Below, piece by piece: positions 1 to 35,593 of a stretch of 35,593 nucleotides of DNA. A program made the position numbers and the translations under genes. Where the stretch lies: NCBI GenBank assembly GCA_020351745.1, contig CP070665.1, positions 1,045,743-1,081,335 of the forward strand. The letters are read 5' to 3'. Within the stretch, counting starts at the first letter, position 1, and the number at the start of each line of letters is the position of its first letter. The notes under the pieces were generated by a model. The model was not told where the DNA came from. It was given only the letters and a program-made list of their open reading frames with translations, and ran no database searches. Origin of the DNA: Candidatus Heimdallarchaeota archaeon (lineage in GTDB: Archaea > Asgardarchaeota > Heimdallarchaeia > Hodarchaeales > Hodarchaeaceae).

Positions 1-2
1 TA

Positions 3-902
3 GAAAGCCATAATCCATACCAAGAGGATGTGGTTAAACATTATACTATTTCTGAGATAGAACCCGTCTATGGTCGTTACCATTACTTTCCTCCTGACCT
101 CCTAACATACAGTTTCTTTTATCTGGTAGCTGGTGACTTCTTATTCCCTTTTTTAGACACTTATTGGTTTGTACCTTTGCATTTCTTACTGATAATCCCA
201 AGCTATTGGATAATAACCCAGCTTGTAGATTGGCCTCATCACCGGCTTTTTCCTTTCACTTTATTCCTAATTACTCCCTTTTTATTCACCAATTCAATGC
301 TAATGTGGTTTTTTTTCATTATAGGATATTATTACTATGAGAAAAAGGAAAGACACATTCTTGGTATGGTATTCTATGTAGTAGCAGCCTCAGTTAAATA
401 CATGGTGGGTTTTATTATTCTCTTTTATTTTATTCGAACCATAAAAGAACTTTATAAAGAGGGAGAACCATTCAACAATTGGAAATTAATTGGACATAAA
501 CTTGCTCCATTTGTTATATCGAGCTTGGTCTTAACTCTAATTTGCTTGCCATTTGGTTTCATTGACGTAATAAAATCGGTTTTTGTATATCAAGGGGATC
601 CCCAATATAGAGAGGATGTTGCACAATCAGTGGGACCTCTACTGATTGAAATTCTCAAATTCTTGAATTTGGAATCTCTCTATCTCCTTATAGCAGGAGT
701 CATTGTTATTCTAGCTTTCATTATTCTAATAAGACAACCTACGTATGACCAAATCATCCACTTCTCTTTCCTCGCTATGATTATCCTCCCATTCTATGCC
801 ACAGAACTGTTTATCACCCTTCCTTTCTTCTTTTGGTTCAAGGAGGGAGCTGAATCAATTACAGTAAGCATTAATGCCGTACCATCAGAACTGCAACCCT
901 AA
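3..902 (+). CDS. GT-C-like membrane glycosyltransferase, 3' part
   Basis: This is an integral membrane protein whose reading frame is open from the first complete codon, so the true start lies outside the window; the GTG at position 30 is internal. The visible 5' part encodes NPYQEDVVKHYTISE and then YHYFPPDLLTYSFF. An Asn-Pro-Tyr loop followed by an aromatic/Pro-Pro stretch before a membrane helix is typical of GT-C glycosyltransferases that use polyprenyl-phosphate sugars (GT87/DUF2029-like and PMT-like groups). About seven or eight hydrophobic segments follow, with basic cytoplasmic loops such as YYEKKERH. The expected role is mannosyl or other glycosyl transfer on the outer face of the membrane. 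The catalytic first loop, usually with an Asp, is cut off, so the exact family is uncertain. The gene ends at a TAA just before a convergent minus-strand gene. Confidence 0.6.
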   Translation, partial: ESHNPYQEDVVKHYTISEIEPVYGRYHYFPPDLLTYSFFYLVAGDFLFPFLDTYWFVPLHFLLIIPSYWIITQLVDWPHHRLFPFTLFLITPFLFTNSMLMWFFFIIGYYYYEKKERHILGMVFYVVAASVKYMVGFIILFYFIRTIKELYKEGEPFNNWKLIGHKLAPFVISSLVLTLICLPFGFIDVIKSVFVYQGDPQYREDVAQSVGPLLIEILKFLNLESLYLLIAGVIVILAFIILIRQPTYDQIIHFSFLAMIILPFYATELFITLPFFFWFKEGAESITVSINAVPSELQP

Positions 903-927
903 CCCCTGAAACCATTTCAAAAGGATG

Positions 928-1170
928 TTATCTTTTTCTATCGGCAATTGTAGTAATCACAGAAATACTGCGCACAGAAAAACGTTCATCAACATAAAGA
1001 ATACGCACATGCTTCTCTTTTGAGTCAGTGAGACCATGTATGTCAACAACTTGACATACTCCGGAGATTGAAGGTTTATAATCGTTCTTATTCATCTTTA
1101 AGGGAATTGCTTTCTTGCAAATTGAGCAAGGTTCGCAATTGAGATCCACTAGATCAGTCTTAGATGACAT
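928..1170 (-). CDS. Small Cys-containing beta-rich protein, unknown function
   Basis: An 80-residue protein. The N-terminal part has a CEPCSICKK cluster (C-x2-C-x2-C) and a later Cys in GVCQVVDIHG, so a small zinc-binding fold with the motif C-x2-C...C is possible. The second half is a run of short beta strands containing HVRILYVDERFSVRSISVI. I recognise no named family; the pattern of His followed by a YVDE strand and a VR strand looks conserved rather than random. It starts with ATG and lies between the convergent membrane glycosyltransferase gene and the divergent coiled-coil gene at 1349. The reading frame is short but compositionally protein-like, so I treat it as real. No function is proposed. 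Confidence 0.6.
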   Translation of the reverse strand: MSSKTDLVDLNCEPCSICKKAIPLKMNKNDYKPSISGVCQVVDIHGLTDSKEKHVRILYVDERFSVRSISVITTIADRKR

Positions 1171-1348
1171 TATTCGTCTCGCCTGTGATGCTTTCGTGAA
1201 AGAACTCCAATCTTTATAGCTTCAAAAACCTTTGCTAATTCTTAGTATTAACTTTCATAAACTACCGATTACATAAATTTAAATAGAGATGTTTTCCCCA
1301 AAAACCTAGAATACCTAACTATTCAACCACAAATCAGGGGTTCTTTAC

Positions 1349-1687
1349 GTGAATGATGAAGAACTTGTTGTAGACACTCCTTGGGGAAAGTTAATTACTT
1401 CAAAAGGATTAAAAATCCTCTTAACAGGATTTGAGAATGACTTAGAAAAATTAGGGAAGAATCTAACTCGCATTGAAACACGCTTGGCTGAACTTGGAGG
1501 TACTCACTCAAATAAAAATGTAAAAAGTCGAATTCAGGCAATTGAAGGGTCTCTTAAGTCACTTGAAGATGATATTCAAGAATTTCGTACCAATCAAACT
1601 GCTTTCGCTGCGCACATGAAAAAGACTCTTCAGATATTCTACTCTAAACTTGATGAAAAGATGATCGAAAAAAAAGACACAATTTAA
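1349..1687 (+). CDS. Short coiled-coil protein
   Basis: A 112-residue hydrophilic protein, not recognised. After a short N-terminal strand-like stretch (VVDTPWGKLITS), residues about 25-110 form a heptad-rich helix with regular Leu/Ile spacing, so a two-helix coiled coil is likely. The start is GTG; an ATG nearby is in another frame. A purine stretch (CAGGGG) lies about ten bases upstream and an AT-rich TATA-like box (TTTAAAT) lies near 1278-1284, consistent with its own promoter in the space shared with the divergent gene at 928-1170. The gene ends eight bases before the convergent stop of hef. It may be an adaptor or oligomerisation protein, but nothing in the sequence gives a specific partner. 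Confidence 0.6.
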   Translation: MNDEELVVDTPWGKLITSKGLKILLTGFENDLEKLGKNLTRIETRLAELGGTHSNKNVKSRIQAIEGSLKSLEDDIQEFRTNQTAFAAHMKKTLQIFYSKLDEKMIEKKDTI

Positions 1688-1694
1688 AGATGTT

Positions 1695-3953
1695 CTATGG
1701 GAGAGCGCGATCTCCTGCAGAGTTAAAGACAGTTTGAATTCGTGTAGCGAGTTTTTTTCCAATTTGTGGAACAGCAGTTAATTCTTCTAAATTAGCAGAG
1801 GCGACGGCCTGAATAGTTTGAAATTTGTCTAACAAATTCTTCGCTTTTGCAAAATTAATCCCAGGGATGGCAGCTAACATGAACAATTGAATTTCTCTAA
1901 TATTTTGTTCTTTTTTTGATACTGTAGGTAATGAAAATTCAGCAGGACTATCTTTTTGTTCACGTTTTGCTAATTGAAACAGAAGTGTTGCAGTTTCTGA
2001 GTCATTTCGAGTAAAAACTACAGGAATTTGGAAGTCAAGAACTATTGAACTAATGGCACCCATGATACTGTTTATATGAATTTGTCGTGTTATTACTTCG
2101 GATTCCAACTGAATCAGTAATAACGGTAGTCTTTGTTGTGCAAGTCTTGTTAATTGAGACTGTTGCCCTGGGGATGAGGGTTGAAACAATCTTCCATCAA
2201 TTATAGAGCTCACAAAATCTGAATAGGTTTTCCGTTCCACAACCAATCGGTTTGAAAGAATGTAATCACCTACTTCTAGCTCCTGGGATTGTAGAAGGGC
2301 TCCTTGTCGTTTTAACAATTTAGGGACACGACTTGTAGCTTCACGAGTATCAATAATAACTAGAGGTGTTGAAGTTCCAGATTCGAAAGGATCCTTTTCT
2401 TCTGGCCTTACGAAGAATTTATCTAAAGTTTCGATTGTATCGCGAGTTTCCTTACTTTCTAACATAATTTGGAGATCATTCTTCAAGAAATTATTCATTT
2501 TCTTGTTCTTTCTCTTAATTGCCCAGTACATTGACTCATCACGAGTATCTTTGGTCACTAGGTGGATAACTCGAGATTTCTTCTTCCTCCCTCTCCCACG
2601 ACGCTGGATTGCCCTGACTACAGAAGGTACCGAATCATAAAATACAACTAGGTCGCAATTTCCAACATCTAATCCCTCCTCACCAACTGAAGTGCTTAAA
2701 AGAATTTGTAAATCACCTCGTTTGAATTCTTCAACAATTTTTAGCTGTTGTTTTTGGGTTAACCCTTTATCATCCTTTGAGCTTGAATGACCAATGAATA
2801 TTCCAGTTTCAATACCACACTTAGATAATTCAGTGTGTAAGAACCGAATTGTATCGCGATAATTACTGAATATGATGATTCTAGAGTCCTGGGAAGTGGT
2901 TGTTTTCAAAACATTAGTAATTTCATCGATTAGGTGTTGAAGTTTAGGATGAATTGACGATTTATCTGATAATACTTTCTCAAGGGCAGTTATTTTATGA
3001 TCTTCCAAAAATATCCTTAGTGCCTTTGATGATGACTTTCGGCGCCATTTTTGCAGACTGTTAAACGCTTGAGGAAACCCTTGACTTTCTACAAGTTCTT
3101 TAAGATGCTGCACTCGAATTAAATTCGAACTGAAAATCAATAATCCTCCAAAGTTAGAATCTTGCTTAGTAAGCTTTACGACTTGTTGGTGAATCCCTAA
3201 GGCTTCTCTTTTTCCTATATATTTAAAATCTAGAGATCCTGGTATTTGATCTTTTAGAGAAAGAATTAGTTCATCCTGATAGCTCTGTAGAGTTTTGAGA
3301 ACCTCTTTATATCCTTCTGGAAGGTTTATCCAGATAACTTTCGGAGTATGTATGGAAATATATTCATTAACATCTAAATCAGTAGTATCTGTTACAGACA
3401 CTTTTGTAATTCTGAGATTCTCACACACTTCAAGAATTTTCTCTGGATTATTCCCAGGTGTTGCAGTAAACCCTATGATCTGACACTTAGCTTGAGCAGC
3501 AATTCCTACGTATGCGTAATCACCAGTAGCTCTATGAACCTCATCGATACAAAGTAAACTGATTTTTTGAAAATCTAGACGATCATAAGTTAAATCATTT
3601 TCGATTGTTTGGGGAGTACCTACAATAATCTTGGCAGTTGGATAATTTTCTTTCCGTTTTGGAGGAGGAACTTCTCCTGATACCTCGAGAACCATATCAG
3701 AGGATAAATTACCAATGAATTCGCATAACATTTCCTTAATCTGATGAACAAGTGGTCTAGTTGGAGTTAAAATAAGAATTTGTGTGGTAGGATCTTTCTT
3801 TAAGTAATAGGCTGATAAATAAGCCATAATAACCGTTTTACCTAGACCTGTTGGAAGGACGACGAGAGTATTCCCTGGATTTGTGACACACTCAGAAAAG
3901 ATGACTTGTTGATAAATTCGTGGTTCAACAGTGGTAATTAAAGATTCATCCAA
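1695..3953 (-). CDS. hef: Hef helicase-nuclease (XPF/FANCM family)
   Basis: A 752-residue protein with the full archaeal Hef order: SF2 helicase, ERCC4 nuclease, tandem helix-hairpin-helix. Visible motifs are LPTGLGKT (residues 33-40), DEVH (137-140), GFTATPG (161-167), the helicase C domain with IFSNYRDT (361-368) and QRRGRGR (450-456), then the nuclease IIDTRE (533-538) and the VERK signature (572-575), and a C-terminal HhH pair with IPGINFAKAKNLL and VPQIGKKLATRI. Family members process stalled forks, flaps and other branched DNA, and archaeal Hef binds PCNA. All catalytic residues I can recognise are intact, so both activities are expected. The start is TTG: an in-frame TGA lies five codons upstream and no ATG occurs before the Walker A motif. 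It is monocistronic, convergent with the gene at 1349. Confidence 0.95.
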   Translation of the reverse strand: MDESLITTVEPRIYQQVIFSECVTNPGNTLVVLPTGLGKTVIMAYLSAYYLKKDPTTQILILTPTRPLVHQIKEMLCEFIGNLSSDMVLEVSGEVPPPKRKENYPTAKIIVGTPQTIENDLTYDRLDFQKISLLCIDEVHRATGDYAYVGIAAQAKCQIIGFTATPGNNPEKILEVCENLRITKVSVTDTTDLDVNEYISIHTPKVIWINLPEGYKEVLKTLQSYQDELILSLKDQIPGSLDFKYIGKREALGIHQQVVKLTKQDSNFGGLLIFSSNLIRVQHLKELVESQGFPQAFNSLQKWRRKSSSKALRIFLEDHKITALEKVLSDKSSIHPKLQHLIDEITNVLKTTTSQDSRIIIFSNYRDTIRFLHTELSKCGIETGIFIGHSSSKDDKGLTQKQQLKIVEEFKRGDLQILLSTSVGEEGLDVGNCDLVVFYDSVPSVVRAIQRRGRGRKKKSRVIHLVTKDTRDESMYWAIKRKNKKMNNFLKNDLQIMLESKETRDTIETLDKFFVRPEEKDPFESGTSTPLVIIDTREATSRVPKLLKRQGALLQSQELEVGDYILSNRLVVERKTYSDFVSSIIDGRLFQPSSPGQQSQLTRLAQQRLPLLLIQLESEVITRQIHINSIMGAISSIVLDFQIPVVFTRNDSETATLLFQLAKREQKDSPAEFSLPTVSKKEQNIREIQLFMLAAIPGINFAKAKNLLDKFQTIQAVASANLEELTAVPQIGKKLATRIQTVFNSAGDRALP

Positions 3954-4376
3954 AATTGATCTAACTCACAGAAACTAACTCAAAAAAACTCTCAATGAAA
4001 TATTTTCCTGTGATTATTAAGCATTTTTTGTTTCTTAATCAAACATTTTAATCAATTAACTTTGCTTAAAAAATCTTGATAAAACTTGGTACAGAATAAA
4101 ACTGAGAAAAAAAAGAGATTCTTAGTTATATTCCACTTTCAGAAGATTTTATAGAAAGATAAAGGAAAAGATTGCTATAATTCCTGTTTTTGAGAAAAAG
4201 CTTCCAAAAAACGAGAATTAATAGGATTTTAAGAGTTATTATATCATTGATAACCCATTTTTCCCAGAAAAGAAAAATTCCAAAAAAAGACAAATTTTCA
4301 TTTAGAAAAATATCTTTAAAAATAAGGGATCAGACAATTCATTAAAAATTAGCATTTAACGAAAAAAGTGATAAAA
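3954..4376. other. AT-rich intergenic region, divergent promoters
   Basis: About 420 bases of very AT-rich sequence separate the divergent hef and 4377 genes. I see no reading frame worth calling and no tRNA-like fold. A TATA-like stretch (CTTTAAAAATAAG) at about 4314-4326 is placed to drive the downstream plus-strand gene. A seven-base inverted repeat (TTAAGCA near 4018 and TGCTTAA near 4063) is present but its arms are too far apart to be convincing. Confidence 0.4.
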
Positions 4377-5201
4377 ATGGCAAAAAATGAAGAGCCTCAG
4401 GAAAAAGCAACACCTATTACTGAAATAGAACGAAAAATTACTGTAGACCTTTGGAAAACGAAATTACATGGGGAAATTGTTGGTATAAAGCAAAAAGAAG
4501 AACATATGGCTAAATCTCGCCAATTTACTAGAGATCTTGAGCTTTTTGGTGAAGTCATTGAAAAAAAGAAAGGTGAAGACAAAACCATTGGATATGTGGG
4601 TTATAGAAAGGGTCTGTGGGATGAGGAGAAAGACAAATTAGAAAGACGATTAGTAATTAAACTTTTTTCTAAATCAATGTATTATCAAGGAACCCTCGAA
4701 GAAATGGTTGGTCGCGAGTTCACTCGTTCATTATCCGCAAGACACGATTTTCCCAGTTTTAACTTAATGATTGATGATTACGAGTATTTAATTCCATTGA
4801 ACAAAATTCGTGGTGGATGGTTCGTTCCAGAATGGTTCGTTTTCCGTATTGACGACGAAGAAGGATTTATTCCAATTATTTTAAAGCATAAAATGGGACT
4901 TGGAATCGATTATCGGATAGTTCATGGAATTGGTGAAAAACAATTTGGGAAAATTGATGGGAAGAAATTTGATGTAGGGGGACGATATGACATCAGTCTT
5001 AAATCCACCGATGAACGTCTTGTTGATAATGTTCTCGTGCGAGCATTAATCCTCTTTGCAGCTTCTTTAAAGTTTCATGAAGAAATTTTTAAGAAAATTA
5101 AGAAAGGAACGAAAAAAATGAGAAAAAATGAATGGTATCCAACACTTACAAATGAAGAAAAACTCCTTCGACGCAATCCGCGAGCAATTCTTAGAAAATA
5201 A
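4377..5201 (+). CDS. Beta-rich protein, possible Tubby/LURP-one-like fold
   Basis: A 274-residue soluble protein, family not recognised with certainty. The N-terminal third is charged and helical. From about residue 110 it becomes beta-rich with IRGGWFVPEWFVFRIDDEEGF, then DYRIVHGIGEKQFGKIDGKKF and GGRYDISLKS, and it ends in a hydrophobic helix (VDNVLVRALILFAASLKFHEE) followed by a basic tail. A strand-rich barrel with a buried C-terminal hydrophobic helix is how Tubby C-terminal-like and LURP-one-related proteins look; this is a fold guess only. I chose ATG 4377 because GTGAT just upstream can act as a Shine-Dalgarno; GTG 4368 in frame is the alternative. It is the first of three plus-strand genes, 18 bases from the next. 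Confidence 0.55.
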   Translation: MAKNEEPQEKATPITEIERKITVDLWKTKLHGEIVGIKQKEEHMAKSRQFTRDLELFGEVIEKKKGEDKTIGYVGYRKGLWDEEKDKLERRLVIKLFSKSMYYQGTLEEMVGREFTRSLSARHDFPSFNLMIDDYEYLIPLNKIRGGWFVPEWFVFRIDDEEGFIPIILKHKMGLGIDYRIVHGIGEKQFGKIDGKKFDVGGRYDISLKSTDERLVDNVLVRALILFAASLKFHEEIFKKIKKGTKKMRKNEWYPTLTNEEKLLRRNPRAILRK

Positions 5202-5219
5202 ATCACAGGAGTCCTTTCA

Positions 5220-5894
5220 TTGATCCCTGAAGATGAGAGTTTAGATTTCGTAATCGAACATCTCAAGGATATGATTCAAGAACAACCAGAAAGAAAAATC
5301 GAAAAAGTTTCAGATTTGACAGAGATTCTTTCTAATTTTATGTCCACGTTTTTAGTAGTGGTTGACGCTTTAATTTCAAGCAGCCAGTTAAGATTCGGGG
5401 CAATTGATGAAAAATTAACTGAATTTGAGGATCTTCTGCTGAGTGCTTCCATTAAAGGATTATCAGAACTATCACAAGTAACTGAAAAAAGGCCTATAGA
5501 GGAAACAAAACAACCAATAGAAGAGTCTAAAGTTGAACCACCCAAGTCCCCACCAATGCCATCAGGTGATGTTGTCATCCCTCCACCACCCCCACCTCCC
5601 CCTCCTCCTTCCACAGCTTTACAAAAAGAAGAAATGCCTGTGGTTCAATCTACAGAAATCACTAAAGAAGAAATCACCGAAAAAGAATCTATAGAGACAA
5701 CAGAAGATATGGAGGTTATGGAGGTGGAAGATCTTGCAGCGTTTGCTTTTAGACAACGAGAAAAAAAAGAAAAAATTTCTCCCCCTCGTCCAATCGCATC
5801 AGGCCTTGGTGCAGGATCACTCAAACTGGAATTAATGAAAGAATTAAAAAAGAAATTCAGAAAAGAAAAAATTACTCAAAATGAATCAATATGA
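5220..5894 (+). CDS. Polyproline protein with charged disordered region
   Basis: A 224-residue protein, not a recognised family. Residues 1-85 are helical (a probable coiled coil), then a Pro/Glu/Lys-rich disordered region leads into ten consecutive prolines at about residues 121-130. An acidic stretch follows and the C terminus is a basic amphipathic helix (LKLELMKELKKKFRKEK). The proline codons are mixed (CCT, CCA, CCC), so the tract is kept at the protein level rather than by codon slippage. Polyproline runs like this are ligands of profilin, SH3-like and GYF-like domains; Asgard archaea encode profilins. The start is TTG at 5220 with AGGAG eight bases upstream; no better start is near. 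It lies 18 bases after the gene at 4377, so co-transcription is likely. Confidence 0.75.
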   Translation: MIPEDESLDFVIEHLKDMIQEQPERKIEKVSDLTEILSNFMSTFLVVVDALISSSQLRFGAIDEKLTEFEDLLLSASIKGLSELSQVTEKRPIEETKQPIEESKVEPPKSPPMPSGDVVIPPPPPPPPPPSTALQKEEMPVVQSTEITKEEITEKESIETTEDMEVMEVEDLAAFAFRQREKKEKISPPRPIASGLGAGSLKLELMKELKKKFRKEKITQNESI

Positions 5895-5956
5895 GTTTAA
5901 TTGAAATCTATCAAGATGGGGTGAGCTCATAACTTCAAAGAGATTTCTCCCAAGCA

Positions 5957-6301
5957 GTGAGCAGCCACCAGTCCCTCTTGAAGCAATATATCTTTACTTA
6001 TGCGAAGGGAACCACTGTAGATCCAGTGTCATATGCTTTGGATTCTATTTTGGTTTTACATGGAAAAGTGTGGCTATACCTGGTACAAATTGCTTCAAAT
6101 CTTATATTAGAGAACCAAACACAGAAAGAACAGAAATTATTCAAAGCTCAAGGAATAATTGAAGGGGTAGAGATTCTTCTAGTTTATCTAAAAAATCAAC
6201 TCGGATTTACTCACAATTTAGCTTTGAGACAAGGATTCAAAAGCCTAGAAATAATCCAAAAAATCTTAAAACGAAAAATTATGCGATGGAATGCTTTGTA
6301 G
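5957..6301 (+). CDS. Small all-helical protein, unknown function
   Basis: A 114-residue protein predicted to be a bundle of four or five helices, with hydrophobic faces such as VWLYLVQIASNLIL and GIIEGVEILLVYLKNQL. The helix pattern recalls FliS-type export chaperones, but there is no flagellin or archaellum gene nearby and I do not claim homology. The start is GTG; the spacing to the polyproline gene is 62 bases, so it may be the third gene of that operon. Gene order suggests work with the preceding two proteins. It is the last gene before a 950-base stretch with little coding content. Confidence 0.55.
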   Translation: MSSHQSLLKQYIFTYAKGTTVDPVSYALDSILVLHGKVWLYLVQIASNLILENQTQKEQKLFKAQGIIEGVEILLVYLKNQLGFTHNLALRQGFKSLEIIQKILKRKIMRWNAL

Positions 6302-6420
6302 TCTAATTAGAAAGGTGGGAGGAGAAATTCATGGTGAAATTGCTCTGTGGTTGTGTCCACTAGCTCGTATTCAACCTCTTTCCCTACTCAATGACCCCAC
6401 CTGATTAAAAAAACAATGGG

Positions 6421-6687
6421 TTAGTTTTGAAACTGATTATCCTCAAGAAATGGGTCCAAGGACCACTCCTTAAGGATGTTAGAGAGAGTACGATATAAAT
6501 AACGTCTTCCGTAATTTAAAGCCGTCTTTAATAATCCTTCTATAGACAGGGTATCTTCATGCAAAAGAAATCCTTCGTTTATAACAAGGCAAAAGTGGTT
6601 CTTAAAGCTAACTAAATAGGCCGGAATTCCAGAAAGGTACCATAAATCATATCAGTGGATATAACAACAGGTCTTGGAAGTAAACAT
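6421..6687 (-). pseudogene. Broken small gene with an in-frame TGA
   Basis: Reading the minus strand from an ATG at 6687 gives MFTSKTCCYIH, a TGA at 6654-6652, then 76 uninterrupted codons starting YDLWYLSGIPAYLVSF and ending LDPFLEDNQFQN at a TAA (6423-6421). The long stretch has normal amino-acid composition for this genome, with a strand-rich start and a helix (EGLLKTALNYGRRYLYRTL), so it looks like former or current coding sequence. No family is recognised. No good start codon exists between the TGA and the conserved-looking part. It is most simply a gene remnant broken by a nonsense change; a small gene with an unusual start is the alternative. Confidence 0.35.
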
Positions 6688-7011
6688 CAAAAAAGAATAA
6701 TGATCATAATAATAGCTTAATGATGAAGAACTTGATTAAAAATGATGGGTTCTCTCAAAAAAGGGGAAAGATGTTATAAAAGCACAAGTAATAATTTAAA
6801 AAATCGTGAAAAAGCTTATAAGACAAATTGTCGGAAAAAAAATTATAGTTTTTATCAAATTCCAACCTGAAGGTCAATTCCTGGAAAAAAAACTAGTTCG
6901 ATCAGTACATTGTATGCATAATATATTTAGTTTATAAATACAAATAGTGAAGAAAACGGAATTCCCACTGTTTCAGGAAGGGTGAAGTTCATTTCAGAAA
7001 GGTATATATAT

Positions 7012-7069
7012 GAATAGTTCGAATAGTTCGATTTGATTCGATAGTGTTCGGAAAATCCAAAAACCGAAC
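7012..7069. repeat. Tandem 9-bp repeat and small inverted repeat
   Basis: GAATAGTTC occurs twice in tandem (7012-7020, 7021-7029), followed by more TTCG-containing units (ATTCG at 7036-7040, GTTCG at 7046-7050). GTTCGG (7046-7051) and CCGAAC (7064-7069) form an inverted repeat with a 12-base loop. The cluster lies about 180 bases upstream of the AAA+ cassette start and could be a regulator-binding region or just remnant sequence. Confidence 0.35.
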
Positions 7070-7248
7070 TTACTGCTTTGCATGTCATCAAACAAGAATG
7101 AACTGATACGGGTACGGAATGGCAAGAATATGCTCGTCACTAATCCTCCTATAGAGAACAAATCTAGTATGTTAAAAAAGATATAATAGTTTGATGAGTA
7201 AATCATAGTATTTTGATATATGAAGCAATTTGGATAAAGGATCTTCGA

Positions 7249-8571
7249 ATGACAAAACTCGCAGACAAGATTAAAGAGGCTTTGAAAGCAGGTCGCTCGG
7301 GCCAACTTGCTAAAAAATCCCCCTTTGAGCGATTTGGTTTCACTCAAGATCCATTCAGCTCGGATGTGGATCTTAATAATCCTGATTTCTTTGTTGCTCG
7401 AGAAGAAGTCCTCTTAGGCTTTGCTATTCAAGTTGGAAATGCTATTCGTCTCTTTGAAGAAGAACCTTTATCCACTTTTCGACATTTACTCGCTCATGGC
7501 TTAAGAGGCAGTGGAAAATCTTACTTAGCCCGACATTTCGATAGAGAGTGGGATCAAATCGGGTTTCAGGATTATGTAACCGTTTACACAGATTTATCTT
7601 CCTGGGGAGAACCTGTTGAAGGCCAATTTAGTTCATCTTCTAAGACATTAGCGACGTATGAGAAGTTTCTTCAGAATATAAAACTAGTTGATAAGCCTCT
7701 TATCATTTTCATTGATGATCTGGATTACACTATTACTGGTACCCCTGCAATCCCACGTATCAAACAGTTCATAGCCGACATCGAGGCCCGAGCCGAGAAT
7801 GGGGTCATAATCATTGGCTTTGTTAATAGTATAACTTTAACAGTGCTCTTAGAAGAAAACCAAAAGATCCTCGCGCGGGATTTTCTTTCTCTTTTCAATC
7901 CTGAATATTTCTTTTTCCCTGTTTTCTCTAAAACTGAAATTAGAAGACTGATAATGCAGCGATTAAGTGTTGCGAGAAACCCAATGGATCTTATTTCAGC
8001 TAAAGCTATTGATACAATCGCTGATAATAGCCTAGGTATTCCTACAGTAGCCTTACAGCTTGCTGCAGACTGTCTGAAGGAAATAATCGTTCAAGACATT
8101 GATAAAGTGACTGTTCGAATTGTAAACGCGGTTTTAGACCAAGAAGGTTATACAGAAGCGGTAGACCTTGTTGAATCAGTTGACAAAGACACTTCGGAAG
8201 AAACAATCAGCTTAATCACTTCAAAACGACGAGACATTATTGCAACCATTCTTGGTCATCAGTTACAGGAGAGATACTTTTTTCCAGCAACAGGAGTAGA
8301 TGGCTTACGTAGCTCAGATCTAGCTGATCTTTTTGCTGTGAACCTCTCAACAATGAATTATCACCTCAAGCCCTTGACCTCCACTCTTCCTATTCCAATC
8401 TTAAAAGCGAAAGATGATATGTATGATGCTCGGTCAAAGATTTTCTATGTTAACTGGGATTCCAATATGGCTAGCGCTTTAGAAATCATCACTGTTTACC
8501 AACGGTTGAGGCAAAAAAAGTATCACATTGAACCAAAAGCTATTTTCTTATCGAGGAGGAAGAAATCATGA
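7249..8571 (+). CDS. AAA+ ATPase, ORC/Cdc6- or ExeA-like, with winged helix
   Basis: A 440-residue ATPase. An N-terminal FGFTQDPFSSD segment, as in ExeA/Cdc6-like ATPases, precedes Walker A GLRGSGKS (84-91) and Walker B IIFIDDLD (152-159). A helical lid with an SLGIPTVALQLAADC segment follows, and a C-terminal winged-helix region contains GLRSSDLADLFAVNLSTMNYHLKPL. The active site looks intact. Family relatives load or remodel DNA-bound complexes or act as conformational switches. I placed the start at ATG 7249, preceded by AAAGGA, rather than at TTG 7213, which has no ribosome-binding site. Its stop overlaps the start of the next ATPase gene by four bases (ATGA), so the two are translationally coupled and probably form a complex. 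It is not a standard Orc1/Cdc6 initiator by eye. Confidence 0.75.
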   Translation: MTKLADKIKEALKAGRSGQLAKKSPFERFGFTQDPFSSDVDLNNPDFFVAREEVLLGFAIQVGNAIRLFEEEPLSTFRHLLAHGLRGSGKSYLARHFDREWDQIGFQDYVTVYTDLSSWGEPVEGQFSSSSKTLATYEKFLQNIKLVDKPLIIFIDDLDYTITGTPAIPRIKQFIADIEARAENGVIIIGFVNSITLTVLLEENQKILARDFLSLFNPEYFFFPVFSKTEIRRLIMQRLSVARNPMDLISAKAIDTIADNSLGIPTVALQLAADCLKEIIVQDIDKVTVRIVNAVLDQEGYTEAVDLVESVDKDTSEETISLITSKRRDIIATILGHQLQERYFFPATGVDGLRSSDLADLFAVNLSTMNYHLKPLTSTLPIPILKAKDDMYDARSKIFYVNWDSNMASALEIITVYQRLRQKKYHIEPKAIFLSRRKKS

Positions 8572-9704
8572 AAGATACTGGATTGGACCCCGAAATCAGT
8601 GCGATTTTTGAATCTGCAGCAAGGAAGGTAAGAGAACACAAGAAGTGGAGGAAATTAGGTTACATATGTGATCCTTGTGATCCATTACTTCCTCTCCAAC
8701 AACCTAAGGCCTTTTATGGGGAAAATCCACAGATCGAAACATTGATTGCCAAAATTATTGATTTTATACGCGAGCCTTCAAAAGATCTTTTGTTTCTCAA
8801 AGGGCCTCGAGGTAGTGGAAAAACAATTTTTGCTCAGATTTTTAAAGAATACAGCCAGAAGTTAAAAGTTTCAGCTAATTATCAGGATGCATCTGCTTTT
8901 TTTACAGAACGCACATTTCAACCCAATGAGGCCTTATCTTTCAGTTTAAATGCGGAGACAGAGGATATCATCTTTCTTGACAAGGCTTTCCATCTACACA
9001 GGTCGCTTCCTAAACTTTTGAAACTAAAATCACCTGCAAATCATCACTCACCCAAGATCATTGCAATTTTGGATAGTACTGAATTTGAAATTTATCGACG
9101 CCTTTGCATTCAAAGAGGTGATAAAACTTATCAACATTTTTTACCAATGTCCCACCTAATTTCAGTAGATATCAGTAATATCCTTCAAAAACGTCTCCAC
9201 ATCTGTTATGGAGACCCTCTTACTCCCCCAATCTCTGATGAGATTATTAGATATATAGCAAACTTATCCTTTGGTAACCCAGGAATAGCCATAAGAATCT
9301 TAGATGAAACCCTAAGATTTTCTCTAAGTGTGGAAGATATACGATACACCTTTGGAATAAATCCAGAGGCCTTGAACCACTTTCCTACAAGTAAATCACC
9401 AATTCTCCGCGAAATTCTTGTACGAGAGGTTCAGAATGAGTTTCTTCCACTGGAAAAACGGGAGTATATCATACATAAAGAACTAACTCTCATGATGAAT
9501 AAAACAAAAAGTACGATAAGTCACCATTTAGGAGACTTATTGAGTAATAATCTGATCTATGAGCAATCAACGGATCGAGATAAAAGAGAGAAGGCCTATC
9601 GGCCAAATAAAGCGATTTTTGGCATTCTTGAGCATCTTGCATTCGAATCGACTGCTGCGGAAGATGCTCTAATTACATTTGAAGGGATTAATCGTGAAAA
9701 ATAA
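8568..9704 (+). CDS. Second AAA+ ATPase with degenerate Walker B
   Basis: A 378-residue relative of the preceding ATPase. An N-terminal LGYICDPCDPLLPL segment is followed by Walker A GPRGSGKT (79-86). The Walker B position reads DIIFLDKAF (133-141): the aspartate that binds magnesium is present but the usual second acidic residue is Lys, so ATP may be bound and hydrolysed poorly. A C-terminal winged helix (MNKTKSTISHHLGDLLSNNLIYEQ) gives a DNA-binding end. The ribosome-binding site GAGGAGGAAG sits inside the upstream gene, eight or so bases before ATG. An active/inactive ATPase pair suggests a mixed ring or dimer like ORC-type assemblies; that is inference. Its 3' end overlaps the next gene by eleven bases. 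Confidence 0.75.
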   Translation: MKDTGLDPEISAIFESAARKVREHKKWRKLGYICDPCDPLLPLQQPKAFYGENPQIETLIAKIIDFIREPSKDLLFLKGPRGSGKTIFAQIFKEYSQKLKVSANYQDASAFFTERTFQPNEALSFSLNAETEDIIFLDKAFHLHRSLPKLLKLKSPANHHSPKIIAILDSTEFEIYRRLCIQRGDKTYQHFLPMSHLISVDISNILQKRLHICYGDPLTPPISDEIIRYIANLSFGNPGIAIRILDETLRFSLSVEDIRYTFGINPEALNHFPTSKSPILREILVREVQNEFLPLEKREYIIHKELTLMMNKTKSTISHHLGDLLSNNLIYEQSTDRDKREKAYRPNKAIFGILEHLAFESTAAEDALITFEGINREK

Positions 9705-10101
9705 TTATCAACTGCTTGGATTAGAGGAGCTTACCCTCGAATATTGTCGACAACGTAATTTGATTGTTGATCGGAATTTCCATCCCCATGGAGACAATCA
9801 AATCGATCTCATTATCCAAAATGGTGATGAGAACGAAGGTATTGGAGTTATGATCAAAGACTGGAAACGTGCTGTTGGTGTTGATATCGTTATTCGTGCA
9901 GAAAAGATCATGAAAAATAGTCGGTTTTTGTCAAAAATGTTAATTGTTACAAATCTCTTTTCAGACCCCGCACGTTCCCTTGCAGAAAGAATTCGGATTT
10001 TTTTGCTTACAAGGAATGACTTGATCAGAATACTTTCTTCTGGGATAAAAACAACGGCAATAGACGATAATTCTGATAGTCAAAATGTTATGTTATACTA
10101 A
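9694..10101 (+). CDS. Restriction-endonuclease-fold protein, possibly inactive
   Basis: A 135-residue protein with the look of the Mrr/PD-(D/E)XK nuclease fold: an N-terminal helix with Glu (LEELTLEYC), then NQIDLIIQ with Asp38, then GVMIKDWKRAVGV, followed by a helix and the LIVTNLFSDPARSLAER segment common in Mrr-like domains. The motif normally written (D/E/Q)-x-K reads M-I-K here (residues 53-55), so catalysis is doubtful. I use GTG 9694, which has GAAGGG nine bases upstream; TTG 9679 lies within that site. The gene overlaps the second ATPase by eleven bases, so the three proteins are likely made together. It probably serves as the DNA-binding or cleaving subunit of that complex, but this is inferred from gene order. 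Confidence 0.6.
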   Translation: MKNNYQLLGLEELTLEYCRQRNLIVDRNFHPHGDNQIDLIIQNGDENEGIGVMIKDWKRAVGVDIVIRAEKIMKNSRFLSKMLIVTNLFSDPARSLAERIRIFLLTRNDLIRILSSGIKTTAIDDNSDSQNVMLY

Positions 10102-10105
10102 CATA

Positions 10106-10534
10106 TTAGCTCCGAGAATCTATATGAAACGTAAGAAATACTAATGTTGGGATTCTTGATTGAATCCGTTTGAAGTGATACACAAAGTAACTTGACCTAG
10201 GCGTGAACACCTCAAGCAGAAATGGAGAGGAGTCGGTCAACCCAAGAAGTTTTTCTATCACCCATTTCTCAAGTTTTCCACCTAAGAGATAATATAGGCT
10301 CTTTTTCTTCTGAAAAGTGAAGGGTAACATCAATTGATCATTTAAAGTGTTCGGTACTATCTGCTTCATCAGTTCGAGTTCTGAAATTTCCACATACGAA
10401 TCTTCACCGTTGTTAAGCTCAATTATCGGATGGGAGAGAAGGGATGTCAAAGATTTTTTTGTTTTGGGTAAAGAAGCGATGATTTTCGCTTTTTCTGATC
10501 TCCATAATCCTTCTAATAACTTTTTTGACATCAT
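10106..10534 (-). CDS. DUF61-family protein
   Basis: A 142-residue protein matching the archaeal DUF61 family as I remember it: LPKTKKSLTSLL near the N terminus, then ISELELMKQIVPNTLNDQLMLPFTF, then GGKLEKWVIEKLLGL. Each of these segments has a direct counterpart in DUF61 (a Leu-Pro-x-x-x-x-x-Leu start, an ELE..x.ILP strand-helix, a LRLPI strand and a G-K-x-E-V-x-x-I-x-K-x-L-G helix). The family has no known function. ATG codons at 10534 and 10531 are both possible starts. The stop is four bases from the convergent end of the endonuclease-fold gene. The upstream FKBP-like gene is on the same strand with about 58 bases between, so they could share a transcript. Confidence 0.6.
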   Translation of the reverse strand: MMSKKLLEGLWRSEKAKIIASLPKTKKSLTSLLSHPIIELNNGEDSYVEISELELMKQIVPNTLNDQLMLPFTFQKKKSLYYLLGGKLEKWVIEKLLGLTDSSPFLLEVFTPRSSYFVYHFKRIQSRIPTLVFLTFHIDSRS

Positions 10535-10592
10535 ATATCGTTCTCTGAATTCTTCCAGATGAAATTAATTAAAAACATTAATTCTGCAGTAT

Positions 10593-11336
10593 CTAACGAC
10601 GACGAGGACGAAATTTAACCTCTGTCTTTTTGGGAGTAACGTCTGAGTCTGTGACCGATTCAGTCAGTTTTCGTAACTCTCTTAGATGATCCTTTTCTTT
10701 TTGGAAGGTTTTCGCCTGCTTAACAGATTTGTTTTCTTCTCTTGATTGTGCTGACTTGTATGTGCGGGATATGCTATAACGCCATAGTACAAATCCTCCA
10801 CCCAAAATGACTGCGCCCCCTCCGAATATTAATAGTTCAGTTAAACCTTGGTAAGGAGCCGGAGAACCTGTGATCGTTGTTGTGGCCGTTGTTGTGGTCG
10901 TTGTTGTAGTGATTACGTGTTCTGAAGCGTCATACAGAATCCTAAGTAGTTTTATATGATAATAAAGATCCTCAACACCATAAGCATCCTCAGCTGCAAT
11001 CATAAAATCCTTTTCTTGATTCACACGCATTCCAATTATTACCTTTATGAAGTTTTGAAGATATGTTCTATTAAGATCTAGTGCTACTGATTTGGGGAAT
11101 GCATTCAATACTTCTGAAGGAACTGAGTCACTTGGAGATTTTCTGAGGTAGACATATAACAAATCTCTGTCGATATTACCTTCTTTTTCGATAGTATGAT
11201 CCTGATCTAACCAAAGAGAATAATTCACGTCTATTACGTCTCCCCAATCAGCAGACTCTGCAGCACTAATAGGATTAAGACTAAAAGCCCATAAGCTCAA
11301 GAATATTGTCATTAATACAAATCTTCTATGCAACAC
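10593..11336 (-). CDS. Membrane-anchored extracytoplasmic FKBP-like protein
   Basis: A 247-residue protein with a signal peptide (1-26, ending SAAES), an FKBP-like domain (31-135), a Thr-rich linker of about 15 residues (140-157), one membrane helix (about 168-187) and a basic cytoplasmic tail. FKBP hallmarks are the opening GDVIDVNYSLWLD, the central IIGMRVNQEKDFMIAAEDAYG and the closing YYHIKLLRIL, as in archaeal FKBP-type prolyl isomerases. The usual active-site aromatic residues are not all identifiable and the middle insert is divergent, so isomerase activity is uncertain; a chaperone or binding role is possible. The Thr tract is a typical O-glycosylated stalk of archaeal surface proteins. 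The start is GTG 11336, with AAGGCGATC upstream. Confidence 0.7.
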   Translation of the reverse strand: MLHRRFVLMTIFLSLWAFSLNPISAAESADWGDVIDVNYSLWLDQDHTIEKEGNIDRDLLYVYLRKSPSDSVPSEVLNAFPKSVALDLNRTYLQNFIKVIIGMRVNQEKDFMIAAEDAYGVEDLYYHIKLLRILYDASEHVITTTTTTTTATTTITGSPAPYQGLTELLIFGGGAVILGGGFVLWRYSISRTYKSAQSREENKSVKQAKTFQKEKDHLRELRKLTESVTDSDVTPKKTEVKFRPRRR

Positions 11337-11627
11337 AGTCCGATCGCCTTAATGTATCTTGTTTAAAGGTTTTTCTTAAGGATTCTTTAACTCTTTTTGG
11401 TACTAAGCTATTCCCTATACAATTAGGTTTTTATCGAAGGAGAGTATAATTTCATTTGACATCCATTAATAAGTCATTAAAACTAGAAATAACTAATCAT
11501 CCAGAGATATTTCATGACATTAAAGAATAATAAAGTTGTATTAGCAAAATTAAACAATCAATCAATTTCATTGAGTATAAATGTTTAATATAAGAGAAGC
11601 CAATGTATGTCATCCAGGTTGAGGTAA

Positions 11628-12065
11628 GTGGATCATCCTAATGGTTACAATATTTTATTGGTAGATGATGATATTGAACAAGCGCCTTTCATAAAACAAA
11701 TCCTTGAAACTTCTTTTTCGAATAGGATCACTGTTATCTGGTTTGAGAATGGTGTCGAGGCTCTAGACTTCCTTGATATTAAAACATCCCCTCCGATCTC
11801 ATTAATTCTATTAGAGATCGAAAGCACTATTTATGATGGCGTATCGATCTTAGAACAGCTTAAAGATGAATCTTCACACCATAGAATTATTCCCATCATT
11901 ATTCTTTCACGATCACGAGACCTGAGAAGAATTAAAGGTTGTTTTTCCCTTGGTGCCAACTCTTGCGTTAAGAAACCATCCGATCCTAAGGTTTTACGAA
12001 ATATACTTGGAGTCGTTCTTGAATTTTGGCTTACTCATGCCATTTTACCATCCTCTCTTACATAA
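11628..12065 (+). CDS. Receiver-only response regulator, Asp replaced by Glu
   Basis: A 145-residue single receiver domain. The acidic pocket VDDD (12-15), the beta-4 Ser94 in IILSRS and Lys116 in KKP are present, but the phospho-acceptor position reads LILLEIES, with Glu63 where Asp is normal (codon GAG). Glu at this site commonly mimics the phosphorylated state, so this may be a constitutively active or phosphorylation-independent receiver. It resembles small Rcp1-type regulators that lack an output domain. The start is GTG. A canonical sister gene follows 49 bases downstream, pointing to tandem duplication and divergence. No histidine kinase is in the window. Confidence 0.85.
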   Translation: MDHPNGYNILLVDDDIEQAPFIKQILETSFSNRITVIWFENGVEALDFLDIKTSPPISLILLEIESTIYDGVSILEQLKDESSHHRIIPIIILSRSRDLRRIKGCFSLGANSCVKKPSDPKVLRNILGVVLEFWLTHAILPSSLT

Positions 12066-12113
12066 ATTGATCTATTTAATTTCATTAATGATATGAATCT
12101 TGAGATGTAGCGT

Positions 12114-12548
12114 GTGATAGATACTGAAAGAAAATATGTGGTACTTTTGGTCGAGGATTCCCCCGATCACGCTTTCCTTATCAAACGTGCGATATTAGCT
12201 GTAATTCAAGATTTAAACTTCCTTTGGGCTAAAGACGGTGCAGAAGCAATCGAACTTATCTTGAAAAGGGGATTGAAACCAGATTTAATTCTCCTAGACA
12301 TTAAAATGCCACGAATGAATGGTTTTGAAGTGTTAGAAATTTTAAAAAATAACAAGGAAACAAATTATATTCCTATTGTGATTTTATCTACCTCTGCTAA
12401 TGAAAAGGATGTATCACGTGCCTATTTACTTGGTACTAATTGTTACATCACTAAACCTGTTGAAATTGCAGATTTTCAATCGAAATTACGAAGTATCCCA
12501 TTATATTGGCTTCGCACAAATACCACCCCCTCGTTTTCTGAATTCTGA
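12114..12548 (+). CDS. Receiver-only response regulator, canonical
   Basis: A 144-residue receiver domain of the Rcp1 type with all expected residues: Glu14-Asp15 acidic pocket, phospho-acceptor Asp62 in LILLDIKMP, Ser92 on beta-4 and Lys114 before Pro115. No output domain follows, so it acts by protein contact or as a phosphate sink. The start is GTG 12114; a GTG two bases earlier runs straight into a stop. It lies 49 bases after the Glu-bearing receiver and 122 bases before the PAC2 gene, so the two regulators probably form one transcript. The cognate kinase is elsewhere in the genome. Confidence 0.9.
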   Translation: MIDTERKYVVLLVEDSPDHAFLIKRAILAVIQDLNFLWAKDGAEAIELILKRGLKPDLILLDIKMPRMNGFEVLEILKNNKETNYIPIVILSTSANEKDVSRAYLLGTNCYITKPVEIADFQSKLRSIPLYWLRTNTTPSFSEF

Positions 12549-12670
12549 ACTGGATCTGAGAACAACCTTTCAAGCTGGATTGATATCTAAATTGAATCGT
12601 AGAACAATCTACATAAATTTATTAATTCAATGTGAATCAAAATCCAAAATTAATAGAAGGAGGTCACATC

Positions 12671-13450
12671 ATGGATGAAAAATCATCTGAGCTTGTTTTT
12701 CGATCAGATCCCAGTAAAACTGTTTGTGAATGTACCACTGATATAAGTCCTGAATGGATTGTTGTTGGTTTTCCTGGACATGGATTAGTTGGTAATATTG
12801 CCGCAAAACACATTATAAAAGAACTTGATTTAGATTGGATTGGATCAATTCGTTCTCCTCTCATCCCCCCTGTCTCCGTCTTTATTGATGGTATTCTATC
12901 TTATCCTTACAGGATTTATGGCAGTAAAGAGCGGAAATTGGTTATTCTAATTGGTGAATCCCCGTGTCCACCTCAAGCGTATTATTACCTTGCTAATGCT
13001 GTGTTAGAATGGGCAATTAGCATTGGAACAAAACAAGTCATTTGCCTGGACGGATTTGTAGCAGATCCTCGTGATGAAAAAACGAGTAATGTATTTTTAG
13101 TAGCCGAACCTCAAGTCTATGAGGAAAATAAGGAATTAATGCAATTTGATTTCCCTAAACCCCATACTGGTTTCATTTCTGGTCTATCTGGCGCAATTAT
13201 GAATGAGGCTCTTCTTACGCCTATTGAAGGTTTTTCAATACTTGTCCCTGTATCCACTCAATATCCTGACCCAGGAGGAGCTGCCAAACTAATTGATGCA
13301 GTCAATCAAATAAAGGATCTTGACATCGACACTTCTAAGCTCCTTGAGGATGCAGAGAAAATTCAGAAATCTCTGATGGAATTATCAGAACGAAATCGTC
13401 AACTCACGCAAGGTGAAGGATTAGAACCTAGTAAAGGTCTTTATGTCTGA
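12671..13450 (+). CDS. PAC2-family protein (proteasome assembly chaperone-like)
   Basis: A 259-residue protein of the archaeal PAC2/COG2047 group. The signature GFPGHGLVGNIAAKHIIKEL lies near residues 36-55, followed by IGSIRSPLIPPVSVFIDG and a Rossmann-like core with VLIGESPCPP and LDGF segments. The C-terminal 45 residues form a charged coiled coil. Family members share the fold of the eukaryotic proteasome assembly chaperone 2; archaeal ones are thought to help assemble the 20S particle, although direct evidence is thin. The start is fixed by a strong ribosome-binding site (AGGAGGT, five bases of spacing) before ATG 12671; a GTG 39 bases further up is in frame but has no such site. Cdc48 in the same window is another part of protein quality control. 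Confidence 0.85.
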   Translation: MDEKSSELVFRSDPSKTVCECTTDISPEWIVVGFPGHGLVGNIAAKHIIKELDLDWIGSIRSPLIPPVSVFIDGILSYPYRIYGSKERKLVILIGESPCPPQAYYYLANAVLEWAISIGTKQVICLDGFVADPRDEKTSNVFLVAEPQVYEENKELMQFDFPKPHTGFISGLSGAIMNEALLTPIEGFSILVPVSTQYPDPGGAAKLIDAVNQIKDLDIDTSKLLEDAEKIQKSLMELSERNRQLTQGEGLEPSKGLYV

Positions 13451-13467
13451 AATGGATCAATATTGTT

Positions 13468-13977
13468 TCAGCGGTTACTCTGCCACTCAAGAAGACAATC
13501 CCAATTATCAAAATAGTTTTTCAGAGATCTGGTCAAGGATTTAGACAGTTTTGATTTTGATTGTTTATTCAAAATTTGGAGATCAGAGAACGGCAGTCCT
13601 ACTATCCATTTATCATTTCTAGTTCTCAAACGATGTTTTTTTGCTATCCGTAAAAATTCCTTGGATTCTAATACAAAATGGTGATTCTGAAAAGTCTCAT
13701 CTTCTTCAGGTAATCTTATAGTGAGAATTATGAAACTATCACTGTTCATAAAAAACCCTATATCAAGCTCCCATACAATATTAGCACCTTTGTGTAATCC
13801 TGTACATACTTTAATGTCAGCATAGTGTACAAGATCCCCGTTTTCTGAACGAATGACCATATCTACTTTACCAGAACCAGCATATGGACTGAAAGATTCC
13901 ACACCCAATTGATATAATTTCACTTGGATATCTAACTCAGCAATTCCATCCAGGCTAAATTCTTCATCTGGATTCAT
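13468..13977 (-). CDS. PD-(D/E)XK-fold nuclease-like protein
   Basis: A 169-residue protein with the core of the PD-(D/E)XK fold: Glu14 in the first helix (DGIAELDIQVKL), Asp39 in GSGKVDMVI, and Asp54-x-Lys56 in YADIKVCTG. That is the typical Glu...Asp...Asp-x-Lys arrangement of archaeal resolvase-like and other small nucleases, so an active site is plausible. The C-terminal 50 residues are basic and helical. It is not a recognisable Hjc (which has a different N terminus). It is convergent with the PAC2 gene, 17 bases apart, and separated from the RING gene by 244 bases. Possible roles are DNA repair or mobile-element defence; the sequence does not decide. Confidence 0.6.
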   Translation of the reverse strand: MNPDEEFSLDGIAELDIQVKLYQLGVESFSPYAGSGKVDMVIRSENGDLVHYADIKVCTGLHKGANIVWELDIGFFMNSDSFIILTIRLPEEDETFQNHHFVLESKEFLRIAKKHRLRTRNDKWIVGLPFSDLQILNKQSKSKLSKSLTRSLKNYFDNWDCLLEWQSNR

Positions 13978-14221
13978 TCACAAAATGACCCCTAACTGTC
14001 CCTTCATATCAAATATCCTGAAATATCTTGATAAAATGTCTTCAATAAAGTTTTCAAATATGTTTGAAGCAAATACTCTGGCAAGATTTTTAATTACTCA
14101 GTTTAATAAAAAGTTTTTGAAATTAATTTCAGGAGAGGTTAATTATTCTTGAAAAAACAAAGGAACTCAATTCTAATGAAAATTAATTACTAGAAAAAGC
14201 TCTAGGAAGAAAAAAGATCAT

Positions 14222-15196
14222 TTATGTAGGATTAGAAAACAAGGTTAACCGTTCATGGCACATAGGACATTGATTGAAAACTTTCAACCATTCTAATAAG
14301 TGATTACGATGAAAAGTATTTTGACAGATCGGACAAACGACACTATCAACGTCAGACTCTATAGGAGATCGACAAATTACACACTCCTTTTCAGATTGTT
14401 TAGATACATCCAGAGGGAACGTACTAATTGTCTTACCTTCATGATATTCCTCTACAGCTAAAATCAATTCACCTACCTTATTGTGTTTAAATCTCCCAAC
14501 AATTTCTCCTTGAGACATTACATGCTCAAGAATCCGCTGTAGTAAATGATAATCAACTATTCGATCTTGAATGTGTTTTCGAACTTTGAACATTAGATAA
14601 TCAGACTCAATTACGTTTCGTGGTCGAAAAATTTGTGTATTTATAGTGTTGAGTACAACCTGCCTTACATTTGCTAAAAAAACAATATTTTCCCGTTTTT
14701 CTTTGATTTCTTTTAGAGTTTGATCTACTGACTTGATAATATCATTTAATTCTTTTTTGATGTTAGGATTATTAATAAGAGGGGAGCCCATTGAAATTTC
14801 ATTCTCAGTTAAGTTTAATATCTCCTCCATTTCAACATAAATGTCATTTATTTTTATTAAAATGGTTTTTGCTATTTTTATGGTCTGTAATGGTTCGATC
14901 AATTCAATTTGAACTTTCATTTGCTGTACGGTAAAACGACGGTTTACCAACTCCTCTTGGTAACGAGAAATCTCAATAAAAAAGGGTTGGCGTAATTTTC
15001 TATTTGCAATGTATGAAAAGAGAATACTTAGCAAAAATCCTGCAAAAATGGCAAATTTATTGACATTAGACGATAATCCTGTTCCAATTGTACTTAAAAT
15101 AAATGTAGTTCCGATAAATATTACTACTAGGATAACTAAATTCCCAGTTGTTTTATTTCGTGATAAACGGGAGAGTTTTGTAGAATTAATGGCCAT
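14222..15196 (-). CDS. Membrane-anchored RING-type protein, candidate E3 ligase
   Basis: A 324-residue protein with two N-terminal membrane helices (about 19-38 and 48-66), a long helical, probably coiled-coil cytoplasmic part (70-255), and a C-terminal RING-like zinc domain. The ligands are C272, C275, C288, C291, H296, H299, C310 and C313, spaced C-x2-C-x12-C-x2-C-x4-H-x2-H-x10-C-x2-C, with the TFHRNHLLEWL and CPMCHERL segments seen in RING E3 ligases. Some Asgard and Caldarchaeal genomes encode ubiquitin, E1, E2 and RING proteins, so a membrane-bound ubiquitin ligase is likely, but none of the other components is in this window. I chose ATG 15196, with GGTGG four bases upstream; TTG 15214 would add six residues. 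Confidence 0.8.
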   Translation of the reverse strand: MAINSTKLSRLSRNKTTGNLVILVVIFIGTTFILSTIGTGLSSNVNKFAIFAGFLLSILFSYIANRKLRQPFFIEISRYQEELVNRRFTVQQMKVQIELIEPLQTIKIAKTILIKINDIYVEMEEILNLTENEISMGSPLINNPNIKKELNDIIKSVDQTLKEIKEKRENIVFLANVRQVVLNTINTQIFRPRNVIESDYLMFKVRKHIQDRIVDYHLLQRILEHVMSQGEIVGRFKHNKVGELILAVEEYHEGKTISTFPLDVSKQSEKECVICRSPIESDVDSVVCPICQNTFHRNHLLEWLKVFNQCPMCHERLTLFSNPT

Positions 15197-15299
15197 TATT
15201 CCACCAAAAAACAAATAATATCAATTCAAAACTTTCTGGATTAATGCTATACGAGGATTAATTAAAAACTAGCCTAGAAAATGACTCCGCAAAAAATAC

Positions 15300-16265
15300 T
15301 CATTCCAATAAAGTCTGGTCTCTTTTACTATCAGTATAACACTCATAGTAGTCTGATTGGACAAGTGAATTCTCATAATTTCGATCAATAATTGTATTTG
15401 GTAGAACAACACTACTCGTTAACATTACTCCCTTTTCAACAACTGAGTTATCTCCTAAAATGGAGTTTTTTAAGACAACTGATTCATCGATACAGACATT
15501 TTTCCCAATTATATTTTCATTAATTCTTCCATTCTGAATCTTATGAAGGAATTTCATGTTAAAACGCCATAAATCATGAGATGTACTTATATGACAGACC
15601 CTCTTTGTAATTACTCCACCAACTCGGCCTCCATGACGAATGGTTTTGTTAATCACTGTAGCTAATTCATATTCGCCACGATTGGTCTTTTCGATTCCTT
15701 TTATCATATCAAAAATTAATTTTGAAAAAATATAAAGAGCTGCTGAATTTAGATCACTTAGTATTTCGGCTGGAGTTTGTGGTTTTTCTCGAATCTCTAA
15801 CACACGACCATTTCGATAATCAACCGTAGATGATTCTTTCATTAAGTTGAACTCCATTTTTTCAAGAGAAAGAGTGATGTCATTTCTCTCTTTCACATGT
15901 ACTCTACTTAATTCCCTTAAGAAAGAAGGTGAAAACAGTGAATCCCCAGCAATTACTAGAAAATGTTTGGTAGATAGATATTCTTCAACCTGTAAAACTG
16001 CATGGGCTGTTCCAAGTGCTTTTTCCTGAACGATAGAAAGTGGATTAAGGTCTGGAAAAGTCATATCAACAAATGAGGGAATAATTTTGTCATCTCTCTG
16101 AATTACAATCCCAATATTCTGAATTCCAGCTTCCAAAAGACGTTCTATTGAGTGTTGTATTATTGGTTTGTTTAACAACGGTAACATTGGTTTAGGAGTG
16201 CTGTATGAAAATGGATACAGTCGTGATCCTTCACCTGCAGCCAGAATAAACGCATAAACAGTCAT
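15300..16265 (-). CDS. Sugar-1-phosphate nucleotidyltransferase
   Basis: A 321-residue protein of the NDP-sugar pyrophosphorylase family. It opens with LAAGEGSRLYPFSYSTPKPM, the nucleotide-binding signature (G-x-G-x-R and the STPKPM Lys), followed by NKPIIQHSIERL, and continues with IAGDSLF, the metal-binding Asp segment. The C-terminal part (about 250-295) has several short hexapeptide-like turns (IIGKNVCIDESVVLKNSILGD), a truncated left-handed beta helix like those in GlmU-type and archaeal glucose-1-phosphate thymidylyltransferase-like enzymes. It makes an activated sugar for glycan or surface-polymer synthesis; the base and sugar cannot be told from the sequence. It stands alone between the RING gene and the divergent longin-like gene. 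Confidence 0.85.
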   Translation of the reverse strand: MTVYAFILAAGEGSRLYPFSYSTPKPMLPLLNKPIIQHSIERLLEAGIQNIGIVIQRDDKIIPSFVDMTFPDLNPLSIVQEKALGTAHAVLQVEEYLSTKHFLVIAGDSLFSPSFLRELSRVHVKERNDITLSLEKMEFNLMKESSTVDYRNGRVLEIREKPQTPAEILSDLNSAALYIFSKLIFDMIKGIEKTNRGEYELATVINKTIRHGGRVGGVITKRVCHISTSHDLWRFNMKFLHKIQNGRINENIIGKNVCIDESVVLKNSILGDNSVVEKGVMLTSSVVLPNTIIDRNYENSLVQSDYYECYTDSKRDQTLLE

Positions 16266-16395
16266 TTTTGCCAGTTCAATTAAATTAAAGGTTATCGAAT
16301 TGGTTTCAATTCTAAAAAATTTATAAGTTATGTTGTTAGAATTATTTCCTAATTAATAAAGTGATTTAAAACAATAATTATCTGAGACTAGTAGC

Positions 16396-17136
16396 ATGGT
16401 TCGTTTAAAAGCTGTTTACCTGATTAAAGAGGAAGGATTTGTAATATATAACCAATCATTTGGTGCAACAGAGCAGGATCAGGATATGGTCGCGTCTTTA
16501 CTTATGGCTTTAAGGAGCTTTGGAATGGAGGCTTTGGGAGAGGGATCTTTATCTAAAGTGGACTTTGGTGAAGGGGTAGATATGATCTTGGAAACTGGAA
16601 ACCGATTAGTTGCAATGGCGGTTGTAGTTCTAGATAAGGAACATAAGGAACGAGAAGAGTATGACATTCGTAAAGACTTATTAAAATTCGTTAGACGAAT
16701 TGAGGAGAGTTATGCAGAAGAACTGGATGACCCTATCTTTCAAAAAAGTGCTTTCTCTGGAGTAGGAACCCAGATTTATCAGCATTTTTTCCGTGATAAA
16801 ATGTCCAGGATTCATAACAACCAATTTGCAAGTCTTAATGAGTATTTAAAATATCCCACAACTTTATTATTTGAGATCACTCCTCGGGGGGGAAAACTCT
16901 ATAAATTTTATAGAGAATTTCCAAAATTCACTGAATTAATCGGAGATATCCAGAAAGAAGATTTTGATAAATTGATTAACAGTATGCAAGACAAGAATAG
17001 CATGGTTTCATTTAAAGATTGCCTTGATCTCTTTGGTGAACAGAAGATGGATCAGATTCTCGACATATTCAAATTTTTGACAAATCGAGGAATGTTTGAA
17101 GCCTATAATTTTGAACGAATAGCAGTTGAGTCATAA
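16396..17136 (+). CDS. Longin/roadblock-like protein with C-terminal winged helix
   Basis: A 246-residue soluble protein. Residues 1-110 have the beta-beta-alpha-beta-beta-beta-alpha pattern of the longin/roadblock (profilin-like) fold: VRLKAVYLIKEEGFVIYNQSF, a helix DMVASLLMALRSFGME, strands SKVDFGEGVDMILETGNRLVAMAVVVL and a final long helix. The last 70 residues resemble a winged helix (FKDCLDLFGEQKMDQILDIFKFLTNRGMFEA). Proteins of this type are abundant in Asgard archaea, where they are thought to partner small GTPases; here the GTPase fusion at 28224 is 11 kb away. It starts with ATG, probably from its own promoter (TTTAAAAC near 16364). I do not recognise a named orthologue. Confidence 0.6.
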   Translation: MVRLKAVYLIKEEGFVIYNQSFGATEQDQDMVASLLMALRSFGMEALGEGSLSKVDFGEGVDMILETGNRLVAMAVVVLDKEHKEREEYDIRKDLLKFVRRIEESYAEELDDPIFQKSAFSGVGTQIYQHFFRDKMSRIHNNQFASLNEYLKYPTTLLFEITPRGGKLYKFYREFPKFTELIGDIQKEDFDKLINSMQDKNSMVSFKDCLDLFGEQKMDQILDIFKFLTNRGMFEAYNFERIAVES

Positions 17137-17160
17137 TTAGTATACATTTTAAGAAGGAAC

Positions 17161-18015
17161 CTAGCATGTAACGTCTTTCCCGCACTGAGGACATTTAACA
17201 GTTTTTTCTCGTTGAGTTCGTACAATAAATGCAGTCATTTTCCTCATTTCTTTTTGCATTGTATTGAGTTCGGCTATAATTCTCGTTTCGACAGTGGTGT
17301 TAATTTGCTGGCTCATCACCTCGGGTAGAGCAGAAATGCTTTTAGCCAACTGCTCGGCTGCTTGTACTAATCTTTGAAGAGTTCCATCTTGCATAGCCAA
17401 ACGTTCTGTCACAGATGTCTTAAGCTCGTTGACGGATGACTCTAAGTAAATAGCGATACGATCTCGCAGTGAAGCCAATTCTACTTGGATTATTGCATTC
17501 ACTCGATCCCTAAGTTCAGCAACAGTGGCCAGTTGATCAGTCTGATTCTCAATTAGGGCATTTAGATTACTTACAACGTTGTCAAGTTTGTCTGAAATCA
17601 CTACAAAATTGTTAATACTAGCTTCGAATCGACCCTTGGTTTCTTCGGCTGATGAGTCTACCATAGTGCTAATATCATTAGATAATTTTCGCATACTCCC
17701 AACAACATCTTCTACATAGCTTACCTTAATGAATTTCAGATCGTTCTTTGTTTCTTCAGCAGTTGTTACGAATGTCTTTTGGAAAGCCCCAATGGATCCC
17801 TCAAGTTTAGAAATTACTGAGGGAAGGTTTTGGATTGAAACCTGTAATTCAGAACTAATTTTTGAAGCATTAACTATTTGTTGAATCGAGATAAGCTTTT
17901 CATCAATACTATTTGTTAGTTGGAGGAGGTATTGAACTTCCGAAGGATCTTTAACAGCCTGTTTCACTTCCGAAATCAATTGCAATATTTCTTTAATGTC
18001 ATCTTCTAGGCCCAT
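17161..18015 (-). CDS. Coiled-coil protein with C-terminal zinc knuckle
   Basis: A 284-residue protein that is almost wholly helical: long amphipathic helices with Ile/Leu heptads and Gln/Ser-rich faces, no membrane segment, ending in CPQCGKDVTC. Three cysteines (C-x2-C-x5-C) at the very end suggest half of a zinc ribbon, completed by another chain or by a dimer. It resembles methyl-accepting-type or prefoldin-like rods in composition, but there is no signature. A TGAGGA ribosome-binding site lies six bases before ATG. It follows the 18184 gene by 168 bases, which hold a TATA-like box and a palindrome, so it may be both a promoter-driven gene and the tail of the tubulin-like operon. A structural or tethering role is a guess from context. 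Confidence 0.6.
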   Translation of the reverse strand: MGLEDDIKEILQLISEVKQAVKDPSEVQYLLQLTNSIDEKLISIQQIVNASKISSELQVSIQNLPSVISKLEGSIGAFQKTFVTTAEETKNDLKFIKVSYVEDVVGSMRKLSNDISTMVDSSAEETKGRFEASINNFVVISDKLDNVVSNLNALIENQTDQLATVAELRDRVNAIIQVELASLRDRIAIYLESSVNELKTSVTERLAMQDGTLQRLVQAAEQLAKSISALPEVMSQQINTTVETRIIAELNTMQKEMRKMTAFIVRTQREKTVKCPQCGKDVTC

Positions 18016-18078
18016 GCTATTTCCTCACATCTTATCACTATTGTTGGGTAATAAACTCAAAGATTCTAAAAGATTTTC

Positions 18079-18093
18079 GAGTCTTCAAGACTC
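18079..18093. promoter_or_regulatory. Perfect 15-bp palindrome in a promoter region
   Basis: GAGTCTTCAAGACTC is a perfect inverted repeat of two seven-base arms around one base. The arms are too close for a stable hairpin, so it reads like a binding site for a dimeric regulator. It sits about 65 bases upstream of the start of the coiled-coil gene and just downstream of a TATA-like TTAATAAAAG (minus strand, about 18116-18125), at the position expected for transcription start or leader sequence. Confidence 0.4.
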
Positions 18094-18183
18094 AAGCATT
18101 AATAATATCAATCTTTTATTAAGGTTAATTAAAAAAACCAAACAACTGACAATGAATTTTATTACAAAATTCAAAGGAAAGTA

Positions 18184-19263
18184 TCATTTTAAGCGTCTTA
18201 AAAAAGTCACAAACTTTTCATTTTCTAACATTGTGTTATTTAATCTATTGATCATGATAATTGTTTCTGAGCAGATGAATTGTTTAAAATCATTCCCTAC
18301 TGCTTTCTGTAAATCTAAATAAATTTCTTTTACTACAGAAAATGAAACATTAGGTATTCTAGATTCTAAATCTCCTGTTCCGAGATTATAATTCTGTAGA
18401 ATACTGGAAGAAACACGAAGCGAGTCTTGTAGCTTTCGATTATCACCAGAGTACTCTGAAATACTCAGATAATATTTCTTCACAACATCTTGGACTTGCT
18501 CTAGTTCCAAAGATGTAAGACTTAATTCATCTTCACCAGGAAACAGACGACGGAGGTTTTGGAGTAAGCGTGCAGCTGGAGCTTCTCGTAAGAGCTTACT
18601 AATAAGATTTTTAAACTCAAAAGATGGAATTTGAAAAATTTCGTATGGATTAGGGAGAGAAGACTCAGGTCGAAGCTCATAACGATGTAGCTCTTTACAT
18701 GCGGTAAAATAGTAATTAGGAAAACCTAAATGAGACAAATTTGAGTACGAGGAGAACATCTTTTCAATAGTATCAAGGATTCCCCACTTGTCTTGATAAT
18801 CAATATTTCGTTGAAAAAGACCTATTCTTTCCTCTTGTATTGCAGACGGTTTTCCTAAAACTTCAGTCGATGTAGAAGTACTAGAGAGTTCATCTAACAA
18901 TGAAGAAACTTCAATATTGATTTTTTCAATTTTTTCTGGGATTTCTAAACCTGTTTCTGGCTGTAAAAGTATTTTAGAAAGAAATTCTTCAACCATCGAT
19001 AAGGTTGTAATTGCCTCATCATTAAGGACATAATCACTCCGGAATGCCGTAACTAAGGCTGAAAGAAGCTTAATGAGTAGGAGATTCATACAAATAAGGA
19101 GATTAATTTTCTCTCCCATGTTCCCTCGGGAACTCCAAAAATTAAACGATGGATATTTCTGTTTATCCTTATCTGGTTCTGAATTCGATTGATCTTCGAT
19201 AAATTCATCAGGATTGCGCGAATCTCGTGTAAATTCAAACTTTGGGCTATTTTTTTCGTCCAA
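18184..19263 (-). CDS. Helical protein encoded next to the tubulin-like GTPase
   Basis: A 359-residue protein, not recognised. The N-terminal 45 residues are polar and disordered (EDQSNSEPDKDKQ). The rest is all-helical, with one mildly hydrophobic helix (INLLICMNLLLIKLLSALV, about 53-71) that could touch the membrane, Ser/Thr-rich loops (SSTSTSTEVLG) and several amphipathic helices to the C terminus. The start is TTG 19263; the Shine-Dalgarno-like AAGGTG overlaps the TAA of the tubulin-like gene, and the 14-base gap means tight co-translation with it. This makes a direct partnership with the GTPase likely. It has no motif of known tubulin-binding proteins. Confidence 0.6.
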   Translation of the reverse strand: MDEKNSPKFEFTRDSRNPDEFIEDQSNSEPDKDKQKYPSFNFWSSRGNMGEKINLLICMNLLLIKLLSALVTAFRSDYVLNDEAITTLSMVEEFLSKILLQPETGLEIPEKIEKINIEVSSLLDELSSTSTSTEVLGKPSAIQEERIGLFQRNIDYQDKWGILDTIEKMFSSYSNLSHLGFPNYYFTACKELHRYELRPESSLPNPYEIFQIPSFEFKNLISKLLREAPAARLLQNLRRLFPGEDELSLTSLELEQVQDVVKKYYLSISEYSGDNRKLQDSLRVSSSILQNYNLGTGDLESRIPNVSFSVVKEIYLDLQKAVGNDFKQFICSETIIMINRLNNTMLENEKFVTFLRRLK

Positions 19264-19277
19264 TTTGATCCAGCACC

Positions 19278-20642
19278 TTATTCTGGTTTAATGTAATAAC
19301 CAAACAACTTCTCTAAATCATTGACCGCTGAATCGAGCTCATTCCTTGTTGTTCCTTTTGATCGTTTAAACCAATGCTGCTTTAATTCCGAGTCACCACT
19401 ATGAAGTTGGATAAGTGCTTTGGCCTCCTCAAGAATATCATGTAACTCTGGTATTTTTGGCAAACCAAATAATAGAAGGAGAGAAGCTCGTGTGGTATCA
19501 TCATCATAGGCGCAATATGTAGGAGAAATGCTTGCACCCTTAGCTAAGAATGGTGCTAATGCCTTTTTCAAGAGAGGATCATATTCCACTCGTGCGATAT
19601 TACGGGGACCACTGAGTACAGAGAAAACAGATGAAGCAGCAGGGTTTGTTCCCATGTCTGTTAGGCTGCAATTGGAAAGAGTGTATTCTACTGCAGTTGA
19701 AAGTTGAGAGTCCATTCCACCAATTTCGGGGAACACGGATAGATCATCAAACATTGCAGGAACAACAACACTATCCAATTTCAATGCAAAGTCACCAATA
19801 TCGGTAGTAGGCAATACCTCTTTTCCTACTTCAGGTACACCAGGGGATAGCATTTCAGCAATAGATTCTAATGCTAAGGGGTTAATTAATTCAACAAAAG
19901 CTTCTTCTATCTGAGCTGGATAAGATGTTCCATCTTGACCGATAACAGTTGGGATACTGGAACTAACCTGCTCACTACTTAAATCAGCTAAATCCTTCCC
20001 TATTTGTCTACTCAACAAATCAACAGATTCCCCACGTTGCCAACTTAAAACCCTTTCAAGCATTGTTCTATTAGAAAGAAGAAGAATAAGATCAGGGCCC
20101 ATGTTTCCTTCCTCTAGTTGGAGCCGTAGCAATCTTGATAACGCCCAAACGCTATTAACTGCTTCAGAGGACTGGTTAACGAAAGGTAAGACCCCAAAAA
20201 CATAAATAAAGATTTTACGTTTTTCTTCTTCAGCAAAACGCTTTCTTAGTAATCGTATTAAAGCAGGAGTCCCACCACATCCTGTACCTCCTCCAAAACT
20301 GGTAAAAATGCAAAAACCACTAATTCCTTCATAACCAAGGCCTTGCAACTGGTTTAGAACAATATCTTGAGAATTTATAACCGCCTCGTAACCTGCAGAA
20401 AATTTTCCACCTACTCCAATCTCTGCATCTGAATAAAGAAGAGTCCTTTTCTTGGAAACGGAATATTTCTTTCGTGCTTTCAGTAAGTCTCCCCGATCAG
20501 TATTCATCACTAGATATTCTCTGATACGCTGAGGTAACTCACCTTTTTTTGATTTAGCTAAGTAGCTGCCCACTAGATTTGATCCACATTCACCAATACC
20601 AATAGCAAAGATCTCTGATTCTGATCCTCCTTCAATTGACAT
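19278..20642 (-). CDS. Divergent tubulin/FtsZ-family GTPase
   Basis: A 454-residue protein of the tubulin/FtsZ superfamily. The phosphate-binding tubulin signature reads FGGGTGCGG (G117-G124), preceded by the N-terminal IGIGECGSNLVGSYLAKSK (nucleotide-binding glycine loop) and VMNTDRGDL, a T3-like segment. The length and N-terminal spacing fit FtsZ/CetZ/tubulin-like GTPases. I do not see a clean T7 loop (N-x-D-x-x-D/E): the nearest, INPLALES, keeps Asn and Glu but not the first acidic residue, so hydrolysis may be weak. It is clearly not a standard FtsZ1/FtsZ2 cell-division protein by eye. A TATA-like AATATAAAT lies about 20 bases before ATG, so near-leaderless internal transcription is possible in addition to read-through from the 1170-residue gene (52-base gap). 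Confidence 0.8.
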   Translation of the reverse strand: MSIEGGSESEIFAIGIGECGSNLVGSYLAKSKKGELPQRIREYLVMNTDRGDLLKARKKYSVSKKRTLLYSDAEIGVGGKFSAGYEAVINSQDIVLNQLQGLGYEGISGFCIFTSFGGGTGCGGTPALIRLLRKRFAEEEKRKIFIYVFGVLPFVNQSSEAVNSVWALSRLLRLQLEEGNMGPDLILLLSNRTMLERVLSWQRGESVDLLSRQIGKDLADLSSEQVSSSIPTVIGQDGTSYPAQIEEAFVELINPLALESIAEMLSPGVPEVGKEVLPTTDIGDFALKLDSVVVPAMFDDLSVFPEIGGMDSQLSTAVEYTLSNCSLTDMGTNPAASSVFSVLSGPRNIARVEYDPLLKKALAPFLAKGASISPTYCAYDDDTTRASLLLLFGLPKIPELHDILEEAKALIQLHSGDSELKQHWFKRSKGTTRNELDSAVNDLEKLFGYYIKPE

Positions 20643-20694
20643 TTTGACACACTCAAATTTATATTATTTTTATTTGTTTGTAAGTCATTTAGTT

Positions 20695-23600
20695 CTACAG
20701 TTTGATACCAGATTTAATTTCAATAAGCAATTTCATGACAAGGGATAAATAAGAGCGGATTACCTCATTATGAGGATAAGTCTCTCTGATTTTCTTAGAA
20801 ATTTCTTTATACTGTCGTGAGTTCTCCTCTTTACTCTCTGTTGGGGAATACCGAGGACGGAACATGCGTATAGCGTGATGCCAATGATTTAATTGCACAG
20901 AAACCTTCTTCCACTCATTTCTTTGTTCATCTATTTGTGGTAACAATTCCAAAATATATCTAAGATCATGAGAGTCTAAGAATTCCTCACGAGCTTTTAC
21001 TAATTTAGATAAAGGAAAAATTCTTTTGGAGGCTTCCTCTGTATATCTCTTAAACACTTCTTGAATATTAGAATAATATTCTAAATTCCCCAACTCAGTC
21101 TGTAGAGCAGCATTACGATCCTTTTCAATCTTTTTCATGATTTCTATTACAGATCCTCGTACAGATACCAGTTCGAGTATAGCTTGGGTTAAGCGACTGA
21201 TATGATTTGTGGTAGCAATTTCTTGAAATCGACTCAAATATGCGAGATCAACCCGTTCGTCTTGACGTAGGTCAATTTCGTAATGATTAAATAAATACTC
21301 AACTGCATCTTGAATTTCAGTAATATAGCGTTTTCCCATGGATCTAATTTCTCTACAAGCTTTAGTATCAGTCTGCAAGCGATCAATTTCAACAAAAACC
21401 TCGGTTATTTCCCGTAATTGAACATCTTCTTGGTTTTTAACAATTACTTGGCTAAAAGCCTCTATATACCCCCCTACATGCTCGATAATATTGATCCCGA
21501 CTTCTTTTAAATCATTAACATTTTTCAGAACCTTTCGGGATTCTTTTACACCATGAGCTAGCAGAATTGCAACGATTTCAGTGTCATATAAAAAAATAAG
21601 TTGTCGTAATTTATGTGCTAGTCGCTCATGAGACACTTCTTCAGCTTCAAAATCAGAAATTTTCTTTTCTGCTGCAAAAACAGTATCATCCACAGGTGTG
21701 ATTTCATTTATCCGTGGAAGACTGACTCTTAACCAATTAAAGAGGTTTTGATGAAGAGTTGCTAAGGAATCTTTAGCCATTTGCAAACTTTCCAAACTAT
21801 AACTCTCAAAAACGTTAACTAACCTTACAATATCCTTATGAGTTTTGATTTCAGCCATTTTTTCATGCATAAGTTCCAAGGTTTCTTCAAAAAAGATTGC
21901 ATACTGAGTAGGAAGCTTAGAATAATCCTGTATATGAGAGGAAATCTCACGTTCCATTTGTTCAACCAAGGTTGAAGCTTTTCGTTCAATAAATGCTCTT
22001 AATTGCCAAAATTCCGTTAGGGCTTCAAAATAATCAAGATCATTAATTTCTCTATCAGTAGAATAGATTAAACTGCTTTTTCGAGATTTTAATAAGCGAA
22101 AAAGTCTTCTATCGACTCCCTCAAGATTTGTTATCTGTTTTTTTAATTCAATAAGTATTTCGTTCTTATTTTCTTCAATCGTCTCTAGGAAAGAAATATA
22201 TTCTTTAATTACAGCCCCAATATCTCCTGATTCTGAGTATTTATCAATAGAACTCACTATTTGATTACGTTTTTCCCGTAAATCAAACCGTGTCTCTATG
22301 GGAATCAATGGAAATGGAATTGACTTTAAATTTTCATGGATCCGCGAAGATATCTTGTACTTCCACACTGGAATCTTTTCATACTCATCTAGAAGTTCTT
22401 GGATGCTTTTTTTGGCTGCAGCACTCGCTTCATCTCGGAATGATTTTAAATCTTCTACTGCAAGGATCGGAACATGTGCTTTTAATTTGGGAGGAATTGT
22501 TTCCAAATTTGTAAGTTGATGGTAAATTGGATGTATCTCATTATCCATTTTGTTCCAAAGCTCGGTTTTGATATTTGCATTAAGACGATGTAGTACTTCA
22601 ATTTCATGAACCAAGTCTCGAATATCTATCTCTTCTACAATTTTTTGTTTCCTTTGATATTCGATTTGATCTTTCAGGTCTTTAGATAGAATATCCCGTA
22701 AACTTTCACGAGAATCATATAGATTCAACAAATTTTGTCTAAGGCTTTGTTGAGCAGGTTTTGAAAAGTAAGCAACCAAACGGGTCTCCCAATCCTTTAT
22801 TTCTCGGGCTTTACTACTTAATTCACTTGGGGAGAGAGCTTCAAAATCACGAATGGTTGGTATTTGAGGCCCCTCAACTAAATTTATCACTTCTTGGATA
22901 TGAGGATTCTCTAAAAGTCTGAAGAAATAATTCTGACACTCTTCAGCTAAAGATGACTTCAATTCATGATATCTTTTTGCTAGTTCTACCCATTCTTGAA
23001 GGTCTCTTGTTTTTGCTGCGTCTTTCCCAATTGTTCTTACGTCTTTAGTGAAATCAGGAGGAACTGGTATCTTCATTGCACGAATAGCTTTAGAAGCATT
23101 GATTAATTCAGAGGTACTGATCATTTTCTTTGTAGCGATAATCTGCTGCTGGCGCCAAGAGCGGATTTTCTCAATATCTTGGATTATGGTTGGTATACTT
23201 GTAGAAGAAACATCTGTTTCTGGAACAGGTGAAAAAGAAGATTCCAATCCTTCTCTCCCTGTAATCTGTATAATCAATCCAATTTGGTCTTCTGTTTCGG
23301 TTTTTAATGAGATTTCATATGTTCGAAGCGCGTTTACGAACTCGTTACTTAGTAAGTTTAATCTCTTCTCCAATCCAATGAGAGTTTCTACTGAAGTTGT
23401 TTTCTCTGTACTGGTTTGAATATCTTGTATTTCCTCCTTCAAAGCATCTATTTTTGCCCAAAGATCCAAACCAATTGAAGCTACCGTATCAATATGTTGT
23501 TGTAATTCAGAAGACATTTGAATTATTGCCAGTTGAATTTTACCTTCTGTACCTTTCCTGCGTTGCTTTAAATACGCGTTTTCAGCTTCTAACTGGCTAT

Positions 23601-24207
23601 AAACTTCCAACAAGTCAGGAATAGCCATCACATGAATACTTGTCTTTGTAGTTTGATTTGTGATTCGTATCTTTTCTTCATCAAAATTAACAAATTTACC
23701 ATAAAGTTCGATAATCTCTCGATTAAATAATAAGATAGAAACGTTTTTTCCTCGTAAGACCTCAGATATCTGATTATACGTTCTAAGTACACCTGAACTA
23801 AATTTTACGATTTCATTGACATTAAAACTGGGAATTTGTAGCTTACGAATGGTTTCTGTTTCTTGGGGGATAAATTTGGCAATTTCCTTGATGTTATTTG
23901 CCAGGTCAAAGTAAATCTTACGATATCCAACTAAAAGGGTGTTTAACAAATCCTCGGATAGCTTGCCAAATTTCTCTTTATTCTGAGTAAGAGCCTTCTT
24001 CATTCCCCTCTTTTTGAAGAATCCTGCTGTAGGCAAGTCTTTTTCCAGTTTTTCAATTTCTATCACTAATTTTTGAGCTTCATTCAAAGTGGAAACAGCT
24101 TGCACTGTTGGGTCAATTGATCGTAATTCAGTCACTAAATCTCGAATCTTATGAAGAACTTCCTTTGAAAGGAGTTCTCCTTCTTCCGATGTCATATTGG
24201 CTAGCAT
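20695..24207 (-). CDS. Very long helical, spectrin-like protein
   Basis: A 1170-residue protein predicted to be helical almost throughout, with no membrane segment, no signal peptide and no known domain. Helices of about 25-35 residues alternate with short breaks that often carry Ile/Leu-Pro (KIPV, SIPFPLIP, KLPT, TIPP), giving an irregular repeat of three-helix-like units as in spectrin or plectin rods. A basic amphipathic segment (FFKKRGMKKAL) near residue 65 could bind membrane or a partner. It is the first gene of the operon with the tubulin-like GTPase. ATG 24207 lies inside a duplicated promoter module; ATG 24195 (MTSEEG) is an alternative start. Rod-like proteins made with a filament-forming GTPase suggest a scaffold, cross-linker or motor-like tether. 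Confidence 0.7.
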   Translation of the reverse strand: MLANMTSEEGELLSKEVLHKIRDLVTELRSIDPTVQAVSTLNEAQKLVIEIEKLEKDLPTAGFFKKRGMKKALTQNKEKFGKLSEDLLNTLLVGYRKIYFDLANNIKEIAKFIPQETETIRKLQIPSFNVNEIVKFSSGVLRTYNQISEVLRGKNVSILLFNREIIELYGKFVNFDEEKIRITNQTTKTSIHVMAIPDLLEVYSQLEAENAYLKQRRKGTEGKIQLAIIQMSSELQQHIDTVASIGLDLWAKIDALKEEIQDIQTSTEKTTSVETLIGLEKRLNLLSNEFVNALRTYEISLKTETEDQIGLIIQITGREGLESSFSPVPETDVSSTSIPTIIQDIEKIRSWRQQQIIATKKMISTSELINASKAIRAMKIPVPPDFTKDVRTIGKDAAKTRDLQEWVELAKRYHELKSSLAEECQNYFFRLLENPHIQEVINLVEGPQIPTIRDFEALSPSELSSKAREIKDWETRLVAYFSKPAQQSLRQNLLNLYDSRESLRDILSKDLKDQIEYQRKQKIVEEIDIRDLVHEIEVLHRLNANIKTELWNKMDNEIHPIYHQLTNLETIPPKLKAHVPILAVEDLKSFRDEASAAAKKSIQELLDEYEKIPVWKYKISSRIHENLKSIPFPLIPIETRFDLREKRNQIVSSIDKYSESGDIGAVIKEYISFLETIEENKNEILIELKKQITNLEGVDRRLFRLLKSRKSSLIYSTDREINDLDYFEALTEFWQLRAFIERKASTLVEQMEREISSHIQDYSKLPTQYAIFFEETLELMHEKMAEIKTHKDIVRLVNVFESYSLESLQMAKDSLATLHQNLFNWLRVSLPRINEITPVDDTVFAAEKKISDFEAEEVSHERLAHKLRQLIFLYDTEIVAILLAHGVKESRKVLKNVNDLKEVGINIIEHVGGYIEAFSQVIVKNQEDVQLREITEVFVEIDRLQTDTKACREIRSMGKRYITEIQDAVEYLFNHYEIDLRQDERVDLAYLSRFQEIATTNHISRLTQAILELVSVRGSVIEIMKKIEKDRNAALQTELGNLEYYSNIQEVFKRYTEEASKRIFPLSKLVKAREEFLDSHDLRYILELLPQIDEQRNEWKKVSVQLNHWHHAIRMFRPRYSPTESKEENSRQYKEISKKIRETYPHNEVIRSYLSLVMKLLIEIKSGIKL

Positions 24208-24220
24208 CCTACGTCATTGA
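24204..24220 (-). repeat. 17-bp direct repeat, gene-proximal copy with the ATG
   Basis: GCATCCTACGTCATTGA on the plus strand; its complement contains the start codon of the 1170-residue gene (TAGGATGC). An identical copy is at 24264-24280. In the proximal position it joins directly to the 35-base repeat at 24221. Confidence 0.85.
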
Positions 24221-24255
24221 CACTATAATTTTCCTCTTTTTTAAATTAATCAAAT
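24221..24255 (-). promoter_or_regulatory. 35-bp repeat, proximal copy with TATA-like box
   Basis: A perfect 35-base repeat, second copy at 24345-24379. Read on the minus strand it contains a TATA-like TTTAAAAAAG (24236-24245); a start site about 25 bases downstream would fall near 24215, giving a leader under ten bases for the helical-protein gene at 24207. Confidence 0.5.
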
Positions 24256-24263
24256 TAGAGTGT

Positions 24264-24280
24264 GCATCCTACGTCATTGA
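24264..24280 (-). repeat. 17-bp direct repeat, distal copy with a 5-codon uORF
   Basis: Identical to 24204-24220, including the ATG. Here the ATG opens a five-codon frame (MHTLI, then TGA at 24252-24250) that ends inside the proximal promoter repeat. It would be carried only by transcripts from the distal promoter. Confidence 0.6.
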
Positions 24281-24344
24281 GGTGTAGTCTCTCTTCAGTA
24301 CCACTTAAGGAGAGGGTTCTTTATATGTTTCAGTATTATATACA

Positions 24345-24379
24345 CACTATAATTTTCCTCTTTTTTAAATTAATCAAAT
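24345..24379 (-). promoter_or_regulatory. 35-bp repeat, distal copy with TATA-like box
   Basis: Identical to 24221-24255, with the TATA-like box at 24360-24369. In this copy 64 bases of unrelated sequence (24281-24344) separate it from its 17-base partner, so the duplicated module has gained or lost an insert. It may be a second, upstream promoter of the operon. Confidence 0.45.
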
Positions 24380-24580
24380 AATCAAACACTTTCTATACCT
24401 AAAGAGCCTTTTTCTTCAATGTCATTGGCAAAAACATTGTGAAAATCAAGTTAATTTATATAAATAAAGGTATTGCTCATGAAAATATAAAAGAAAAATT
24501 CAAGCAATATTTTATAAGAAGATGGTAATTTTATTTTAAGATAAGGCTAAACTATCAATTCATGTCTGAAGGTTAGATGA

Positions 24581-25390
24581 TTGCTGAACGCGTTGTTAAT
24601 CTCAATAGGAAATGAGTTGCTATCAGGTAAAACTATTAACACAAATGCAAATTATCTTGCGAAAAATCTCACAAATTTAGGTTTTATCGTAAAGAAAATC
24701 ATTACTATTCCTGATGATCCAGAAATTGTACCAAACGAGATTTCTTACGCTCTGTTCTCAAGTGATTTTCAACTTATTCTTATAACGGGAGGTTTGGGTC
24801 CGACTTGGGATGATTCAACTGCGCTTTTTCTAGCAAAAGCATTAGATATTGCCACAGAACTTAACACTAAAGCTTTGTCAATAGTTACACAACGCTATAA
24901 ATCTTTATTCGATAAGAAACTAGTAGAAACAGCTAAAATTACTTCCGCTCGTGAAAAAATGGCAATTCTACCAGTTGGCGCTGATCCCATAGATAATCCT
25001 GTCGGAACTGCTCCTGGCATTTTTTTCAATCATAAAGACTCAAATACATGGATTTTCTGTCTTCCTGGAGTACCCCGCGAAATGAAGGAAATGTATCACT
25101 TGATTGAGTCAAAAATTATGGCTTTAAAAAAAGAGAGCCAAATGAGTTACTTTGAGACAGAATTTAAATCATCGTTCACAGATGAATCTTTACTCGCCCC
25201 GTTTTTGATAAAAGTGCGTGAAAAGTATGATGTATGGATAAAATCACTCCCTGAAGCCTATCAAGAGGAAAAAAATATTCACTTAATCATTTCAAAATCA
25301 GCAGATTCAGAAAAAAAGGCGAAGAAAGAAGTTCTTGAAGCAAAAGAATACCTCCATAAACTAATAGATTTATCACGTAATACAAAGTGA
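24581..25390 (+). CDS. CinA-like molybdopterin-binding-fold protein
   Basis: A 269-residue protein matching the N-terminal (MoCF/MogA-like) domain of the CinA family. It starts with LISIGNELLSGKTINTNANYLAKNL, continues with LILITGGLGPTWDDSTALFLAKAL and ends with CLPGVPREMKEM, all family hallmarks. Archaeal members of this length lack the C-terminal NMN-deamidase domain, so a hydrolase acting on ADP-ribose-like or nicotinamide nucleotides is possible but unproven. TTG 24581 is used as start, with GAAGGT six bases before it; the ATG four bases upstream is in another frame and soon stops. It is read divergently from the tubulin-like operon and is followed after 287 bases by cdc48. Confidence 0.85.
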   Translation: MLNALLISIGNELLSGKTINTNANYLAKNLTNLGFIVKKIITIPDDPEIVPNEISYALFSSDFQLILITGGLGPTWDDSTALFLAKALDIATELNTKALSIVTQRYKSLFDKKLVETAKITSAREKMAILPVGADPIDNPVGTAPGIFFNHKDSNTWIFCLPGVPREMKEMYHLIESKIMALKKESQMSYFETEFKSSFTDESLLAPFLIKVREKYDVWIKSLPEAYQEEKNIHLIISKSADSEKKAKKEVLEAKEYLHKLIDLSRNTK

Positions 25391-25677
25391 AGTAATGTTG
25401 TAATCCATGAAGGTATAGCTACTAGGAATTTTCTGTTATTACATTCCTGAAAAGAATCCTTATTGACGACTGAATGAATTGCACTTAATATCTTATGTCT
25501 GAACTTTGAGTTGAGAAGAAAAATAGAAGAAGAAAAGCTTTACATGAGTGACAGCTGAATGTTGTAGGTAGTGTAATATTTTTCATTCAAATTACTATAT
25601 ATATTAGTTAGATTATTTAAATGAGATCAAACTAGGATTTAATTGAAGAAAAATGGCATTGGAGAATTGCTTGCCAA

Positions 25678-27978
25678 ATGACTGACGATAATGATTCATT
25701 ACTATTAAAAGTTGCAGAGGCGAACCAAGGGGATGTGGGCCGAGGCTTAGTTCGCATAGATTATTCCATCATGCGGGAAAATGGGTTAGAAACAGGAGAT
25801 ATAATAGAGATTTCTAGTGAGAGAGCTGGAGGAAGAAAAACAGGTGCCTTGGTCATACCCGGAAGACGAGAAGATAGGGGCAAAAGAATCATTAGGATGG
25901 ACGGGTTGATTAGGGGTAATGTAAGGACAAGTCTAGGTGAGACTGTTCGTATACGGCAAATCAAAAAACGTGAAGCAAAACGTATCACTATAGCTCCTGC
26001 AGAAGAACGTATTCGGCTTTTAGTTAGGTCAGAAATAATTCGTGAACGCTTACAGAATCATCCAGTTTCGCGTGGAGATTTACTGGTTATAACGGGACAA
26101 ATCCGTAAGATTCCTCCCTCTGGAGGTACCAGTGGTACAGGAATGGATGATTTTATATCTCGTTTCTTCGGTGCATCAAGTCCCGTATCCTTGGGCGAGA
26201 TTAAAGTTGTGGTCGTCGCAACGGATCCAGAAGGCATTGTAACGGTAGGAGATACAACAGAAGTTAATATTGTTGAGGAGGCTCCCAAAGATCTCCGAAT
26301 GATGCCACGAGTGACATACGAGGATATCGGTGGACTATCAGAGGAGATTAAGCGGGTGAGGGAGATGATAGAGCTTCCTATGAAACATCCTGAGCTCTTT
26401 GAACGGCTAGGTATCGACCCTCCAAAAGGTGTTTTATTACATGGACCTCCAGGTACAGGTAAAACGCTACTTGCCAAAGCTGTTGCAAATGAATCGGGAG
26501 TAAATTTTGTATCAATTGCTGGGCCTGAAATTATGTCAAAATTTTATGGCGAAAGTGAACAACGAATTCGTGAGATTTTTCAACAAGCCGAGAAAGAAGC
26601 CCCAAGTATTATTTTTATAGATGAATTAGATTCTATCGCAGTAAAACGGGAAGAAGTTACTGGAGAGGTTGAAAGACGAGTTGTTGCCCAATTATTAGCC
26701 TTAATGGATGGTTTAAAGAGTCGTGGTAAGGTTATAGTCATAGGAGCTACGAATCGGCCCAACGCACTCGATCCTGCCTTGCGAAGACCTGGACGGTTTG
26801 ACAGAGAGATTGAAATTGGGGTTCCAGATAGAAACGGGCGCTATGAAGTCTTGTTAGTTCATACGAGAGGAATGCCCATTGATGAAGATGTCGATTTAGA
26901 AGAATATGCAGCTAAAACGCACGGTTTTGTTGGAGCAGACATCGCTGCTCTCACAAAAGAAGCTGCAATGCATACTCTTCGGAAAGTTTTACCAAAAATT
27001 GATTTTGATAAACCTCTCACGCCAGAGATTCTTTCAAAACTCGTTGTCTCGAAAGAAAACTTCGATGAAGCACTTAAGATCACAGAACCTTCTGCAATGC
27101 GCGAAGTGTTACTGGAGATTCCAAATATTCACTGGAAAGATGTTGGGGGTCTTGAAGGGGTAAAACAACAGCTCATCGAAGCCGTAGAATGGCCTATTAC
27201 TCATCCAGAGATGTTTCAACGCCATGGTATTACCCCTCCTCATGGTATTCTTCTTTATGGCCCACCTGGGACTGGAAAGACTCTTTTAGCCAAAGCTGTT
27301 GCCACTGAGAGTCAAGCGAATTTCATTGCAATTCGGGGGCCTGAACTTCTGTCCAAATGGGTTGGGGAAAGCGAAAAAGCTGTCCGTGAAGTTTTCAGGA
27401 AAGCCAAACAAGCCTCTCCTTCTATTATTTTCTTAGACGAACTTGATGCCATTGCTCCCCGTCGAGGAGTATTTACAGGTGGTAGTCATGTCACGGAGAG
27501 CGTTGTGAACCAAATATTGTCATTACTAGATGGTTTAGAGAGTCTTCGTGATGTTGTGGTACTTGGTGCAAGTAATCGACCGGATATGATCGATCCTGCT
27601 CTTCTCAGACCTGGGAGGTTTGATCGATTATTATTAGTGAAACCTCCTGATATTAAATCTCGAGAAAAAATCTTACAGATTCATACAAGTGGAATGAAGC
27701 TGGCTTCAGATGTTGACATTTCTCAACTTGCTAGTGACTTAGATGGATATGTAGGTGCAGATTTAGCAGCAATTTGCCGTGAAGCTGTTATGATTGCTCT
27801 CCGTGAAGATTTAAAAACAGAATTAATTGAAAAACGTCATTTTTTTGAAGCAAAAAAAGCTATTCATCCCAGTATTAGTGATAAGATTATCAAAGAGTTT
27901 GAAGAATTAGAACGTAAGCTCTTAGGTAAATCGGAAATTGGTCGAAAAGACGTACTAGGATTGAAAGATTATCTCTGA
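25678..27978 (+). CDS. cdc48: Cdc48/VAT-type double AAA+ ATPase
   Basis: A 766-residue protein with the complete Cdc48/p97/VAT layout: N domain (about 1-205), D1 with Walker A GPPGTGKT at 256-263 and DELD starting at residue 315, D2 with Walker A at 528-535 and DELD from residue 587. Sensor and arginine-finger segments ([36 protein letters not shown]) are present in both rings, so both should be active. It unfolds proteins, feeding the proteasome and other machines. The C terminus ends KDYL, with Tyr in second-last place but Asp before it, so it is only a near match to the HbYX proteasome-docking motif. ATG 25678 is the start; a nearer upstream ATG (25653) is stopped after ten codons. A TATA-like ACTATATATATTAG lies near 25593-25606. 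Confidence 0.97.
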
Positions 27979-28223
27979 TATGCTCTCAACAATGAGACAG
28001 TAAGATTTTACTATATTTTTGACAGAGTATTTCAAAGTCCTCTTCTTGATAAAAAAGGAACCGAATATAGATCAAATTTTATAGAAATAAACTTCCTTTA
28101 GTAACTGATTTTTAATAAGAGGATACCCCCCTAGCCTTCAATATTACTATTGAAGTTTTATCCAATTGTCTCTATTTTTGTAAAGTGAGATTTTCTTAGT
28201 ATTTACCGTTAATCCAAAGAACA

Positions 28224-29174
28224 TCACTTGGTATTGTCTTCAGATCGAATTATTTGTTTATAAATGTCTAAAGGCCACTGTTTCTCCATCAATTTTAGAA
28301 GCACGCGGGAATCAAATTGATCAATCTCAATTGAAGCTGAGGCTGTTTTCATTAATCGTTCAGCGATCAATTTAGATCGTACAACAGAATCAGAGTAACC
28401 AATTATGAGGCCAATCACTAAAGGATGATTTTTCACGATAACAAGCTGAAGATCGGAAGCAGTGATTACTTCCATTCCAGTAGGATTCTTAGATAGCTCC
28501 CTCACTGTTTCGCTGATTCCTGTGTTCAGCTGATCCAGAATAAAACTTTCTATGTTTGTGAATTTTGTGGTATAGATCTGATGTGTTTCGAGATCAATTA
28601 AAATAACCACACGTACTTTACATTTGAATGTGGACTCGATTCCAGCCAATATATCGGCTATCCAATCAAACGCATCATAAAAATTCTCACCAGTCTTTGC
28701 TGATACTCGAAACAGACCTACAGGCCTATCTGATCTTTGTGCTCGAGCCAGATCAAGATCTTGTACTATCAGATCAAAAGCTCGTGCCCCCGCTAAGTCA
28801 ATTTTATTAGCAATAAAGAGAACAGGAGCATTCTCATTCTTCTGGATAGAATCCCAAAAAGCCTCTGATGCTTCTGCAATACGAATGTCAGCACTATCAA
28901 GTACAAAAACGATTGCTGAAGCTTTTACTAGAGAATCATGCCATAGGAGGTTACGGTAAATCTCTTGTCCACCCAAATCGACCAGATTAAACTCAATTTG
29001 TCGATATCTTACGGTTCGATAGTTGACACCAAGAGTTCGTGTCGTAGGAACAAATTCTGAACGTAAAAGTCTATTTACGATTGTGGTTTTTCCAGCACCG
29101 TCGAGACCAATAATAGTAATCTCATATTTCTCGACTTTTTCTCCTTTGAAAATTCTTCGTAGTATGCTCGACAC
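28224..29174 (-). CDS. Arf-like small GTPase fused to a roadblock/longin-like domain
   Basis: A 316-residue protein. Residues 17-178 are a complete Arf/Ras-type GTPase: G1 GLDGAGKT (23-30), switch I Thr in TRTLGVN, G3 DLGGQE (66-71), G4 NKID (123-126) and G5 SAKTG (158-162). No N-terminal Gly for myristoylation is present; the leader MSSILRRIFKGEK is basic and amphipathic. Residues 185-300 form a second domain, with strands CKVRVVILIDLETHQIYTTKF, a helix, GMEVITASDLQLVIVKNHPLVIGLII and a final helix, the roadblock/longin pattern. In eukaryotes such domains act as GTPase regulators or scaffolds in separate chains. The start is GTG 29174, with GGTGG seven bases before it. It is monocistronic with its own promoter region. 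Confidence 0.88.
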   Translation of the reverse strand: MSSILRRIFKGEKVEKYEITIIGLDGAGKTTIVNRLLRSEFVPTTRTLGVNYRTVRYRQIEFNLVDLGGQEIYRNLLWHDSLVKASAIVFVLDSADIRIAEASEAFWDSIQKNENAPVLFIANKIDLAGARAFDLIVQDLDLARAQRSDRPVGLFRVSAKTGENFYDAFDWIADILAGIESTFKCKVRVVILIDLETHQIYTTKFTNIESFILDQLNTGISETVRELSKNPTGMEVITASDLQLVIVKNHPLVIGLIIGYSDSVVRSKLIAERLMKTASASIEIDQFDSRVLLKLMEKQWPLDIYKQIIRSEDNTK

Positions 29175-29607
29175 TGATAACCACCGATCGCTATAGATTA
29201 TTTAATGCTCCCAAAAAAATCAATGAGCTTTTTGTAAATAAATTTTCTACTTGCACTCATAAATCTTTACGAATCTCAGTCAAGAATGGTAAGAAATTCC
29301 TAGTATTGACTTCTTGAATAAATAGTTAAAACATCTTCCGTTATTCAAAAAAGAGACACATTTTTAGTTGATATTCTTGATCTTCTTAAATTAAGCTTCT
29401 TTTTCATTATTGATCCGTGCTACAACAAATCAGAATTGGAATTTCTCTAATGTATTTTAGCTTCTTTCATATACCCAGATATTTTTCTTGTAGGCTCCAA
29501 AGTATAGCGAATTAATCAAACTTCACTCTTACGTAATAATAGAAATATTAAGGAAATTCATAATTGTTTCTTAAGCTGCTAAGAGACTTTAAAGGAGAGG
29601 ATTTCAT
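29175..29607. other. AT-rich divergent intergenic region
   Basis: About 430 bases between the GTPase gene and the plus-strand isomerase gene. It holds AT-rich sequence with TATA-like elements and, at its right end, a clear ribosome-binding site. I find no tRNA fold, no palindrome of note and no reading frame that resembles a protein. Confidence 0.45.
29591..29600 (+). promoter_or_regulatory. Strong ribosome-binding site for a TTG start
   Basis: AAAGGAGAGG lies seven bases before TTG 29608 and fixes that codon as the start of the isomerase gene. Confidence 0.7.
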
Positions 29608-30555
29608 TTGAAAGGTAATTTTACAGAAACTCCAGAGTTTCGTGAATTAAAAACTACAATGAGGAAAATTAAAAATTTAACCATTCAAGGTGCTACAAGT
29701 GTCGCCATTTTTGGGGTTGGTGCTTTTGCAAAACATGCTAAAACTGTTCCACTAAAAGGAGAAGAGTTATTTAAACATTTAGAGGCTGTTGTTAATCAAC
29801 TTAGTAATGTAAGAGTTACAGAACCAGCATTAAGAAATGGATTACGATATGTCATGACAGGAATCCAGCTAGATGGGAAAGAAACAGCTGATATTCATGG
29901 AGAGAAGTATATTGACTTAATAAATGAAGCTAAGTTGAAGATCTATAAAACTGGGGCAGAGCGAATCCAAGATGGCTCACGAGTCTTCACCCACTGCCAC
30001 TCGTCAATTACTGTGGGGATATTTCTTGAAGCTGCTAATCAGGGGAAGGATTTTGAAGTAATTAATACCGAGACCCGACCTCTCTATCAAGGGAGGAAGA
30101 CAGCAAAAAGACTACTAGAGAATAACATTCGCGTTACCCATATTGTAGATTCGGCAATGCGATGGGCAATGAACGTTTACAAGCCTCATATGATTTTTAT
30201 GGGAGCAGATGCTATTACTGTTGAAGGAGTAGCTTTAAATAAAATTGGTTCCCGTCTCTGTGCTCTAGCGTCAGAAGAAGAACATATTCCTCTATATATA
30301 TGTACCTCTCTTTTAAAATATGATCAAGCTACTAGCATAGGCCGGCTTAGTGAAATTGAAATGCGTGCTCCTTTTGAAATCTGGGATGATGATGTTCCTC
30401 CAGGTATTAAAGTTGTTAACCCTGCTTTTGAAACCATTGACCGAAATAATATCTCTGCGTATATAACTGAAGCAGGTTTAATTCCCCCTCAAACCGTTCA
30501 TGTGACCTTTCAACGTCTTTATGGTAAAAAAATCCAATATTACCATCATTTCTAG
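29608..30555 (+). CDS. e2b2: Ribose-1,5-bisphosphate isomerase (eIF2B-like)
   Basis: A 315-residue member of the eIF2B/MtnA/R15Pi superfamily, called the isomerase because of RVFTHCHSS (Cys130) and MIFMGADAITVEG (Asp201), which match the catalytic Cys and Asp of the Thermococcus enzyme, and because of the substrate-binding TETRPLYQGRKTA. It turns ribose-1,5-bisphosphate into ribulose-1,5-bisphosphate in the archaeal AMP/nucleoside degradation route, between AMP phosphorylase and form III RuBisCO. Neither of those genes is in the window. The superfamily also includes eIF2B regulatory subunits and methylthioribose-1-phosphate isomerase, which differ in the loop around the Cys. The gene is transcribed alone from the right end of the AT-rich gap. 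Confidence 0.9.
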   Translation: MKGNFTETPEFRELKTTMRKIKNLTIQGATSVAIFGVGAFAKHAKTVPLKGEELFKHLEAVVNQLSNVRVTEPALRNGLRYVMTGIQLDGKETADIHGEKYIDLINEAKLKIYKTGAERIQDGSRVFTHCHSSITVGIFLEAANQGKDFEVINTETRPLYQGRKTAKRLLENNIRVTHIVDSAMRWAMNVYKPHMIFMGADAITVEGVALNKIGSRLCALASEEEHIPLYICTSLLKYDQATSIGRLSEIEMRAPFEIWDDDVPPGIKVVNPAFETIDRNNISAYITEAGLIPPQTVHVTFQRLYGKKIQYYHHF

Positions 30556-30606
30556 CTTAAAAATTGCATTACTTCAATAAAGTAGTTTGATAGGATCTTT
30601 TGAGTA

Positions 30607-30963
30607 TCAACGAATATCTGGGCCATCACCTAAATAATATTCATCGTCCTCTATAAATCCTATTTTCTCAAGCTCCTCGCGTACAGTTCTTAGAATAAGC
30701 TGCTCCTCATTTTCATCATCTTCATATGGCCAAATCGTGAATCCAACGATAATTTCGCTTTGATGAGTCTCATCATCAAAGCTATCGAGTTCGACAAAAA
30801 ACCCTCGTGCAGTTCCTGCGAATTCCTTTTCTAGTGTCTGACTCACTTCAATTAGGTTGGCATCAGCAGCTTCAAAAGTCATTTGCTCCTCTCCTTCTCG
30901 ATAAAGACCGTTGAATACGTAATATCTCGTAATAGCAGCAGTCAGGGACTCACGATAAACCAT
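30607..30963 (-). CDS. Acidic alpha/beta protein, unknown function
   Basis: A 118-residue protein, strongly acidic, not recognised. It alternates strands and helices: LTAAITRYYVFNGLYRE, a helix from EAADANLIEVSQTLEKEF, strands GFFVELDSFD and EIIVGFTIWPYED, and a final helix ILRTVREELEKIG. The C-terminal end DDEYYLGDGPDIR is very acidic. It starts with ATG and is convergent with the isomerase gene, 51 bases apart. It may follow a Thr-rich regulator fold, but there is no motif to name, and gene context gives no clue beyond a possible promoter shared with the nre gene upstream. Confidence 0.55.
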   Translation of the reverse strand: MVYRESLTAAITRYYVFNGLYREGEEQMTFEAADANLIEVSQTLEKEFAGTARGFFVELDSFDDETHQSEIIVGFTIWPYEDDENEEQLILRTVREELEKIGFIEDDEYYLGDGPDIR

Positions 30964-31095
30964 GGGGATTCACAGGCTCATTAGTGATTCCTTTCTAGAA
31001 ATCCTTTATAAGAATTCATCTTATTCTACAACATAATATTAATTGTTGAGATTATTATTTTTTTCCTTTGAATTTAGATAATTACAAGCTTAGTT

Positions 31096-32343
31096 CTATA
31101 AGAAAGCATTTAACGTTTTTCGATTCAAGATAGGGCTTTTATGGAAATAAAACTGCATTGGAATTGTTAAGTTTTTACCAATAAATCTAAGCGCTTGTTG
31201 CAAATCATCAAAACATTTATGTGGATTGTTAACTGCTCTACGCATGTTTTCCCGAACTTGCCATACTCCTAATGGTATTGCATATCCTTTTCCAACCTCA
31301 CGAAATGCAACTACCGCGGCCTTTCGTCTCATCTGCATAAGTTTTTCTTGTACAGCTAATCTAGCAGCATAATAACCTCCGACTGTATTAGTGGCATAAG
31401 TTTTTCGTCCATTTGGACCTTCAGTATCGGTTAAAATTCCTGGAGTAAACCCAGAAAGATTCCAAGCACTCTTTTTTTTCCATGTCTCATGATAATCGAA
31501 GTGCCACTCACGTCCGGGTATAAATAGAACCCAGAAATCATTATCTAAGTATGAATTGTGAAAAACCATGAAATCTTGGATTTCAGGATAATCTTGAATT
31601 TTCTTTCTAAGATAATTACCAGTCATATCGTCAACCGCTGTGATACTCCATCTTGTAGGTACAAACTTCCGACTTTTAGCCAACCCTAACAAACCAGCAG
31701 AAAGTATTCTTGATATTTGAGTTACTGATGCCTCTGTTCTATATAGTTCTGTGACTGCAGAGACAGCATTTAAATCAGAATCATTCACGACACGTTCTAC
31801 TTGATGATCGACTTTAGGAGTAGTTGTCAATTGGATGGAATCTATTTTTATACGAGCGCCCATTGGTTGGGTGAAACGATTAAAATTTATGTCTAATCGA
31901 GGTTTCTTAGAGAACTTTACTTCTAAATCAACGGGAGAAGAAGATTGGATTTGTTCCTGTGTAATTTCAAGGACTTTTGTGGATGAGGTTACATCTGTAA
32001 CTTTGATCGGTTCAGCCATAAAACGAAATAACTTTGCTCGAAGATTAACAATGTCTTCTAATGACATATTTGTCTGCCAAATATCAGGTTCATCGACTAC
32101 CTGAATATTTTCCCAATTTAATGCTGCCATTGGACCCAACCTAACCTTTGGATATCCGAATCTGCCAACAAACAAACTTGGAGGGCTAGGCCCATAGTAT
32201 TCATTATTTAATTTAGGTAAAATCTTTCTAACTGGTAATAAAGCCTTTGTTTTTAGAATTATGGGGCAATAGGAAAGGCCACACAAAAATTTCCCGCCCT
32301 TACAGCGTAGACATAACTCTTGGTTGGTAGGTAATCTAACCAT
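31096..32343 (-). CDS. nreA: NreA-type archaeal DNA repair protein
   Basis: A 415-residue protein of the Nre family. The N-terminal zinc knuckle CLRCKGGKFLCGLSYCP and the motif YYGPSPPSLFVGRFGYPKVRLGP are family marks, and the long body has the conserved W-x-L-S/EG segments. The C terminus ends RKTLNAFL, a partial PCNA-interacting motif with Leu and Phe in place but Arg instead of Gln at the first position. In other archaea Nre proteins contribute to repair after mitomycin C damage and bind PCNA. I chose ATG 32343, with GTGATT upstream; GTG 32355 is an in-frame alternative. It is the third gene of an operon with endonuclease Q, separated by 60 bases. Confidence 0.9.
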   Translation of the reverse strand: MVRLPTNQELCLRCKGGKFLCGLSYCPIILKTKALLPVRKILPKLNNEYYGPSPPSLFVGRFGYPKVRLGPMAALNWENIQVVDEPDIWQTNMSLEDIVNLRAKLFRFMAEPIKVTDVTSSTKVLEITQEQIQSSSPVDLEVKFSKKPRLDINFNRFTQPMGARIKIDSIQLTTTPKVDHQVERVVNDSDLNAVSAVTELYRTEASVTQISRILSAGLLGLAKSRKFVPTRWSITAVDDMTGNYLRKKIQDYPEIQDFMVFHNSYLDNDFWVLFIPGREWHFDYHETWKKKSAWNLSGFTPGILTDTEGPNGRKTYATNTVGGYYAARLAVQEKLMQMRRKAAVVAFREVGKGYAIPLGVWQVRENMRRAVNNPHKCFDDLQQALRFIGKNLTIPMQFYFHKSPILNRKTLNAFL

Positions 32344-32403
32344 GATTTCAATCACTAAGTACTGTATTCAGGTTATTTGCTCTTTGCGCGTACAATATTA
32401 TGC

Positions 32404-33789
32404 TTAAAGTGTTTTTTGAATAGGTTTTGAGGAATGAATCACTTTAACATTTTTATAATTTCCTTTCTGACCAATTATTAAAGTCCCATATACTCCATCG
32501 AACCCGTAGGGTTGAAAAGTAAAATTACCTGCTTTAACCTGGAGAATTGCTTTAATTATAGATGTTTCTATTAGATCAATAAGTTTTTCTTCAACTTCTT
32601 CAGAAGTGAGTTGCCACAACATCCGTTCAGGGCCTATATAACTTGTTATCTGCCGATATTGATTAATTAGAGACTTAGCTGTCTTAGTTTTTATATTTAA
32701 GACATGACTTAAAATATCTATCAATGGCACCATACGAATTGAATTCTTAGGAGGTGTTACTTCCCCAAGTACTCTTTTTACATTCTGTGCTTGACTAATC
32801 TCAACACACCTTTGGAAGACACCAATCGTGAGAGATTTATTACAAATTGGGCAAATATCATGTAATGGTACATGTTGAGGAGAGAAATAACAATAGTCCT
32901 TATCACCATGTGAACCAGGGCGTTTTCTTCCTGCACGATGACCGGTTAAGAAAAATCTCCCTTCTTCTGGGGGAAATTCAACTGTATATAATACTTGATT
33001 ATTACGTAAAGCTGATATTATGCTTTGATAATCAAGCTTCGATACAGAGAGTACAGTAAATTCACGGCCCATCCGATGTAAGGAACTTGAGTGAGCATCT
33101 GAATTTGATATTAATGTTCTATTGTCTAATTCAGGAATTAATGCTAAGAATTCGGGATCAGCAGATAATCCTGTCTCGAAAACACGTAATCTTGAAGTAG
33201 CTGAAGCAAAAAAGTCTGTTAAATTATTAACACGAATATTACCTTTACCAGATCCGAATACTCCTTGGGGAGTCATAATATGAGCTGGAATAGCCTCGAT
33301 CCATGGATCTAAATCCAAAATAGTGTGAATTCGTTCTGCTACTTGAACTGAAGATTGACATGAGATAAAAGGTCTTGCCATTTTTTGATGTTTAACCCCC
33401 CATTTATCTAATAGGTTTCTAAATGTTTCTACTAAGGAAAAATTTGGAAATAGAAAGATAACATGGGCCTCTTTTGAATATTTTCCTATTTTTGCTGTGA
33501 AGATCATCTCTGTCTGTAAAATAAAACGAGTTTGATCATAATTTTGGAGAAAGAATACTCCTTTAACATTTTCAATAAGAGCTTCCTTGAGAATATCAGT
33601 CCACATTGTGAATTGACAGTCTCCTGTCCCAATAATATCAACTCCTTTTAATGGCATTGTCTGATTCGTTCGTGTTAAATGTGAAATAGCTTTTTTCCGA
33701 TTTGTAACCATTGTTTCTGGTTTAATTCCAAGGCTTTGAGTCCCACCTGCAAAGACAGAATGAGCGTGTAGATCTACCGCTACTTCCAA
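32404..33789 (-). CDS. Endonuclease Q (PHP-domain DNA repair enzyme)
   Basis: A 461-residue protein matching endonuclease Q. The N-terminal PHP metal site starts with VDLHAHS (Asp6, His8, His10), followed by MPLKGVDIIGTGDC and, later, LISNSDAHSSSLHRMGREFT, which carries further metal ligands. A zinc finger (HVPLHDICPICNKSL and the Cys of FQRCVE) lies in the middle and a helix-hairpin-helix-like C-terminal part follows. Endonuclease Q cuts 5' of deaminated bases (uracil, hypoxanthine, xanthine) and abasic sites and works with PCNA. It is somewhat longer than the usual 400-430 residues because of the tail. The start is TTG 33789, with GAGGAGAAAGG just upstream; the gene lies 15 bases after the stop of the longin-like gene and ahead of nreA. 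Confidence 0.92.
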   Translation of the reverse strand: MEVAVDLHAHSVFAGGTQSLGIKPETMVTNRKKAISHLTRTNQTMPLKGVDIIGTGDCQFTMWTDILKEALIENVKGVFFLQNYDQTRFILQTEMIFTAKIGKYSKEAHVIFLFPNFSLVETFRNLLDKWGVKHQKMARPFISCQSSVQVAERIHTILDLDPWIEAIPAHIMTPQGVFGSGKGNIRVNNLTDFFASATSRLRVFETGLSADPEFLALIPELDNRTLISNSDAHSSSLHRMGREFTVLSVSKLDYQSIISALRNNQVLYTVEFPPEEGRFFLTGHRAGRKRPGSHGDKDYCYFSPQHVPLHDICPICNKSLTIGVFQRCVEISQAQNVKRVLGEVTPPKNSIRMVPLIDILSHVLNIKTKTAKSLINQYRQITSYIGPERMLWQLTSEEVEEKLIDLIETSIIKAILQVKAGNFTFQPYGFDGVYGTLIIGQKGNYKNVKVIHSSKPIQKTL

Positions 33790-33804
33790 TAACCTTTCTC
33801 CTCG

Positions 33805-35109
33805 TTATCTGTCAGATTTACTATTATTGTTATTTTTAATGTCAGGTTTTACTTGGTATTCTAAAACCTGTTCACTGACTAGTTTCAATAGTCCTACTCC
33901 TTTAGTAGAATCACCTACCATGAATAGGGAGGTATCTTGAGTATTGTTTGTTGCCCACCTCAATGCAATAGCGTTCGATCCCTGTTGGGACAAAACCATC
34001 TGAATCAAATCAGTACGAAACAATCGTGAGCTAATATTGTTAATTGCTATGAAGATCTGGCATATAAAGGCATGTTTTTTCGCTACACGGATAGTGCTAG
34101 TTCGTAGTATTTCAACTTTGTCCACACTGCACCGTAAAAGGGATACATCTGTAATAATTGGTTTAAAGCTCTTGAGTAATTCGAAGCTCTTATCTAAAAA
34201 TTGATTTTGATGGTATAGACTGCTTTCATCCTTAATTGACATAGTATACCTCGATATGTAAGGTTGTGGATTACTAGAACTTTCGATGTTCAAATGCCAT
34301 AGAATTTCCCGAAAGTTTCGGAATAAGCTCCCGAGACGCCCTTTGCCTGAACTAAAAGCAATAATAAAGTTATTCCGAATATATGTTAAGTAAAATTGTT
34401 GATTACTATAAGTTTTTCCATGTATTTCGATGGGAAGTGCATCAAAGAAGGTTCCAAATGTCTTTAGCTCACGCTCATAATCCTGCAAAAGTAAAGGGAT
34501 TGTATTCACTAATGAAATTATATCTGGAGATAAAATTATGTTATGAACAGCTCGGATTGTACCATCTGAAACTAGTACTGTCTCTGAATCAGTACAAATT
34601 TCACTGATTCGATTTTGAAGTGTATGATCAATTTTAGTTAAAAGGACTTTCTTAATGTTATTGAATACCTTATTCAAGGAATAAGCTTTTTGTTTATTGT
34701 TGTTTTGAAATTTTATTTCTTGGATGGCATCCTGAAGAATATTTGAAAAAGCAAGAGAGTGTTGTAATACTTTATCCTGATGAATACGTGGGATAAACAG
34801 CATGAAACTTTCAATTCGATTTTTTCCTCTGGCTTCAGAATCGGCAATCGTGAAAGAGTGGATTAATACACGGCCTTGGATGCCTGTAACATTAATCGGA
34901 ATAATTGCAGTCTCTGGTTCCCCTGTTGGCTCACCTACACCAATTGCCATTGTAAATAACGTGGTTGTGACACCTTGAAGAATTATTTTCGGGATTTCTA
35001 ATTCATGAGTCAGATAAGATTTTAAAACAGGGCCATGTTCTTCATCAAAGACTATATGAGCCAAAAAAAAATTAATAGGAATGTCTTCTGACGTTTTAAA
35101 AGTTCCCAT
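33805..35109 (-). CDS. Longin/roadblock-like protein heading the repair operon
   Basis: A 434-residue protein, not a recognised named family. The N-terminal FFLAHIVFDEEHGPVLKSYLTHEL, then a strand-rich part ending GRVLIHSFTIADSE and FMLFIPRIH, has the longin pattern seen in NPRL/FLCN- and DENN-type N domains. A second unit (GTFFDALPIEIHGKTYSNQQFYLTYIRNNFIIAFSS and a helix) and a third strand-helix stretch near the C terminus look like further roadblock-type domains. I infer a multi-longin protein that could serve a small GTPase or nucleotide-sensing complex. ATG 35109 has AAAGGTGAG about ten bases before it; GTG 35124 is an in-frame alternative. It precedes endonuclease Q by 15 bases, so the three genes form one operon. 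Confidence 0.6.
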   Translation of the reverse strand: MGTFKTSEDIPINFFLAHIVFDEEHGPVLKSYLTHELEIPKIILQGVTTTLFTMAIGVGEPTGEPETAIIPINVTGIQGRVLIHSFTIADSEARGKNRIESFMLFIPRIHQDKVLQHSLAFSNILQDAIQEIKFQNNNKQKAYSLNKVFNNIKKVLLTKIDHTLQNRISEICTDSETVLVSDGTIRAVHNIILSPDIISLVNTIPLLLQDYERELKTFGTFFDALPIEIHGKTYSNQQFYLTYIRNNFIIAFSSGKGRLGSLFRNFREILWHLNIESSSNPQPYISRYTMSIKDESSLYHQNQFLDKSFELLKSFKPIITDVSLLRCSVDKVEILRTSTIRVAKKHAFICQIFIAINNISSRLFRTDLIQMVLSQQGSNAIALRWATNNTQDTSLFMVGDSTKGVGLLKLVSEQVLEYQVKPDIKNNNNSKSDR

Positions 35110-35318
35110 GATTGTAGGGCTCACCTTTTGCCTATTAAAATCAAATTGAAAAGTACTTTCAATCTTTTGGTGAAATCAATCTTCATATAGATTCTTCTTA
35201 TATCCTCAATTAAGTGTTTTTAATTACTTATACGAAAATATCGCTCCATTTCTTAGATCTAGAGAAAATAAAATCTTAAAATGTCACAAGATAATGAAGG
35301 CATGAGAGAATAAAAAAT

Positions 35319-35591
35319 TTAAGATTCAGACTCTTTCTTCTTTATCAAATCGATTATTTCTTCCCATTCTTTCTCTTGTTTTGATTTTTTTGGGGAATTC
35401 AAACGATTTTCTATTCCTAGAATATTTAAAGCCCATTGGCGCTCTTTTTCACGTTTTTGTGCCCTCTTCTCTTGGCGGTGTTCTGCTGCATTAATCCAAG
35501 TCTCTAGTGCGGCTTCTTGTATACCACATGTAATACAGACATATAGTTTTTCCTCAGGATTCCAATATAGTGTTCCCTTCTTACAATTAGT
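35319..35591 (-). CDS. Zinc-ribbon and coiled-coil protein, 3' part
   Basis: A minus-strand frame enters from the right edge of the window and ends at TAA 35321-35319 after 90 visible codons. The visible part begins TNCKKGTLYWNPEEKLYVCITCGIQEAALETW, a zinc ribbon with a C-x2-C pair (the other pair is partly outside the window), and continues as a highly charged helix (HRQEKRAQKREKERQW, KQEKEWEEIIDLIKKK). It is not recognised. Archaeal proteins of this shape often bind nucleic acid or associate with transcription and repair complexes. The start is outside the window. Because it ends 210 bases upstream of the longin-like gene on the same strand, it might belong to the same operon. Confidence 0.6.
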   Translation of the reverse strand, partial: TNCKKGTLYWNPEEKLYVCITCGIQEAALETWINAAEHRQEKRAQKREKERQWALNILGIENRLNSPKKSKQEKEWEEIIDLIKKKESES

Positions 35592-35593
35592 GC

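Follow-up and report, generated by a model that had tools for sequence, protein, structure and literature searches.

The window analysed here, a stretch of 35,593 nucleotides, comes from an Asgard genome assembled as a single contig of 1.39 Mb, with an estimated completeness of 71.5%. The nearest named relatives of this genome are titled Candidatus Heimdallarchaeota, Hodarchaeum and Hodarchaeota. Four genes follow one another on the minus strand (Table 1), in the order given in the original prediction. They encode a long helical protein (the rod), a GTPase of the tubulin superfamily, a helical protein (p359) and a coiled-coil protein. The gaps that separate them measure 52, 14 and 168 bases, the second being the spacing predicted between the GTPase and p359. 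The tubulin signature FGGGTGCGG expected in the GTPase is present, and this protein matches PF00091 with an E-value of 1.9e-17 and a score of 64.6 bits (cut-off 33). In the following, G, L and f designate genomes, loci and family groups, respectively; the window belongs to group f1 (Hodarchaeales).

Table 1. Coordinates of the genes and of the presumed catalytic aspartates in the window
Feature	Position	Strand	Description
Rod	20695..24207	-	1170 aa; heads the cluster; few Pro and Gly residues; Pfam matches all below cut-off
Tubulin-superfamily GTPase	19278..20642	-	454 aa; PF00091 64.6 bits, model pTM 0.85, separate clade
p359 helical partner	18184..19263	-	359 aa, TTG start; N-terminal hairpin, well-predicted C-terminal helical domain
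Coiled-coil protein	17161..18015	-	284 aa; lineage-bound fourth gene
GTPase residues D281 to D284 (T7/H8; aspartates presumed catalytic)	19791..19802	-	invariant in 28/28; placed via the model

Comparison with the homologous locus L033 indicated purifying selection on all four genes, strongest for the GTPase. The dS values ranged from 1.4 to 1.8, and dN was lowest for the GTPase (0.029), followed by the rod (0.077), the coiled-coil protein (0.270) and p359 (0.335). Since dS was inestimable against a second locus, L036, this result is that of the L033 comparison.

Several other genes are located close to the cluster: a RING-finger protein (14222-15214, minus strand), a CDC48-type AAA ATPase (25678-27978, plus strand) and an Arf-family GTPase (28224-29174, minus strand). 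Pointing towards the cluster's end is the plus-strand gene of a 246-aa protein (16396-17136), present in seven f1 loci. It gave a single Pfam match, at E 0.6, and looks longin- or roadblock-like by eye.

Distribution and gene order in Asgard genomes

The survey covered 227 Asgard species genomes, 77 of them in the seven family groups that carry the GTPase (f1, f2, f9, f10, f11, f26 and f28) and 150 in 22 other groups. The GTPase was found in 72 genomes, corresponding to 72/77 within the seven groups and 0/150 elsewhere. Sequence search at E 0.001 and search with a family profile each returned 76 genomes, reduced to 72 by removing weak matches, of FtsZ type in the former case (G032, G166, G171 and G173) and in G170, G171, G173 and G178 in the latter. 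Genes for the rod and p359 were detected in 70 and 68 of the 227 genomes, respectively, always inside the same seven groups. At least one of the three genes occurs in 73 genomes and all three in 65.

Where p359 and the GTPase share a contig, p359 is located downstream on the same strand within less than 300 bases in 63 of 65 cases. The rod gene lies upstream, under the same limits, in 64 of 67, a count made after secondary pieces of one rod had been removed from the matches. The deviating cases are G217, G045 and G042, where the genes are 8.2, 9.8 and 4.3 kb apart, respectively, G187, with a gap of 564 bases, and a second GTPase of G050 that has no p359 nearby. Several large open frames fill the roughly 8.2 kb between GTPase and p359 in G217 (L129); in G042 an open frame of 1202 aa (L038:6154-9762), for which Pfam gave nothing at E 0.01, stands between rod and GTPase, the two genes that are 9.8 kb apart in G045. 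Five genomes gave no p359 (G044, G051, G052, G186 and G219), but the neighbouring gene found there lies no more than about 40 bases from the end of its contig, so that these cases cannot be counted as absences. The rod match of G049 covers the C-terminal part only (659-aa frame).

The conserved core unit is therefore made of three genes, rod, GTPase and p359, which are neighbours in related genomes throughout the seven family groups. The four-gene order of the original prediction holds for these three and fails for the coiled-coil gene, which was found in eight loci, all from f1, among those searched (L033-L062).

Relatives beyond the Asgard phylum were sought in genome contigs, plasmids and viral contigs. 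The scan of genome contigs, which finds close relatives, yielded 10 loci, all titled Heimdallarchaeota, Hodarchaeota or Hodarchaeum.

Other neighbours are found in individual lineages. Genes with CoA-binding and Succ_CoA_lig domains are located close to p359 in f26 and f28 loci (one was scanned); they look metabolic and lineage-bound, and we rejected them as parts of the module. In 12 of 15 f28 loci the region upstream of the rod holds a divergent gene, in whole or in part, all copies falling into one cluster; the copy at L045:7509-9416 gave matches to WD40-type propellers, below cut-offs.

Sequence and predicted fold of the GTPase

The GTPase scored 30.9 bits against TIGR00065, the FtsZ equivalog (cut-off 295.2), and 20.5 bits against PF13809, Tubulin_2 (cut-off 27), both below threshold. 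An alignment of 28 orthologues showed that the key residues of the nucleotide loops are invariant: G15, G17, E18, C19, G20 and N22 in T1, the motif GGGTGCG in T4 and N191 in T6. Also invariant are D281 and D284, in a region that the secondary structure of the model designates as T7/H8 and that reads PTTDxxD. Two sequence aligners, hhalign and MAFFT, placed T7 at other residues. The prediction of a T7 loop unlike those of FtsZ1, FtsZ2 and CetZ is borne out at the presumed asparagine, replaced in the family by threonine (or valine-threonine); however, judging from the model, the acidic pair of the FtsZ T7 is probably kept, and the departure would consist mainly of this change from N to T.

The AlphaFold model of the GTPase (pLDDT 83) shows the order of elements of a full tubulin, with a core helix (241-268), H8 at PTTDxxD, a second domain and three predicted C-terminal helices (398-414, 419-429 and 433-447). 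A family-specific insert with pLDDT below 50 (205-244) is located just ahead of the T7 region. By its PF00091 score and by this predicted fold, including core helix and second domain, the protein belongs to the tubulin/FtsZ superfamily.

In structural comparison with VIA-align, the model superposed best on OdinTubulin (Z 36.3, rmsd 3.1, 366 residues within positions 6-454, a range that includes the three C-terminal helices). OdinTubulin accounts for three of the 50 entries listed and the other 47 are tubulin entries with Z from 34.8 to 36.0; identity over the OdinTubulin and tubulin entries is 13-19%. No CetZ or FtsZ is among these 50, which does not speak against those families. Foldseek ranked CetZ first and OdinTubulin next, with nearly equal E-values, and the best sequence relatives in the PDB were CetZ chains. 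Profile comparison of the N-domain gave P 2.5e-13 for CetZ, 1.3e-10 for FtsZ and 2.1e-10 for tubulin. For the C-terminal part, local comparison gave P 5.3e-4 for tubulin (29 columns, in the last helix), 0.042 for CetZ and 0.61 for FtsZ, the tubulin value being one short, weak match among six comparisons; in global mode this part matched none of the three profiles. From the predicted model and this short match, the GTPase looks like a mosaic, with a CetZ/FtsZ-like front and a tubulin-like end.

Phylogenetic position of the GTPase family

A tree on the full set of alignment columns was built from 51 sequences: 15 of the GTPase family, 18 FtsZ, five haloarchaeal CetZ, three Asgard tubulins and 10 of another Heimdallarchaeia group described below. 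Three sequences (G036_div3, G072 and G035_div) were dropped beforehand. The trees did not include artubulin, AtubC or eukaryotic tubulins, the latter having been met in the structural and PDB-sequence comparisons only. Because MAFFT and the model disagree on T7, a second tree was restricted to the N-domain. Every group formed one side of a branch in both, with support for the GTPase family of 100/100 and 100/98, respectively. In these sequence trees the family is thus a clade separate from FtsZ, CetZ, tubulin and the other Heimdallarchaeia group tested. The window GTPase lies outside both Asgard FtsZ and the five haloarchaeal CetZ, as had been predicted.

The stem branch of the family is long (2.07 changes per column in the full-column tree). 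The full-column tree joins the family to CetZ (support 89/64) and the N-domain tree to tubulin (53/31), where long branches meet; N-domain tests of the sister position rejected neither CetZ (p 0.463), FtsZ (p 0.336) nor the other Heimdallarchaeia group (p 0.234). As the two trees disagree, we do not claim any single sister group, CetZ or tubulin.

Putative partner proteins

Rods vary in length from 894 to 1311 aa according to lineage (26 sequences aligned, one of which, L043 with 1060 aa, is cut by a contig end). Their invariant residues are mostly C-terminal (W1099, W1109, H1110, Y1153 and L1154), with F773 in addition. No Pfam match exceeded its cut-off, either for the rod or for the coiled-coil protein, and the rod profile found no convincing solved relative. 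A unit of about 120 residues recurs in both f2 rods, three of six pairs reaching Z 7.7-10.1 and three remaining weak (Z -0.3 to 2.4). In six of seven f1 rods this stretch was matched a second time by profile only; in the plain pairwise test the window rod gave Z 1.0, below the control pair (1.4). Profile windows revealed no internal repeats in short rods.

Pfam and NCBIfam searches with p359 gave nothing up to E 1. Its model combines a low-confidence N-terminal hairpin with a confidently predicted C-terminal helical domain. Foldseek gave no match under E 0.44 and the profile no convincing solved relative; the best structural comparison, Z 8.3, falls on the hairpin, and the VIA entries cover mainly residues 42-136, so that they barely address the C-terminal domain. 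In 24 of 26 aligned sequences, the 19-residue segment of highest hydrophobicity falls in the first hairpin helix. The hydrophobic stretch reaches the common membrane threshold of 1.6 in seven of the 26 (2.25 in the window), which we count as weak support for a putative membrane tether; p359 may touch the membrane.

The zinc knuckle predicted at the C-terminus of the coiled-coil protein exists in the window as a Cys-rich tail (CPQCGKDVTC), but this tail is missing from all seven orthologues aligned (eight found; L039 was left out of the alignment). PADLOC matches of the protein (ZorA and LmuB) and a weak PHROG match were taken as coiled-coil similarity.

A second rod-GTPase pair

Three Hodarchaeales genomes (G041, G045 and G050) possess a second GTPase, 55-56% identical to that of the window and preceded by its own rod of 1140-1143 aa. 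No recognisable p359 was found within the 11-20 kb of sequence examined around this pair. The repeated pairing of rod and GTPase is the best evidence in this analysis that the two work together. In the tree, the two second-copy GTPases included do not adjoin the f1 first copies, so that duplication in place and transfer are both possible. At these loci (L126 in G050, L127 in G045 and L128 in G041) the neighbours of the pair include genes for small GTPase domains of Gtr1/RagA type; two of these genes, both in L126, were scanned with Pfam. A gene of 310-312 aa without family match is present upstream of the second rod; we rejected it as a p359 relative (hhalign probability 0.1).

A candidate cytoskeletal module

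We propose, with a probability of about 0.55, that the three genes encode a chromosomal Asgard cytoskeletal module based on its own family of tubulin-superfamily GTPases, in which the rod would be a linker and p359 an adaptor or membrane tether. The GTPase would bind GTP through T1-T6 and assemble into protofilaments by head-to-tail polymerisation, with D281 and D284 in the T7 of each subunit completing the GTPase site of its neighbour; by such an arrangement one gene can give a homopolymer. In tubulins, the C-terminal helices are exposed on the outside, where they bind partner proteins. The conserved helices at the corresponding end of the GTPase could be the docking site of p359 and of the rod, the latter through its conserved C-terminus. 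With its hydrophobic first helix, p359 might serve as adaptor or membrane tether, and the rod might space or cross-link filaments, or tie them to another structure. We infer polymerisation, GTPase activity, partner contacts and the roles of p359 and rod from the genes and the predicted fold; the filament, scaffold and tether of the original prediction are likewise inferred. Because one or two further tubulin/FtsZ-family genes accompany the GTPase in most carriers (three PF00091 genes in 40 of 47 f28 genomes), we consider division a less likely role than cell shape, protrusions or inner organisation.

It could well be, although we put it below even odds, that the GTPase corresponds to 'Asg.Tub', a CetZ-like group already noticed but uncharacterised (Santana-Molina et al. 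2023), which may itself work as a cytoskeletal module. PMC9871819 reports that this group, CetZ-like and from Asgard archaea, changes its place in trees, and that such archaeal groups have mostly coiled-coil neighbours. The CetZ affinities of the GTPase, in its N-domain profile and its best solved sequence relatives, agree with this identity, and one named carrier is the MAG B3_Heim. Asg.Tub is described as scarce, in Heimdallarchaeia and Lokiarchaeia, which, compared by description, argues against a family present in 72/227 genomes. Were the two identical, the gene cluster and its wide distribution alone would be new.

Rather unlikely, in our opinion, is a non-polymerising or lid-like switch with rod and p359 as effector complex, as with signalling GTPases. 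The long stem branch, the replacement of the presumed T7 asparagine and the insert 205-244 would suit such a switch; the full tubulin fold predicted and the invariance of the key nucleotide-loop residues and of both presumed T7 acids in 28 sequences argue against it. A part in cell division, whether as the third component of an FtsZ-like ring or as the regulator of one, seems improbable. Superfamily membership is compatible with it, and in G068 and G070 (f11, each about 80% complete) the family GTPase is the sole PF00091 gene found; FtsZ may be missing from these two genomes, and a division role is possible there. Most carriers, however, have further PF00091 genes, and those included in the tree proved to be FtsZ; none of the 150 Asgard genomes outside the seven groups has the family; and FtsZ genes are at least 200 kb away in G000, G050 and G184. 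A DNA segregation system of the plasmid or phage type (TubZ/PhuZ-like), in which p359 or the rod would act as adaptor, would explain a tubulin-like GTPase adjoining a small partner gene but can practically be dismissed, given the stable presence within family groups and the negative searches: tblastn of the GTPase against a plasmid collection (no match at E 1; OdinTubulin gave none at E 0.1), viral contigs (111 pattern matches, 0 confirmed), PHROG (no match at E 0.01 for GTPase, rod or p359) and Pfam/NCBIfam scans (no DNA-binding domain recognised).

Relation to known systems

The proposed module shares features with several tubulin-superfamily systems. CetZ is nearest in N-domain profile and tops the PDB sequence matches and the Foldseek comparison, but the GTPase belongs to another clade in both trees and its C-terminal part gave no convincing match to that of CetZ. 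Moreover, the annotated features within 1.5 kb of five haloarchaeal CetZ genes include no rod or p359 and are others, one of them a coiled-coil protein. The predicted fold superposes on OdinTubulin, AtubA/B, BtubA/B and eukaryotic tubulins, and its last helix may resemble theirs, by the short profile match; in contrast, identity is low and the clade is distinct from the three Asgard tubulins. With Asgard FtsZ1 and FtsZ2 the GTPase has in common the superfamily, the nucleotide loops and the presumed T7 acidic pair, whereas it differs in TIGR00065 score, clade and C-terminal profile. Like FtsZl1/Tubulin_2 (PF13809), it is a divergent FtsZ-like GTPase clustered with helical parts, but its PF13809 score is below cut-off and the helical parts are separate proteins. 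The accessible parts of PMC2875224 describe vWA, kinase and OmpA partners for FtsZl1; Pfam recognised none of these among the core genes. Asg.Tub, a CetZ-like Asgard group of unsettled position, is set apart from our family by its described scarcity.

Non-canonical Asgard tubulin/FtsZ members are mentioned without detail in the accessible parts of PMC9856176. No description of a rod-GTPase-p359 cluster appears in the accessible parts of PMC2875224, PMC9871819, PMC13394414, PMC13371889, PMC12583498, PMC9856176, PMC10936438 and PMC12993045, preprints and most subscription journals lying outside this scope. A 2026 paper (PMC13394414) puts tubulins in about 1% of Asgard genomes, as compared to 72/227 for the present family.

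Asgard archaea are thought to be closest to complex cells, and whether microtubules arose among them is debated. GTPase, rod and p359 look like an unstudied cytoskeleton kit, and the module is a concrete candidate, open to experiment, for a second cytoskeleton in the nearest lineage to eukaryotes. The family is possibly a step between FtsZ/CetZ and tubulin. Only tentatively would we regard it as a surviving stem lineage between them, with a CetZ/FtsZ-like nucleotide domain, tubulin-type C-terminal helices, its own filament-binding rod and adaptor, and early Asgard ancestry. If so, no tubulin-like cytoskeleton other than FtsZ would be as widespread in Asgard archaea, Hodarchaeales among them, and its combination of a prokaryotic tubulin with associated proteins would have no counterpart among the systems described. 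A hydrophobicity check found no membrane-like stretch in GTPase or rod, which makes both reasonable targets for expression and cryo-EM.

The other divergent tubulin-superfamily group mentioned above is carried by Heimdallarchaeia of f3-f6 and forms one side of a branch with support of 100/99 and 99/96. It may be unnamed or may correspond to Asg.Tub. In G035 (f6), one of the tubulins is identical to chain A of PDB 24rt, in agreement with the Heimdallarchaeales MAG of PMC13371889 and PMC13394414; f25 probably corresponds to Odin. The loci of the group are L115, L116, L118, L119, L120, L122, L123 and L124, sometimes with two genes close together.
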